A stretch of 64,000 bases of DNA, taken from Lonsdalea populi (lineage in GTDB: Bacteria; Pseudomonadota; Gammaproteobacteria; Enterobacterales; Enterobacteriaceae). Position 1 is the stretch's first letter. The number at the start of each line of letters is the position of its first letter. Below, one piece after another: positions 1-64,000 of this stretch. The position numbers and the translations under genes are program-made. The notes under the pieces were generated by a model that saw only the letters and a program-made list of their open reading frames with translations, was not told the DNA's origin and did no database searches. The stretch is from positions 2,666,001 to 2,730,000 of the forward strand of contig NZ_CP065534.1 of NCBI RefSeq assembly GCF_015999465.1, given 5' to 3'.

Positions 1-1
1 G

Positions 2-2650
2 ACCTCGGACACCTACTCCCCCAGCCAGCTGTACGATATCGCCATCAATCAGGTCTATCCGCGCATTTCACAGCTGGAGGGCGTGGGCGATATCACCATC
101 GGCGGCAGTTCGCTCCCGGCGGTGAGGATATCGCTTAACCCGCTGGCGCTATTTAACCAAGGCGTATCGCTGGATAAAGTCCGTGAGGCGATCGATAACG
201 CCAACGTGCGCCTGCCCGTCGGCAGCGTGAATGACAACACGACGCACTGGCAGATTGAAACCAACGACGAGCTGAAGACGGCGAAGGTCTACCGTCCGCT
301 CATTGTTCACTACAACAACGGCGCGCCAGTGCGGCTCAGCGACGTCGCCAAAGTCGAAGACTCCGTGCAGGACACGCTCAACGCGGGGATGACGAACGGC
401 GAACCCGCCGTGCTGGTTATTATCCGCCGCGCGCCCGAAGCCAACATCATCTCCACCGTCGACAGCATCCGCGCCGCGTTACCCGAACTGAGCGCCACGC
501 TGCCCGCATCCGTGCATTTAAACGTCGCGCAAGACCGCACTCCCACGATTCGCGCGTCGCTGGCGGAGGTGGAGCAGGCGCTGGTCATTGCCGTCGCGCT
601 GGTGATTCTGGTGGTGTACCTGTTCCTGCGCTCCGGGCGCGCCACGCTGATCCCGGCGGCGGCGGTGCCTATTTCGCTGATCGGCACGTTCGCCGCCATG
701 TATCTGTGCGGTTTCAGCCTGAACAATCTGTCGTTGATGGCACTGACGATCGCCACCGGCTTCGTGGTGGACGACGCCATCGTGGTGCTGGAAAACACCG
801 CCCGTCATATCGAAGCGGGCATCAGGCCGATGCAGGCGGCGATACAGGGCGTGCGCGAAGTCGGTTTCACCGTTGTCTCCATGAGCGTGTCGCTGATCGC
901 CGTTTTCATTCCGCTACTGCTGATGGACGGGCTGTCGGGGCGACTGTTTCGTGAATTCGCCGTCACCCTGTGCGTGGCGATCATCATTTCGCTGGTGGTC
1001 TCGCTCACCCTGACGCCGATGATGTGCGCGCGCCTGCTGCGTCCGCACGCCCCACGCAGCCAGCCGCGCCGCCGGGGATTCAATCGCGTATTGCTCGCCT
1101 TGCAGGGGCGGTATGCGCTGTCGCTGAACGGAGTATTGGCGCGCGCGCGCTGGGTTGTGCTGGTCCTGTTCGGCACTATCGGCCTGAGCGTCTGGCTCTA
1201 TGTCGACATGCCGAAAACCCTGTTCCCGGAGCAGGATACCGGCCGGATTATGGGCTTCGTGCAGGGCGACCAGAGCATCTCGTTCCAGGCCATGAAGATC
1301 AAGATGCAGGATCTCATGAAAACCATCAGCAGCGATCCCGCCGTGGACAACGTGACCGGTTTTACCGGCGGCAACCGGACCAATAGCGGGTCAATGTTCA
1401 TCAGCCTGAAACCGCTGGCGGAGCGCGGCGCCAGCTCGCAGCAAATCATCGCCAGGCTGAGGTCCAAACTGGCTCAGGAACCGGGCGCCAGCCTGTTCCT
1501 GATGGCGGTGCAGGATGTGCGGATGGGCGGCCGCGAGGCTAACGCCAGCTATCAATACACGCTGTTGTCTGACGATTTGAGCGCGTTGCGCCAGTGGGAG
1601 CCGAAAATCCGCGCGGCGCTGGCTGAACGGCCGGAGCTGGCGGACGTCAGTTCAGACCAGCAGGACAAAGGCGCAGAACTGGCGCTGACCTACGACCGCG
1701 ATACGCTGGCTCAGCTCGGCATCAGCGTGTCGGATATCAACGCCCTGCTCAACAACGCCTTCGGGCAACGGCAGATCTCCACCCTCTATCAGCCGCTGAA
1801 CCAGTACAAGGTGGTGATGGTGGTCGATCCGGTGTATGCGCAGGACGCCACCGCGCTGAACCAGATGTTCGTTATCAACAGCGAGGGCAAGGCGATCCCC
1901 CTGTCCTATTTCGCCCGCTGGCTGCCCGCTAACGCGCCGCTGTCGGTCAACCATCAGGGGCTGTCCGCCGCGGCGACGATCTCCTTCAACCTGCCGCCGA
2001 ACGCCAGCCTGTCCGATGCGACCTTCGCCATTGAGCGAACCATGACCGCGCTCGGCGTGCCTTCCAACGTCCGCGGCCAATTCGCCGGCACCGCGCTGGC
2101 GTTCCAGCAGTCGCAGTCGTCGCAGGTGGCGCTGATCATCGCCGCCATCGTCACGGTGTATATCGTGCTGGGGATGCTGTACGAAAGCTACGTACACCCG
2201 CTGACCATCATCTCCACCCTGCCGTCGGCGGGGGTGGGCGCGCTGCTGGCGCTGAAGCTGTTCGATAAGCCGTTCAGCCTGGTCGCGCTCATCGGCATTA
2301 TGTTGCTGATCGGCATTGTGAAAAAGAACGCCATCATGATGGTGGACTTCGCGCTGGTCGCGCAACGGACTCAGAACCTCAGCGCGCGCGATGCGATATT
2401 TCAGGCCTGCCAGCTCCGCTTCCGCCCGATTTTTATGACCACACTGGCCGCCTTGCTCGGCGCGCTGCCGCTGGTAATAAGCAGCGGCGACGGCGCGGAG
2501 CTGCGCCAGCCGCTGGGGATCACCATCGTCGGCGGGCTGGTCATGAGTCAGCTGCTGACGCTCTATACCACACCGGTGGTTTACCTGTTCTTTGACCGGC
2601 TGTCCCAGCGACGCGCACGCCGCACGGTGACGCTGCCGGAGTCACTCTGA
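2..2650 (+). CDS. mdtC: Multidrug efflux RND permease MdtC (5' end missing)
   Basis: Inner-membrane RND pump subunit. In E. coli, MdtC works with MdtB, the adaptor MdtA and TolC to export bile salts, novobiocin and similar compounds using the proton gradient. The frame is open from base 2, so the gene starts before the window; about 880 of roughly 1025 residues are present. The hydrophobic segment holding the proton-relay pair reads [13 protein letters not shown], and the C-terminal half has the usual second membrane block ending in a YLFFDRL stretch. Similarity to MdtC is close along the whole length and clearer than to MdtB. In E. coli mdtD-baeS-baeR follow; here the next gene is an unrelated reductase 108 bp downstream, so the operon appears to end at mdtC. 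Confidence 0.93.
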
Positions 2651-2758
2651 CAGGCGTTAAAAAAAAACGGTCCGACTCGGTGAAAAATTTACGATAGCCA
2701 CGCAAACTGAGTCTGTTAGCCTGAATGTTCTGATTATCAAACGGTAAAGGAGTCAGCG

Positions 2759-3709
2759 ATGTCGGGTTTAGTGAAAGGTCGATGGGTGGTCGGCGACGTG
2801 GCGGCGGAAGAGACTAAAAACGGCGCGTTTCACCGTGAGGCCACTCGGTTCAGGGAAACGACGCTCGCGCCTGAAGCCGGGCGCTATCAGCTGTTCGTTT
2901 CCTATTTCTGCCCGTGGGCGTCGAGAACGCTGATCTTCCGCAAGCTGAAAGCGCTGGAGCCGGTGATTTCACTCTCCGTGGCCGAACCGCATATCGGCGA
3001 GCAGGGCTGGGCGTTCAGCACGCCGCAGGATGCGGGGCCGCATCTGCCGGCCGTGCGCTACTTACATGAGCTGTACACTGCGAGCGACGCGCACTACACC
3101 GGCAAAGTGTCCGTGCCGGTCCTGTGGGATCGCCGGGAAGGACGGATCGTCAACAACGAATCTGCCGACATCATTCGTCTCTTTAACAACGCCTTCAATA
3201 CGCTCACCGGCAACGTCGAGGACTTCTATCCTCCCGCGCTGCGCGCTGATATCGATCGTTGGAACTCGCTGATTTACGATACGATCAACAACGGCGTCTA
3301 CAAGACCGGCTTCTCCCGCACGCAGGAACACTATGCCCAAGCGGTCACGGCGCTGTTCGCCGCGCTGGACACAGTGGACGCGCATCTGGCGAAACACCGT
3401 TATCTGACGGGAGACGCGGTAACGGAAGCTGACTGGCGGCTGTTCGTCACGCTGGTGCGTTTCGATGTGGCCTATCACGGCGCATTCAAATGCAATATTC
3501 GCCGTATTGAGGATTACCCTCACCTCTCTCACTACCTGCGCGATCTGTATCAGCAGCCCGGCATCCGTGAAACGGTTAATATCGAGCATATCAAGTCCGG
3601 CTACTACGGCATTCGATGGCTCAATCCTACCGGCATCGTGCCGCTGGGGCCGGAAATCGATCTCGATCGGCCACACCACCGCCATAGGGTCGGCAGCACA
3701 GCGAAATAG
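2759..3709 (+). CDS. Glutathionyl-hydroquinone reductase (YqjG/Xi-class GST)
   Basis: Cytoplasmic Xi-class glutathione transferase that reduces glutathionyl-hydroquinones to hydroquinones using glutathione. The catalytic cysteine lies in a CPWA motif at about residue 51. Further along are the family's VPVLWD and NNESADIIR stretches in the thioredoxin-like domain, then the all-helical C-terminal domain with the RYLTGDAVTEADWRLF motif, and the typical NPTGIVPLGP near the end. Length (316 aa) matches E. coli YqjG. A good ribosome site (AAAGGAG) precedes the ATG by seven bases. It stands alone between mdtC and trhP. I leave the symbol empty because several paralogues share this architecture. Confidence 0.9.
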   Translation: MSGLVKGRWVVGDVAAEETKNGAFHREATRFRETTLAPEAGRYQLFVSYFCPWASRTLIFRKLKALEPVISLSVAEPHIGEQGWAFSTPQDAGPHLPAVRYLHELYTASDAHYTGKVSVPVLWDRREGRIVNNESADIIRLFNNAFNTLTGNVEDFYPPALRADIDRWNSLIYDTINNGVYKTGFSRTQEHYAQAVTALFAALDTVDAHLAKHRYLTGDAVTEADWRLFVTLVRFDVAYHGAFKCNIRRIEDYPHLSHYLRDLYQQPGIRETVNIEHIKSGYYGIRWLNPTGIVPLGPEIDLDRPHHRHRVGSTAK

Positions 3710-3823
3710 GCATACTTTTTGTAAGTCGAATACTGATTTTTCCCCGCATAAGCGCTAGAATCTGCCGCCTTACTGCTCCCGCTCGGGAGCAGCCTGACCT
3801 GAGATCAGACTTGAGAGAACCCC

Positions 3824-5185
3824 ATGTTTAAACCGGAACTACTGTCTCCGGCCGGTACGCTGAAAAATATGCGTTACGCCTTCGCTTATGGCGCTGACGC
3901 GATTTATGCCGGCCAGCCCCGCTACAGCCTGCGCGTGCGCAATAACGAATTCAATCATCAGACGCTGGCCGAGGCGATCAACGAAGCGCATTCGCTGGGC
4001 AAAAAATTCTACGTCGTCGTCAACATCGCGCCGCACAACGCCAAAATCAAAACCTTCCTGCGCGATTTACAGCCAGTTATCGACATGCAGCCGGATGCGC
4101 TGATTATGTCCGATCCGGGCCTGATCATGCTGGTGCGTGAAAACTTCCCGCAAATGCCGATCCACCTGTCGGTACAGGCCAATGCGGTCAACTGGGCGAC
4201 GGTAAAATTTTGGCAGCAGATGGGGCTGAGCCGCGTCATTTTGTCGCGCGAATTGTCTCTGCAGGAAATTGAAGAGATCCGCGCGCAGGTGCCGGAGATG
4301 GAGCTGGAAATTTTCGTTCACGGCGCGCTGTGCATGGCCTATTCCGGCCGCTGCCTGCTCTCCGGCTACATCAACAAACGCGATCCCAATCAGGGCACCT
4401 GCACCAACGCCTGCCGCTGGGAATACAAAGTGCAGGAAGGCAAAGAAGACGATGTGGGCAATATCGTGCATATGCATGAGCCGATTCAGGTCGCCAATGT
4501 CGAACCCACGCTGGGCATCGGCGAGCCGACCGACAAGGTCTTTATGCTGGAAGAGAGCCAGCGCCCCGGCGAATACATGAGCGCGTTCGAAGACGAGCAC
4601 GGCACTTATATTATGAACTCCCGCGACCTGCGAGCGATCCAGCACGTGGAACGCCTGACACAGATGCAGGTGCATTCGCTGAAAATCGAAGGCCGAACCA
4701 AGTCCTTCTACTACTGCGCCCGCACCGCGCAGGTGTACCGTCGCGCTATCGACGACGCCGTGGCGGGGAAACCGTTTGACCCGTCGCTGCTCCAGACGCT
4801 GGAAGGACTGGCTCACCGTGGCTATACCGAAGGATTCCTGCGCCGTCACGTCCACGAAGACTACCAGAACTACGAATACGGCTATTCGGTGTCCGACCGT
4901 CAGCAGTTTGTCGGCGAATTCACCGGCGAACGCCGTCACGGTCTGGCGGAAGTCGCGGTGAAAAACAAGTTCTCCTGCGGCGATAGCGTGGAAATGATGA
5001 CGCCGGGCGGCAACGTGCAGTTCACGATTGAAGGGATGCAGAATGGTAAAGGTCAGACTACCGACATCGCACCGGGCAACGGCCATATCGTCTACCTGCC
5101 CGTGCCGGAAGACATCTCGCTGGAATATGCATTGCTGCTGCGCAATCTGCCGGGGACCAGTACCCGTAATCCTCACGCCAAATAA
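3824..5185 (+). CDS. trhP: tRNA hydroxylation protein TrhP (U32 peptidase family, YegQ)
   Basis: Member of the U32 'peptidase' family that installs the 5-hydroxyl group on uridine 34 of certain tRNAs, an early step to cmo5U, using prephenate-derived chemistry. The protein begins MFKPELLSPAG as in E. coli YegQ and is near-identical in length (453 aa). The conserved cysteine-rich block (CMAYSGRC, then GTCTNAC, roughly residues 170-200), thought to hold an iron-sulfur cluster, is intact. The KIEGRTKSFYY motif, typical of U32 proteins, is also present. The sRNA gene cyaR follows directly, the same neighbour as in E. coli, which supports orthology. Confidence 0.95.
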   Translation: MFKPELLSPAGTLKNMRYAFAYGADAIYAGQPRYSLRVRNNEFNHQTLAEAINEAHSLGKKFYVVVNIAPHNAKIKTFLRDLQPVIDMQPDALIMSDPGLIMLVRENFPQMPIHLSVQANAVNWATVKFWQQMGLSRVILSRELSLQEIEEIRAQVPEMELEIFVHGALCMAYSGRCLLSGYINKRDPNQGTCTNACRWEYKVQEGKEDDVGNIVHMHEPIQVANVEPTLGIGEPTDKVFMLEESQRPGEYMSAFEDEHGTYIMNSRDLRAIQHVERLTQMQVHSLKIEGRTKSFYYCARTAQVYRRAIDDAVAGKPFDPSLLQTLEGLAHRGYTEGFLRRHVHEDYQNYEYGYSVSDRQQFVGEFTGERRHGLAEVAVKNKFSCGDSVEMMTPGGNVQFTIEGMQNGKGQTTDIAPGNGHIVYLPVPEDISLEYALLLRNLPGTSTRNPHAK

Positions 5186-5224
5186 GGTGCCGGCAGTCAG
5201 AGCAGGAAACTGTTTTGACGTTTT

Positions 5225-5267
5225 TTAGAATTGGATCACATCAATGGTAGATGCGGTAGGTTACTAT
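5225..5267 (+). promoter_or_regulatory. cyaR promoter with class II CRP site
   Basis: A CRP-like site (degenerate left half TTAGA, perfect right half TCACA, 6-bp spacer) spans 5225-5240. Its centre lies 41.5 bases before the predicted sRNA start at 5274. A -10-like TACTAT lies at 5262-5267. This is the class II geometry known for cyaR in E. coli. The spacing was measured directly from the sequence; activity is inferred. Confidence 0.75.
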
Positions 5268-5273
5268 TCCACC

Positions 5274-5364
5274 GCTGAGAAAATACAGAACGAAAAATAA
5301 GCGTAGTTACGCGACCAGGAACCACCTCCTTCGCCAGCTCAATCTCCCTTGAGCTGGCTTTTTC
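5274..5364 (+). ncRNA. cyaR: CyaR (RyeE) Hfq-dependent small RNA
   Basis: Base-pairing sRNA made when cAMP-CRP is active. In E. coli it represses ompX, luxS, nadE and other mRNAs. Recognised by the invariant core ACCAGGAACCACCTCCTT (5315-5332), which holds the anti-Shine-Dalgarno seed. A start beginning GCTGA at 5274 and the position right after trhP agree with this. The 3' end is a Rho-independent terminator: a 10-bp stem (5333-5342 with 5349-5358) around TCTCCC, followed by T-rich sequence. Predicted length is about 90 nt, like the E. coli RNA (87 nt). The middle differs from E. coli, as expected outside the conserved core. Confidence 0.93.
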
Positions 5365-5505
5365 TTTTCTTCGTTTCCCCGTCACGTATCCACTGCCCCC
5401 GCGCCACGCTTTTCTGCTACGCTGACTACACTATTTTCGGAGGCGCTCTGTGTAGGTTCGCCCCATTTTCGGTTTCCTCAAGGTCTTTTCAGGGAGTACG
5501 CCGAC

Positions 5506-6408
5506 ATGGCGCAAAAACCACAATCTCTTATCATTTTAAACGGCAAAAGCAGCCAAAATGACGAGCTGCGTCAGGCGGTGAAAACCCTGCGCGAAGAAGG
5601 TTATTCTCTGCACCTACGCGTTACGTGGGAGCACGGCGATGCGTTGCGCTATATCCAAGAGGCAATGGCGCTAGAGGCGGACAACGTGATCGCCGCCGGC
5701 GGCGACGGCACCATCAATGAAGTCGCGGTGGCGCTGGCGCATCAGGAAGCGGAACACCGCCCCTGCCTGGGGATTGTGCCGCTGGGCACGGCCAACGATC
5801 TCGCCGCCAGCTGCCGGATTCCGGCCGACCTGCAGCAGGCGCTGCGGCTGGCGATACTGGGCCGCGCCACCGCTATCGATCTGGCTCAGGTCAACGACCG
5901 CCACTACTTTATCAATGTGGCGACCGGCGGCTTCGCTACCCGCATCACCACCGAAACCCCCGCCGCCATGAAATCTGCCCTGGGCGGCGCGGCCTATGTA
6001 CTAAACGCGCTGCTGCGCATCGACATGCTGAAGGCCGAACGCTGTCAGGTCAAAGGTCCGGATTTTGACTGGGAGGGCGATATGCTGGTCATCGCCATCG
6101 GCAATGGTCGTCAGGCCGGAGGCGGACAGCAACTGTGTCCGGAGGCGGTATTGAATGACGGACTGCTGCAACTGCGCGTGTTGTCGGCGAAGGAGCTGTT
6201 GCCGAATATGATGCAGGCCCTGATGTCGGGCGGCGAGAATCCCAACATGATCACGACCGCCCTGCCGTGGCTGGAAGTCACCGCGCCGAATGAGATGACG
6301 TTTAACCTGGATGGCGAGCCGCTGACCGATAAACACTTTCGTATCGAGGTGGTGCCGGCAGCGCTGCGCTGCCGTTTCCCCAGCCCTTGCCCGCTGCTGC
6401 GCGAGTAG
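5506..6408 (+). CDS. yegS: Lipid kinase YegS
   Basis: Diacylglycerol/sphingosine-kinase-like enzyme; E. coli YegS phosphorylates phosphatidylglycerol in vitro. The nucleotide-binding signature GGDGTINE sits at about residues 65-72, with the GTANDLA motif about 27 residues further on. The C-terminal beta-sandwich includes the [10 protein letters not shown] stretch conserved in the family. Length (300 aa) is normal. The start at 5506 has an AGGGAG ribosome site. Its place beyond trhP-cyaR matches E. coli once the prophage remnant found there is ignored. It converges with psiE across a 21-bp gap. Confidence 0.93.
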
Positions 6409-6429
6409 TCGACCGGGGCCGAGATACCG

Positions 6430-6837
6430 CTATTCGCGTCGAAGGCGCTGACTGTTCGCCAGATACAAGGTCACTACCAGGATCAAAATCGCGCCTGCGT
6501 AGATCAGGGTATAGGTGGGATTTTTGTGGTCGACGATAATCAGCCGCACGATGGCGGTGATCCCGATATAGACAAAATAGCGCAGCGGGAAATGGTATCC
6601 CGACTCAAAATACTTCACGATCAACGCAATAAATTCGAAATACAGAAAATACACCACCAGACTTTCAATCAACAGGTAAGTGGAATCCCTTTCACTGCTG
6701 ACCATCAATGCCTTCGCCAGATGCAGCGTCTCTTTACCCAAAAACACCACCAGAATAATAGCGAGAGCCAGTAAACCTATATTGAGTATCGTTTGTAACC
6801 CTTTGGCGATCATGATCGAACGCGTTGAACCTGCCAT
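6430..6837 (-). CDS. psiE: Phosphate-starvation-inducible membrane protein PsiE
   Basis: Small inner-membrane protein with four predicted transmembrane helices. In E. coli its gene is induced by phosphate starvation through PhoB; the molecular function is unknown. The family core [16 protein letters not shown] and the following [22 protein letters not shown] are present almost unchanged. An in-frame ATG also exists at 6843, but AGGAG lies eight bases before the ATG at 6837 and almost touches the upstream one, so I chose 6837 (135 aa, family usual about 136). No convincing Pho box was seen in the 180 bp upstream. Confidence 0.93.
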
Positions 6838-7019
6838 GTACATGACTCCTAACCATCCTTCATTTTTTCTGCATCTACGCCGGCGGCAGACTGCTATTGC
6901 TGTGTGCGGCTTCCCCCGCGGACGTCGTGAATCGGCCGGAAAAACCTGACGCCGGTCACAAAATTACCGGTAGCCCCTGAGACTGTCCATGTAAATTTCA
7001 TCTTCCGCAGAGATAGGCA

Positions 7020-7823
7020 TCACCACCAGCGGTAAAAATGATGCACCGGCCCGATTCCTTGACCGACTTCCAGCGTATCCGCCTGTTGTAAGGCCCCTTG
7101 CAGATAGGCTTTGGCGGCGGTCACGCAGGCCGACCAGTCGTTACAACGGGGACGCAATGCCGCCAACGCCGCCGATAGCGTGCAGCCCGTACCATGAGTA
7201 TGGCGGGTATTGACTCTCTGCGCCGAGAAACGCTGCGGCGGCTCCCCGGTGGCGAACAACCAATCCGGACTTTCGCTGCCGGCAAGATGGCCACCCTTCA
7301 TCAACACAGCCTGACAGCCCAACGCGAGCAGCGCTTCGCCCTGCTCCCGCATCTCGTTTTCATTCTCAGCGACCGGACGCGCCAGCAACGCCGCCGCTTC
7401 CGGCAAATTCGGCGTAATGATCGAAACCTGCGGCAGCAGCCGTTGACGCAGCGATTTGATCGCCTGCGGTTGCAGCAGCGGATCGCCGCTTTTCGCCAAC
7501 ATCACCGTATCCAGCACCACGAACGGCACCGGATAGCGGATCAGCCGTTCGGCGACGACCTCCACAATATCCGCCTCGGCCAGCATGCCGATTTTGACGC
7601 TGTCTATCCGCACATCGCTGAGCACCGAGTCGAGTTGAGCGCCGACAAAGGCGGGTTCGATGCGACAGACCGACTGCACGCCGCGCGTGTTTTGAGCCAC
7701 CAGCGCCGTCACCACGCTGGCACCATAAGCTTCGAGCGCGGAGAACGTTTTCAGGTCGGCCTGAATACCCGCGCCGCCGCTGGGATCGGTGCCGGCAATC
7801 GTCAATGCGTTAATGCGTTTCAT
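7020..7823 (-). CDS. thiD: Hydroxymethylpyrimidine/phosphomethylpyrimidine kinase ThiD
   Basis: Phosphorylates HMP and then HMP-phosphate to HMP-pyrophosphate in thiamin synthesis and salvage. The ribokinase-fold signatures are intact: [21 protein letters not shown] at the N-terminus, [15 protein letters not shown] in the centre, and [13 protein letters not shown] with the catalytic aspartate-equivalent region near the end. The frame stays open upstream to 8039, but the thiM stop overlaps an ATG at 7823 (ATGA), and only from there does the protein match ThiD, giving 267 aa. It is the second gene of thiMD and so should be under the TPP riboswitch ahead of thiM. Confidence 0.95.
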
Positions 7824-8614
7824 TTTGCGGCCGCCTCCGCCGCCGTAAACAGCTGGTCGAGAAACCGCGGCACAAAACTGCCGGGACCGGTCGCGCCTTC
7901 GGCGGCACGCTGCCCGCATTCGGACATTACCGCACAGGCGGCGGCGATATGCTGCAGGCGATCGCCCGGCAGCGCACAAAATCCCGCCACCACCGCCGAC
8001 AACGCGCAGCCGGTCCCGACGACGCGGGTCATCAGCCAATCCCCGCCCGCCACCGCCCAGTCACGCTCGCCGTCGGTGACGTAATCCACCTCGCCGGTCA
8101 CCGCCACGCAAACGGACCAGCGGCGGGCAAGCTCCCGCGCCGCTGGCAGAGCGGCCAGCGAGGTGTTGCCGCTATCTACCCCGCGCCCCTGCGAGGCGGC
8201 GCCGGACAGCGCCAGAATTTCTGAAGCGTTACCGCGTAAGGCAGCAGGCCGCAGCGCAAGAAGTTCACGGGCGAAGTCGCTGCGAAAAGTCAGCGCCCCG
8301 ACGGCGACCGGGTCCAGCACCCAGGGGCGATTAGCCCGATTGGCGCTCGCCACGGCAAACCGCATGGCGTCTGCCCGGACCGGTTCCAGCGTGCCGACAT
8401 TGATCAGCAACGCATCCGCCCACGTGCTGAACTGCGCGGCTTCGCTGCGCTCCACCACCATCGCGGGCGACGCGCCCAGCGCCAGCAGCACATTGGCGGT
8501 AAGGCTTTGCACGACATCATTGGTCAGACAGTGAATCAGAGGGGAACGGCGGTGAAAGTGTTTCAGAGAATCCGCCGCAAGCGCGGACGGGAACGGCACA
8601 GGTCGAGTATTCAT
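7820..8614 (-). CDS. thiM: Hydroxyethylthiazole kinase ThiM
   Basis: Thiamin salvage kinase that phosphorylates 4-methyl-5-(2-hydroxyethyl)thiazole. Typical motifs are seen: [11 protein letters not shown] near residue 25, NVGTL, the [10 protein letters not shown] stretch, RGNASEI, and the anion-hole motif [10 protein letters not shown] with its cysteine. Length 264 aa is normal. A GGGAG ribosome site precedes the ATG. It overlaps thiD by four bases, so the two are probably translationally coupled. A TPP riboswitch lies about 50 bp upstream, as in E. coli thiMD. Confidence 0.95.
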
Positions 8615-8664
8615 AAGTCTCCCAACCGGCGATCAAGAAGGCGGGAGCCGGTGAGACTCCATGA

Positions 8665-8738
8665 CTTCCCTACGCTGGCATTATCCAGATCAGGTGGTAC
8701 GGGTCTTTCTCAGCCTTCATATGGAAGGGCACCCCGAG
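8665..8738 (-). promoter_or_regulatory. TPP riboswitch (THI element) of thiMD
   Basis: On the minus strand the aptamer reads GGGGTGCCC, then GGCTGAGA, ACCCGTA, ACCTGATCTGGATAATGCC and GCGTAGGGAA in the right order and spacing. These are the invariant elements of the thiamin-pyrophosphate aptamer. It lies in the leader of thiM. TPP binding is expected to hide the thiM ribosome site, as in E. coli thiM. The expression platform would occupy about 8615-8664. Confidence 0.97.
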
Positions 8739-8897
8739 TCAACGTTCATGATTATTCGGCCTGGCGGCGCAAAGGTCAACGACGGTCTGCCATCACGGCG
8801 CGTCGGCAAGAGTCAAAACGGTGTAGCGCGAAGATCGGAAGCAAGAAAAGGAGGGATGAAGCGGGAAGAAAGGACTACCGGCATAACCGGTAAGATT

Positions 8898-8938
8898 CAA
8901 AAAGAGGACCGACGCCGCACGGATTTCACGGCGTCGGT
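8898..8938 (-). terminator. Terminator of the mtlADR operon
   Basis: Minus strand: a 10-bp perfect stem (8929-8938 with 8908-8917, ACCGACGCCG) is followed by CCTCTTTTT, about 45 bp after the mtlR stop. Confidence 0.8.
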
Positions 8939-8980
8939 ATTTCATCCTCAGCGAGAACGGCTCTCCCGGCATGACGCCGG

Positions 8981-9607
8981 TCAGAAAGCCGTCTTGTGGT
9001 ACAGGCGCGAGACCAGATCCGTAATGCACAACACCAGCGAGGACCGGATGCGCTGCTGATAGCGCTGTTTTTGCATCTCCAGCAGCGAGGTGTCCACCCC
9101 ATCTTCCGGTAAATGCGAGTTGAACTGAGGCGGCAGCGGCGTAATACCATGCAGCATGCTGACCGGCCCCAGAATTTCATCATCGGTGAAACGGTAGCTT
9201 TGCCCGTTATGCTCCAGCTCATTGTTTAACGCCAACAACAGTTCAACGTCTTCATACTCGTCTCGGCTGATAACGCCCAGTGCGTAGATCAGCTTGAGGC
9301 GAACCGGCAGCGCTGACAGCGGGCCGCTGCCTTCCAACAGCGGTTCCACGGCATATTTAACGGCATAATCATCCTTACGGAACGCTTGCAGGACCAGATG
9401 GTCAATCGCCTCGGCCAGAAGTTCGACCGCCGCCTGGATAAACCCCGGCACGGTCGGTCTGGCATTCAGGCGTTCAAGAATGTGACTTTCGAACGCCTGC
9501 GCGTCTTCCATCCCCGTCTGGGGTTGCGGCACCTTTTTCTGCGCCGAGTGCGGCTCGGTAGTCTCTACCCGACGTTTACCTTCGGGAAAATAACGCTGTT
9601 CTGGCAT
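8981..9607 (-). CDS. mtlR: Mannitol operon repressor MtlR
   Basis: Represses the mannitol operon in enterobacteria; it lacks an obvious helix-turn-helix and probably acts with other factors. The family core is clear: a lone LERLNA helix, then VLQAFRKDDYAVKYAVEPLLEGSGPL, followed by LPVRLKLIYALGVISRDEYED and FTDDEILGP. At 208 aa it is slightly longer than E. coli MtlR (195) because of the N-terminal tail. It is the last gene of mtlA-mtlD-mtlR, 22 bp after mtlD. Confidence 0.95.
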   Translation of the reverse strand: MPEQRYFPEGKRRVETTEPHSAQKKVPQPQTGMEDAQAFESHILERLNARPTVPGFIQAAVELLAEAIDHLVLQAFRKDDYAVKYAVEPLLEGSGPLSALPVRLKLIYALGVISRDEYEDVELLLALNNELEHNGQSYRFTDDEILGPVSMLHGITPLPPQFNSHLPEDGVDTSLLEMQKQRYQQRIRSSLVLCITDLVSRLYHKTAF

Positions 9608-9629
9608 CAGTATCGTTTTTCACCTTGCG

Positions 9630-10775
9630 TTACAGAGAGTGATACAACGCTGCCACCTGCGTGACAACCTCGGGGCGATCTTCCAGTCCGGCGATCTGAA
9701 CCAGCGCCTTTTCAACGCCGTTCGCATCTATCAGCGCCGTCATTTCACGCGCCTGCACATCCTCAACGCTACGGTATTTCAGCGCCGCGGCGATGCCGAT
9801 CAGCAGGTTACGATGCGGCAGCCCGTATTCCAGCGTACCGCGCAGCGGCCGGATTAACCGATCGCCTTCACCCAGTTTACGCAGCGGCTGGCGGCCCACG
9901 CGTTCTACGTCGTCATGCAGATACGGATTCTCGAAACGGCTGAGGATCTTGTCGATATACGCTGCATGCTGCGCCGGATCGAAACCGTAGCGTTTGATCA
10001 GCACCGCGCCGCTTTCCTGCATCGCACCTTTCACCACCGCGCGCACCGCGTCGTCGAGTATCGCTTCGCGGATCGTCCGGTAACCCGCCAGACACCCAAG
10101 ATACGCGGTAATTGCGTGGCCGGTATTGAGCGTAAACAACTTGCGCTCGACATAAGCCATCAGGTTGGCGGTAGGCTCCATCCCGGCGATAACCGGCAGA
10201 TCGCCCTTGAACTGCGTGCTGTCGACAATCCATTCGCTGAACGTTTCGACCGTCACCTCCAGCGAATCGTCGTTCGCCGCGGCGCTGGGCGGCACGATGC
10301 GGTCCACGGCCGAATCCACAAAGCCCACATGCTCGTCGACCCACGCGTGCAACGCTTCGGGCAACACCGCCATGACATGCTGACGGAGCTGGCTGGTGCC
10401 GCGCACCATGTTTTCGCAGGCGATGATATTCAGGGGCTGCTGATTGCCGCGCTCATGCCGTGCAATCAGCCCCTGTGCCAACGTGCCCGCAATCTTACTC
10501 AGCACCTGCGGCCCGACGGCGGTGGTGATGATGTCCGCTCGGGCGATTTCGTTAATGGCGTCGGGGCTGCCGCTGTGCACCGCGCTGACGCGGTTTACCC
10601 GTTCAACGCGCGACGCCTCTCCGACGACATGTACTTCGTACTGCTGCTGATGGGCCAGTTGATCCACCAGCGGCTGATTGACGTCGGCGAAAATGAGCTC
10701 GGACTTGGCGTCCGCCAGGAGTTTGCCGATGAAACCACGACCGATATTGCCTGCACCAAAATGAATCGCTTTCAT
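9630..10775 (-). CDS. mtlD: Mannitol-1-phosphate 5-dehydrogenase MtlD
   Basis: NAD-dependent oxidation of mannitol 1-phosphate, the product of MtlA, to fructose 6-phosphate. The Rossmann motif [14 protein letters not shown] opens the protein, and the polyol-dehydrogenase signature with VDRIVPP is present in the middle. Length 381 aa matches the family (about 382). It lies 71 bp after mtlA in the same direction, as in E. coli. Confidence 0.96.
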
Positions 10776-10846
10776 TATAGACCTCGATATCTTGTCAAAA
10801 CCGTTAAGCAGAACGCACGGACCGGTCGAACGCCGGTCCAGTGACC

Positions 10847-12838
10847 TTACGCCACGCGTTCGCCGGAGAGCAGCTCCAGCATCTCTTGCACGCTGCGGGT
10901 TTCCGTCAGCCGCTCGATAATGCCGTCGTCATTCAGGGCGTTGGTCAGATGCGCAATCACCTGAACATGTTCGTTATTGCGGGCCGCAATCCCAATCACC
11001 AACCGCGCGACGTCGTCCGGCTCGGAGCCGAACCGCACCCCTTGCGGATATTGGCAAATCACGACGCCGGTGCGCAGGACGCGGTCTTTGGCTTCAACGG
11101 TACCGTGCGGTACGGCGATGGACTCGCCCAGATAGGTTGAGGTCATGGCCTCGCGCTCCAGCATCGCCTCGACGTAGGCTGGCTCCACGTATCCCCCCGC
11201 TACCAGCTGTTCGCCCGCAAAGCGAATGGCCTGCTCTTTGTCGTCGGCCTGGAGATTGAGGAAAATGTTGCTTTCGCCCAGCTCGAACAGGTTGGATTCA
11301 TACTCAGCCGGGTCGAACCAGTTATCATTGGCAGCGACAATCGTTTGATTAATCAGCCGGTTATCGTTCGCCGCAACGGGATGGTGCGCCGCCAGCAGCC
11401 GGGTCGTCAGCTCGTTGTACAGGCTGCTGTCGAGGAAGTTACTGAGGGAAAGATGAATCGCGTGCGGCGCGTGCTGCAACGCTCGTTCGGTAAGATCCTG
11501 GTGGGTTATGACCAGATCGACCTCTTCCGGCAGGCTGTTGATCGCCATATTCGTGACCGAAATATGCGTCAGTCCAGCATCCTTTATCTTCTTGCGCAGC
11601 ACGCCCGCACCCATCGCGCTCGACCCCATTCCGGCATCGCAGGCCACGATGACCCTTCGCACCAAACTCAGATCCTGTGAGGCATCCAGCGTCGCGCGCA
11701 TAGCGGGCTGTGGCCGGGCTACGCCCGGCGCTTTGCCGCCTTTCGACTTCTGCTTCATGCTCTGCATACGACGGGTTGCGTCCGCCAGACCGTTATCTTC
11801 TTCATCTCCCACCGGCACGCGTTTCAGCATGACCGCAGAGACCATGAAAGACACCAGCCCGGACAGCATAATGGAGAGCACCACGCCGATCAGCGACGAC
11901 TTGGGCGTCATCAGCAGAACGGCGAAGATCGAGCCGGGCGACGCCGGAGAGACCAGCCCCGCGTTGAACAGGGTCAGCGTGAAGACACCGGTCATGCCGC
12001 CGAGGATCACCGCCAGCATCAGGCGCGGATTCATCAGGACATACGGGAAATAGATTTCATGGATACCGCCGAAGAAGTGAATGATGGCGGCGCCTGGGGC
12101 TGATTGTTTCGCGCTGCCCTTTCCGAAGAACATGTAGGCCAGCAGCAGGCCCAGTCCCGGACCGGGGTTGGCTTCGATCAGGAAGACCACCGACTTGCCG
12201 GTTTCCGTCGCCTGCTGGATCCCCAGCGGCGAGAAAATCCCGTGGTTGATGGCGTTGTTGAGGAACAGGACTTTCGCCGGCTCCACGAAGATCGAGGTCA
12301 ACGGCAGCAGGTTGCCCTGCACCAGCAGGTTCACGCCGGTCGCCAGCACCTTGGACAGCGATGAGACCAGCGGTCCGATGGCCAGAAAAGCCAGTCCCGC
12401 CAGCAGCATGCCGAGGATCCCAGCCGAGAAGTTGTTGACCAGCATTTCGAAGCCGCTTTTGATTTTGCCGTCAACCCAGCGGTCGAAGCGTTTGATCGCC
12501 CAGCCGCCCAGCGGTCCGGCCATCATCGCCCCCATGAACATCGGCATGTCTGCGCCGACGATGACACCCATCGTGGTGATAGCCCCCACGACCCCCCCGC
12601 GTTCGCCGCCTACCAGCCGGCCGCCGGTATAACCAATCAGCAGCGGCAACAGGTAGGTGATCATGGGTTCGACCAGTTTGGCCAAAGTCTCATTTGGCAG
12701 CCAGCCGGTTGGAATAAACAGCGCGGTGATCAGGCCCCAGGCGATGAATGCGCCGATATTGGGCATCACCATGTTGCTGAGGAAGCGGCCAAAATTCTGT
12801 ATCTTGACCTTAACAGTTGGTGATAGCATAAAACTCAC
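10847..12838 (-). CDS. mtlA: PTS mannitol transporter subunit IICBA MtlA
   Basis: Imports mannitol and phosphorylates it to mannitol 1-phosphate. An N-terminal membrane IIC domain (about residues 1-345) carries the substrate motif [15 protein letters not shown]. The IIB domain has the phospho-cysteine in [17 protein letters not shown], and the C-terminal IIA domain has the active histidine in [15 protein letters not shown]. At 663 aa it is somewhat longer than E. coli MtlA (637), mainly in the linkers and the IIB-IIA joint. It is first in mtlADR; three CRP-like sites lie in its upstream region. Confidence 0.97.
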
Positions 12839-13442
12839 TCCCCTCGGTGGTACGCGCTAAGGGATGGTGCGCGTCGTAATAGTGAGATGGTTTCGCCAAA
12901 AACCATCGGTCGTTCTGTAGACAAATCGACTCTATCACGCCGTTTTCACCCCTAGTACCCCGAGGGGAATTTGTGACTGAGATCACCCACCTCCCCCCTT
13001 CCAACCCGGCTTTAGCGAGATCGCCATCACAAATCGGAGCTGAAAGTCAGCCACATTGTTAACAAATGACGCGCCATCGCCTTGTTTTTGTGACTCACAT
13101 CACGTAGCGAGCGCGCAACTTTGTTTTAACATTGTGATGAATGTCACACGACATTTCGCCATCCGGAGACCTGAACCCGGCCTGACGGCTTTGCTCGTCC
13201 TCTTTTATTGAAGAGAGCCCTGGGAAATGTCATTTAATTACAGGTTTGGGAAACTTCGGCAGCGTCAGGAGTAAAGAGAAAATCGATGGCGAAAAAGCGG
13301 GGGTGATATCGTGGTGGGAGCGGCGGACGAGGAGTGAAAAGCGCAATGCCGCTCACCGATACGTTAGCCCTGGGCCAGCGAAGATATCGGTGAGCCGAAC
13401 CGTTAGCTCAAACAAGCGTTTTTGTATCTAAAATCGCCTGAA
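12839..13442 (-). promoter_or_regulatory. mtlA upstream region with three CRP sites
   Basis: 604 bp without a convincing gene. Three TGTGA-N6-TCAC sequences stand out: 12972-12987, 13089-13104 and 13133-13148; the last is a perfect TGTGA/TCACA palindrome. E. coli mtlA also has several CRP sites, so cAMP-CRP activation of mannitol use is the likely meaning. The part beyond about 13200 shows nothing I can assign. Confidence 0.75.
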
Positions 13443-13708
13443 CTATCCGATGATTACCGTGCCCCCGCCGATTAGTACGCCGCCGCAGTCAACGGTATCC
13501 CCGTTACGCGCGACCGGCTTACCGTCAGCTATCACCGTCGACGAACCACCGCTGATGTTTCGCGTATGACCATGAGAGGCTAACGGATCGCCTTGCCGGG
13601 CCAACGAAAGACCATCCACCTTGACCGTCGAGGAGCTGCAATTACCGCCGTCGGCGGATGACTGCCGTGTCCCGTGTCTTTATCGCCCAGTTTAACTGCG
13701 TTTCCCAT
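13443..13708 (-). pseudogene. PAAR-domain protein, frameshifted
   Basis: The minus strand starts with a good ribosome site (AAGGAGA) and an ATG at 13708 reading MGNAVKLGDKDTGHGSHPPT, the usual start of a PAAR repeat protein that caps a type VI secretion spike. Past about 13640 the PAAR sequence continues only in another frame: SSTVKVDGLSLARQGDPLASHGH, then GSSTVIADGKPVARNGDTVDCGG, to a TAG at 13443. The span is 266 bp, not a multiple of three. So the gene is broken by a small indel near 13630-13655. It lies next to broken vgrG/lipase and lipoprotein genes. Confidence 0.8.
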
Positions 13709-13953
13709 TATGTTCGTCTCTCCTTCATTAGTCCGCTGACACGACGGGATTGAAAAGCCCTCGGTTGTCTCGTTATGAGGATAAATCTATGCCCGATAAA
13801 ATCTCTGAATATCGCACCCATGGGCACCCGCCGCACTTTGCTGACGCTGGGCTCCTGCTGGCGGAAAGTGCCTGGGTTGGCGAAGACTCGACTACCGCAG
13901 GCGGATAACGCAGCAGCTTATCGGTCAAGCCGCTGCGTTGTGATCCGCTTTAC

Positions 13954-14655
13954 TTATTCAACCGGCTCCTGATCGGTTTTCGGCTGCTTGGCGCGGTAAG
14001 CATTCATGATCGGCGCCCATTCCATACCGAGGGGGATGGGGTGTTGCTTAAAGAGCGCGCTGTATTCTTTGTCAAAATCGTCGATGCCATATTGTTCTGC
14101 CACAGATACTTTTTTGTCGTACCAGTTATCATTCACTTCTTCAGCGATGCCGCGGGCAATCAATAGGTCCGGTTTAACTCGCAACTTATCGCCTTTTAAC
14201 AACACCTCATAATAGCCCCCAGGTGCGAGACCAAAATAGAGCCAATTACGTTGATCGACTCGTCCGTTAACCTGATAGCGCTGCCGCATCCGCTGCGCTA
14301 AATCCGCCGGTAAATCGACCCCGATGCGGTACCGTTTACGGTCATGGAACGACACCATCTCTATCTCAGCTTTGTCAGGCACAGGGACGCCATCGGTTGG
14401 TCATCCTCCGCCCCCTGGCCAATAATAATTTTTTTCAATAATGTCTTTATACGGTGCGCCCGCGTTGCATCCCCCTCCGGGATAACTGAAAACCGTTTTT
14501 CCACCGAGATAAAAAGTCGCCTTGGTCGTGCAAAAACTATCGATATTGCTGCCTGAACCATAGCTCCAATCGACTCGCGTCTCCGCCTTGTCCGTTGAGC
14601 ACGCCATCAAAGACATGCAGAAGCCAAATAAAATAAAAAGAGGTCTCGACATCAT
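13954..14655 (-). pseudogene. DUF2931-like lipoprotein with in-frame stop, probable lost immunity protein
   Basis: The N-terminal part (14655 to 14401) has a signal peptide and lipobox ending LMAC, then a WSYG stretch. An in-frame TGA at 14401-14403 interrupts it, and reading resumes in the same frame through PDKAEIEMVSFHDRKRYRIG, LPADLAQRM and FGLAPGGYYEVLL to 13954. The two halves together match the layout of DUF2931 lipoproteins, many of which sit beside type VI lipase effectors and may act as immunity proteins. A GTG at 14382 could restart translation but would lack the signal. The family call is from memory of motifs, so moderately sure; the interruption itself is certain. Confidence 0.65.
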
Positions 14656-14670
14656 GCTTCCTGATTCCCT

Positions 14671-14760
14671 ATCAAACGCCGCCGCTCCTTGCTAACGGTA
14701 GGCTCATTTTTACTGGTGCTGGCGGGGTTGGCGATACTTTGGTTATTGGCGCTATGGTGA
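14671..14760 (+). pseudogene. Possible remnant of a small membrane protein
   Basis: A short plus-strand frame reads KRRRSLLTVGSFLLVLAG, then LAILWLLALW and a TGA. It looks like a basic start followed by one transmembrane helix, but the codon before KRRR is ATC and there is no ribosome site. It could be a decayed gene start or chance. It sits between the broken lipoprotein and the lipase remnant. Confidence 0.2.
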
Positions 14761-14766
14761 AGATAG

Positions 14767-15403
14767 TCACGACGCAGTAACCGATAAAGGCAATTGCTTG
14801 CTCAGGTCCCTAACAATACCTTGCTCGATTGCCGCCAGCGCCCAGTATTGGTCCAGCCTGCTCAGATTTACCGATGGCGGTTTAGCCGAAAGCGACTCAA
14901 GCTGGAGCGCTTTGTCTTTCGATCGCCACTCTTTAAACGGCACCCCAGCAGCACGTCCGGCCTCCACCATCATATGCAACGGAATGCGGGAGTATTCGCC
15001 CTCTACGACCCGGCGCATCACCACCTCCACGTAGACGGCTTTTTTGGGCCAGGCATCATCTTTACCACGGCGTCGGATAAACGAATAGGGGACCAAACCG
15101 ATCGCCCCTAGCGGGGGCGTGGCTGCCTGTATCTGGCACCAAAGCGTCTTCCTCACTCATAAAGCGCTCCAGTTCGATGCACTCGGTCAGCGCCGGGTCG
15201 CTGTTCGGGTCAGACAGGCTCCAGCGGCTGTAATATCCGCCGCCGATATCCGAGTGCGCCCCCGGCAGCGCGCTCGCCAGCGACAACCCCAGCGCGAAGG
15301 GCTGATTCAGCCCCTCGTCGAGCTGAAAATCCACCACCGAGAAGGTGCTCTCCGGCAGTGCGCCTATGGTTACGGTAAACTGCAATCCCGTACTGTTTGC
15401 CAC
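14767..15403 (-). pseudogene. vgrG start fused to the end of a DUF2235 (Tle1-type) lipase gene, then frameshifted
   Basis: A GTG at 15403 with ribosome site AAGGAGAG begins [20 protein letters not shown] and runs through [19 protein letters not shown], the first 47 or so residues of a VgrG spike protein. The same frame then jumps to [13 protein letters not shown], the hallmark of DUF2235 type VI phospholipases (Tle1-like), and stops at 15062. Further lipase C-terminal sequence (KKAVYVEVVMRRVVEG, SRIPLHMMVEAGRAAGVPF) continues in another frame to 14767. So most of vgrG and the lipase N-terminus, including its nucleophile region, were deleted in one event, and a frameshift followed. Confidence 0.75.
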
Positions 15404-16757
15404 CCGCTCTCTCCTTATTATTCTTGTGTTGTGACCATGGCTATCGCACGCCCTGGCTGACTCCTGAAAACGGCTCGTCGCTATCCTGATTAACATGAAG
15501 ACCTGAACGAGGAGCTGAGTCCGCGCTCTTGACAATGTCTCGGTTAAAACGCAACGCCGGGTAAACTCATAATCCTATATTCGACAAGGATGACGCATCG
15601 GCAGGGGCGAATTCGTTCTGCAGAGTGAAAACGGACAGTGGGATTGAGGTAATAGGTTGAATAAATGAAACGTTCCCTGTGATGTCCTTGACACGAATCT
15701 TGTGAATAAAAAGACCGCGAAATAATAACAAACAGAGCCTTATTTAATTGTACAAATAGCGCACTAAAAACAGCGACTAACTGTTCATCGGTATTGAAAT
15801 GATCTCATTTTCATCGATAACAAAATGACGGAAATACTCTATGCTCCGGCCCGATATTCCGGATAATACGATTGTCGCCCCGCCATATCTCTCCTGTATC
15901 AGGAAAGCCCACCCCAGCCGGAACAACAACAGAATACCCGCCATCCGCCGTCCTACAGCGCGGCAACATCCGCCAAACCGTCGTCACCAACGTCGCGATG
16001 AGCCTCATCAGACTTGTTGCCGCCGTCATGCACATCCTTTTTGCGCTTCGAGAGCCTGACTACCGCCGTTCAGATAGGCCAACGCCCATCACCGCGCAAG
16101 CAAGAAATCACGCGGATTGGGTCATTGTTCTACGCCCTGCTCAGCACGTTCCTGTGCCTATGCATAGTCATGAACGCTGGGGGAAAAGCTCAACACTCGG
16201 TTGTCGTCACGCAGACAGTCCAGACAGCGTTATGCCCGTCGCCAGCGAAAATATAAGCGTTCAATCACTTAGCGAGCGACAAAACCCCGGCACTAAAATA
16301 TCGTTACAAATCATGTCGCTGATTCACCCTGGTCGTCGTCTTATCGCCTGGAGCAAAAGCCCTTTTGCTTCCGGCTACATGAAGCGGCTGAGACGTTGAG
16401 TTAACGATGAAAAGTACCGATATTGCGACTGATTAGAAGTAAAACCGCCTTTTTTGCCATCGGACACCCTTTCGCCACGCCCGAATATGCCTGCGCAAAG
16501 ACGCCATCACAGGCTCGTTTATTGCGTTTCATCCTTGTATTTATTTGGCGAAAATTTCGCCCCCCCAACTTGATTGAGCGACGCGTTAGTCATAAGGTCG
16601 AAAAAATAGCGCGGAGGATAAGGGATATCGCAGTGCGAGTTACGTCCCCCCATCCGTGTTTGACTCACTTTGGAAGCGCCGGATTTAACGTCCGTCTCAT
16701 AATGGCAGTATTCATTTCGCGGACTTGGTATGAGTCCGTCGTTTATCGATGAGAACT
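15404..16757. other. 1.35 kb without a recognised gene
   Basis: No protein family, RNA or repeat could be recognised. Several short frames exist on both strands but lack family resemblance. The best small candidate is listed separately (15777-15944). The region lies between the decayed secretion module and the efflux operon and may hold further decayed accessory DNA plus the emrA-like promoter. Confidence 0.5.
15777..15944 (-). CDS. Unrecognised small ORF, 55 aa
   Basis: Minus-strand ATG at 15944 preceded by AGGA at six bases. The protein starts MAGILLLFRLGWAFLIQERY and ends ENEIISIPMNS. It has a short hydrophobic N-terminus and an acidic tail. An overlapping 74-codon frame (16035-15811) competes for the same DNA. 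No family recognised; it could equally be a remnant of a longer gene. Confidence 0.2.
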   Translation of the reverse strand: MAGILLLFRLGWAFLIQERYGGATIVLSGISGRSIEYFRHFVIDENEIISIPMNS

Positions 16758-17891
16758 ATGGCTAATCAATCTATTTCTCCGTCTGAGAATAACCCGCGTC
16801 ATCAGGACGACAACCCGCAGAATCACAACCCAGACAGCGCTCTCGCGGAGCGCAAAACGCCCGGCAAGAAGCCGCTGATTATTCTGGCCATCGTTGTCGT
16901 GGTCATGCTGATCGTCGGCCTGTTTTTCTGGCTGACCAGTCGCAATATCGAAACCACCGATGATGCTTTTACCGACTCGGACGCGGTCACCATCGCACCG
17001 AAAGCCTCCGGCTACGTCACTCAGTTGCAGGTGAAAGATAACCAGTTCGTTAAACAAGGCGACCTACTGGTCATCATCGATCCCCGTGATAACACCGCGC
17101 AACGCGAGCAGGCGCAGGCGCAGCTGGGGCTGGCGATGGCGCAGTTGCATCAGGCGCAGGCCGCGTTGGATCTGGCGAAGGTTCAGTACCCCGCACAGAA
17201 AGATCAGGCGCTGGCGACGCTCGCTAAAGCACAGGCCAACTACGTCAATGCGCAGGAAGACGACAAACGGCAGCGGGGCGTCGACCCGCGCGCCACCTCG
17301 CAGCGCAATATCGACGCGGCCGGCGCGCAGTTAAGAAGCGCCCGCGCGGAATGGGAAAGCGCCAAGGCGCAGGTGGAAGTCGCCTCGCAGGTCGCGTTGC
17401 AAATCCGCCAGCAGGCAACCAACGTCGAAGCGCGTCAACGGCAGGTTGAGCAGGCGCAGGCTCAGCTGAATACCGCCAACCTTAACCTGTCATACACCGA
17501 AGTCCGAGCGCCTTACGACGGCTTTATCACCCGCCGCAACGTGCAGGTGGGCAGCCTGGTGCAGCCGGGGACGGCGCTGTTCTCGCTGGTGTCGCCGAAT
17601 ACCTGGATTACCGCGAACTTCAAAGAGTCGCAGTTGGAGCGGATGCGCCCGGGCAATAAGGTGGAAATCACCGTGGATGCCTGGCCGAAGATGAAATTGG
17701 AAGGTCACATCGACAGCATACAGATGGGGTCCGGCTCGCGTTTCTCCGCCTTTCCTGCGGAAAACGCCACCGGCAACTACGTGAAAATCGTGCAGCGCGT
17801 GCCGGTCAAAATCATTATCGACAAAGGGTTGGATCCGGAAAGACCGCTGCCGGTAGGCTTGTCGGTCGAACCCAAGGTGACGGTGAAATGA
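16758..17891 (+). CDS. EmrA-type HlyD-family efflux adaptor
   Basis: Periplasmic membrane-fusion subunit of a tripartite drug exporter. A cytoplasmic tail rich in Asn/Gln is followed by one transmembrane helix (about residues 40-60) and the conserved IETTDDAFTDSDAV stretch. A long coiled-coil hairpin rich in Ala and Gln (about 120-250) follows, then the lipoyl/barrel part with YTEVRAPYDGFITRR. The end (NYVKIVQRVPVKI) is typical of EmrA/VceA proteins. An ATG at 16749 is also possible; I chose 16758 as the more usual N-terminus, without strong ribosome-site evidence for either. It overlaps the permease gene by four bases (ATGA). Confidence 0.88.
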   Translation: MANQSISPSENNPRHQDDNPQNHNPDSALAERKTPGKKPLIILAIVVVVMLIVGLFFWLTSRNIETTDDAFTDSDAVTIAPKASGYVTQLQVKDNQFVKQGDLLVIIDPRDNTAQREQAQAQLGLAMAQLHQAQAALDLAKVQYPAQKDQALATLAKAQANYVNAQEDDKRQRGVDPRATSQRNIDAAGAQLRSARAEWESAKAQVEVASQVALQIRQQATNVEARQRQVEQAQAQLNTANLNLSYTEVRAPYDGFITRRNVQVGSLVQPGTALFSLVSPNTWITANFKESQLERMRPGNKVEITVDAWPKMKLEGHIDSIQMGSGSRFSAFPAENATGNYVKIVQRVPVKIIIDKGLDPERPLPVGLSVEPKVTVK

Positions 17892-19456
17892 GCCAGGACC
17901 AGCGTTGGCAGCCGGTCGGGAACCCCTGGCTGGTCGCCGTTACGGTCACGCTTGCGGTGTTCATGGAGATCCTTGACACCACCATCGTCAACGTCGCCCT
18001 GCCGCATATCGCGGGTTCGCTGTCTTCCAGCTATGACGAATCAACCTGGGTACTGACGTCTTATCTGGTAGCCAACGGGATTGTACTGCCCATCTCGGCC
18101 TTCCTGAGCCGAGCATTCGGCCGTAAGCTGTTCTTTCTGCTGTGTATTGTGATGTTTACCATCTGTTCGTTCCTGTGCGGTATCGCAACGGAGCTGTGGC
18201 AAATCATCCTGTTTCGAATCTTGCAGGGCTTCTTCGGCGGCGGCCTTCAGCCCGTACAGCAGTCGGTGCTGTTGGATTACTTCAAACCGGAAGATCGCGG
18301 TAAAGCCTTCGGCCTCTCGGCGATCGCGGTGATCGTCGCGCCCGTCATCGGCCCGACGCTCGGCGGGTGGATCACCGACAACTACAGCTGGCGCTGGGTG
18401 TTCTTCATCAACATCCCCATCGGCATTTTAAGCGTGCTGGCCATCTACCATCTGTTGGAAGATCCGCCGTGGGAGCGCAAATCGCCGAAAGGCAAACTCA
18501 GCATCGACTACATCGGCATCAGCCTGCTGACCCTGGGGCTGGGCTGTCTGCAGGTCATGCTCGACCGCGGCGAGGATGACGACTGGTTCCACTCCAATTT
18601 CATCGTTACCTTTGCCATATTGACGGCGATCGGTCTGGTGGGCGCGGTCTACTGGCTGCTGTATGCCAAAAAGCCGGTGGTCGATCTCCACTGCCTGAAA
18701 GATCGCAATTTCGCGGTGTCTTGCTTGCTCATGGCGGGCATGGCGCTGGTGATGTACGCCAGTGCGGTGGTGATCCCGCAGTTGGCGCAGCAGGATTTAG
18801 GCTACACCGCGACCTGGTCCGGCATGATCCTTTCGCCGGGAGCGCTTCTGGTGGTGCTGACGATCCCGCTAGCGCTGAAGCTGATGCCGCTGGTGCAGAC
18901 GCGTTGGATGATTGCGTTCGGCTTCTCCTCGCTGGCCGCCTCTTTCCTGTATTCGTCGATGCTGGCGCCGAACGTGGATTTCTACACGCTGATACTGATG
19001 CGTAGTGCCCAGACTATCGGGCTTGGTTTCCTGTTTGTGCCGCTAACCACCATCGCCTTCGTGTCCATTCCGCAACGGCTGAATGCGGATGCGTCAGCCC
19101 TGTTCACCATGTGCCGCAACGTGGCTGGGTCGGTCGGCATTTCGCTGTCAACGGCGATGATCACCGAGCGTCAGCAAGCGCACAGCGCCAGCATGGTTCA
19201 TAACATGACCCCGCTCAACGAGCCGTATAATCTGGCGCTGGAGCGGTTGACGCACGCGATCAAAAATTTTTCCACGATGGCGGGCGATCCGATGTCCATC
19301 GCCACCGGCCAACTTTATAAAGAGATGATTGCCCAAGCTCGTATCCTTGCCTACATAGACGTTTTTACGGGCCTCAGCGTCATCGCTCTGCTTCTCATTC
19401 CTCTTTGTTTGCTGCTTTCTCCCATCAAGAGCAAAGGCAGTGCTGGAGCGCACTAA
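17888..19456 (+). CDS. EmrB/QacA-type (DHA2) MFS drug exporter
   Basis: Fourteen-helix proton-drug antiporter of the inner membrane. The DHA2 motif C-like start LDTTIVNVALPHIAGSL, motif A-like SRAFGRKLFF and the GPTLGGWITDNYSWRWVFFIN signature are all present. Length (522 aa) is normal for EmrB. Start overlaps the adaptor stop, and the outer-membrane gene begins one base after its TAA, so the three form one operon. Substrate cannot be told from sequence. Confidence 0.92.
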   Translation: MSQDQRWQPVGNPWLVAVTVTLAVFMEILDTTIVNVALPHIAGSLSSSYDESTWVLTSYLVANGIVLPISAFLSRAFGRKLFFLLCIVMFTICSFLCGIATELWQIILFRILQGFFGGGLQPVQQSVLLDYFKPEDRGKAFGLSAIAVIVAPVIGPTLGGWITDNYSWRWVFFINIPIGILSVLAIYHLLEDPPWERKSPKGKLSIDYIGISLLTLGLGCLQVMLDRGEDDDWFHSNFIVTFAILTAIGLVGAVYWLLYAKKPVVDLHCLKDRNFAVSCLLMAGMALVMYASAVVIPQLAQQDLGYTATWSGMILSPGALLVVLTIPLALKLMPLVQTRWMIAFGFSSLAASFLYSSMLAPNVDFYTLILMRSAQTIGLGFLFVPLTTIAFVSIPQRLNADASALFTMCRNVAGSVGISLSTAMITERQQAHSASMVHNMTPLNEPYNLALERLTHAIKNFSTMAGDPMSIATGQLYKEMIAQARILAYIDVFTGLSVIALLLIPLCLLLSPIKSKGSAGAH

Positions 19457-19457
19457 C

Positions 19458-20996
19458 ATGACGGTTTCTTCACCCTATTCCTATTCACGAGCCGGAACGG
19501 CGATCGCCATCTTGCTGGCGCTGTCGGCTTGTAGCGTCGGCCCCGATTATCAGGCACCGAAACCCGCCACGCCGGGCGCGTTCAAGGACATGGCGTCCGA
19601 CGGCGCATCGAAACCGCTGGCGGCGGATATCAACCCCAACTGGTGGAAAACGTTTAACGACCCGCAGTTGGACAGCCTGATCGACCGGGCTATCTCCGGC
19701 AACCTCACCTTGCAGCAGGCGGTGCTCCGGATTGCTGGGTCGCGTCAACAGTTAAATCAGGCGCGCGGGGCCTGGATGCCGTCGCTCAACGGCAGCGCCT
19801 CGGCACAGCGACGTCAAATGGGTCTGAAAGGCCTGATGGAATCCCATGACGTGTACGGTCAGGTAGACCAGACCGCTCCTAATCTGACGTCATCGCTCGA
19901 TAACCTGACCCAATCCGTCGGCCTGTATCAAGGCAGCTTCGACGCCTCCTGGGAGTTGGACCTGTGGGGCAAGGTGCGTCGTCAGGTCGAAGCGGCTGAC
20001 GCGCAACAGCAGCAGTCGATAGAGAGCCGTAATGATGCGCTGGTGTCGCTGGAAGCCGAAGTCGCGAGAACCTATCTACAACTGCGCGGCGCACAGGCCG
20101 CCTATCAGACGCTGAAGAGCCAGATAGCGATAGCGCAGCAGACGCTGGAACTCACGGAAAGCCAGCAACGTAACGGCTTGTCTCCGCAGATGAACGTGGA
20201 AAATGCCCGCGCCCAGCTCAGTTCGCTACGCGCGCAGCTGCCCGACTATCAGGCGCAGATGCGGCAGGCGATGAACGGGCTGGCCGTACTGACCGGGCAA
20301 GTTCCGGGCGCGCTGGATCGTGAACTGGCGGCCGTGAAAGCCATGCCGGCGCTGCCTGCTGCCGTGCCGGTCGGCGTACCGTCGACGCTGGCGAGACGCC
20401 GACCGGATGTTCGTCAGGCGGAAGCGCAACTGCACGCCGCCACCGCCAATATCGGCGTCTCTGTCGCGCAGCTGTTCCCCGACCTATCGCTCACCGGGCA
20501 GCTAGGTATGCACAATACGGATTTCAGCTATATGGATAACTGGAGCAGCCACTTCTATAGCTTCGGCCCTTCGGTTTCCATTCCCCTATTTCAGGGCGGC
20601 CGTTTGGTCTCCGGCGTTAAGCTGGCGCGGGCGGGACAGGCCAGCGCGGCGCTGGGCTATCGTCAGACGGTGCTCACCGCCTTGCAGGACGTGGAAAACG
20701 CGTTGATCAGTTTCCGGACCGACCAGCAGCAGGTTGAGGAGCTCGATCGCACCGTTGAATCGCAGCAGAACGCGTTTGAGCTGGCGAGTGACGGTTACAG
20801 CAAAGGTCTGACGTCGTTCATCGAGGCACTGGACGCACAACGCCAGCTCGCGCAGGCTCGGCAGCAGGCGATACTGGCGCGCGTGCAGTGCAATCTGGAT
20901 CTGGTGGCGCTGTATAAAGCGCTCGGCGGCGGCTGGGAGCCTTACCAGCAGGTCAAGCTGCCGGCTTTCTCGGTTTTCGGTCCAGCCGAAAGCTAA
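19458..20996 (+). CDS. NodT-family outer-membrane efflux lipoprotein
   Basis: TolC-like outer-membrane channel of the same efflux system. Signal peptide with lipobox LSAC followed by SVGPDYQAP, the standard NodT/OprM start, then two repeats of the OEP domain with long alpha-helical, Gln/Ala-rich stretches. VPSTLARRRPDVRQAEAQLHAA is the family signature and YSKGLTSFIEALDAQRQL closes the second repeat. The ATG at 19458 lies one base after the permease TAA; an earlier in-frame codon at 19440 is less likely. A dedicated channel gene lets this EmrAB-like pump work without TolC. Confidence 0.9.
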   Translation: MTVSSPYSYSRAGTAIAILLALSACSVGPDYQAPKPATPGAFKDMASDGASKPLAADINPNWWKTFNDPQLDSLIDRAISGNLTLQQAVLRIAGSRQQLNQARGAWMPSLNGSASAQRRQMGLKGLMESHDVYGQVDQTAPNLTSSLDNLTQSVGLYQGSFDASWELDLWGKVRRQVEAADAQQQQSIESRNDALVSLEAEVARTYLQLRGAQAAYQTLKSQIAIAQQTLELTESQQRNGLSPQMNVENARAQLSSLRAQLPDYQAQMRQAMNGLAVLTGQVPGALDRELAAVKAMPALPAAVPVGVPSTLARRRPDVRQAEAQLHAATANIGVSVAQLFPDLSLTGQLGMHNTDFSYMDNWSSHFYSFGPSVSIPLFQGGRLVSGVKLARAGQASAALGYRQTVLTALQDVENALISFRTDQQQVEELDRTVESQQNAFELASDGYSKGLTSFIEALDAQRQLAQARQQAILARVQCNLDLVALYKALGGGWEPYQQVKLPAFSVFGPAES

Positions 20997-21190
20997 TCTT
21001 TAGGATCGAGGCGGTCTAATTGTAACGTCCGCTCTTACACTCTCTACCGCCAGACGCGTCTTCGTGCTGGCGGTTTGCCGATCACATTTGACTAAGTACA
21101 TTGCCATTCCAGACATCACCCCGATTAATGACGCGAGGATTATTGACCTGCTCCCCATTGCTAACAGCTGCCAGAAAATGCCAGACACAA

Positions 21191-21217
21191 AAACAAAAAA
21201 GCCCGCAGTTACGCGGG
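21191..21217 (-). terminator. guaBA terminator
   Basis: Minus strand: CCCGC stem with a six-base loop (21217-21213 with 21206-21202) followed by CTTTTTTGTTT, about 50 bp after the guaA stop. Confidence 0.75.
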
Positions 21218-21266
21218 ATTAGCGGTGTTTATTGCTTTTACGTGCTGGCTGTTGCCAGACGTTAAA

Positions 21267-22844
21267 TCATTCCCACTCAATCGTCGCCGGCGGCTTGCCG
21301 GAGACGTCGTACACCACGCGGGAGATGCCGTCCACTTCGTTGATGATGCGGTTGGAGACACGGCCGAGAAATTCATACGGCAGGTGCGCCCAATGTGCAG
21401 TCATGAAGTCCACGGTTTCCACCGCACGCAGAGAGACGACCCAGTCGTACTTACGGCCGTCACCCATCACGCCTACGGAGCGCACCGGCAGGAACACGGT
21501 AAATGCCTGGCTAACCTTCTGATACAGGTCGGCTTTGTGCAGTTCTTCGATAAAGATGGCATCGGCGCGGCGCAGCAGATCGCAGTACTCTTTTTTCACT
21601 TCGCCCAGTACACGCACGCCCAGACCCGGTCCCGGGAACGGGTGGCGGAACAGCATGTCGTGCGGTAAGCCCAGTTCCAGACCGATTCTACGCACTTCGT
21701 CTTTGAACAGCTCTTTCAGCGGCTCAACAAGGCCCAGCTTCATCTCTTTCGGCAGGCCGCCCACGTTATGGTGCGATTTAATGACGTGCGCTTTGCCGGT
21801 GGCAGACGCTGCGGATTCGATAACATCCGGATAAATGGTGCCCTGAGCCAGCCATTTTACCTCAGTCAGTTTGCTCGCTTCCTCATCGAAAACTTCCACA
21901 AACACACGGCCAATGATTTTACGCTTGGCTTCCGGCTCATCAATACCCGCCAGCGCGCTCAGGAATCGCTCTTCAGCCGGGACATGAACAATGTTCAGAC
22001 CGAAATGGTCGCCGAACATTTCCAGCACCTGATCCGCTTCGTTCAGCCGCAACAAACCGTTGTCCACGAAGACACAGGTCAAACGGTCGCCGATGGCGCG
22101 GTGCAGCAGCATCGCCGTCACAGAGGAGTCGACGCCGCCGGACAGGCCGAGGATCACTTTATCTTCACCCACCTGCTGGCGGATGCGGGAGACGGCATCG
22201 TCGATGATTTTCGCCGGCGTCCACAGCGCTTCGCAACGGCAGATCTCGAGGACAAAACGCTCCAGCATGCGCTGGCCCTGGCGAGTGTGGGTTACTTCGG
22301 GGTGGAACTGTACGCCGTAAAAACGTTTTTCTTCATTCGCCATAATGGCAAACGGACAGGTATCGGTACTGGCTACGGTCACAAAATCCCGGGGGATCGC
22401 GGTCACCTTGTCGCCGTGGCTCATCCACACGTCCAGCAACGGTTCGCCCGCAACACTGACGGCATCCTGAATGTCCCGCACCAGCGCGCTGGCGGATTTC
22501 ACTTCCACCTGCGCATAGCCGAACTCCCGCTGATTAGAGCCTTCAACTTTTCCGCCTAGCTGCATTGCCATGGTCTGCATGCCGTAGCAGACGCCCAACA
22601 CCGGAACACCCGCCTGGAACACATATTCAGGCGCTCTCGGGCTGTTGAACTCGGTAGTGCTTTCCGGGCCGCCGGAGAGAATAATGCCGTTTGGATTGAA
22701 TTCGCGAATCTGCGCTTCGGTAACATCCCATGCCCAAAGTTCACAGTACACGCCCAGCTCACGCACACGGCGCGCGACGAGTTGCGTATATTGCGAACCG
22801 AAATCCAGAATAAGAATGCGGTGTTGATGAATATTTTCTGTCAT
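21267..22844 (-). CDS. guaA: GMP synthase (glutamine-hydrolysing) GuaA
   Basis: Converts XMP to GMP using ATP and glutamine. An N-terminal class I amidotransferase domain has the nucleophile in VLGVCYGMQ (about residue 86) and the His/Glu pair in FHPEVTHT. The PP-loop ATP-binding domain has GLSGGVDSS, and the C-terminal dimer domain ends PPATIEWE. 525 aa, as in E. coli. Follows guaB by 94 bp in the guaBA operon. Confidence 0.97.
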
Positions 22845-22938
22845 GAGAGGCGTATTCCAATACGGATAGAAGCGAATGAAAAATAGAACCCGATAAATAT
22901 TACCGGGTTCTGTTCGTTAAATCAGCCAGCAAGAGCAC

Positions 22939-24408
22939 TTAACCTAAGCGGTAGTTAGGCGACTCTTTGGTAATAGTAACGTCGTGAACGTGGCTTTCCT
23001 GAATGCCTGCGCCGCTGATGCGGACAAACTCGGCCTTGGTCCGCAGCGCGTCGATGGTCGGACAGCCGGTCAAGCCCATGCAGGAACGTAGGCCGCCCAT
23101 TTGCTGATGAACAATCGCCTTCAGGTAGCCCTTGTAGGCGACGCGCCCTTCGATGCCTTCCGGCACCAGTTTGTCGGCCGCGTTGTCTGACTGGAAGTAA
23201 CGGTCAGAAGAGCCTTTAGACATCGCGCCCAGAGAGCCCATGCCGCGGTAAGATTTGAACGAGCGGCCTTGGTAGAGTTCGATTTCGCCCGGGGATTCTT
23301 CCGTCCCCGCCAGCATGGAACCCACCATCACACAGGCGGCGCCCGCGGCAATGGCTTTGGCTATGTCGCCGGAGAAGCGGATACCGCCATCGGCGACAAC
23401 CGGAATGCCCGTACCTTCCAGCGCGGCAACCGCGTCGGAAATTGCCGTAATCTGCGGCACACCTACGCCGGTCACGATACGCGTCGTACAGATGGAACCC
23501 GGGCCGATACCGACTTTGACCGCGTTAACGCCCGCTTCCGCCAGCGCCAACGCGCCAGCGCCGGTGGCGACGTTACCGCCGATGATCGGCAGGTCAGGAT
23601 ATTTAGCGCGCGTATCGCGGATACGCTGCAACACGCCTTCGGAATGGCCGTGTGAGGAGTCGATCAGCAGAACATCGACGCCAGCGGCGACCAGCGCGTC
23701 GATACGTTCTTCATTGCCTTCTCCCGCGCCGACGGCAGCGCCGACGCGCAGACGACCGCGTTCGTCTTTACAGGCGTTCGGTTTACGTTCGGCTTTCTGG
23801 AAATCTTTTACGGTGATCATGCCCTTCAGGCGGAACTGATCGTCGACGACCAGCGCCTTCTCGATGCGGCGTTCATGCAGCTTGTGCAGCACGACTTCGC
23901 GTTCGCGCGCTTCGCTCTCGCTCACCGTGACCAGACGCTCTTTCGGCGTCATCACGGCACTGACCGGCTTGTTCATATCGGTCACGAAACGCACGTCGCG
24001 GCCGGTGATGATACCAACGAGTTCGTTGCCTTCCGTCACTACCGGATAACCCGCGAAGCCGTTACGTGCGGTCAGGTCTTTCACCTGCTGCAGGGTCGTT
24101 GCCGGGGTTACCGTCTGCGGTTCAACCACGACGCCGCTTTCGTGACGCTTCACGCGGCCAACTTCTTCCGCCTGACGCTCAATGGACATATTCTTGTGAA
24201 TGAAGCCCAGACCACCTTCCTGCGCCAGCGCAATCGCCAGAGCAGATTCGGTTACCGTATCCATGGCGGCGGACAGCATAGGGATGTTCAGGCGAATGTT
24301 TTTCGTCAGTTGAGTGCCGAGATCGGCCGTGTTGGGAAGTACGGTAGAATGTGCGGGAACGAGCAGGACATCATCAAACGTCAATGCTTCTTTTGCGATA
24401 CGTAACAT
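22939..24408 (-). CDS. guaB: IMP dehydrogenase GuaB
   Basis: NAD-dependent oxidation of IMP to XMP, the first step to GMP. TIM-barrel with the catalytic cysteine loop [18 protein letters not shown] and the flap region, plus an inserted CBS-domain pair (about residues 95-205: [22 protein letters not shown]). The start [16 protein letters not shown] at 24408 matches the family; the frame could begin six bases earlier with TTG, which I reject. One residue is inserted in the CBS region (AREREVV) relative to E. coli. The end lacks the last serine of the E. coli protein, which is trivial. Confidence 0.97.
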
Positions 24409-24578
24409 GGGCAATATCTCACCGAGGATGGATGGAAGATTAGATAAAATATTGCCGTGGCATTATACAGAGCATATACGATTGCCTCCAGCCTTTTTTA
24501 TAAAAAGCCTTGCGTACACTCTTTTGCCCGGTAGTATGGATAGATTAACCCACTGCTTTGAAACTTGATCTTTCCCTC

Positions 24579-25934
24579 ATGCCACAGTGCCCTTCTAGCG
24601 CCATTTTTACCGTCAGCCGCCTCAATCAAACGGTCAAACAACTGCTGGAAAGCGAGATGGGCCATATCTGGCTCAGCGGCGAAATCTCCAACTTTTCCCA
24701 GCCGTCATCCGGCCACTGGTACTTCACGCTGAAAGACGAGCGCGCTCAGGTTCGCTGCGCGATGTTCCGCGGCAGCAACCGGCGGGTCACCTTCCGGCCG
24801 CAGAACGGTCAGCAGGTGCTCATCCGCGCCATGATTACGCTGTATGAACCGCGAGGCGACTACCAATTGTTGACGGATAGCATGCAGCCCGCCGGCGACG
24901 GCCTGTTGCAGCAGCAGTTCGAACAGTTGAAACAGCGGATGTCCGCCGAGGGGCTGTTCGACCAGCAGTTCAAGCAGCGGCTGCCGAAGCCGGCCCGGCG
25001 CGTCGGGGTGATCACCTCCGCCAGCGGCGCGGCGCTGCATGACATCCTACAGGTGCTGAAGCGCCGAGATCCGTTGCTGCCGGTCATCATCTATCCGACT
25101 TCCGTGCAGGGCGCAGACGCGTCGCCGCAAATCATACGCGCCATCGAACTGGCTAACCTACGCGACGAGTGCGATGTCCTGATCGTCGGCCGCGGCGGCG
25201 GCTCGCTGGAAGATCTCTGGAGCTTCAACGACGAACGCGTCGCCAGAGCGATTTTCGCCAGCCGCATTCCTATCGTCAGCGCCGTCGGCCATGAGACGGA
25301 CGTCACCATCGCCGATTTCGTCGCGGATTTACGCGCCCCGACGCCTTCCGCCGCCGCTGAGTTGGTCAGCCGTAACCAGATGGAGCTACTGCGTCAGGTG
25401 ACAACCCAGCGCCAACGGCTGGAAATGGCAATGGATTACTCTCTGGCGCAGCGCCAGAGCCTGTTCACCCTTCTGCACCACCGCCTGCAACAACAGCATC
25501 CCCAGTTGCGGCTGGCGCGCCAGCAAAACCGGCTTATCCGCTTACGTCAGCGACTGGACGACGCCTTGCAGCTCAGACTGCGCCAAAGCTCGCGCAGGCA
25601 GGAGTCCCTCCAGCAACGGTTGCGGCAACAGCCGCCGCAGCCGAGGCTCCATCGCGCGCAGCAACACATTCAGCAGTTGCATTACCGGTTGCAACATGCG
25701 CTCGATAAACAAATCGGTCAGAATAAACAGCGCTTCGGCGAGTCCTGTTCCCATCTGCAAGCGGTCAGCCCGCTGGCTACGCTGGGTCGAGGCTATAGCG
25801 TCACCACCACCCCATCGGGCGAAGTCTTAAAAAAGGCGGGTCAGATTGCCGCCGGAGACACTCTCAGCACACGGCTGCAAGATGGATGGGTCGAAAGCCG
25901 GGTTACGGCCGTTCATCCCGCCGACAAGGCCTGA
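24579..25934 (+). CDS. xseA: Exodeoxyribonuclease VII large subunit XseA
   Basis: Large subunit of the single-strand-specific nuclease ExoVII, which acts with XseB. N-terminal OB fold ([21 protein letters not shown]), catalytic domain with [16 protein letters not shown] and [14 protein letters not shown], then a long Gln/Arg-rich coiled-coil region (about residues 270-400) and the conserved LGRGYSVTT end. An upstream TTG (24558) is in frame, but the ATG at 24579 matches the family N-terminus. Divergent from guaB, as in E. coli. Confidence 0.95.
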
Positions 25935-26050
25935 TATCACTCTTCGTCTGAAAATGATTTACTGAACTATACTTATCGCTCCTTTACTGGTTATCTACGT
26001 TATGAACGACCGCTCATACCGAGAGATATGCATCCACGTGGAGATGATGT

Positions 26051-27112
26051 ATGAAAGCGATTCATAGCATAGTACCCCCGTATATCCTTCACCGTATCGT
26101 CAGCAACGGCTCCGATGAGGAGCGCCGGTTTGCGCAGCAGACGCTAATGCACGTCCAATCGCTGATGGTCTCCACGCAACCCCGCCCGCCCGAGCACGAC
26201 GTCATCCCCGGCGGTCAGGTCCAGCGGCATATTTATGATGCCCAGAATCAGCAGGCGCTGCCGGGAAAACCGGTCCGGGCGGAAGGACAGAGCGTCACCG
26301 GGGATGTCGCGGCGGATGAAGCCTACGACCATCTCGGCACGACTTATGACTTTTTCTGGCAGATTTTCGGCCGTAATTCGCTGGATAACGCGGGACTGCC
26401 GCTGGTGGGGTCCGTGCACTACGGCCAGCGTTATCAGAACGCGTTCTGGAACGGACAGCAGATGGTGTTCGGCGATGGGGACGGCAAAATCTTCAATCGC
26501 TTCACCCTCGCCATCGACATCATCGCGCATGAACTTGCGCACGGCGTCACAGAGAGCGAGGCCAACCTGCTCTACACCCGCCAATCCGGCGCGCTGAACG
26601 AATCACTTTCCGACGTCTTCGGCGCGATGGTGAAACAGTTTTCTCTCAACCAAAAGGCTCAGGAGTCGGATTGGATCGTCGGCGCCGGGCTGTTGACCGA
26701 GGAGATCGACGGCAAGGGGCTGCGCTCTATGTCCCGCCCGGGAACGGCCTATGATGATCCGTTGCTGGGCACCGACCCGCAACCGGCTCATATGCGCGAC
26801 TATATCAATACCCGCGAGGATAATGGCGGCGTACACCTTAACTCCGGCATTCCCAACCGGGCTTTTTATCTGGCGGCCACCGACCTGGGGGGATTCTCCT
26901 GGGAAAAAGCGGGCGCCATTTGGTATGACGTCCTGTGCGACAAATCGCTGCCGCAGAACGCCGATTTTTCACTATTCGCCCAGTACACCGTGAATCACGC
27001 GGAGCAACGCTTCAATACGGCGGTCGCCGATACCGTGCTATATGCCTGGCACCGGGTGGGCGTCGATACGGGGATCCCTAATGAGTACGAACGCACTGCC
27101 CGACTTGAATGA
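26051..27112 (+). CDS. M4 (thermolysin-family) metalloprotease, protealysin type
   Basis: Zinc metalloprotease with HELAH zinc/catalytic motif at about residue 161 and the third ligand glutamate in GALNESLSDVFGA. The active-site histidine region NGGVHLNSGIPNRAFYLAA is intact. There is no signal peptide, and the short propeptide begins MKAIHSIVPPYILHRIV, typical of protealysin and the Pectobacterium Prt1 group rather than of secreted thermolysins. 353 aa matches. The next gene encodes an emfourin-type inhibitor whose start lies within this gene's last 32 bases. Inserted between xseA and yfgJ, which adjoin in E. coli. Confidence 0.93.
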   Translation: MKAIHSIVPPYILHRIVSNGSDEERRFAQQTLMHVQSLMVSTQPRPPEHDVIPGGQVQRHIYDAQNQQALPGKPVRAEGQSVTGDVAADEAYDHLGTTYDFFWQIFGRNSLDNAGLPLVGSVHYGQRYQNAFWNGQQMVFGDGDGKIFNRFTLAIDIIAHELAHGVTESEANLLYTRQSGALNESLSDVFGAMVKQFSLNQKAQESDWIVGAGLLTEEIDGKGLRSMSRPGTAYDDPLLGTDPQPAHMRDYINTREDNGGVHLNSGIPNRAFYLAATDLGGFSWEKAGAIWYDVLCDKSLPQNADFSLFAQYTVNHAEQRFNTAVADTVLYAWHRVGVDTGIPNEYERTARLE

Positions 27113-27434
27113 CGACGCGGTTATCGAGCTGGCGCGCGAAGGCGGCATAGCATGGATACCCAAGCTGTCGGGGCCGAGGCTGGTGGTGCTGTCCAAACTG
27201 CCCGCGGAGGAGCGCGCGAGGATCTGCGCGGTGTTGCGCAGCGTACTGGACAGGGCGCAACCGGACGAGTCGAGCGACGCACCTGGCCGGGGCGATCAAT
27301 TTTACTACCGTATACACATTTATCCCGGCGATTCGGACGGCGACCGCAATACTGCGCACGTCTGGATAATTCCCGAAGGGAAGGCTCCGGCGGAGCTGGA
27401 CGCCCTATGGCAGCACGCCCAGCCGGAGCAGTAG
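27081..27434 (+). CDS. Emfourin-type protealysin inhibitor
   Basis: Small protein (117 aa) of the emfourin (M4in) family, which inhibits the M4 protease encoded beside it in the Serratia protealysin operon. Seen here: an acidic start, the repeated short motif VIELAREGGIAWIPKLSG, and the C-terminal DQFYYRIHI ... AHVWIIPEG. The ATG at 27081 overlaps the protease end by 32 bp in another frame, so coupled translation is likely. The frame is open upstream to 27042 but that part lies inside the protease and is not homologous. Call rests on context and remembered family motifs. Confidence 0.8.
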   Translation: MSTNALPDLNDDAVIELAREGGIAWIPKLSGPRLVVLSKLPAEERARICAVLRSVLDRAQPDESSDAPGRGDQFYYRIHIYPGDSDGDRNTAHVWIIPEGKAPAELDALWQHAQPEQ

Positions 27435-27457
27435 CGGAGGCGGGTCGACGCACATCG

Positions 27458-27718
27458 TTATTGCTCAGGCGTTTCCCCGTCCGGCCCAACAGGTTGATAG
27501 CGAAACAACACGCGTTTCTTCGATATCAATCCGTGTCCCTGCGGGCAAAAATAGTCTATCGCGCCACACGCTTTCAGCACCTGAAGCGACAACCCACACT
27601 CCGGACACAACGCCAGACGGCGATAGTCACGTCGACATCCCACGCAACGAAAACGCTCATCGCTGCGCCCCCCTATCTCCGGCATTTCAAGCCGGCACTG
27701 CGGACACGGCATCGTCAT
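27458..27718 (-). CDS. yfgJ: Zinc-ribbon protein YfgJ
   Basis: Small zinc-ribbon protein of unknown function, 86 aa. Cysteine pairs CPQC, CVGC and CPECG, followed by the conserved SLQVLKACGAIDYFCPQGHGLISKKRV ending, match E. coli YfgJ; the N-terminus is slightly longer. As in E. coli it lies upstream of der on the same strand. Confidence 0.88.
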   Translation of the reverse strand: MTMPCPQCRLEMPEIGGRSDERFRCVGCRRDYRRLALCPECGLSLQVLKACGAIDYFCPQGHGLISKKRVLFRYQPVGPDGETPEQ

Positions 27719-27775
27719 ACGGCTCTCCTCCCTTTATCGCGATGTTGCTTCGTTATGGATGCGGCGGCCCCCGCA

Positions 27776-27806
27776 ATAAAAACGGGGCGGAAAATCGTCC
27801 GCCCCG
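27776..27806 (-). terminator. Terminator after der
   Basis: Minus strand: CGGGGCGGA/TCCGCCCCG stem (27806-27798 with 27791-27783) followed by TTTTTATT, about 30 bp after the der stop. Confidence 0.85.
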
Positions 27807-27834
27807 GAGGTTTGTTTTAACGCGTAGAGCCTGC

Positions 27835-29328
27835 TTACTTGCCTTTTTTGATGTGCTGCATCAAACGCTTACGTTTACGCAACTGGTTTGGCGTCAAGGT
27901 ATTACGCTTGTTCGCAAACGGGTTTTCCCCTTCTTTGAACTGAATACGGATCGGTGTTCCCATCACCTCCAACGAACGACGGAAGTAGTTCATCAGATAA
28001 CGTTTATAAGAGTCCGCCAGATCTTTGACCTGGTTACCGTGGATCACGACGATAGGCGGATTATACCCCCCGGCGTGCGCATATTTCAGCTTCACGCGGC
28101 GTCCACGCACCAGCGGCGGCTGGTGGTCGTCAACGGCCATACGCATGATACGCGTCAGAAGCGCGGTGCTGACGCGGCGAGTGGAGCACGTATAAGCTTC
28201 CGTGATCGACTCGAACAGGTTACCGACGCCGCTGCCGTGCAGTGCGGAGATGAAATGGATACGGGCAAAATCAATGAAGCCCAGACGCAGATCCAAGGTC
28301 TCCTTCACTTGCTCTCTCACATCCTGGGAAAGACCATCCCACTTGTTCACCACGATCACCAGCGAGCGGCCGCTGTTCAGGATAAAGCCCAGCAGAGACA
28401 AATCCTGATCGGAGATCCCTTCGCGAGCATCGATCACCAGCAGCACTACGTTAGCGTCTTCGATCGCCTGCAGCGTTTTGATGACGGAAAACTTCTCGAC
28501 GGTTTCCGTGATCTTGCCGCGCTTACGCACACCGGCAGTATCGATCAGGATATATTCGCGCTCATCACGCTCCATCGGAATGTAGATGCTGTCGCGCGTC
28601 GTACCAGGCATATCGTAAACCACGACGCGGTCTTCGCCCAGGATGCGGTTGGTCAATGTCGACTTACCGACGTTGGGACGACCGACAATAGCCAGTTTGA
28701 TCGGCAAAGATTCCGGATCGAAGTTATCTTCAGCCGCGGCTCCCTCTTCGGCCTCTGTTTCGCTGGCCTGTTGCTCCGCCCAATAGGCGGCGTTGGCTTC
28801 TTCCTCCGTCAGTTCCTGCGGCTCTTCACCACGATCTTCTACAAACGGAAGCAGCACTTTTTCCAGCAGGCCGGTGACGCCGCGGCCATGCGATGCCGCA
28901 ATCGGATAAACTTCGCCGAGCCCCAGCGAATAGAAATCCGCCGTGCCGGTATCCACATCGATCCCGTCGATTTTGTTGGCGACCAGGAAGGTAGACTTTT
29001 GACGGTTGCGCAGATGCTGGGCGATCCCCAAGTCCGCCGGCATCAGCCCATCACGGGCGTCAACCATGAACAGGACGATATCCGCTTCTTCAATCGCCAG
29101 CAGAGACTGGTCGGCCATGCGTGTTTCAACGCCTTCTTCACTACCGTCAATACCGCCTGTATCGATGATAATGAACTCATTTCCTTCCACCTCGGCACGA
29201 CCATACTTGCGGTCACGCGTCAGCCCAGGGAAATCCGCCACCAATGCGTCACGAGTACGCGTCAAGCGGTTAAACAGCGTGGATTTCCCCACATTCGGGC
29301 GCCCGACCAGCGCGACGACAGGTATCAT
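27835..29328 (-). CDS. der: Ribosome-biogenesis GTPase Der (EngA)
   Basis: Essential double-GTPase for 50S subunit assembly. Two G domains are complete: [14 protein letters not shown] near the N-terminus and [14 protein letters not shown] near residue 210, each with DTAG/DTGG-type switch and NKxD motifs. An acidic linker (about 165-200) separates them, and a KH-like C-terminal domain ends in the basic [17 protein letters not shown]. 497 aa, close to E. coli (490). Last gene of the rlmN-to-der block. Confidence 0.97.
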
Positions 29329-29398
29329 TGTTACAACCTCATTGCTTATATTTCAATTCGTTACAGCAAGCTAAGCTGGCTGATCATAAAAGACGAAA

Positions 29399-29423
29399 CG
29401 GCTCCTGATAGCGTCAGGAGCCG
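29399..29423. terminator. Hairpin between bamB and der
   Basis: Perfect 10-bp inverted repeat CGGCTCCTGA/TCAGGAGCCG with a five-base loop in the 148-bp bamB-der gap. On the minus strand it is followed only by TTTCGTC, so it may attenuate or stabilise rather than end transcription. Confidence 0.5.
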
Positions 29424-29476
29424 TTCGACAGGTCGAAGGTCTTTCTAGCGCCTTCGCCCGGAGTAAAACACGTGTG

Positions 29477-30658
29477 CTAGCGCGTAAAGGCGTAAACCTC
29501 GCCGCCTTTAGCCTGAATCAGCAACTTATCGCTGGCCACCACAGGGTTGCTCAGGAAGCCGGAGCTATCCACTTTCTGCTGAGAGACGAAACGGCCATCG
29601 GTCGTATTGACCCAATGCGTGTACCCTTCTGCGTCCCCAACCACCAGATAACCATTGTACAGAGCCGGGGCCGTCAGATTACGGTACAACAGCTCGCTCT
29701 GACGCCAGATGCTCACGCCGCCGTTGGTACTCAAGGCCACGATACGGTCATCCTGATCGACCAGATAGATGCGGTCGCCGTCAACGATGAAGTCATTCAC
29801 CGAGCCCAGCTCGCGTTTCCATAAAACCTGTCCGGAGCGCAGGTCCAGCGCCGTCAGGTTGCCGTGGTAACCCAGCGCATACACGACTTCGCCGACGATG
29901 ACCGGCGTGGTATCGACGTCGTTCAGACGATCGATTTCGGTGGCACCGCTCGGCTGAGAAATACGCTGCTGCCAGATCAGCTGGCCTTGGTTGATCATCA
30001 CGGCGCTGACGCGGCCGTTGTCGCCGCCAACGATGGCCGCGCCGAATGCGGTCGCCGCAGCAGACTCGCCACGTACCGACAATGCCGGCATATCGAGGTT
30101 CACCGTCCACTTAACGGCACCGTCGGCTTCGTTCAGCGCCTGCAGCATACCATTGCCGGTATGCACCAGCACTACGCCATCGCTGACAACCGGATGGGAA
30201 GTGACTTCCCCAGCGACCGGCGTCTCCCAAACCTGCGAGCCGTCTTCGGCATTCAGGGCGAACATCTTCGCTCTTTCGCTGCCGACGTAAACGTGATTAC
30301 CGGCAATCGATACGCCGCCGGACAGCAGCGCCGGACGATTCGCCGACAACAGCCCAGTCTTCTCAGACAGGTCCGCCTTCCATTTTTCTTCGCCGTTGCT
30401 CAAATCCAGCGCTTTGACCGTACCGCGGCGTTCGGCAGCATAAACACGGCTGTCCTGCCAGGCCGGACGCAGGTTGGAATAGAATTCACCGGTACCACTG
30501 CCGATGGAACGACTCCAGACTTTCGTCGGCGTGAACTGGTTCTCTACCTGCGGCAGAGGGGACATTTTAACGACGTCCTCTTCACGGTCGAATAGCGAAC
30601 AGCCGCTCAGCAGGGCGGTTGAAACCAGTCCTACCAAAAGTGTTTTACGCAATTGCAT
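29477..30658 (-). CDS. bamB: Outer-membrane assembly lipoprotein BamB
   Basis: Lipoprotein of the BAM complex that inserts beta-barrels into the outer membrane. Signal peptide with lipobox LLSGCSLF, then an eight-bladed beta-propeller with PQQ-like repeats (VYAAERRGTVKALD, VYVGSERAKMFALNAEDG, VYALGYHGNLTALDLRSG, YLVVGDAEGYTHWV). 393 aa as in E. coli (392). Lies 10 bp after yfgM, clearly one operon with hisS. Confidence 0.96.
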   Translation of the reverse strand: MQLRKTLLVGLVSTALLSGCSLFDREEDVVKMSPLPQVENQFTPTKVWSRSIGSGTGEFYSNLRPAWQDSRVYAAERRGTVKALDLSNGEEKWKADLSEKTGLLSANRPALLSGGVSIAGNHVYVGSERAKMFALNAEDGSQVWETPVAGEVTSHPVVSDGVVLVHTGNGMLQALNEADGAVKWTVNLDMPALSVRGESAAATAFGAAIVGGDNGRVSAVMINQGQLIWQQRISQPSGATEIDRLNDVDTTPVIVGEVVYALGYHGNLTALDLRSGQVLWKRELGSVNDFIVDGDRIYLVDQDDRIVALSTNGGVSIWRQSELLYRNLTAPALYNGYLVVGDAEGYTHWVNTTDGRFVSQQKVDSSGFLSNPVVASDKLLIQAKGGEVYAFTR

Positions 30659-30668
30659 GGAATTCCTC

Positions 30669-31283
30669 TTAGCTGGACAGGTTGTTCAGTTTCATTCGTA
30701 ACAGGGCCTGCAACCCCTGAGGAGGCTGAGACTCGATGCCTTTTTCATACGCACTGCGCGCGCCCTGATTATCGCCTTTGCTGACCAGAACGTCGCCGCG
30801 AACGTCTGCAACCATAGCGCCCCAGCCTTCAGTCTTGATGGCATCCAGCGTTTTCAGCGCATCATCCGCTTTTTTCTGCGCAAGCTGTACCCGCGCCAGG
30901 CGTAGGTTAATCAATGTTTGCAGGTCGTCGTTATTGCTCTGAGAGAGAGCCTGGGTCAGTTGCTGCTCTGCTTTGGCGAAATCTTTCAGTTCGGCATAGT
31001 GAGCCGCCAGCTCCAAAGAAGCGAGCGCGCCGTAGTTGTTTTTGTTACCGGCAGCAAACGCTTCTACCGCCGTGGTGCCCTTGCCTGTCGTCAGCGTTTC
31101 GCTGGCCTGCTGATAGGCCGCCGATGTTGCCATCGCGCTATTATCCTGATGACTTTGCCAGAAACGCCAGCCCACCAGCGCCCCGATCCCCAGGACCACA
31201 CCGACGGCCAACGCTTTGCCGTTTTCTCTCAGGAAACGTCTCAGCGCGTCAACCTGTTCATTCTCAGTGGTATAGACTTCCAC
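30669..31283 (-). CDS. yfgM: YfgM, SecYEG-associated TPR protein
   Basis: Inner-membrane, periplasm-facing TPR protein that associates with SecYEG and the chaperone PpiD. Short cytoplasmic tail (VYTTENEQVDALRRFLRENGK), one transmembrane helix at about residues 25-45, then tetratricopeptide helices. 204 aa is the family length. Between hisS (13 bp) and bamB (10 bp) on the same strand. Confidence 0.95.
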   Translation of the reverse strand: MEVYTTENEQVDALRRFLRENGKALAVGVVLGIGALVGWRFWQSHQDNSAMATSAAYQQASETLTTGKGTTAVEAFAAGNKNNYGALASLELAAHYAELKDFAKAEQQLTQALSQSNNDDLQTLINLRLARVQLAQKKADDALKTLDAIKTEGWGAMVADVRGDVLVSKGDNQGARSAYEKGIESQPPQGLQALLRMKLNNLSS

Positions 31284-31296
31284 GGTGTCTTTCTCC

Positions 31297-32571
31297 TCAA
31301 TCCAGTAGCGTCGTCAGCCGGGCTGCAACGTCAGCCTGCGCCAGAGTTTCTTGTTCGCCGCTGGACAAGTTTTTCACTACTGCTTGTCCTGCCGCGACTT
31401 CATTTTCGCCTAGCACCAGAGCGACTCGCGCCCCGCTTTTATCCGCACGGGCAAACTGCTTTTTAAAATTGCCGCCGCCAAAATTGGTCATCAGCTTCAA
31501 TCCAGGCATCTCATCACGCAGCGATTCCGCCAGCAGCATAGCCGCACTCTGGGTCCCCGCGCCGGAAGAAATGACGTAAACGTCCACGCCCGGTAGCGCT
31601 TTGAACTCCGGATTGACCGTTTGAACCAGCAGCGCCAGACGCTCTAAGCCCATTGCGAAACCGACCGCAGGCGTACTGGAACCGCCCAACTGTTCCACCA
31701 TGCCGTCGTAACGTCCACCGCCGCACACGGTACCTTGCGAACCGAGGCTGGTGGTCACCCATTCAAAGACGGTGCGATTGTAATAATCCAGCCCACGGAC
31801 CAGGCGCGGATTGACCTTATATGGGATGCTCGCCTGCGTTAAAAGTTCACACAGGCCATCAAAATGCTCGCGAGATTCATCGTCGAGGTAATCGGTCAAG
31901 ACCGGCGCGTCGTTCAACAGCGTTTGCACATCGCGATTTTTAGAATCCAGTACGCGCAGAGGATTAGTGTACATACGACGCTTGCAGTCTTCGTCCAGGA
32001 CATCCTGATGCTGTTCCAGAAACGCAATCAGCGCCTCACGGTAACGCGCGCGCGCTTCCAGCGAACCAATGGAGTTGAGTTCCAGCGAAACGTGTTCGCC
32101 GATACCCAGCTCACGCCACCAGCGCGCCGTCATCATGATCATTTCGGCATCAATATCCGGGCCTTTCAGGCCGAAGACTTCGCAACCGAGCTGATGGAAC
32201 TGGCGATAGCGGCCCTTCTGCGGACGTTCGTGACGGAACATCGGCCCGGTGTACCACAGGCGCTGTTCCTGATTGTAAAGAATGCCATGCTCGATGCCTG
32301 CGCGGACGCAGCTTGCCGTGTTCTCAGGACGTAGCGTCAGGCTGTCGCCGTTACGGTCCTCGAACGTGTACATCTCTTTTTCTACGACGTCGGTCACTTC
32401 ACCAATAGCGCGCTTGAACAGAGAGGTCTGCTCAACGATAGGCGTGCGAATTTCGCTATAACCATAGCTGGCAAGGACCTGTTTCAGGCTGCCTTCAATG
32501 CGTTGCCACAAAGCCGTCTCGGCCGGCAGGTAGTCGTTCATGCCTCGGATGGCTTGAATATTTTTTGCCAC
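31297..32571 (-). CDS. hisS: Histidyl-tRNA synthetase HisS
   Basis: Class II aminoacyl-tRNA synthetase. Motif 2 region ([40 protein letters not shown]) and the histidine-specific motifs [14 protein letters not shown] and the [13 protein letters not shown] stretch are intact; the C-terminal anticodon-binding domain follows. 424 aa, as in E. coli. Downstream of ispG by 136 bp. Confidence 0.97.
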
Positions 32572-32707
32572 GTCAGTTCTCTAATCCATTGTCTCGAAAA
32601 TAGGCCCGATTATAGGGGGAACGGCACTGCGGCATCAATGCGTGGCCATCGCCGTCGGGTTGCGAAGCTATCGAAGGACGGCATCTCGTGCGATGCCGCC
32701 ACAGCCA

Positions 32708-33829
32708 TTACTTATCGACCACGTTGATGGTAATGCGGTTACTCTCGTTCAATATCGCCGCTTTGGCGCGGATCTTCGACTCCAACTGGTCGATCATCTG
32801 TTCGTTGTCGAAACGCTCGCGCTGGCGAACACCGTCTTCATAAAAACCACTTTTCTTGTTGCCGCCGGTTACGCCCAGCGTCGACACCAACGCTTCGCCC
32901 GGCCCGTTAACCACGCAGCCGATAATCGATACGTCCATCGGCGTGATGATATCTTCCAGCCGCTGTTCCAGCGCGTTGACTGTACCAATCACGTCGAACT
33001 CCTGACGCGAGCAGGTTGGGCAGGCGATAAAATTGATGCCACGCGCGCGAATGCGCAGCGACTTCAAAATATCAAAACCGACTTTCACTTCCTCGACCGG
33101 GTCGGCCGCCAGCGAGATGCGCAGCGTATCGCCAATCCCTTCGGAGAGCAGCAGACCCAGACCAATGGCTGACTTCACCGCCCCACTTCGTGCGCCACCT
33201 GCTTCGGTGATTCCGAGATGCAGCGGCTGATCGATGCGGGAGGCCAGCAATCGGTAGGACTGGACGGCCAGGAAGACGTCTGAAGCCTTCACGCTGACTT
33301 TGAACTGGTCGAAGTTAAGCCGATCGAGAATATCGACGTGACGCATAGCGGATTCCAGCAGCGCTTCCGGCGTTGGCTCGCCGTACTTTTCCTGCAGATC
33401 CTTTTCCAGTGAACCGGCGTTGACGCCGATACGAATAGGGATGTTGTTGTCCCGTGCGCAGTCCACGACCGAGCGAATACGCTCTTCGTTACCGATATTG
33501 CCGGGGTTGATGCGCAGGCAATCCACGCCGTACTCAGCAACTTTCAGTGCAATGCGATAGTCAAAGTGAATATCCGCCACCAGCGGCACATTCACCTGCT
33601 GTTTGATCAACTTGAATGCCTCGGCGGCATCCATAGTGGGTACGGAAACGCGAACGATATCGACGCCCACGCGTTCTAACGCTTTGATTTGATTTACCGT
33701 TGCTTCAACATTCGTTGTGCGGGTGTTCGTCATCGACTGCACTGCGATCGGCGCGCCGTCACCGACGGGCACCTTACCAACGTAAATGCGCTTTGATTTG
33801 CGACGGGTTATGGGTGCGGGGTTATTCAC
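32708..33829 (-). CDS. ispG: 4-hydroxy-3-methylbut-2-enyl-diphosphate synthase IspG
   Basis: [4Fe-4S] enzyme of the MEP isoprenoid pathway; converts MEcPP to HMBPP. N-terminal TIM barrel ([21 protein letters not shown] region), C-terminal reductase domain with cluster cysteines in [12 protein letters not shown] and the [10 protein letters not shown] motif. 373 aa. Essential, and its cluster must be supplied even though most of the isc scaffold genes are missing from this window. Confidence 0.97.
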
Positions 33830-33865
33830 AACTTCACCTCCAAAATGCCGCTACCAGCCGGAAAA

Positions 33866-34852
33866 TTATTGGCCGGCCAGCGTTAAACGTGCAACCTGAT
33901 TACTTCTGACGTACTGGCTCAAATCCACCGGTTTGCCCTGATACTGAATCTGTACAGCAGCAGGCGCGCCGATTTTGAGTCGATAAGGAGGTTGTCCACT
34001 CAGATTCAGCGAACCGCCGTTGCGTTGCATACCGCTGAACAGCTTTTTGCCGGTGCTGTCCACCACTTCCAGCCAACAGTCCGCAGAGAACGACATCGCT
34101 AATACATTCGATGCAGGCATAGAAGGCGCCGGAGTCTCGACGGCCGGAGCCATAGAGGATGGCGCAGGAGAAGGCTGAGCCGGGGACGCCGTCTGTGCGG
34201 GAGCCGGCGTGACAGGAGCAACCGGCGCAGGCGGATTCGTCGTTGGCATAGCGGTTGTTGCCGAAGACGCATCGGCAGGCGGCGTCGCTTCGGTAGCGGC
34301 ACCACTGGTGGCGCTATCGTCCGGTACGACCGAGTCCGGTTCGCCATCGCTCAAATCCAGCGGCTGTCCATCCTGCGAAGTCTGCGTAGCGTTCGCATGA
34401 TCGACCATGGAATTAATTTCCTGCTGCTGCGCCTGATGATTCTGCCACCACCAGGCGACCGTCAACCCCAATACCCCCAGCAAAATTAGCCAGGTGAAGG
34501 TCATCAGCCATCCGTCGCGCTTTTTGCGACTTTTGCCCAGCGCAAGGTGCTGCATAGGGGAAACGTTAGAGGCGCAACTCGCCACCACGTGTTTTTCCAG
34601 CATCGGCAGCAGCTCATCTTCGGGCAGATGCACCAGCTTGGCGTAAGAACGGATATATCCACGCAGGAATGTCGGAGCAAGGCCGGCAGGCGTGTTGTCT
34701 TCTTCGATCTCACGAACGGTGGAGACTTTCAGGCATAATCTCTCTGCGACGAGTTGCTGCGACAACCCTAAGCTTTCACGCGCCTGACGCAGTCGCTCCC
34801 CAGGAGTGACTGTGGGTGATGCTGTTTTATCTTGATTGGCTTCAGTATTCAT
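33866..34852 (-). CDS. rodZ: Cytoskeleton protein RodZ
   Basis: Bitopic membrane protein that links MreB to the cell-wall machinery and sets rod shape. Cytoplasmic helix-turn-helix domain (about residues 18-90: [19 protein letters not shown]), a basic stretch KSRKKRDGW, one transmembrane helix (about 115-135), a Pro/Ala/Thr-rich periplasmic linker, then the DUF4115 domain with [18 protein letters not shown]. 328 aa. Its start overlaps the pilW end by 11 bases. Confidence 0.96.
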
Positions 34853-35600
34853 TAGCTAAGAACTGCTGGTACTGTTTAGATTGTGGAAAACTTCGCGCCA
34901 ACATCGCACCGTAACGCTTCGCGTCATCGGTATCCCCCGCCAGCGCGGCGAAACGAATCTGTAGCCATAAACTTTCGGCACTCGCCGGAAATTTCGGCTG
35001 ATAAATAGTCAAGAGCACCCGCGTTTGTTCTGTATGACCGGTATGCATACGATGCTCGGCTTCCGCGAGTAGGCGCCGACCTTTGCGCGGGTCGTAGTTC
35101 AACGCCCGATGAAGTCGTTGCTTCGCCTCATCAGACCGCCCTGCGTCTAAAAAACAATAACCGGCGTTTTCCAGAGCATCGGCAACCTGTGGATGATCCG
35201 GGAGCAGCGCTGCGCGGCTAAACTGTTGTTGCGCCATTACATACTGCCCTAAACCACACAGAAACGCACCGTAATTATTCATCACGCTCCCGTTCGAAGG
35301 GCTCTGTCGCAACAACTGCTGATAACGTTTTTCAGCTGCTGCATTTTCACCAATTTGCTGTTCGTATAGCGCCATACCCAATTGGGTACGGTAGTCATCC
35401 GGGGCTGCTTTCAAAGCGCTGAGCAGGTTGCTATGCGCGACGTCGAACCGGCCACGCTCCAGATAGGCCAACCCCAGTTGCAAACGCGTCTGCGCCTGCG
35501 GCGAGAGTGAGTCTGTTTCTGCGGTGCTCACGCACCCGCCAATCATCACGCATACCACGGCCAAACCGCGCCGCCACCTTCCCTGCCGCCGTAAATTCAT
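34842..35600 (-). CDS. pilW: Type IV pilus biogenesis/stability lipoprotein PilW (PilF)
   Basis: Outer-membrane-directed TPR lipoprotein that helps assemble the PilQ secretin. Signal peptide with lipobox MIGGC, then tandem TPR repeats: [52 protein letters not shown] and [20 protein letters not shown]. 252 aa. E. coli lacks it between rlmN and rodZ, but many other proteobacteria have it there. No other pilus genes lie in the window. Confidence 0.9.
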
Positions 35601-35737
35601 CTCTGACCATCCTTAGCCATTGTCTCTTGCCGAAGGGAGACGACCGCGGCTACAAAAGCCCGCCGCTATCACAGCATAGTATGATAAGCCCCTGAAATGT
35701 ATTTATCATTAGTCCGACCCTGTCAGGCCAACCACGA

Positions 35738-36916
35738 TCATACACTTTTAACGGCTATCGTATCCTTGATCATTTTTTTCTTCATCGTCCGCTTGGTGCG
35801 GTCAACGACTTCCCCGGCCAACTGTCCGCAGGCCGCATCGATGTCGTCGCCACGCGTTTTACGCACGATAGTGGTGAAGCCGTATTCCATCAATACCTTG
35901 GAGAAGCGGTCAACCCGGCTGTTGGAACTGCGCCCATACGGTGCGCCGGGGAACGGATTCCACGGGATCAGGTTGATCTTGCACGGCGTATCTTTCAGGC
36001 ATTCCGCCAACTCATGCGCATGTTCCGTGCCGTCGTTGATGTGATCCAACATGACGTATTCGATGGTGACCCGCCCCTGATTGGCGTTGGATTTCTCCAG
36101 GTAGCGCCGCACTGCCGACAAAAAGGTTTCGATATTATATTTTTTGTTAATCGGCATGATTTCGTTACGAATTTCATCATTCGGCGCGTGCAGCGAGATC
36201 GCCAGTGCGACGTCGATCATGTCGCCCAGTTTATCCAGCGCAGGCACGACGCCGGAAGTCGAGAGCGTCACGCGACGCTTAGAAAGACCGAAGCCGAAAT
36301 CGTCCAACATGATTTCCATCGCCGGCACCACGTTGGTCAGGTTCAGCAGCGGTTCGCCCATGCCCATCATCACGACGTTGGTGATAGGACGCTGCCCGGT
36401 GACTTTAGCCGCGCCGATAATTTTCGCCGCGCGCCATACCTGACCGATGATTTCAGAGACGCGCAGGTTACGGTTGAACCCTTGCTGCGCCGTTGAGCAA
36501 AACTTGCACTCCAACGCGCAACCGACCTGCGAAGATACGCACAGCGTTGCGCGTTCCTCTTCCGGGATGTAGACCGTTTCCACGCGCTGGCCATCGACTT
36601 GGATAGCCCACTTGATTGTGCCATCAGAGGAGCGCTGCTCATCGACCACGACAGGCGCGCGAATCTCAGCGATCTCCTGCAATTTAGTGCGTAACACCTT
36701 ATTGATGTCAGTCATTTCGTTGAAATCATCGCAGCAGTAGTGATAGATCCACTTCATGACCTGATCGGCACGGAACGGCTTTTCTCCCATAGAGGCAAAA
36801 AAGGCGCGCATTTGCTGACGGTTAAGATCCAGCAGGTTGATTTTTGCAGTGCCCGTCGGCTTAACGGCGATAGCGTCAGACTTGTTGGCGATCGGGGATA
36901 CGGTTTGCTCAGACAT
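35738..36916 (-). CDS. rlmN: 23S rRNA (A2503-C2)/tRNA (A37-C2) methyltransferase RlmN
   Basis: Radical-SAM methyltransferase. The [4Fe-4S] ligands are in [17 protein letters not shown]. The second catalytic cysteine, in [20 protein letters not shown] near the C-terminus, is also present. 392 aa versus 384 in E. coli. First gene of the long minus-strand block; pilW follows after 137 bp. Confidence 0.97.
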
Positions 36917-37076
36917 ATTGACTCATGGCCTCGTTGTTACACGTTATGGCTCGAAAGAAGTGATAAAGGATAAAGAAACGCCTTGGCCGAGCGCCTGCTC
37001 GCTCCGGGGCGCGGCATTGTACAAAGTTTGATACGGAGGTGCCAGCGCCACTCCGCTTTTAATTCTTTGTCTCGGC

Positions 37077-37508
37077 TCAGCGGGTGCGTGCGTGCACCTC
37101 GTCCGCACTGAAGAAATAGGCGATTTCGCGTTCGGCTGACGCTAAAGAGTCAGAACCGTGCACCGCATTTTCAGTCACGCTGTCTGCATAGTCTGCACGT
37201 AGCGTCCCCGTCAGCGCATTTTCGGGATTGGTCGCGCCCATCAGGTCACGGTGACGCTGCACGGCATTTTCGCCTTCCAAAACCTGAACAAAAATGGGGC
37301 CGGAAGTCATGAAGGTTACCAGACCGTCAAAGAAAGGTTTGCCCTGATGCTCAGCATAAAACCCTTCGGCCTGTTCGCGAGTCAGATGAAGCATTTTGGC
37401 AGCAACAATCTTAAAGCCCGCGCTTTCAAAGCGGTTGTAAATAGCGCCAATCGCATTCTTGGCGACCGCATTGGGCTTAATGATAGAAAAAGTACGTTCT
37501 ACCGTCAT
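37077..37508 (-). CDS. ndk: Nucleoside diphosphate kinase Ndk
   Basis: Transfers the terminal phosphate between NTPs and NDPs via a phosphohistidine. The active site [20 protein letters not shown] contains the catalytic histidine. N-terminus [18 protein letters not shown] is typical; 143 aa. The segment ...[19 protein letters not shown] is slightly diverged from E. coli. Stands upstream of rlmN on the same strand. Confidence 0.97.
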
Positions 37509-37917
37509 AGTGACCTCGCTCGATAACTGTCTGATAACCGTCTGATAACTGCCGGTTAATAAATTATGATCCCGGCACCGTAAAGTGGCGCAGATTATAG
37601 GGTTGCGACTCCATCTTGCCTACGGTCAAATAACATTTTTTTAAAATAACGTTATCTTATCGTCCTTTTCTTATCATTATAACGCTGAATCCTTGCCTGG
37701 CACCTCCTCGCTGCCCGACCTGCGGGGCGGATGGTAAATAAACACCCGCGTTTCATCTGTTTCATCCATGAGTTTCAGTCACGCTCGCATTTCTGAAATA
37801 GAGTGCGCTGATACCGGCGTCAGAAACAGGTTTACGCTTGTCCGCTGCAAAGAAATTGCTGACAATTAAATCATTATCTTATTTCGGGCTGCCTCGACAG
37901 TCCGCTCGGGAGGTCTC
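37509..37917. other. 409-bp gap between ndk and sseA
   Basis: Divergent promoter region of ndk and sseA. AT-rich around 37620-37680. I see no gene, RNA or clear operator. E. coli carries pbpC and yfhM here; neither is present. Confidence 0.6.
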
Positions 37918-38769
37918 ATGTCTGTGTCCGGTTCCGACATTTTTATCACCACCACTTGGCTGAATTCGCATCTGAACGATCCTGATATCACGCTGCTTGA
38001 TGCGCGGATGCTTCCGCCAGGCGACACCACGCGGGATATTCAGGTCGAATATGAGGCCGAACACCTGCCGGGTGCGGCGTTTTTCGATATCGAAGCGCTG
38101 TCAGACGCGTCGTCGCCTCTGCCGCATATGATGCCGGACAGCGCATCCTTCGCTCAGGCGATGGGGATGCTGGGCGTCAGCGAAAGCCAGCACTGCGTCA
38201 TCTACGATGAGGGCAACCTGTTTTCCGCACCTCGTGCATGGTGGATGCTGAGAACCTTCGGCGTGACGAAGGTTTCGATTCTGGTTGGCGGGCTGACCGG
38301 ATGGAAGCTCGAGCAACGGCCCCTGGAGCAGGGAAACAACGGCCATTCGCCCCGAACATTCATGGCTCAGTTGGACGCTGGCGTGATCTGTCAAGCCGAA
38401 GTGGTGCTGGCGATCACCCGCGATAGTTCCGCGCAAATCGTCGACGCCCGTCCGGCACAGCGTTTCACCGGTGAAGTCGATGAGCCCCGTCTGGGACTGC
38501 GTCGCGGGCATATCCCCGGCAGCTTTAACGTGCCCTGGAATGAGCTGGTGGCAAACGGCGCGCTGAAAGATCCAAAGGAGCTGGCCGCCGTGTTCAAACA
38601 AAAGGGAATTGATATCCAGCGCCCCATCGTCGCCAGCTGTGGCTCCGGCGTAACGGCAGCCGTGATCGTATTAGCGCTGCATGTTCTAAATGCCCCTCAA
38701 GTCAAACTGTACGACGGTTCCTGGGGAGAATGGGGGGGCCGGGAAGACCTGCCCGTTGAGGCGAAGTGA
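37918..38769 (+). CDS. sseA: 3-mercaptopyruvate sulfurtransferase SseA
   Basis: Two-rhodanese-domain enzyme that moves sulfur from 3-mercaptopyruvate to thiol acceptors. N-terminal inactive domain with FFDIEALSD and YDEGNLFSAPRAWWMLRTFG; the C-terminal domain has the catalytic loop CGSGVTAAV (about residue 240) typical of MST rather than thiosulfate sulfurtransferase. 283 aa. Ribosome site GGGAGG precedes the ATG. Converges with sseB across the octamer repeat. Confidence 0.95.
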   Translation: MSVSGSDIFITTTWLNSHLNDPDITLLDARMLPPGDTTRDIQVEYEAEHLPGAAFFDIEALSDASSPLPHMMPDSASFAQAMGMLGVSESQHCVIYDEGNLFSAPRAWWMLRTFGVTKVSILVGGLTGWKLEQRPLEQGNNGHSPRTFMAQLDAGVICQAEVVLAITRDSSAQIVDARPAQRFTGEVDEPRLGLRRGHIPGSFNVPWNELVANGALKDPKELAAVFKQKGIDIQRPIVASCGSGVTAAVIVLALHVLNAPQVKLYDGSWGEWGGREDLPVEAK

Positions 38770-38963
38770 AACGCTGACGACAAGCGGTTTAAAATCGACA
38801 AAATCCCAGTAAAACGGCCACATCGTGTGATCGTCGCAGAAGCCGTCATGACTGATGTTATGCATACACCGGTAACATCGCGGCGGCCTCACGTACTGGA
38901 GTGTCAAAAACGGCTGCGATCGTGATTCATCACGACTAGCATCCAGCGCGCTTTTGGCGCTTT

Positions 38964-39027
38964 GCGGTCAAGCGGTCAAGCGGTCAAGCGGTCAAGCGGT
39001 CAAGCGGTCAAGCGGTCAAGCGGTCAA
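38964..39027. repeat. Eight perfect tandem copies of an 8-bp unit
   Basis: GCGGTCAA is repeated eight times without a mismatch from 38964 to 39027, followed by a partial GC. It lies between the converging 3' ends of sseA and sseB, 15 bp from the sseB stop codon. The unit length is not a multiple of three, but no gene covers it. Such arrays usually change copy number by slippage. Confidence 0.97.
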
Positions 39028-39041
39028 GCAACATTATCTGT

Positions 39042-39836
39042 TCAGGCGCGGCTGCTGTTTTTGAAGTCGCGAAGAAAGCTGCCCCACTTACGCTCATAAA
39101 ATGGCGTAGTGTGCTTGATCATATAATGGCTGATGCCCGGCTCGTTGTCGGCAACGACGCAAAGGTCAATCGGGCGTTCGTCCGGCAGCGTGTCGCTGGC
39201 GACGGTGCCCGCCGCCTGAACGATCGACTCGACGTCTTCATCCACATCGATGCCAACCAGCAGATGCGGCTGTTCTTCGTCAGGTTCCTGAATTTGCACC
39301 AGAAACGCACGGCGAACGGCGGGATATTTCGCAAATAGCTGGGTCAGAGAGTCGATCATCTGTGCGGGCATTTCTGCAGGCTGTCCAATGAGGAGCTGAG
39401 TGTCCTCCTCGATAACCTTCTTCGTCACGAGTCCCGTGCCTTCGCCGGCCAACAGGTGTTCAACCTCCTGCGGCAGAAACTCTTTGCCGTAGGGCAATTT
39501 CGGATTGAGGAATAACACGGCTCCCTGAGTCAGCTCAAACAGCGCACGCGCAGGCAGCGCCAAAAAAGACTGCTCTTCGGTGATGGCTGACTGCAAAGCC
39601 TCAAGGGAAGAAAAAAACGGGATCGCAGAACTGCCATCCGGCGTCTCCCAATGCTGAAGATGCACATGGCTTCCGGCCTGAAGCGTTTGCTCGCCAAAAG
39701 TCGTGTCGCCGACACTGTTTCCCAGTACATACACCGTGGCCGTCATTAGTTCGCTGAAAAACTCAGGCCGATGTGCAGGCTCCGTCGCTGCACGCATCAG
39801 CGCCTCTTCCAGTGTGTTTTGTGGTGAAAATTTCAT
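39042..39836 (-). CDS. sseB: Enhanced serine sensitivity protein SseB
   Basis: Family named after the E. coli serine-sensitivity gene; biochemical role unclear. Matches: EEALMRAATEPAHRPEFF at the start, LQHWETPDGSSAIPFFSSLEALQ, PYGKEFLPQEVE and the end HTTPFYERKWGSFLRDFKNS. The ATG at 39836 has GAGGAG seven bases before it; a TTG at 39848 is rejected. This gives 264 aa. Upstream pepB is on the same strand but transcribed before it reading right to left. Confidence 0.92.
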   Translation of the reverse strand: MKFSPQNTLEEALMRAATEPAHRPEFFSELMTATVYVLGNSVGDTTFGEQTLQAGSHVHLQHWETPDGSSAIPFFSSLEALQSAITEEQSFLALPARALFELTQGAVLFLNPKLPYGKEFLPQEVEHLLAGEGTGLVTKKVIEEDTQLLIGQPAEMPAQMIDSLTQLFAKYPAVRRAFLVQIQEPDEEQPHLLVGIDVDEDVESIVQAAGTVASDTLPDERPIDLCVVADNEPGISHYMIKHTTPFYERKWGSFLRDFKNSSRA

Positions 39837-39955
39837 CGTGCTCCTCAACGCTCTCGGCCCTGCGCGTTTTCAACTGCGCAAGGCCTGTTGTTATGCTCGC
39901 GCAGCATCACCGCGCGTTGTTCACTGCGGGCATAAACTTACCCGCCATCGCTTAT

Positions 39956-41251
39956 TTAGCCGCCTTTGCTTAATAGGAAGTCCGCCAGCGTGCGAACGCC
40001 CAGTCCGGTTGCGCCCGCTGACCACTGATCGACCGCGCCTTTACGGTAAGTCGCCGAACAGTCGATATGGAGCCACCCCTTCTGGTAGTTCTCCACAAAG
40101 TGGGACAGGAAAGCCGCCGCCGTGCTGGCGCCAGCCGAATGCGCCGGGCTGGCGATGTTATTCAGATCAGCGAAGTTAGACGGCAGTTGCTGACGGTGAA
40201 ACTCCTCTAACGGCAGACGCCAGAAAGGTTCGCCCTCGCGCCCGGCGCTGTTCAGTAAATCTCCGACTAACGCATCGTCAAAGCTGAACAGCGCATGATA
40301 GTCGTTCCCCAGCGCCGTTTTCGCGGCCCCCGTCAGCGTAGCGCAGTCGATAATCCACTGCGGCCTCTGGGCAGATGCGTCGATCAAGCCGTCGGCCAGC
40401 ACCAGGCGCCCTTCGGCATCCGTGTTCATTACCTCCACGGTCTTGCCGTTGCGATAGCTGATGATGTCGCCCAGACGAAACGCATTGCCGCTTACCATGT
40501 TGTCGGCGCAGCACAGATACAGTTTGACGCGCTGGTTCAGCCCTCGCGCCGCCGCCATTGCCAGCGCCCCGGTTACCAGCGCGGCCCCCCCCATATCGGA
40601 CTTCATCGAATCCATAAAGCTGCTGGGTTTCAGGCTATAGCCACCGGTATCGAACGTAATGCCTTTACCGACCAGACAGGCCATCACCGGCGCAACGGGA
40701 TTGCCGGTCGGATTGTAGTCGAGCGCCAGCAATACCGGCTGACGGTCAGAACCACGCCCAACGGTATACAGGCCCGAATAGTTCTGCTGACGCAGGTCTT
40801 CGCCTTTAGTAATGCGGTAAGACACCGCGTCGCAGTTGACGGAACACAGCAGGTCCACCGCGCGGGTTGCCAACTGCTCCGGCCCTAGCGCTTCCGCCGG
40901 CAGGTTGATCGTATCGCGTACCCAATCGACGATTTTCAGTCGGCGATCCAACTCCCGCTGCGCAGCCTCATCCAGCTCGGCCCACTCGACGGTGCGCTTG
41001 CCCTTCGGCCCACGGTAACCCTGCCAGAAAGCCCAGCTACTCTTGAGATCCCATCCCTCGCCTTCCAGCTTGACGCGTTTGATGCCCTGACCGTCGATTT
41101 TACGGCCGGCGCGCTGGATGATAGCCAGCGGTTTATCGCCTGTCAGATGGATGGTAAACCCTTGTTCACCAGAGGTTAACGTTGCTTTTTCGCCCCAGCG
41201 AGCGTCTGCCGGCTGGTGGGAAAGGCTAATTGTCATAGCTTCGGTTGTCAT
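39956..41251 (-). CDS. pepB: Aminopeptidase B (M17 family) PepB
   Basis: Leucyl-aminopeptidase-family metallopeptidase with two metals in the active site. Catalytic region [30 protein letters not shown] and the signature NTDAEGRL are intact. The N-terminal domain begins [23 protein letters not shown], close to E. coli PepB. A GTG at 41257 is possible, but I chose the ATG at 41251 (431 aa). In E. coli pepB directly follows iscX at the end of the isc operon; here that whole stretch is missing upstream. Confidence 0.95.
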
Positions 41252-42017
41252 AATCACGTTCCCTATTGCGCATGTCTTTCATCAGGCCGCTCAGCCATGA
41301 AGAAAAAAAACGGCCGCCGTGAAGGCGCGCCTGTGATGCTGGTAATTCAGCTTTTATCCAACCAGAGAACCGCGTCTCTTCCAACCTTTTTAGGTCGCGG
41401 TTCGATGGCCGATCGTTCAAATCATGCCGCTGCATTTTTCGTCATGCAGTTGGGCCGCTTCTAAAGGAATCGGTATGGCGATAATCAACCGCCGATCCCG
41501 TGTATATCCGTTTCGCCGCACGGGCTGACAGGAACAAAAGCCTTTGCGTGTATCAATATAGTGTAATGTGGCGTTTTTACGCCCCACACCTCATATTCAC
41601 ATGCGGTGGTCGTCTGAAGGTTTCAAAACACCGTTCTCTCCACTTAGCCAGTCGAGCACCATGGTCATATTGGTGCAGGTTTATGGCTAATCCTGCAGAC
41701 CTTGCATTCTTCCGCATAAAACTCGTGCCAAGATACCATATATGCGCCTTACGACTGGCGTAACTCGTTGGAAGAGAGGATCGAAAACAAGAAAAATCCC
41801 GGATGGCACCAGCACATGGGAGAGCGAGATGAATAGAAATTCGGGTTGATAAGCAAATAAGCCGCGATGGCGATGAAGCGTTGAACGGTTCAACACACCT
41901 CAACCGAGCATTGGCTCAGACTCGCGCTAGGGTCATCACCGCATGGGACGCGCGTTGGCTGCAACGTTGACCGAGCTAAAGCCCGGCCAACCACGTCTGT
42001 TCGACTTATGGGAAACG
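41252..42017. other. Unrecognised sequence where iscU-iscA-hscB-hscA-fdx-iscX should be
   Basis: Between iscS and pepB, enterobacteria normally carry six genes (about 4 kb). Here there are only 766 bp, and in no frame could I see traces of IscU, IscA, HscB, HscA, Fdx or IscX. Minus-strand frames of 69 and 108 codons (41435-41226, 41903-41577) and a plus-strand 47-codon frame (41943-42086, running antisense into iscS) have no recognisable family. The DNA may come from the event that removed the genes. Confidence 0.7.
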
Positions 42018-43235
42018 TCAGAATTGAGGCGCGCCTGCAACGCGGGTGCTCCTGGCGCTCTGTTTGAAGGCTTTCCAGCCAGGTGAAAGGCTACGCAGTC
42101 GATCGACGGCTTTATGCACCTGCGCGATGGCGTAATCCACCTCTTCTTCCGTGCTGAAACGCCCCAGCGAAAAGCGAATAGAGCTCAACGCCAGCGTTTC
42201 ATTTACCCCGAGCGCCCGCAGCACATAGGAAGGCTCCAGACTAGCGGAAGTACAGGCAGAACCGGAGGAGACCGCCAGATCTTTCAGCGCCATCAGCAGC
42301 GATTCGCCCTCGACGAAGTCGAAGCTAACGTTGAGAAGAGTGGGGATGCTCTGAGACAGGTCGCCATTCAGGTAGATCTCTTCTATATCCCTAAGGCCGT
42401 TCCACAACCGATCGCGCAGGGCGCGCAGCCGCGAAGATTCAGCCTCCATGCCCTCGGCGGCGATGCGATAAGCTTCGCCCATACCGACGATCTGATGTAC
42501 AGGCAGCGTACCGGAACGCATGCCGCGCTCGTGCCCGCCGCCGTGCATCTGCGCATGAATACGCACACGCGGATTGCGGCGAACGAACAGTGCGCCGATG
42601 CCTTTTGGGCCATAAATTTTATGAGCGGAGAACGACATCAGATCGACGTTGAGCTGACCAAGATCGATCGGTAATTTGCCGACGCTCTGCGTAGCATCGA
42701 CATGGTAGATCACGCTATGGCGATGGCAAAGATCGCCGATAGCGGCGATATCCTGCACCACGCCGACTTCGTTGTTGGCATGCATGATGGAAACCAGAAT
42801 CGTATCATCGCGGAAAGCGGCTTCCAGTTCGCTCAAATCAATGATGCCGTTGCTCTTCGGCGTCAGGTAGGTGACGTCAAACCCTTCTCGCTCTAGATGG
42901 TAACAAGGGTCCAGCACGGCTTTGTGTTCGGTGACGCAGGTAATGATGTGCTTACCCTTTTCCCGATGAGCGCTGGCGGCGCCTTTAATCGCCAGATTGT
43001 CGGCTTCCGTGGCGCCCGAGGTGAAGATGATTTCACGAGGGTCCGCGCCAACCAGAAAGGCAATGTGGTTGCGGGCCACGTCCACCGCCTCTTCCGCCTG
43101 CCAGCCGTAACGATGCGAACGGGACGCGGCATTGCCGAACGTGCCGTCCATCGTCAGGAACTTCATCATTTTTTCAGCCACGCGCGGATCAACCGGCGTA
43201 GTGGCTGAATAATCCAGATAGATGGGTAACTTCAT
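42018..43235 (-). CDS. iscS: Cysteine desulfurase IscS with divergent C-terminus
   Basis: PLP enzyme that takes sulfur from cysteine and passes it as persulfide to Fe-S scaffolds and to tRNA and cofactor thiolation proteins. PLP lysine in [11 protein letters not shown] and catalytic loop [21 protein letters not shown] are intact, and the match to E. coli IscS is close from residue 1 to about 392. The last 13 residues ([13 protein letters not shown]) do not resemble the conserved enterobacterial ending VDLNSIEWAHH. The C-terminal tail region takes part in docking IscU, whose gene is absent here. So catalysis should be kept, but the scaffold contact may be changed. Follows iscR by 120 bp. Confidence 0.95.
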
Positions 43236-43355
43236 CGCTCATTCACTCCGTACTTCACATCAAAACGTACTCTGCGTTTTGTTTATTGTCGGGCGCTCCT
43301 GCCCGTGTCCCTCAGGGCCAACGCCATGCGTTGTCAGCACTTCTCCCGAACGCGA

Positions 43356-43850
43356 TTAGGCGCGCAGATTGACGTTGATCGTTTCCTGCGTGCGGCCGGT
43401 AGAGGTACGGCGCGTATCGGCATCCTGACGGTCAGCAACATCAAGAATATCTTTGTTGTTGACCAGCTCGCCCAGGGTAATGTTGTTGAGGAAATCGGTG
43501 ATGCGGTCGCTCAGATCGCGCCACAGCGTGTGCGTCAGGCAGCGGTCACCACCCTGGCAGCCTTCACGCCCCTGGCAACGGGTGGCATCGACCGACTCGT
43601 CAACGGCGGAAATAACCGCGCCGACGGCGATGTCATTGGCGTCTCTCCCCAACAAATAACCACCGCCCGGGCCACGCACGCTGGAAACCAGGCCGTTTTT
43701 ACGCAAGCGGGAGAACAGTTGTTCAAGATACGAAAGCGAAATACCCTGACGTTCAGAGATGTCGGCCAGCGGAACAGGGCCTTCCTGAGAGTGCAGCGCC
43801 ACATCGAGCATGGCGGTAACAGCGTAACGGCCTTTAGATGTCAGTCTCAT
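43356..43850 (-). CDS. iscR: Fe-S cluster regulator IscR
   Basis: Rrf2-family regulator that senses [2Fe-2S] status. It represses isc when loaded, and as apo-protein also controls other promoters including suf. Winged helix ([39 protein letters not shown]) and the three cluster cysteines in [13 protein letters not shown] are intact. 164 aa. Two IscR-type operators precede it. Retained although the scaffold genes that supply its cluster are missing here. Confidence 0.96.
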
Positions 43851-43920
43851 ATCAATAGTATCCGTAGAGTAACCCTGCGTTGTGAATACAGGGAGAGTCG
43901 AAATGTGACATTAGTCTGTC

Positions 43921-43970
43921 ATTCCCGAGTATTTCAGTCAAGTATTTATCCGAGTAAATCACTCAACTAT
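43921..43970 (-). promoter_or_regulatory. Two adjacent type 1 IscR operators at the iscR promoter
   Basis: On the minus strand two abutting 25-bp motifs, 43970-43946 (begins ATAGTTGAGT, contains TTTACTCGG) and 43945-43921 (begins ATACTTGACT, contains ATACTCGGGAAT), match the E. coli iscR site pattern. They lie 71-120 bp before the iscR ATG; TTGACT in the second could serve as a -35 element. Confidence 0.8.
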
Positions 43971-43980
43971 TACTCGCTTC

Positions 43981-44703
43981 TCAACGGTCATTTTTATGGA
44001 TAGAACTGAGGATGCCACGCAGTATATTCAGCTCCTGACTTTCCGGGCGCGCGCGGGTAAACAACCTGCGCAGCTTGCTCATCACCTGCCCCTGATGCGC
44101 CTGGCGGATAAAACCGGTCTCCAGCAGCGTGGATTCCAGATGCTGATAAAAGCGCTCCAGATCGTCCACCAACGGATACGGGGTTTCTTCATGATCGGGC
44201 GTATCCATCTGTTCGTTATGCTGGTGCGCGACACGGATTTCGTAAGACAGAATCTGCACCGCCATCGCCAGATTCAGCGAGCTGTACTCAGGGTTAGCCG
44301 GGATCGCCACATGATAATGACATTTCTGCAGTTCATCATTAGTCAACCCAACGCGCTCGCGGCCGAACACGATGGCGACTGGCGCATGACGGGACTCTTG
44401 CGCGCTGCGAACGCCGCACTCGCGGGGTTCCAGCATCGGCCACGGCAGCGTGCGCGAACGCGCGCTGGTCCCAATAACCAGACTGCAACCTTCCAGCGCC
44501 TGATCCAGATTTTCAACCAGCGTCGCATTCCCGATGACGTCGCTCGCGCCGGCGGAAAGCGCAATCGCCTGTGAATCAGGCTTAACCAGCGGATTGACCA
44601 GATAAAGATTGCTCAACCCCATGGTTTTCATCGCCCGTGCGGCCGATCCCATGTTACCGGTGTGGGACGTTTCAACCAGGACAATGCGTATATTTTCTAA
44701 CAT
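43981..44703 (-). CDS. trmJ: tRNA (Cm32/Um32) methyltransferase TrmJ
   Basis: SPOUT-class 2'-O-methyltransferase acting on position 32 of tRNAs. Start [27 protein letters not shown], then [15 protein letters not shown] and [18 protein letters not shown], the knot motifs that bind SAM. 240 aa, slightly shorter at the C-terminus than E. coli (246). As in E. coli it lies next to iscR, divergent from suhB. Confidence 0.95.
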
Positions 44704-44823
44704 GCTGACTCGATAGTGCGAAAAAGGAAATGCGGACTATGTTAACACAATCTTCGCTATTTTCTCTTTTGCTGGTATACTGCGCGCCGATTTCTGTTCT
44801 TTAACATTCTTGTGGACGATACC

Positions 44824-45627
44824 ATGCATCCGATGCTGAACATTGCCGTGCGCGCCGCGCGTAAAGGCGGTAACTTAATTGCCAAAAACTATGAAACGCC
44901 TGACGCCGTTGAGGCTAGCCAAAAAGGCAATAACGATTTTGTCACCAATGTCGATCGGGATGCAGAGCGCCTGATTATTGAAATCATTCGCAAATCCTAC
45001 CCTCAGCACACCATCATCAGTGAAGAGTGCGGAGAACTGGTCGGAGAAGACCAGGATGTTCAATGGATTATCGATCCCCTGGATGGCACTTCCAACTTTA
45101 TTAAACGTCTGCCGCACTTCGCGGTTTCCATCGCTGTTCGCATCAAAGGTCGCACCGAAGTCGCGGTAGTTTACGATCCGATGCGTAATGAGCTGTTCAC
45201 CGCCACTCGCGGTCAGGGCGCTCAGTTGAACGGCTACCGTCTGCGCAGCAGCAACGCTCGCGATTTGGACGGCACAATCCTCGCTACCGGCTTCCCGTTC
45301 AAGCACAAACAGCATTCCGCCAGCTACTTCCGCATGATGGAAGGTCTGTTCGGTCTGTGCGCGGATTTCCGTCGCACCGGTTCCGCCGCGCTGGATCTGG
45401 CTTATGTCGCCGCTGGCCGCGTGGATGGCTTCTTCGAAATCGGCCTGAAACCGTGGGACTTCGCTGGCGGAGAGCTGCTGGTACGTGAAGCAGGCGGTAT
45501 CGTGACCGACTTCGTCGGCGGCCACAATTACCTGACGACCGGCAACATCGTCGCCGGTAACCCGCGCGTGGTGAAATCTCTGTTGTCTAACGTGCGCGAC
45601 AACCTGAGCGACGCTCTGAAACGTTAA
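44824..45627 (+). CDS. suhB: Inositol-1-monophosphatase SuhB
   Basis: Mg-dependent inositol monophosphatase that is also an rRNA transcription antitermination factor with NusA. Metal site VQWIIDPLDGTSNFIKRLPHFAVS and second metal motif KPWDFAGGELLVREAGG are intact. The frame opens earlier with GTG at 44812, but MHPMLNIAVRAARKGGNLIAK at 44824 is the family start, giving 267 aa. A GGTTAGCC/GGCTAACC hairpin follows the stop at 45637-45662. Confidence 0.96.
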   Translation: MHPMLNIAVRAARKGGNLIAKNYETPDAVEASQKGNNDFVTNVDRDAERLIIEIIRKSYPQHTIISEECGELVGEDQDVQWIIDPLDGTSNFIKRLPHFAVSIAVRIKGRTEVAVVYDPMRNELFTATRGQGAQLNGYRLRSSNARDLDGTILATGFPFKHKQHSASYFRMMEGLFGLCADFRRTGSAALDLAYVAAGRVDGFFEIGLKPWDFAGGELLVREAGGIVTDFVGGHNYLTTGNIVAGNPRVVKSLLSNVRDNLSDALKR

Positions 45628-45636
45628 GTTTCTCTC

Positions 45637-45662
45637 GGTTAGCCGACGTCAGTGGGCTAACC
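45637..45662 (+). terminator. Hairpin after suhB
   Basis: GGTTAGCC/GGCTAACC stem with a ten-base loop 10 bp after the suhB stop. The T-run is weak (GCCGCTTTCC), so termination efficiency is uncertain. Confidence 0.5.
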
Positions 45663-46127
45663 GCCGCTTTCCTCTATCCCCTTAGTGACATCCTTTCTAT
45701 TTACCACTATTTATCAATAAATTACCTAACCCCTCCATCATCGCGCTCATCAACACAGGCAAAACATCTCATAGCGAAGAGCGCGTTTTACGCGCTGGTG
45801 ACGAGCAAATCGTCTTATGCATCCTCATACGCTTGTTTTGTTAATAATGACGAGAGAGAAAAGCACGAGCGTTGTCCCTGATCTTCCCCGTACACACAAA
45901 AACTCATGCGGCGGCAGCCTAAAGCACTCCACCTATATCTCTTCACAACCTGGTTCCATCTCCTTCTTAAGACGAAAGCGTGATTTTATGCACTTTAATC
46001 ACATAAAGGCCGACCACATAACCGCTCGCTAATTTTTGTTTTTTAACTTTTTTGTTGGTTGAAAGCTATCTGATTAAATATGATAATAATTATTAAACTC
46101 ATTTTAAGAATGGAGTGCGGTCGCATT
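45663..46127 (+). promoter_or_regulatory. Promoter region of the iron-chelate importer with a Fur-like box
   Basis: 465 bp without a convincing gene. Close to the end, about 46078-46097, lies an A/T palindrome (ATGATAATAATTATTA) resembling a Fur box, placed 30-50 bp before the start of the binding-protein gene. The rest (45663-46075) shows nothing recognisable. Confidence 0.6.
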
Positions 46128-47252
46128 ATGTTCATCACCTTATTTCGACATGTTTTACTGGTCACCGCACTGGCGGCCTCTTTTATCAGCCATGCCACGC
46201 AGTATCCCGTCACGGTGACCGATCTCGACGGTCAGAACGTCACTCTCAAGCAAGAGCCCCGGCGTATTGTTCTGCAGGACGGCCGCGATATCATGGCGTT
46301 AGCGCTGCTGGATCGGGAAAATCCGTTCCAGCGGTTGGTAGCCTGGAATAATCTGCCCAGAACGTCCGATACCGCCACATGGAATATATTGAAAAGCAAA
46401 TGGCCTCAGGCGGCGTCTATTCTGGAAATGGGGTTCAGCGACAAAGGCGATATCGAGCTGGAAAGCGTGTTGGCGCAGCGGCCCGATCTGATGATTGCGC
46501 AAATGCGCGCCAAACCCACGCTGACCGAAAGCGGCGTTATCAGTAAACTGCGCACGCTCGGCATCCCGGTCCTTTTCATCGATTATGAAGTCTCTCCCAT
46601 CAAGAATACGGCGGAAAGCATCACCCTACTGGGGCGTGTACTTAACCGTGAAGACAACGCCAAAGCCTATACGGATTTCTACCGCCAGCATCTCGCCGCC
46701 ATTCAGCAACGCACCGCCAATCTCTCGCCGAAAGCCAACGTATTCGTCGAGGCGCTGGCCGGCAGGTCCGAGTCCTGCTGCTTCAGCCATGCGCATAACG
46801 GCTGGGGCGGACTGGTCGAAGCCGCCGGCGCACGCAACATCGGATCGGAACTGCTTCCCGGCGCGAATGGCTACGTCTCTCTGGAAAAGCTCATCAGCAT
46901 GAAGCCGGATGTGTACATTATGACCGGGTCTACGCGTGGTAACGGCACCAGTCCGCTGTTACCGCTGGGCTACAGCGCGGATAAGGCGAAGATTGATGCC
47001 AGGGGCAATCAGCTGCTTAGCCGTACGGGCGTAGCGCAAATTCCGGCGGTGCAGGAGAAACACGCTTTCGGCCTGTATCACCACTTCTACAATCATCCGT
47101 ACAACATCATCGGTGTGGAGTACCTGACTAAAGCCATCTATCCCCATCAGTTCACCGATTTGAATCCGGATGAGTCCTACCGCGAAATCATTCGCCGTTT
47201 CACCACCTTGCCCGATAACGAATTTATTTTTTCCTGGAAACAGGCTAAGTAA
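46128..47252 (+). CDS. Iron-chelate ABC transporter, periplasmic binding protein
   Basis: Class III (TroA/FecB-like, PF01497) substrate-binding protein. Signal peptide MFITLFRHVLLVTALAASFISHA, then VTVTDLDGQNVTLKQEPRRIVL, the usual mature start of ferric-siderophore binders. The two lobes are joined by a long helix, and the C-lobe has GANGYVSLEKLISMKPDVYIMTG. Frame opens at 46080, but that ATG lies in the Fur-like box and lacks a signal peptide; 46128 is preferred (374 aa). Precedes permease (5-bp gap) and ATPase. Substrate (siderophore, heme or other chelate) cannot be told. Confidence 0.88.
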   Translation: MFITLFRHVLLVTALAASFISHATQYPVTVTDLDGQNVTLKQEPRRIVLQDGRDIMALALLDRENPFQRLVAWNNLPRTSDTATWNILKSKWPQAASILEMGFSDKGDIELESVLAQRPDLMIAQMRAKPTLTESGVISKLRTLGIPVLFIDYEVSPIKNTAESITLLGRVLNREDNAKAYTDFYRQHLAAIQQRTANLSPKANVFVEALAGRSESCCFSHAHNGWGGLVEAAGARNIGSELLPGANGYVSLEKLISMKPDVYIMTGSTRGNGTSPLLPLGYSADKAKIDARGNQLLSRTGVAQIPAVQEKHAFGLYHHFYNHPYNIIGVEYLTKAIYPHQFTDLNPDESYREIIRRFTTLPDNEFIFSWKQAK

Positions 47253-47257
47253 CGTTC

Positions 47258-48340
47258 ATGAGTGTTACAACCGAATCGACTCACCACGGCAGCTCCGCTG
47301 CCGAAAACCGCATTATGCATCGTTATCAGCATATCGTCCGACACCGCCTGCTGATTATGTCCATCCTGGCGATGGCGATCGTCGCCTCGCTGCTGCTGGA
47401 CTTTGTCCTCGGCCCATCGGGCCTGCCGCTGAAAACGCTGTGGCACACGCTGACCGACCCCGCCGCGGCAGATGCCGGTATTCGCGTGATCGTCTGGGAT
47501 ATCCGCCTGCCCTATGCGCTTATGGCGGTCGTCGTCGGTCTGGCGCTGGGGATCGCGGGTGCGGAAATGCAGACCATCCTCAATAACCCGCTCGCCAGCC
47601 CGTTTACGTTGGGCGTCTCCTCGGCCGCCGCTTTCGGCGCGGCGCTGGCCATCGTGCTGGGCATCGGCATTCCCGGTATTCCGGGCCAGTGGTTTATCTC
47701 GGCCAACGCCTTCCTGTTCGCGCTGTTGGCCGCGCTGCTGCTTGATGCCGTCACCCGCTGGACGCAGGTCGCCACATCGGGCGTCGTGCTATTCGGTATC
47801 GCGTTAGTTTTCACTTTCAACGCGCTGGTTTCCATGCTGCAGTTCGTCGCCAACGAAGATACGCTGCAGGGACTCGTCTTCTGGACCATGGGCAGCCTGG
47901 CCCGCGCATCCTGGGAAAAACTGGGTATTCTGTTGCTGGTGCTGGCTGCCGTCATGCCGCTCTCTATGGCTAACGCCTGGAAGCTGACGGCACTGCGTCT
48001 GGGCGAAGACCGGGCGGTCAGCTTCGGCATTAACGTGCGGCGTCTGCGTCTGGCATCGCTGCTGCGCATCAGTATGCTTTCCGCGCTGTCGGTCGCGTTC
48101 GTCGGCCCCATCGGTTTTATCGGACTGGTGGCGCCGCACATCGCCCGCCTCATTTTCGGAGAAGACCACCGTTTTTATCTGCCGGCCAGCGCCCTGACCG
48201 GCGCGTTGGTACTATCGCTGGCCTCCGTGGTGTCCAAAAATCTGCTGCCGGGCGTCATCATTCCCGTCGGCATTGTCACCTCCTTGATCGGCGTGCCCTT
48301 CTTCCTGAGTATTATTCTGCGGCATAGGGGGAGCATATGA
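47258..48340 (+). CDS. FecCD-family iron-chelate ABC permease
   Basis: Inner-membrane permease with about nine to ten helices; BtuC/FhuB/FecD family. Markers: RLPYALMAVVVGLALGIAGAEMQ near residue 90, NNPLASPFTLGVSSAAAFGAA, and FVGPIGFIGLVAPHIARL, the loop that contacts the ATPase. 360 aa. It overlaps the ATPase gene by four bases (ATGA). A single permease gene suggests it works as a homodimer. Confidence 0.92.
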   Translation: MSVTTESTHHGSSAAENRIMHRYQHIVRHRLLIMSILAMAIVASLLLDFVLGPSGLPLKTLWHTLTDPAAADAGIRVIVWDIRLPYALMAVVVGLALGIAGAEMQTILNNPLASPFTLGVSSAAAFGAALAIVLGIGIPGIPGQWFISANAFLFALLAALLLDAVTRWTQVATSGVVLFGIALVFTFNALVSMLQFVANEDTLQGLVFWTMGSLARASWEKLGILLLVLAAVMPLSMANAWKLTALRLGEDRAVSFGINVRRLRLASLLRISMLSALSVAFVGPIGFIGLVAPHIARLIFGEDHRFYLPASALTGALVLSLASVVSKNLLPGVIIPVGIVTSLIGVPFFLSIILRHRGSI

Positions 48341-49134
48341 ATTCGTCACCCAAGGGGCTCACCCTTGCCCACTTCCACGCCGGCTATCCTAAGCGCCCGG
48401 TGATCGCGGATCTCAACGTGCCAAAACTGCCGAGAGGCAAAATCACCGTGTTGCTGGGGCCGAATGGGAGCGGGAAATCCACGCTGCTACGGGCGATGGC
48501 CGGGCTGGGCAATGCGAAAGGGGCCGTGTATCTGGACGACGTGAACCTGATGCAGCTGCCTTTCAGCAAACGCGCCGAAAACGTGGTTTATCTGCCCCAG
48601 TCGCTGCCGGCCGGGGTGCATCTGCACGTCCTGGAATCGATCATTGTCGCCCAGCGCGCCAGCGGAGGCTTGTCCCGGCCCGGCGATAAAGATGAGGTTA
48701 TGACGCTGCTTCGACAACTCGGCATTGAGCATCTGGCATTGAGCTACCTGGACCAGTTGTCCGGAGGTCAGAAGCAACTGGTCGGGCTGGCACAGTCGCT
48801 GATCCGTCAGCCGTCTCTGCTGCTACTGGATGAGCCGCTCAGCGCGCTCGATCTCAACTATCAGTTCCACGTGATGGATCTGGTACGGCGAGAAACCCAG
48901 CGCCGGAACATCGTCACCGTGGTGGTGGTCCACGACATTAACATCGCGCTTCGCCACGGCGATCACGTGTTGATGCTGCAAAATGGACAGCTGATTGCCG
49001 ATGGCGAACCGGCTGAAGTGATTACCGCTGAGAGTCTGGCCCGCGTTTACGGCGTTCGCGGGCGAATCGAGCGGTGTTCACAGGGAATACCGCAGGTGAT
49101 GATCGATGGACTGGTCACGGAGCCGATGCAGTAA
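48337..49134 (+). CDS. Iron-chelate ABC transporter ATPase
   Basis: FecE/FhuC-type ATP-binding subunit. Walker A GPNGSGKSTLLRA (about residue 43), ABC signature LSGGQKQLVGLAQ, Walker B LLLLDEPLSALDL and the switch histidine in VVVVHDIN are intact. 265 aa. Last gene of the three-gene importer; no outer-membrane receptor gene lies beside it. Confidence 0.93.
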   Translation: MNSSPKGLTLAHFHAGYPKRPVIADLNVPKLPRGKITVLLGPNGSGKSTLLRAMAGLGNAKGAVYLDDVNLMQLPFSKRAENVVYLPQSLPAGVHLHVLESIIVAQRASGGLSRPGDKDEVMTLLRQLGIEHLALSYLDQLSGGQKQLVGLAQSLIRQPSLLLLDEPLSALDLNYQFHVMDLVRRETQRRNIVTVVVVHDINIALRHGDHVLMLQNGQLIADGEPAEVITAESLARVYGVRGRIERCSQGIPQVMIDGLVTEPMQ

Positions 49135-49385
49135 CCTTTCCGCCCCGGTCTATGCCGGGGCTTTAAGCTGCTAGCCTCCCGACAGTCGTCGAAACGTAGG
49201 GAAACCGTCGTGATTATCCCGTAAACGGGCAAATCCCCCCATCATGGCGGGTTGAGCGTTGACGTACAGCCCCCCCCACCACCAGCAATGCGCCGCCGCT
49301 CAGGGACAACGCACACCAGGGGACCTGCTGCCAGTCGGCCCGGCCATCGCGACGTCATTGCACCGAATACCATCATTACCTCTGA

Positions 49386-50555
49386 CTAATGATTTTCATT
49401 GAGGCAGGTCTTTATCTTCGCCGTATCCGGCAAACGTAAAAACAGGACCGGCAACGCCATCAGCGCCATCACCCAGAACGTTTTACCCTGCAAATGGCCG
49501 AACAGATAACCCGACAAGACCGTGACCAGCGCGATTCCGCCGCCCATCGCCAGCGCGGAATACACCGCTTGCAGTTTTAGTATATCGCTGCCCTGACGCG
49601 TGGCGATAAAGCGCATGGCCGACAAATGACATACCGTAAACGTCCCGCAATGTAGTATCTGAATCACGATCATCCACGGCAACGACGTGGTCGAGCCCAT
49701 CAGCCCCCAGCGGATCACGCCGCATGCGGCGGAGAGCAACAGCAGTCCCTGCGCCGTCCAGCGCCGAAATAATCGATGACTGAACGCAAAAATGACAATC
49801 TCTGCCACCACGCCAAGCGACCAAAGATACCCAACCACCGACGCCGAATAGCCCATATTTTGCCAATAAATGACGCTGAAGCCGTAATACGCAGCATGCG
49901 CTCCATGCAACAGGGTGACGCCAAGCATAAAGCGCCACACGGCGGTTTGACTCAGTAGCTGACGCCACGGGGTTGTACCGGGATCGGATGCCGTTGACGC
50001 GGCCGCCTGCGGGGCGGTTTCAGGTCGAAACAACATCCCTAGCAACATACACAGCAAGCCGACGCACAGAACCATAAGAATGGCTGGATGACCCCAAACG
50101 GCCACTAAATCACCGGTGACCGCAGAACCAATAACGAATGCGACCGATCCCCACAGCCGCACCCGTCCGTAGTCCATCGTGAGCTGTTGACGCCAGGTAT
50201 TGGCCAACGCATCGGTCAACGGGACCAGCGGTGCGAAGAACAGGTTGAAGCCGATCATGACCAGCAGCAGCCACAGCCACGCGTTGCCAAGCCAGAATCC
50301 GAAGGCCATGCTCAGCGATACCAACGCCAGACAGCGCGACGCGCCGATCAGGCGGGACGGATGGCTCACCCCGGCGGTGATAGCCAGACTCCCGCAGCAG
50401 CGAGCGACCAGACCCGCGCCGAGCAACAGCCCAATAGCTTCATCCGAGAGACCTTCTCCCTGTAGCCACCGCCCCCAAAAGGGCAAGAAAATGCCGTAGC
50501 AGAAAAAGTAGGTGAAATAGCTGAGAGCCAGCCAGCGAGCGGATCGTAAAACCAT
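49386..50555 (-). CDS. hcaT: 3-phenylpropionate MFS transporter HcaT
   Basis: Twelve-helix MFS permease (PPP family) that takes up 3-phenylpropionate in E. coli. Start MVLRSARWLALSYFTYFFCYGIFLPFW, then LLLGAGLVARCCGS, NLFFAPLVPLTDALANTWR, RLWGSVAFVIGSAV and LQILHCGTFTVCHL-like stretches match HcaT. The frame runs upstream to 50684, but only the ATG at 50555, with AGGAG, fits. 389 aa. No hca catabolic genes are nearby, so the substrate is unsure. Lies 131 bp downstream of glyA on the same strand, separated by a terminator. Confidence 0.9.
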   Translation of the reverse strand: MVLRSARWLALSYFTYFFCYGIFLPFWGRWLQGEGLSDEAIGLLLGAGLVARCCGSLAITAGVSHPSRLIGASRCLALVSLSMAFGFWLGNAWLWLLLVMIGFNLFFAPLVPLTDALANTWRQQLTMDYGRVRLWGSVAFVIGSAVTGDLVAVWGHPAILMVLCVGLLCMLLGMLFRPETAPQAAASTASDPGTTPWRQLLSQTAVWRFMLGVTLLHGAHAAYYGFSVIYWQNMGYSASVVGYLWSLGVVAEIVIFAFSHRLFRRWTAQGLLLLSAACGVIRWGLMGSTTSLPWMIVIQILHCGTFTVCHLSAMRFIATRQGSDILKLQAVYSALAMGGGIALVTVLSGYLFGHLQGKTFWVMALMALPVLFLRLPDTAKIKTCLNENH

Positions 50556-50623
50556 GAATTCTCCTGGACTCGACCGGCTACTTTGGCAAGGTTGTTTGAC
50601 AGGCGCAACCACGGTCGACAGAT

Positions 50624-50650
50624 AAAAAAACGCCAGCGTTGCGCTGGCGT
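50624..50650 (-). terminator. glyA terminator
   Basis: Minus strand: CGCCAGCG/CGCTGGCG stem (50649-50642 with 50638-50631) with a three-base loop, followed by a run of seven T, about 37 bp after the glyA stop. Confidence 0.9.
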
Positions 50651-50686
50651 CTATTCGCTGTGCGTGACGAAGCACGCATCGCAATC

Positions 50687-51940
50687 TTAGGCGTAAACAG
50701 GGAAGCGAGCGCAGAGTTCCAGCACTTTCTGCTTGGTGCGCTCAATCACAGCTTCGTCGTTGATGTTATCCAGCACGTCACAAATCCATCCAGCCAGTTC
50801 GCGCACTTCCGCTTCCTTGAAGCCGCGGCGGGTGGCGGATGGCGTACCGATACGAACACCGGAGGTCACAAACGGGCTTTTAGGATCGTTCGGCACGCTG
50901 TTTTTATTGACGGTGATGTTCGCGCGACCCAACGCAGCATCGGCTTCTTTACCAGTAATATCTTTGCTGACCAGATCCAGCAGGAACAGGTGGTTTTGCG
51001 TACCGCCGGACACCACGTTAAAACCGCGCGAAAGGAAAACTTCAACCATCGCCTTCGCGTTTTTCGCTACCTGCTGCTGGTAAACGGTAAAACCAGGCTC
51101 CATCGCTTCTTTCAGCGCTACCGCTTTACCCGCAATCACGTGCATCAGCGGACCACCCTGGCCACCCGGGAATACCGCGGAGTTCAGTTTCTTATACAGT
51201 TCTTCATCACCGCCTTTCGCCAGGATCAGGCCGCCGCGCGGACCCGCCAGCGTTTTGTGCGTAGTGGTGGTGACGATGTGCGCATGAGGCACCGGCGTAG
51301 GGTAAACGCCAGCGGCGACCAGACCAGCCACATGCGCCATATCAACGAACAGGTAAGCGCCCACGCTGTCAGCGATTTCACGCATTTTCGCCCAGTCAAC
51401 CACCCCGGAATAAGCCGAAAAGCCGCCGACGATCATTTTCGGTTTGTGAGTACGCGCCAACTCAGCCATTTCGTCGTAGTCGATCTTGCCGGTTTCGTCG
51501 ATACCGTAAGGAATAACTTTATACAGTTTACCGGACAGGTTAACCGGCGCGCCGTGCGTCAAGTGTCCGCCGTGAGCCAGGTTCATGCCCAGAATGGTAT
51601 CGCCGGGCTGCAGCAGCGCGGTGTAAACCGCGAAGTTAGCCTGAGAGCCCGAGTGCGGCTGAACGTTAGCGTAGTCCGCGCCAAACAGCGCTTTCGCACG
51701 ATCAATGGCCAGTTGCTCGACGATATCGACATATTCGCAACCGCCGTAATAGCGTTTGCCCGGGTATCCTTCCGCATACTTGTTGGTCAGTTGAGATCCC
51801 TGGGCCTGCATGACGCGTGGGCTGGTGTAGTTTTCTGAAGCAATCAGCTCAATGTGTTCTTCCTGACGCACTACTTCCTGCTGCATAGCCTGCCACAGCT
51901 CGGCATCATAATCGGCAATGTTCATTTCACGCTTTAACAT
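50687..51940 (-). CDS. glyA: Serine hydroxymethyltransferase GlyA
   Basis: PLP enzyme interconverting serine and glycine with tetrahydrofolate; main source of one-carbon units. PLP lysine in [16 protein letters not shown] (about residue 229), start [19 protein letters not shown], and the end CARFPVYA are as in E. coli, 417 aa. A PurR-like box lies upstream. E. coli has hmp divergent from glyA; here two pectate lyase genes occupy that side. Confidence 0.97.
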
Positions 51941-52060
51941 CCGGATCTCCTGACTCAGCTAACGTGCATTTTTACAACGCAATATAATCGCCCCGAAAGG
52001 CACTGGCCTATAGTGTAAACCGATTTTCACCGGCGAAGATAGGCTTTGACAGAGGTTTTT

Positions 52061-52076
52061 GCGCAAACGATTAGCT
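52061..52076 (-). promoter_or_regulatory. PurR operator upstream of glyA
   Basis: On the minus strand AGCTAATCGTTTGCGC, close to the PurR consensus and to the E. coli glyA operator, about 120 bp before the glyA ATG. Purine repression of glyA is known in E. coli; conservation here is inferred from the match. Confidence 0.7.
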
Positions 52077-52438
52077 ACAGGCAGCGCAAGGGTTTGCGCT
52101 TTTCTCACGCTGTCGGTAAGCAGCGACTTTTTCTCATCAGCCACCTGCATTTTTTCATGTTGAGTTGTGATCTAATGGGCTGGCGCCTCTCTCTTTCCCT
52201 CATCATTACTCTCATCACTCCCTCTGGATTTTTCGCCCCGCGACCTCTAGGACCATTCTGATACTTAGTATTTTTAACGCATCTTTGATCAGGAATAATT
52301 ATTCCCAATAATGACATTGGGCCCTAATGAATTGGCTGATAACTTGTTAATACTAAATGAATTTAAACCACCAGCTCTTTTATTCTTACACCAGGGAAAC
52401 GTAGGCGATACACGTGGGCATAACAAGGAGATAGCCTT
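52077..52438 (+). promoter_or_regulatory. Upstream region of the first pectate lyase
   Basis: About 360 bp with no gene. A CRP left half (TGTGATCTA at 52166-52174) lacks its right half. A perfect 14-bp palindrome GGAATAATTATTCC lies at 52292-52305. No convincing KdgR box. The lyase has an AAGGAG ribosome site eight bases before its ATG. Confidence 0.45.
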
Positions 52439-53641
52439 ATGACTAATCTTTCACCTCGCATTGGACCAGGCCATTCCGGCCGATTGACCCCTTCCACCTT
52501 TTCGCTGAAAACGCCTTCACGTTTACTGTTCGTGAGCGTCGCGATGGCGCTGATGTCCTCCAGCGCAACCGCCGGTTCCCTGCTGACGCAGGAAGCCCTA
52601 ACCACCGCACCCGTCGTCGGTTGGGCCTCTCAAAACGGTTCAACCACCGGAGGCTCCGCCGCAGCGGAAGAGAACATCTACAGCGCAGGCACGATCGACG
52701 AGTTCAAAACCGCGCTGGCTGCCGGCAGCACCAGCAAAATCATCCAGATTACGGCACCTATCGACATCAGCGGCGGCACCGCCTACATGAGCTTCGCCGA
52801 TCAAAAAGCACGTAGCCAGATCCAGATCCCTTCCAATACCACGATCATCGGTATTGGCGACCAGGGTAAATTCACCAACGGTTCACTCATCGTTAAAGAG
52901 GTCAGCAACGTGATTCTGCGGAATATTTATATTGAAACGCCGGTCGACGTTGCGCCGCACTATGAGTCGGGCGATGGCTGGAATGCGGAATGGGATGCGA
53001 TGAATGTTCAGACCGCCGACCATGTGTGGATCGACCATGTGACCATTAGCGACGGCAGTTTTGCGGACGACCTGTACACGACCAAGGATGGCGAAACCTT
53101 TGTACAACATGACGGCGCGTTAGATATTAAACGCGGCTCTGATTATGTCACCGTTTCCAATAGTCGCTTTGAACTGCATGATAAAACCGTCCTGGTCGGC
53201 CACAGCGACAGCAACAGCGCTCAGGATGCGGGCAAGCTGCACGTTACTTTCTTCAACAACCTATTTAACCGGGTACGTGAACGTGCGCCGAGAATTCGTT
53301 TCGGCAACATACATGCCTTCAACAATGTCTATATCGGTGACGTGAAGGACACGACTTATCCTTACCTGTACAGCTTTGGCATCGGCACCAGCAGCAGTCT
53401 ATTATCAGAGAGTAACGGCTTTACCGTCAGCAACCTCCGCGGTAAATGCAGCGTGGTCAAAGCCTTTAATGGCAAAATTTTCTCCGATAAAGGCTCCATA
53501 CAAAACGGCAACGAAGTTGATTTATCCACCTGTGGCTTTACAGCATATACGGACACTATCCCCTACAGCTATACCGTGCAACCAATGACGACCAGCTTGT
53601 CTGGCGAAATCGCCGCCAATGCCGGTTTCGGCAAACTCTAA
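52439..53641 (+). CDS. Secreted pectate lyase, PL1 family, PelA/D/E type (copy 1)
   Basis: Cleaves polygalacturonate by Ca-dependent beta-elimination, degrading plant cell walls after export (Sec then type II secretion in relatives). Signal peptide follows an unusually long N-region; cleavage likely after residue 45 (ATA/GS). The parallel beta-helix carries [46 protein letters not shown] and [10 protein letters not shown], where the Ca-binding acids, lysine and catalytic arginine lie. [10 protein letters not shown] and NAGFGKL at the end match Dickeya PelE. 400 aa. Followed by a near-identical gene, clearly a tandem duplication. Confidence 0.95.
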
Positions 53642-53650
53642 ATAAACAAT

Positions 53651-53694
53651 AGCGGCAATCATAAAAGATTATTGATCAGGGTTGCCGCTTTACT
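53651..53694 (+). terminator. Terminator after pectate lyase copy 1
   Basis: AGCGGCAA (53651-53658) pairs with TTGCCGCT (53682-53689) over a 23-base loop that can form an inner ATC/GAT pairing, followed by TTTACT, 10 bp after the stop. Confidence 0.65.
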
Positions 53695-54050
53695 CTGTTT
53701 TTATTTTATCGCGATCACATATAGCTAACAATAAAATAAGAAAAGGCCGATAAATAATCATAAAAATCTATTTATTAACACCTATAAAAATTGATAAGAA
53801 TACGACACAACAAAAAAACGCCACCCAATATATCAATGTATATAGTTACACTCTGAAATTTTCATTTCATCTAAACCTCTCTTTAAGTAAAACATCTCCC
53901 AGACAATTAAAACTTTCTCTCAGGAAAGTGACTTTGATCAAAAACAGCAAATCCCAGTTCTGAATAATGGGCCAGACGCTTTGATATATATATCAAGCGG
54001 GTCGATAAGGATCTGATGAATGAATTTTATAATGAAAAAGGAACTTCTAA
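53695..54050 (+). promoter_or_regulatory. Promoter region of the second pectate lyase
   Basis: AT-rich 356-bp gap. A CRP-like site (AGTGA-N6-TCAAA, 53937-53952) lies 99-114 bp before the ATG. TGAAATTTTCATTTCA at 53854-53869 resembles a KdgR operator, but its half-sites are spaced six instead of five bases. Both regulators control pel genes in Dickeya; both sites are tentative here. Confidence 0.5.
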
Positions 54051-55247
54051 ATGAGCACCAGTATTTTATCTAAAAGAACACAACCGGAGTATTACGGATT
54101 ATCCTTGCGTATTTGCTCTTGCGCCAAACCGCTGCTGATGGCCGGTATTACCGCCGCGTTGATGACTTCCAACGCCTCCGCCGCCAGCCTGCTCACAACG
54201 CAAGCCCGCACGACGGCATCCGTCGGTTGGGCCACGCAGGCAGGCGCAACCACCGGTGGCGCCTCTGCTGCTGCCGCCAACATATACACCGCGAAGAACA
54301 TTGCTGAATTCAAGGCGGCGCTAGCCGCCGGAAGCAAAGCAAAAATCATCCAGATTACCGGAACAATCGATATCAGCGGAGGCAAGGCCTATAGCTCTTT
54401 TGCAGACCAAAAAGCCCGCAGTCAGCTCAGCATCCCAGCGAATACGACGATTATCGGCATCGGCAACACTGGTAAATTCATCAAAGGTTCTCTAGTTATC
54501 AACAGCGTGAGCAACGTCATCGTGCGTAATATCTACGTTGAAACCCCGGTCGACGTCGCCCCGCATTATGAGCAGGGCGATGGTTGGAATGCGGAATGGG
54601 ACGGCATAAACATCAGCACGTCTCATCACGTTTGGATAGACCACGTGACCATCAGCGACGGCAGTTTTACCGACAACAAATACACGACCAAAAACGGCGA
54701 ACGCTACGTACAGCACGACGCCGCTTTGGATGTTAAACGCGGTGCCGACTATGTGACTATCTCCAATAGCCGATTCGAACTGCACGATAAAACCATCCTG
54801 ATTGGTCACAGCGACACCAATGGGGGGCAGGATGCGGGCAAACTGCACGTGACCTTCTACAACAACCTGTTTAACCAGGTCCGCGAACGTACGCCACGCG
54901 TTCGTTTCGGCAATGTGCATGCGTTCAACAACGTCTACATGGGAGATGTTAAGGCTTCGGTATATCCCTATCTCTACAGCTTTGGTATCGGTACTAGCGG
55001 CAGCCTGCTGTCAGAAAGCAACGGTTTCAATATTGCCAATCTCAAGAAACCGTGCGACGTCGTGAAAGCGTTTAACGGTAAGACATTCACCGATAAAAAT
55101 TCGCTCATCAACAATAGCGCCGCTGGACTATCAAGCTGTGGTTTCACTAACTATACCGCTAAGATCCCTTATTCTTACAAGGTACAGGCCATGAACTCCA
55201 ACTTAATGAAAGCCATCGTAGCTGGTGCCGGTTACGGTAAAATCTAA
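54051..55247 (+). CDS. Secreted pectate lyase, PL1 family, PelA/D/E type (copy 2)
   Basis: Second copy of the Ca-dependent pectate lyase, 398 aa. Long N-region, hydrophobic core [18 protein letters not shown] with cleavage about residue 44, then [23 protein letters not shown]. Conserved elements match copy 1: [81 protein letters not shown]. The two cysteines near the end are kept. Signal peptides and leaders differ much more than the mature parts, which suggests separate regulation and an older duplication. Confidence 0.95.
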
Positions 55248-55292
55248 TCCAGCATTGATGCTGTCTGCGTAATATAAAAACGTGGCATATCA

Positions 55293-55337
55293 TGGCCGGT
55301 CACGCCGTATGAATAACGGAGTGACCGGCCAGAATAA
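55293..55337 (+). terminator. Terminator after pectate lyase copy 2
   Basis: Perfect 11-bp stem TGGCCGGTCAC/GTGACCGGCCA (55293-55303 with 55321-55331) with a 17-base loop, followed by GAATAAAA. The strong stem supports a terminator or mRNA end despite the absent T-run; it also reads well on the other strand. Confidence 0.55.
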
Positions 55338-56061
55338 AAAGGCGGAAATATCATCATGCCATCGTCAATATATCAATAATACATATATTGTTTTTATAAA
55401 AAACAATTTCGTCCTAAATAATATCAAAGTCAGGGTTGGATAAAACGACAACAGTCGTCAAAAAAACATGTTAATTCTATTTTTATACCAGAAGATGGGT
55501 ATCTCACCGCCCCTGTTATCTATTAAAAACCAGGCTAAGTTATATTCGTTCCCTTTATCGCCATCATGAGCGCTATAATATTTTAACCAAATTTTGACGC
55601 GGCCATAATAGGGTTCCTGAAACATGCCTGTATCATCTGAATAAATAGAACCTGAAGGGCTTTGTTCAGCTCACGATGATTGATCCGGTCGTCTTTCCTG
55701 ATGACGTAGCCTGCTTTTACCGCCTGTGGTTTCTGCTCCTGAGCGCCATAAGACCAATAAAACCTTTCCCTCTGGAATATAGCAGCAACTGGAAAGTTTC
55801 CCGAGTATCGGATCTCGTCCTCTGCGAATGACAAAGGCGTGGTAAAGCTCGTTATGCAGTCAATGATGCTCCGACAAAGAAGTGGGATAACCTGCGGCAA
55901 ATAGATACCCAGACACGAATATCGGGGGTGACGATCAGGTGAGAACCGTCAGATTAGACAACCCCCCCGGGTGTACCTAAATCAACGCCGACGACATATT
56001 ACGGACGGCATTGATTCAGCTCGTTTTGTGGTCCAAAGGACGTAAAAAAAGCCCTAACTCC
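55338..56061. other. 724-bp gap before glnB, no intact gene
   Basis: AT-rich near the lyase and more balanced near glnB. It contains a possible broken minus-strand gene (55458-55900, listed separately). No RNA or repeat recognised. Confidence 0.5.
55458..55900 (-). pseudogene. Possible broken gene of unknown function
   Basis: On the minus strand a 105-codon frame (55900-55583) is followed, in a shifted frame, by a coherent 55-codon stretch from 55625 to 55458. That stretch reads MFQEPYYGRVKIWLKYYSAH and ends EIPIFWYKNRINMFF. The composition of the second part looks protein-like. I recognise no family. It could be a frameshifted gene, two unrelated short frames, or chance. Confidence 0.25.
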
Positions 56062-56409
<348 letters not shown>

Positions 56410-56505
56410 CTAATCATCACTTTGTCTCGGCCGTAGCCTGGCATCGTTTATGCGATGGGCCGCGCATTAACTCGCACCCGCTATCAGCACGATACTTACC
56501 CATAG

Positions 56506-57843
56506 TTAGTCTTTAAAATCATTGGCGTCCAGTTCATGGCGCGCCAGCAGTTTATAAAATTCAGTCCGGTTACGGCCCGCCATGCGAGCCGCATGAGTGA
56601 CATTGCCCTTGGCGATCTGCAGCAGTTTACGCAGATAGTTCAGCTCAAATTGATGGCGCGCATCCGCAAAAGTCGGCAAAGCCGTATTTTCGCCTTCCAG
56701 CGCCTGTTCGACCAACGCCTCGCTAATGACCGGCGCGCTAGTCAATGCCACACATTGTTCGATGACATTGACCAGTTGCCGCACGTTACCCGGCCAGCTC
56801 GCCGTCATCAAGCGTTTCATGGCATCCGTGGAAAAACTATGCACAAACGGTTTATGACGCGCAGCGGCATCGCGCAGCAGGTGGTTGACGAGCAAAGGAA
56901 TATCTTCTGAACGCTCATTCAGCGCCGGGATTTTCATATTCACGACGTTGAGACGGTAAAACAGATCTTCCCGAAACTCCCCTTTCTCCATCGCCTTGGG
57001 CAAGTTGCGATGGGTCGCCGAAATAATACGCACGTCGATATCCAGATCGTTGTTGCTGCCGAGCGGCCTGACTTTACGTTCCTGCAATACCCGCAACAGC
57101 TTAACCTGTAGGGACAACGGCATATCGCCTATCTCATCCAGAAACAGCGTTCCACCGTCCGCCGCGCGAAACAGGCCATCACGACTGCTCACAGCCCCGG
57201 TGAACGCGCCACGGGCATGGCCGAACAGCTCCGACTCCAGCAGCGGCTCCGGCAGCGCGCCGCAATTGATCGCCACGAAGGGTTTGTCGGCTCGCGGGCT
57301 GGCCGAATGAATCGCCTGTGCCAGCACCTCTTTACCGGTCCCGCTCTGGCCATTAATCAACACGCTGACATCCGATTGCGCGACCATTTTAGCCTGCTCC
57401 AGCAGACGCAGCATCAGCGGACTGCGGGTAATCATCGTCTCTCTCCAGCTATCGTCCCGAGCGGGCGCCGCCACCGATAAGGCCTCGCCGATGGCCTGAT
57501 AGAGCGCATCGCGATCGACAGGCTTGGTCAGGAAGCTGAATACGCCTTTTTGCGTCGCCGCCACCGCATCCGGAATAGATCCATGCGCGGTCAGAATAAT
57601 AACCGGCATCCCCGGTTGCTGCTTCTGGATCTCCGCGAACAGCGCGAGGCCGTCCATTTCATCCATCCGCAAATCACTGATCACCAGGTCGATTTTTTCG
57701 CGCATCAGCAAACGCAACGCGTCCTGACCGCTGGCGGTGGTCGTCACACTGAAGCCTTCGCTGGTCAAACGCATTCCCAATAGCTTCAGCAGGCTGGGAT
57801 CGTCGTCGACCAGCAGCAGGCTGGCGGATTGCCGCTTCATCAT
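56506..57843 (-). CDS. glrR: Sigma-54 response regulator GlrR (YfhA/QseF)
   Basis: Response regulator activated by GlrK; turns on the sigma-54 promoter of glmY. Receiver domain with phospho-aspartate in VISDLRMDEMDGLA, AAA+ domain with GQSGTGKEVLA, the sigma-54 contact loop ELFGHARGAFTGAV and arginine finger region, then a Fis-type helix-turn-helix (GNVTHAARMAGRNRTEFYKLL). 445 aa. Its ATG overlaps the qseG stop by four bases. Three matching DNA boxes lie upstream of glmY in this window. Confidence 0.97.
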   Translation of the reverse strand: MMKRQSASLLLVDDDPSLLKLLGMRLTSEGFSVTTTASGQDALRLLMREKIDLVISDLRMDEMDGLALFAEIQKQQPGMPVIILTAHGSIPDAVAATQKGVFSFLTKPVDRDALYQAIGEALSVAAPARDDSWRETMITRSPLMLRLLEQAKMVAQSDVSVLINGQSGTGKEVLAQAIHSASPRADKPFVAINCGALPEPLLESELFGHARGAFTGAVSSRDGLFRAADGGTLFLDEIGDMPLSLQVKLLRVLQERKVRPLGSNNDLDIDVRIISATHRNLPKAMEKGEFREDLFYRLNVVNMKIPALNERSEDIPLLVNHLLRDAAARHKPFVHSFSTDAMKRLMTASWPGNVRQLVNVIEQCVALTSAPVISEALVEQALEGENTALPTFADARHQFELNYLRKLLQIAKGNVTHAARMAGRNRTEFYKLLARHELDANDFKD

Positions 57844-58652
57844 GGATTATTGACTCCCATTTTCGAACCAGGCTGCGCCGGTGAGGTCTCGGCGTTCAGA
57901 GGCTTCACATTCGTCTCTGACGACGAACGTGTCTGAGCGTTGTCGCGACGCTCCTCTCCGTCAGAAAAATCAGCGGACACCGCTTTGCGCGCCGACAGCT
58001 GACGCTCAATATCCGTCAGGTTTTTCAACTTGCGCGTCGTGATATCTAACTGCTCACGCAGCTGATTTTGCTGTTCACGGAGATCGGCCAACGCTTTGTT
58101 GTGATCGTCCTGCAAATGCTGCGCTCGCGCGCGCGCTTCGTCCTGAAAGGCAGCCAGTTGCTGCTTGTCCATCCACAGCTGCAGCAAGGGGATAAGCCCT
58201 CCCGGTATGTCTTCGCTCTCCTGCGCCAGCCGGGCGATCCGCTGCCGCTGCTCCGCGGGAACCGTGCCAGCCCGCTCGCGCAGCAGACTTTGTTTCCAGA
58301 GCCCGGCCCAGTCTGAAGACGTCGGCGTCTGATTGGCCTGCGTCAGCGCCTGCGATGGGGATAGTTGGGCCGCGCAATCCATCGCCCTCAGCCAATACAG
58401 GGAATTTGCCATGGCTTCACGGCTATTCGCCAGCCAAAGGGGACGGCAGTCCACCCGGCTATAATCGGCCAACAGCCGATTGGGCTCGCGGTTAGCTTCG
58501 ATAATCATGGGCGTTCCGCCGCCCACGGGTTGTGCGCAGCCGACTAAAAGGGGTGAAGAGATCAGCAAAATGCGTAACACACGGCCCCATAGGGTTGATG
58601 CTGCCACAGCATACCGACGGGGGAATAAGGAGCGGAAAAACCGTGCATTCAT
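57840..58652 (-). CDS. qseG: Lipoprotein QseG (YfhG)
   Basis: Outer-membrane lipoprotein that interacts with the sensor GlrK. Signal segment with lipobox LLVGC followed by AQP (about residue 38), then a helical periplasmic part with a coiled coil (RARAQHLQDDHNKALADLRE and LREQLDITTRKLKNL). The frame extends upstream to 58751 but overlaps glrK; the ATG at 58652 overlaps the glrK stop by four bases and fits the family, giving 270 aa. The C-terminal tail is polar and probably disordered. Confidence 0.92.
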   Translation of the reverse strand: MNARFFRSLFPRRYAVAASTLWGRVLRILLISSPLLVGCAQPVGGGTPMIIEANREPNRLLADYSRVDCRPLWLANSREAMANSLYWLRAMDCAAQLSPSQALTQANQTPTSSDWAGLWKQSLLRERAGTVPAEQRQRIARLAQESEDIPGGLIPLLQLWMDKQQLAAFQDEARARAQHLQDDHNKALADLREQQNQLREQLDITTRKLKNLTDIERQLSARKAVSADFSDGEERRDNAQTRSSSETNVKPLNAETSPAQPGSKMGVNNP

Positions 58653-60088
58653 GCTTGATTCTCGGTGGTTAATGGCAATTCGATACGGAAACAGACGTCG
58701 GCATAGTCTACCGAAACCAGAGCCAGCTCGCCGCGCATTCGCCGAATGCAATCTTGCGCGATGCTTAGCCCCAGTCCACTGCCCTTGACTGCGCCTTTGC
58801 GCTGATGCGCACCCTGATAAAAAGGCTCGAAAATCATGCTGCGTTCCGCTTCCGGTATCGGCGCTCCCGTATTGGCGACATCAATCTGAAGGTGCGAACC
58901 GACGCTGCGGCTGCGCACCCAAATGTTACCGGATTCCTGCCCATAGTGCACCGCATTGGAATAGAGATTATCCAGCACTCTCATCAACAGCGTGGTTTCC
59001 GCATGGCACATTGTGACGTCCAGTTCAACGTGCGTCCTCATCGCTTTGCCGCGCGCTGGCAGACTATGGTCGGCGACGACGGACTCGACGATCGCCGCCA
59101 GATCCACCGGCTCAAGTTCGGTCGGCGCATCAGCAAGCTGGCGGTTGTAGTCGAGCAGCTGCTCTATCAGCTGTAGTAGATGACGGCTGCTGCTGTCCAG
59201 AATAGCGACGACCTGCCGCTGGTCTTCCGTCAGCGGTCCGGCGACCTCATCCGCAAGCAGCGACGTGCCTTCGCGCAGGCTCGCCAGCGGCGTTTTGAGT
59301 TCATGTGAAATGTGCCGCAGAAACTCATGCCGCTGCGCTTCAAGCCATGAGAGACGTTCGCTCAGCCAGATGATGCGTTGTCCCAACGAACGAATTTCCC
59401 GGGGGCCTCTGAACGTTAGGGATGTCCCCAACGGCAGTCCTTCACCTAAGCGGTTGATCATCCGCTCGACGCCCTTGACCGGACCGATAATCATGCGGGT
59501 AAACAGCCCCACCAGCAGCACGCTGACCAGAAACAACAACAGCGCCTGCCACCCGAAGAACTGGCCGCGCTCCGCGATAGTCCGCTGAAGCTGCTGCCCG
59601 CGGGAGAAAATCACTTCTCGCGTTACCTGCACCATCTGCGTATTGGCCTGAGAAAAGCGCTCCAGAAGAGCAGAGGCTTCACGGCTCGGGGCACTGTTCT
59701 GACAATGCATCTCCGCCAGTTGCGTCAGATACTGCCGCAGGCGCTGGGGTAATTGAGGATCGGGCAGGATCGGAGCGTGGACGTCCAGCATCTGAACATA
59801 CTGCCTGCGCTGAGTTTGATAGAGCTGGGACAGCGCGCGATCGTCCAGTACACAATACTGACGATAGCTGCGTTCCAGCGCCAATGCCAAACCGGCCATC
59901 GCCTCGCTGCGGCGGGCATCCGCCAGCGTGGTACGGTTAATGATGGCAGCCTGTTCGCTGAGGGCATTCAGGCTGCCATAAGCCTGATAGGCCAGTACCA
60001 GCAAGGGCAGCAGCACCAGCAAGAACGCCATGATGACCAGCTGTCGCAGAGATCGGGGAAATAAACGCCATCGTTTCAATGAGACCAT
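58649..60088 (-). CDS. glrK: Sensor kinase GlrK (YfhK/QseE)
   Basis: Histidine kinase paired with GlrR. Two transmembrane helices (about residues 17-40 and 175-195) flank a periplasmic four-helix domain, then HAMP, the dimerisation domain with phospho-histidine in HEFLRHISHELKTPLASLREG, and the ATPase domain (VLDNLYSNAVHYG; GSGLGLSIAQDCIRRM). 479 aa versus 475 in E. coli. First of glrK-qseG-glrR, all coupled by ATGA overlaps. The sRNA glmY lies upstream on the same strand. Confidence 0.96.
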   Translation of the reverse strand: MVSLKRWRLFPRSLRQLVIMAFLLVLLPLLVLAYQAYGSLNALSEQAAIINRTTLADARRSEAMAGLALALERSYRQYCVLDDRALSQLYQTQRRQYVQMLDVHAPILPDPQLPQRLRQYLTQLAEMHCQNSAPSREASALLERFSQANTQMVQVTREVIFSRGQQLQRTIAERGQFFGWQALLLFLVSVLLVGLFTRMIIGPVKGVERMINRLGEGLPLGTSLTFRGPREIRSLGQRIIWLSERLSWLEAQRHEFLRHISHELKTPLASLREGTSLLADEVAGPLTEDQRQVVAILDSSSRHLLQLIEQLLDYNRQLADAPTELEPVDLAAIVESVVADHSLPARGKAMRTHVELDVTMCHAETTLLMRVLDNLYSNAVHYGQESGNIWVRSRSVGSHLQIDVANTGAPIPEAERSMIFEPFYQGAHQRKGAVKGSGLGLSIAQDCIRRMRGELALVSVDYADVCFRIELPLTTENQA

Positions 60089-60261
60089 CTCGTTGCCTGT
60101 TCATTCGCTCGATGCTAGCCAACTCCAGCGAAAGTGCAATGTTTTCGCCCACGACCTGAGAAGCGCATGCCAGCCCATCGCGAAATTCGGTCGGATTACC
60201 GGAAAGAATGCGAAACGCCTCGCAGAATTAGCGCGTTTCAGCGCATGGAGGCGCTAAAAAA

Positions 60262-60471
60262 GCAAAACCCGGTCAAACGGGAAGTTTGACCGGGTCTCTG
60301 AAGAGGGGGTGCCTCACTCAACGTGTCGTCCGAGGGGTGATAAAGTTCGTTTGTACGCACAGTTATCGTTAATGTTGGACGATAGGCACCATTTCTTATG
60401 GCATCATTCCGGGCGTCATGAGCAAAAGCGTTGACTCCGCTTCGCTGTCATAACCAGCTGAATGAGCAGCT
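60262..60471 (-). ncRNA. glmY: GlmY small RNA
   Basis: sRNA that binds RapZ and so protects GlmZ, raising glucosamine-6-phosphate synthase (GlmS). Placed between purL and glrK as in E. coli. The minus-strand sequence shows family blocks: a 5' hairpin around GCTCATTCAGC, then GGAATGATGCC, GGTGCCTATCGTCC and ACGTTGAGTGAGGCACCC. It ends in a strong terminator (ACCCGGTCAAAC/GTTTGACCGGGT, 60295-60267) followed by TTTTGCTTTTTT. Start at 60471 is set by the sigma-54 promoter. Predicted length about 210 nt, somewhat longer than the E. coli 184 nt. Confidence 0.88.
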
Positions 60472-60482
60472 GAATAAGCTAT

Positions 60483-60498
60483 AGCATCTACCGTGCCA
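60483..60498 (-). promoter_or_regulatory. Sigma-54 promoter of glmY
   Basis: Minus strand TGGCAC-GGTAG-ATGCT gives the -24 GG and -12 GC dinucleotides at the exact 10-bp spacing, ending 12 bases before the predicted start. A TATAGC in the same place could serve an overlapping sigma-70 promoter, as described for E. coli. Confidence 0.88.
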
Positions 60499-60615
60499 TC
60501 AATCTACGTAATATCATAACCAATTGATGTTTAATCGAAATTAAATTTCAGTTTTCTTCTTACTTCGCTCATCGCCCGTGAATGAGTCGGTATCGCCTCG
60601 CGCGTTTCCGTTTTC

Positions 60616-60728
60616 TGTCGCTAAAAACCGACACCAAAATAGTTAAAAAATAAAAAACTTATTTATCAACAAAATAGATGTCTCCATTAGGAGACAGCCC
60701 AGAATAGCCTTGTCGTGGCTATGAGACA
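60616..60728 (-). promoter_or_regulatory. Three GlrR binding boxes upstream of glmY
   Basis: Three perfect TGTC-N10-GACA palindromes: 60616-60633, 60679-60696 and 60711-60728, with centres about 154, 217 and 249 bases before the glmY start. This is the enhancer motif and copy number known for GlrR at glmY. The A/T-rich stretch between the promoter and the boxes would suit IHF bending. Confidence 0.9.
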
Positions 60729-60940
60729 GCCCGTTCGGAGCGCGCATTTAAGAATGGGTTGAAACCCGCAATATGGCAGAAAAAAGGCGGCGTTCTTTCA
60801 GCGCTACCCACGCCGCTTTCCTGTGCCGTTCGCAAGATCACGCGGGGAAAGTGGCGCACGGTAGAACACACCCTCTGCGGATCGGCAACGCCGTATTATC
60901 CGATCGTTCGTCATAGCCTAGTGTCAAGGTTTAGGCCCAT

Positions 60941-60969
60941 AAAAAAACCGGACACCCAAGGTGTCCGGT
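60941..60969 (-). terminator. purL terminator
   Basis: Minus strand: perfect 10-bp stem ACCGGACACC/GGTGTCCGGT with a TTG loop, followed by a T-run, about 50 bp after the purL stop. Confidence 0.95.
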
Positions 60970-61021
60970 CCTGGGAGCTTCGCCCCTTTTTCCGTCAGTG
61001 CTTCAGCTAAGCCAAAGTACC

Positions 61022-64000
61022 TTATCCAAGCTGCTTACGCGCATTGCGGAACATCCGCATCCACGGGCTATCCTCGCCCCAGGAATCCGGATGCCAGGAG
61101 TTGCTGACGGTGCGGAATACACGCTCAGGATGCGGCATCATGATGGTGGCGCGCCCGCCGACGCTGGTCACCGCTGTGATCCCGCGCGGCGATCCGTTCG
61201 GGTTGGCCGGATAGTTTTCTGCGACCTGACCATAGTTATTGACGAAGCGCAGCGCCACCAGTTGCTGTTGTTCCAACGCGGCCAGTTGCGCAGCATCCCG
61301 CACTTCCACCAGCCCTTCGCCATGCGACACGACGATAGGCATGCGCGAACCCGCCATATCCTGCATAAACAGCGATGGGCTCTGAGCGATCTCCACCAGA
61401 CTAAAGCGCGCTTCGAAGCGATCTGATTTGTTGCGAACGAAACGCGGCCAGTTCTCTGCTCCCGGGATCAGCTCGCGCAGCGTGGACATCATCTGACAGC
61501 CGTTGCACACCCCCAGCGCCAGCGTCTGCGGACGCGCAAAGAACGCCGAGAATTCATCGCGGACGCGGCTGTTGAACAGGATAGACTTCGCCCAACCTTC
61601 GCCTGCGCCCAAGACGTCACCATACGAGAAGCCGCCGCAGGCGACCAGCGCCTGGAAGTCCTGCAGGTCACGTCGGCCCGCCAGCAGATCGCTCATGTGG
61701 ACATCGATAGCCTCAAATCCGGCCCGATCGAACGCCGCGGCCATTTCCACATGCGAGTTGACGCCCTGCTCACGCAGTACGGCCACTTTCGGACGCACCT
61801 GCGTATTGATGAACGGCGCGGTAATGTCCTCCTGCGGATCGAAGCTCAACGAAACGTTCAGACCCGGATCGCTGTCGTCTTCTTTCGCCAGATGCTCTTC
61901 ATCAGCGCACTGCGGGTTATCGCGCAGGCGCTGCATCTGCCAGGTCGTTTCCGCCCACCAGCTGCGCAGCGTGGAGCGTTTCTCACGATAAATCACTTCC
62001 TCGCCCAGGGAGATGACGAACTGGTTGCCCGCTTCCGCGCGGCCCAGGTAGTGCACGCACTCCGCCAGACCAAACGCCGCCAACACCTGCTCAACTTCCG
62101 CGCGTCGGTCGGCTTCAACCTGAATGACCGCGCCTAATTCTTCGTTAAACAGAATAGTCAGACCGTCTTCGCCCATACTGCCGATATCGGCGGACAGGCC
62201 GCAATGACCGGCAAAGGCCATTTCCACCAGCGTCACCAGCAGGCCGCCGTCAGAACGGTCGTGGTAGGCCAGCAGCGCCTTGTCGGCGACCAGCTTCTGC
62301 ATGGCGTTGAAGAAACCGGCCAGTTGTTCCGGGCTGCGCACGTCCGCCGTTTTACGTCCTAACTGACGATACACCTGCGCCAGCGCCGTCGCGCCCAGCG
62401 CATGATGACCAATGCCGAGATCGATCAGCAGCAGGGCGTTGTCTTTATCGGTGCGCAGCTGCGGCGTAACGGTATTTCGCACGTCTTCCACGCGGCCAAA
62501 CGCGGTGATTACCAGCGACAGCGGCGATGTGACGGCGTGATCCTCGCCGTTTTCCTGCCAGCGGGTTTTCATGGACATCGAATCTTTACCCACGGGAATG
62601 GTCAGCCCCAACGCCGGACACAGCTCTTCGCCGACGGCTTTGACGGCTTCATACAGACCTGCGTCCTCGCCTGGATGCCCGGCGGCGGACATCCAGTTGG
62701 CGGACAGCTTGATGCGTTTCAGATCGCCGATGTGCGTCGCTGCGATGTTAGTGAGCGCTTCCCCTACCGCTAAACGGGCCGAGGCGGCGAAGTTACGCAG
62801 CGCCACCGGCGTACGCTCCCCGATGGACATCGCTTCGCCGTAGTAGCTGTCCAGACTCGCCGTTGTTACAGCGCAGTCAGCGACCGGCACCTGCCACGGC
62901 CCCACCATCTGATCCCGTGCGACCATGCCGGTGACGCTACGGTCGCCGATGGTGATCAGGAAGGTTTTTTCGGCGACGGCCGGTAAATGGAGTACGCGCT
63001 CGATAGCGTCGGCCAGATAGATATTGTCGAAGTTGAGCGGCTTGCCTTCATTGTGCAGCCGGGTCACATCGCGCTGCATTTTCGGCGCTTTACCCAGCAG
63101 CACTTCCAGCGGCATGTCGATCGGTTGATTGTCGAAGTGGCGATCGTTCAGCGTCAGATGCTGTTCCTCGGTCGCTTCGCCGATCACGGCGTAGGGCGCA
63201 CGCTCGCGGCGACAAATGGCGTCGAATGTCGCCAACTGTTCCGGCGCGACCGCCAGCACATAGCGCTCCTGCGACTCGTTACACCACACTTCCAACGGGC
63301 TCATGCCCGGCTCGTCGTTCAAAATGTCGCGCAGTTCGAAACGGCCGCCGCGCCCGCCGTCGCTGACCAGCTCCGGCATGGCGTTGGACAGGCCGCCCGC
63401 GCCCACGTCATGAATGAACAGAATCGGGTTTTCGTCACCGAGCTGCCAGCAAACGTCGATCACTTCCTGACAGCGGCGCTCCATTTCCGGGTTATCACGC
63501 TGCACCGAGGCGAAGTCCAGATCGGCATCGGACTGGCCGGAGGTCATGGAAGAGGCCGCGCCACCGCCCAGACCAATATTCATCGCCGGTCCGCCCAGCA
63601 CGATCAGCTTCGCACCGATGGCGATCTCGCCCTTCTGCACATGATCCGCGCGAATGTTGCCGATCCCGCCCGCCAGCATAATAGGTTTATGGTAACCGCG
63701 GACTTCCGTTCCATTGTGGCTGTCGACCGACTCTTCATAAGTACGGAAGTAACCGGTCAGGGCCGGACGGCCGAATTCGTTGTTGAACGCCGCGCCGCCC
63801 AGCGGGCCTTCCAGCATGATATCCAACGCGTTGACGATGCGATCCGGCTTGCCGAAGTCCTGCTCCCACGGCTGAATAAAGCCGGGTATGCGCAGGTTGG
63901 AAACGGAAAAACCAACCAGTCCGGCTTTTGGCTTGGCGCCGCGTCCGGTCGCGCCTTCGTCACGAATTTCGCCGCCAGAGCCGGTGGCGGCGCCCGGCCA
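61022..64000 (-). CDS. purL: Phosphoribosylformylglycinamidine synthase PurL (5' end missing)
   Basis: Large single-chain FGAM synthase of purine synthesis: FGAR + glutamine + ATP to FGAM. The frame is open to the right window edge, so the start lies outside; about 990 of roughly 1295 residues are present. Seen are [21 protein letters not shown] of the first synthase half and the second ATP-like half ([26 protein letters not shown]). The C-terminal glutaminase domain has its nucleophile in [11 protein letters not shown] and catalytic histidine in [10 protein letters not shown]. Ends RNARKQLG as in E. coli. Confidence 0.97.

Follow-up and report, generated by a model that had tools for sequence, protein, structure and literature searches.

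How does an enterobacterium assemble its iron-sulfur (Fe-S) clusters when its isc operon stops short after the second gene, and what becomes of the genes that stay behind? In Escherichia coli, the isc genes are ordered iscRSUA-hscBA-fdx-iscX and are accompanied by sufABCDSE, and we found the same isc gene order in locus L131 and other intact loci. The question is raised by a stretch of 64,000 nucleotides, hereafter the window, which covers positions 2666001-2730000 of the complete genome of Lonsdalea populi (one contig of 3,859,707 bases, 100% complete). A preliminary description of this DNA had read the locus as a true loss of the ISC scaffold and chaperones, with IscS kept for thiolation, and had considered such a rewiring rare. 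Our analysis bears out the loss, finds a SUF system and agrees with a thiolation role for IscS, but does not support the claim of rarity.

On the minus strand of the window, trmJ (43981..44703), the conserved neighbour upstream of iscR with 79% identity to TrmJ of the intact isc locus L131, is followed by iscR (43356..43850; NF008110, 339 bits against a cut-off of 275), encoding the cluster-binding regulator, by iscS (42018..43235; TIGR02006, 685.9 bits against a cut-off of 643.2), encoding the cysteine desulfurase, by a gap of 760 bp (41258..42017), and by pepB (39956..41257; NF003450, 759.5 bits), which comes after iscX in intact operons and is the same neighbour in relatives. The gap occupies the site at which relatives carry iscU-iscA-hscB-hscA-fdx-iscX. 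It had been stated that iscS is followed by a short gap and then pepB, with no trace of the six genes, and both points are correct: tblastn with the isc proteins of the intact relative L131 detected none of iscU, iscA, hscB, hscA, fdx and iscX in the window, and a permissive isc search of the gap returned chance-level matches alone (best window match, E ~1), leaving no recognisable remnant. Four other genomes of the genus (G001-G004) are arranged likewise, their gaps measuring 755-783 bp. Among named matches, the best for IscS comes from Lonsdalea quercina (91%), a species whose own row lies within the same genus. The gap gave no Rfam match, and promoter and terminator scans stayed at chance level. 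Two runs of 29 and 22 bases (41345-41373 and 41545-41566) are invariant across the five Lonsdalea gaps, in which about half of the columns vary overall (398 of 792 invariant); neither run matches an RNA family or a promoter. Across the iscR-iscS junction, 43207..43455 on the minus strand gives a weak match to the intercistronic RNA element RF02783, the IscS-1 thermometer family, which at 48.3 bits (E 6.9e-07) lies below the gathering score of 58. The window also encodes RlmN, named from its sequence.

Searches of the whole genome, run with positive controls, extend the absence beyond the locus. The IscU/NifU domain PF01592 has no match in L. populi or in any of the four other genomes of the genus; HscB, IscX and the frataxin CyaY are likewise missing genome-wide, as are Fdx at E 1e-10 and HscA at E 1e-200, with G001-G004 in agreement in each case. 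Among the three A-type proteins of L. populi, none scores like IscA. As regards membership of the ISC system, the desulfurase IscS is thus present and the scaffold IscU, HscA, HscB and Fdx are absent. Since the isc genes are missing from the entire genome, they have not been relocated; together with the search of the gap and the concordant assemblies of the genus, this disposes, at the level of assembled sequence, of relocation, of a pseudogene hidden in the gap and of misassembly. That the genes moved elsewhere or that the locus was misassembled has a next to negligible chance of being right, given a complete single-contig genome without IscU, HscB, HscA, Fdx and IscX and the same arrangement in four further genomes. 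The genome has a complete sufABCDSE (locus L138), with sufA, sufB, sufC, sufD, sufS and sufE all above their NCBIfam cut-offs. Three desulfurases are left in the genome, IscS, SufS and a third that we take for CsdA.

Collectively, these results lead us to a reading to which we assign a probability of roughly 84%: Lonsdalea has gone through a complete switch from ISC to SUF, in which IscS was demoted to thiolation and IscR came to be loaded by SUF. Under this reading, SUF would have taken over assembly first, whereupon neither the ISC genes nor frataxin nor the end of IscS that binds the scaffold would have had a use, and all would have decayed; SUF would now make all Fe-S clusters, and IscS would supply sulfur solely for thiolating tRNA and for cofactors, handing it to TusA, ThiI and comparable partners.

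The arrangement is far from confined to Lonsdalea. Among 391 genomes drawn from the family, PF01592 was found in 282 and was missing in 109; a few of the 282 (G153, G229, G310 and G363) probably carry NifU only, judging from E-values near 1e-46. Of 80 genomes without PF01592 that were examined further, 71 keep IscS (E 1e-120 or better), and the nine that do not are all of 0.6 Mb or less. Many of the other IscU-less genomes are of symbiont size, and loss there is unsurprising. However, 28 of the 80 are at least 3 Mb, span 15 genus codes and without exception keep IscS. The iscR-iscS-pepB remnant occurs in 14 of these 15 genus codes, a count that combines the fetched loci with Lonsdalea and G008, and the genera concerned include Sodalis, Erwinia, Winslowiella and Duffyella. 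In 19 of 20 fetched loci, iscR, iscS and pepB stand in this order, the aligned ends of IscS and PepB being 25 to 643 bp apart, and iscU, iscA, hscB, hscA and fdx are found in none of the 19; the exception, L159 (from G085), has iscS alone. The same remnant is present in a metagenome bin (L012), and three small genomes (L128-L130) have iscS with no recognisable iscR adjoining it. Names were assigned by plasmid matches of 100% over 9 kb for Winslowiella toletana (G132), Duffyella gerundensis (G040), Sodalis praecaptivus (G008) and Erwinia sp. HDF1-3R (G231), G180 has a 94.8% match to a plasmid of Ewingella americana, and we take G119 to be Sodalis glossinidius and G046 to be the weevil Sodalis. 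With the same remnant in 14 genus codes and in four groups that tree tests keep apart, the proposed rarity of the rewiring is not supported. The opposite choice is seen in two enterobacterial genomes of 4.6 Mb (G007 and G018), in which ISC is present and no SufB/SufD match was obtained.

How often did this happen? Trees were built from TrmJ, PepB and SseB, with IscR added in one of them, and the IscU-less rows were sorted into four groups: Lonsdalea; the Sodalis group; Erwinia-Duffyella-Winslowiella; and an Ewingella-like group. Lonsdalea groups with the IscU-bearing Samsonia and Symbiopectobacterium with a support of 100 in both trees, and the Erwinia group holds together only weakly (support 55 in one tree, unresolved in the other); a first quick tree had joined two long branches. 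The minimum number of state changes on the tree is five. In approximately unbiased (AU) tests, conducted without Aeromonas, G127 and the second L. quercina row, a single clade of all 24 IscU-less rows was rejected (p 9.5e-146), as was the union of any two groups (six pairs, p at most 0.00035), p values that are weakened by the groups having been named after the first tree was seen. Because the tests keep the four groups apart, we infer at least four independent losses.

By themselves, these tests separate the groups but cannot distinguish loss from gain, and they would also accommodate a history in which the common ancestor lost ISC once, long ago, and several lineages later reacquired the isc operon and cyaY. 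Against such regains, the intact isc operons share one gene order at one genomic place, cyaY and the IscS tail would have to be restored as well, and relics of iscX persist within iscU-less loci. Winslowiella retains an internally deleted iscX between iscS and pepB (E 3.8e-9), and the Sodalis group has weaker iscX relics (E 0.0008 to 0.005), which point to a complete ancestral operon that was then lost; the Lonsdalea gap holds no isc relic. The shared order and place of the intact operons, combined with the relics, lead us to read the events as losses, a decision made by parsimony and not by the AU tests, and a history of regain appears very unlikely. Each lineage would then descend from an ancestor equipped with both ISC and SUF and have lost the former.

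The remaining IscS offers a second line of evidence on what the switch entailed. Its catalytic loop and PLP lysine were described as kept, and indeed the loop, H104 and K206 are intact. Its conserved C-terminal tail, which forms part of the region that IscU binding requires, is in contrast replaced by a diverged segment (42021..42080, minus strand), as judged by comparison with the tail motif. According to the available part of a study of IscS, IscU touches the enzyme at residue 347 and at the helices 309-316 and 379-391, and a version lacking residues 376-404 no longer binds IscU, whereas the single changes L386R and M389R still permit binding in a pull-down (PMC2854127). The positions of both changes are lost in Lonsdalea IscS. 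The tail motif occurs in 0 of 31 iscU-less loci (two of them from one L. quercina assembly) and in 77 of 77 iscU-bearing loci, the latter figure applying to a motif widened after other gammaproteobacterial tails had been viewed, as the first version, derived from enterobacteria, matched 38 of the 77; both versions match all 16 enterobacterial iscU-bearing loci and none of the 31. Seven loci outside Enterobacterales were kept apart from these counts, including L036 and L037, which are cut by contig ends, and L065, which lacks iscU and the tail.

Beyond the tail, the 16 enterobacterial loci with and the 31 without iscU were compared with the IscU-bearing consensus, and the divergence is uneven. 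Across the IscU footprint, identity drops from 98% to 55%, the window retaining 70%, and in the tail from 88% to 5%, with 8% left in the window; it remains nearly unchanged at the TusA contacts (100% to 98%) and the catalytic positions (100% to 95%; intact in the window); the set shared by ThiI, CyaY and IscX goes from 100% to 70%, and residues 1-378 as a whole from 96% to 79%. All six TusA contacts (W45, E49, D52, R55, R220 and R237) are kept in the window. R112 is kept in 77 of 77 iscU-bearing loci but in only 1 of 31 iscU-less ones; in the accessible text of the same study, a change of R112 weakens binding of IscX and not that of ThiI or IscU (PMC2854127). The retained TusA contacts and the lost tail fit the proposal that IscS is kept for thiolation. 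Lonsdalea IscS may be predicted, from its sequence, to be no longer able to dock IscU, although L386R or M389R alone still allowing binding and the 70% of the whole IscU footprint kept in the window speak against this.

Two further patterns were seen outside Enterobacterales. Four of the 115 IscS loci (L056, L063, L067 and L068, all gammaproteobacterial and among the seven set apart) have no iscU beside iscS although most of the isc operon around it is intact, hscBA included, and the tail is kept; these loci count against our reading. In Glaciecola sp. XM2 (L065:8001-9197), iscS is directly followed by ndk and rlmN (named from sequence), no further isc gene of the query set occurs in the 17-kb locus, and the IscS tail has diverged; this is a possible further case outside the order.

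A further alternative is that IscS still builds clusters with another scaffold, be it SufBCD, SufA or NfuA, in a hybrid of IscS and SUF. It would explain why iscS remains behind IscR-like operators, an odd position for a pure thiolation enzyme, and the part of the literature available on Mycobacterium tuberculosis describes its lone IscS as contributing to Fe-S enzyme activities beside SUF (PMC10848736). Yet SufS and SufE are present, and the C-terminal region of IscS needed for the ISC scaffold has diverged, so that we regard a hybrid route as improbable and retain the complete switch, with IscS as a thiolation enzyme.

Genes outside the locus are missing along with those within it. A panel of 50 chosen genomes comprised 12 that have IscU and 38 that do not, four of the latter carrying NifU only. 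IscX, Fdx and HscA are each found in 0 of the 38 and in all 12, and CyaY in 0 of 38 against 11 of 12; HscB, searched in 16 genomes, is in 0 of 10 IscU-less and 6 of 6 IscU-bearing ones. SufB/SufD is present in all 38 IscU-less genomes and in 10 of the 12 others (none in G007 and G018). IscU-less genomes have three A-type proteins in 37 of 38 cases (two in G017), and IscU-bearing genomes have four in 10 of 12 and three in both genomes without SUF. Since cyaY is unlinked to isc, its absence falls outside the isc deletion, and with frataxin and IscA missing genome-wide the change is better described as a modular switch than as a local deletion. The association of IscU with CyaY is not significant as a set of independent events, a pairwise tree test yielding three independent pairs, all in agreement (p 0.25); it thus stands on the split of 0/38 against 11/12. 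The one IscU-bearing genome without a frataxin match, G042, suggests that ISC without CyaY exists in the family. In the portion of a survey of 2742 genomes available to us, every genome with cyaY also has iscU and many with iscU have no cyaY (PMC4440780); what is added here is their repeated joint absence inside one family. Frataxin loss may also have been favoured, in view of a 2024 report, available in part, that CyaY inhibits SufSE (PMC11446229).

The regulator appears to have remained in service. The cluster ligands of IscR (C92, C98, C104 and H107) are kept in the window and in all 45 loci examined, and type-1-like operators, mostly in tandem, lie upstream of iscR in loci with and without iscU. 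In the window, scored against what we take to be the type-1 consensus, the distal operator (43946..43970) matches at 21 of 25 positions and the proximal one (43921..43945) at 23 of 25; among 500 shuffles of the 180 bp, run on the window alone, none reached 21 and the best scored 19. The [2Fe-2S] cluster of IscR would be loaded by SUF, and IscR would act as a retained sensor of cluster supply, adjusting iscRS and suf to what SUF delivers.

Control of suf by iron may have changed as well. Within 200 bp upstream of sufA, the best Fur-box score averages 13.8 of 15 where IscU is present (10 genomes, range 12-15) and 10.6 where it is missing (24 genomes, range 9-13; Mann-Whitney p 2.7e-5, with rows that are not independent). 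Lonsdalea sufA scores 10, a value that shuffled sequence attains 25 to 45 times in 200, and hence has no recognisable Fur box. Duffyella and G299 keep good boxes (13), so that release from Fur would be lineage-specific, and the promoter scores are only suggestive of it. An IscR type-2 site before sufA was also considered and not established, scores of 12-14 of 16 being often reached by shuffles; the sole feature common to the candidates is their position next to a GGTTG anchor.

On a broader scale, the replacement of ISC by SUF may be a repeated and orderly transition in Enterobacterales, in which ISC and frataxin leave together, IscS sheds its scaffold dock and becomes a thiolation hub, SUF is freed from control by iron through Fur in some lineages and takes on housekeeping assembly governed by IscR, and selection favours losing frataxin because it inhibits SufSE. 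We offer this generalisation tentatively, as a scheme that may well fail as a whole.

Enterobacteria are presented, in the text available of PMC11559095, as having both ISC and SUF, with ISC as the housekeeping system. Should SUF be the only system in many large-genome enterobacteria, the two-system picture fits E. coli and its near relatives and not the whole group. SUF-only lineages would then be natural experiments on whether SUF suffices for a facultative bacterium with a large genome; they bear on which contacts of IscS serve what, on how IscR works when SUF alone loads it, and on the role of frataxin without ISC, hence on the reported inhibition of SufSE by CyaY (PMC11446229, seen in part). 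Among the full-text matches listed, which come mostly from outside subscription journals and cover Lonsdalea, Sodalis, Ewingella, Winslowiella, Rahnella, Erwinia and Pantoea, we recognised no description of ISC loss in enterobacteria; these absences may nevertheless already stand in the tables of a published survey of how ISC and SUF are distributed. One paper pairing Rahnella with iscU (PMC10946135) proved, in its available text, to concern the IscU of Variovorax, not of Rahnella.

Compared with known systems, Lonsdalea resembles E. coli in having iscR and iscS between trmJ and pepB, tandem IscR-like operators and a complete suf, and differs from it in the absence of iscU, iscA, hscB, hscA, fdx, iscX and cyaY, in the lost tail of IscS and in the lack of a recognisable Fur box before suf. 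With Pseudomonas aeruginosa, described in the accessible text as having ISC only (PMC11559095), it shares being a gammaproteobacterium with one system and not two, although the choice is the opposite one, P. aeruginosa having kept ISC. Another parallel is M. tuberculosis, which, in the part of the source available, uses SUF and has an ISC operon truncated to iscS (PMC10848736): both combine a lone IscS with SUF as the assembly system, probably so in Lonsdalea. M. tuberculosis, however, is a distant actinobacterium, whereas Lonsdalea keeps iscR with iscS, has close relatives with an intact operon, and belongs to a family in which the loss has recurred.
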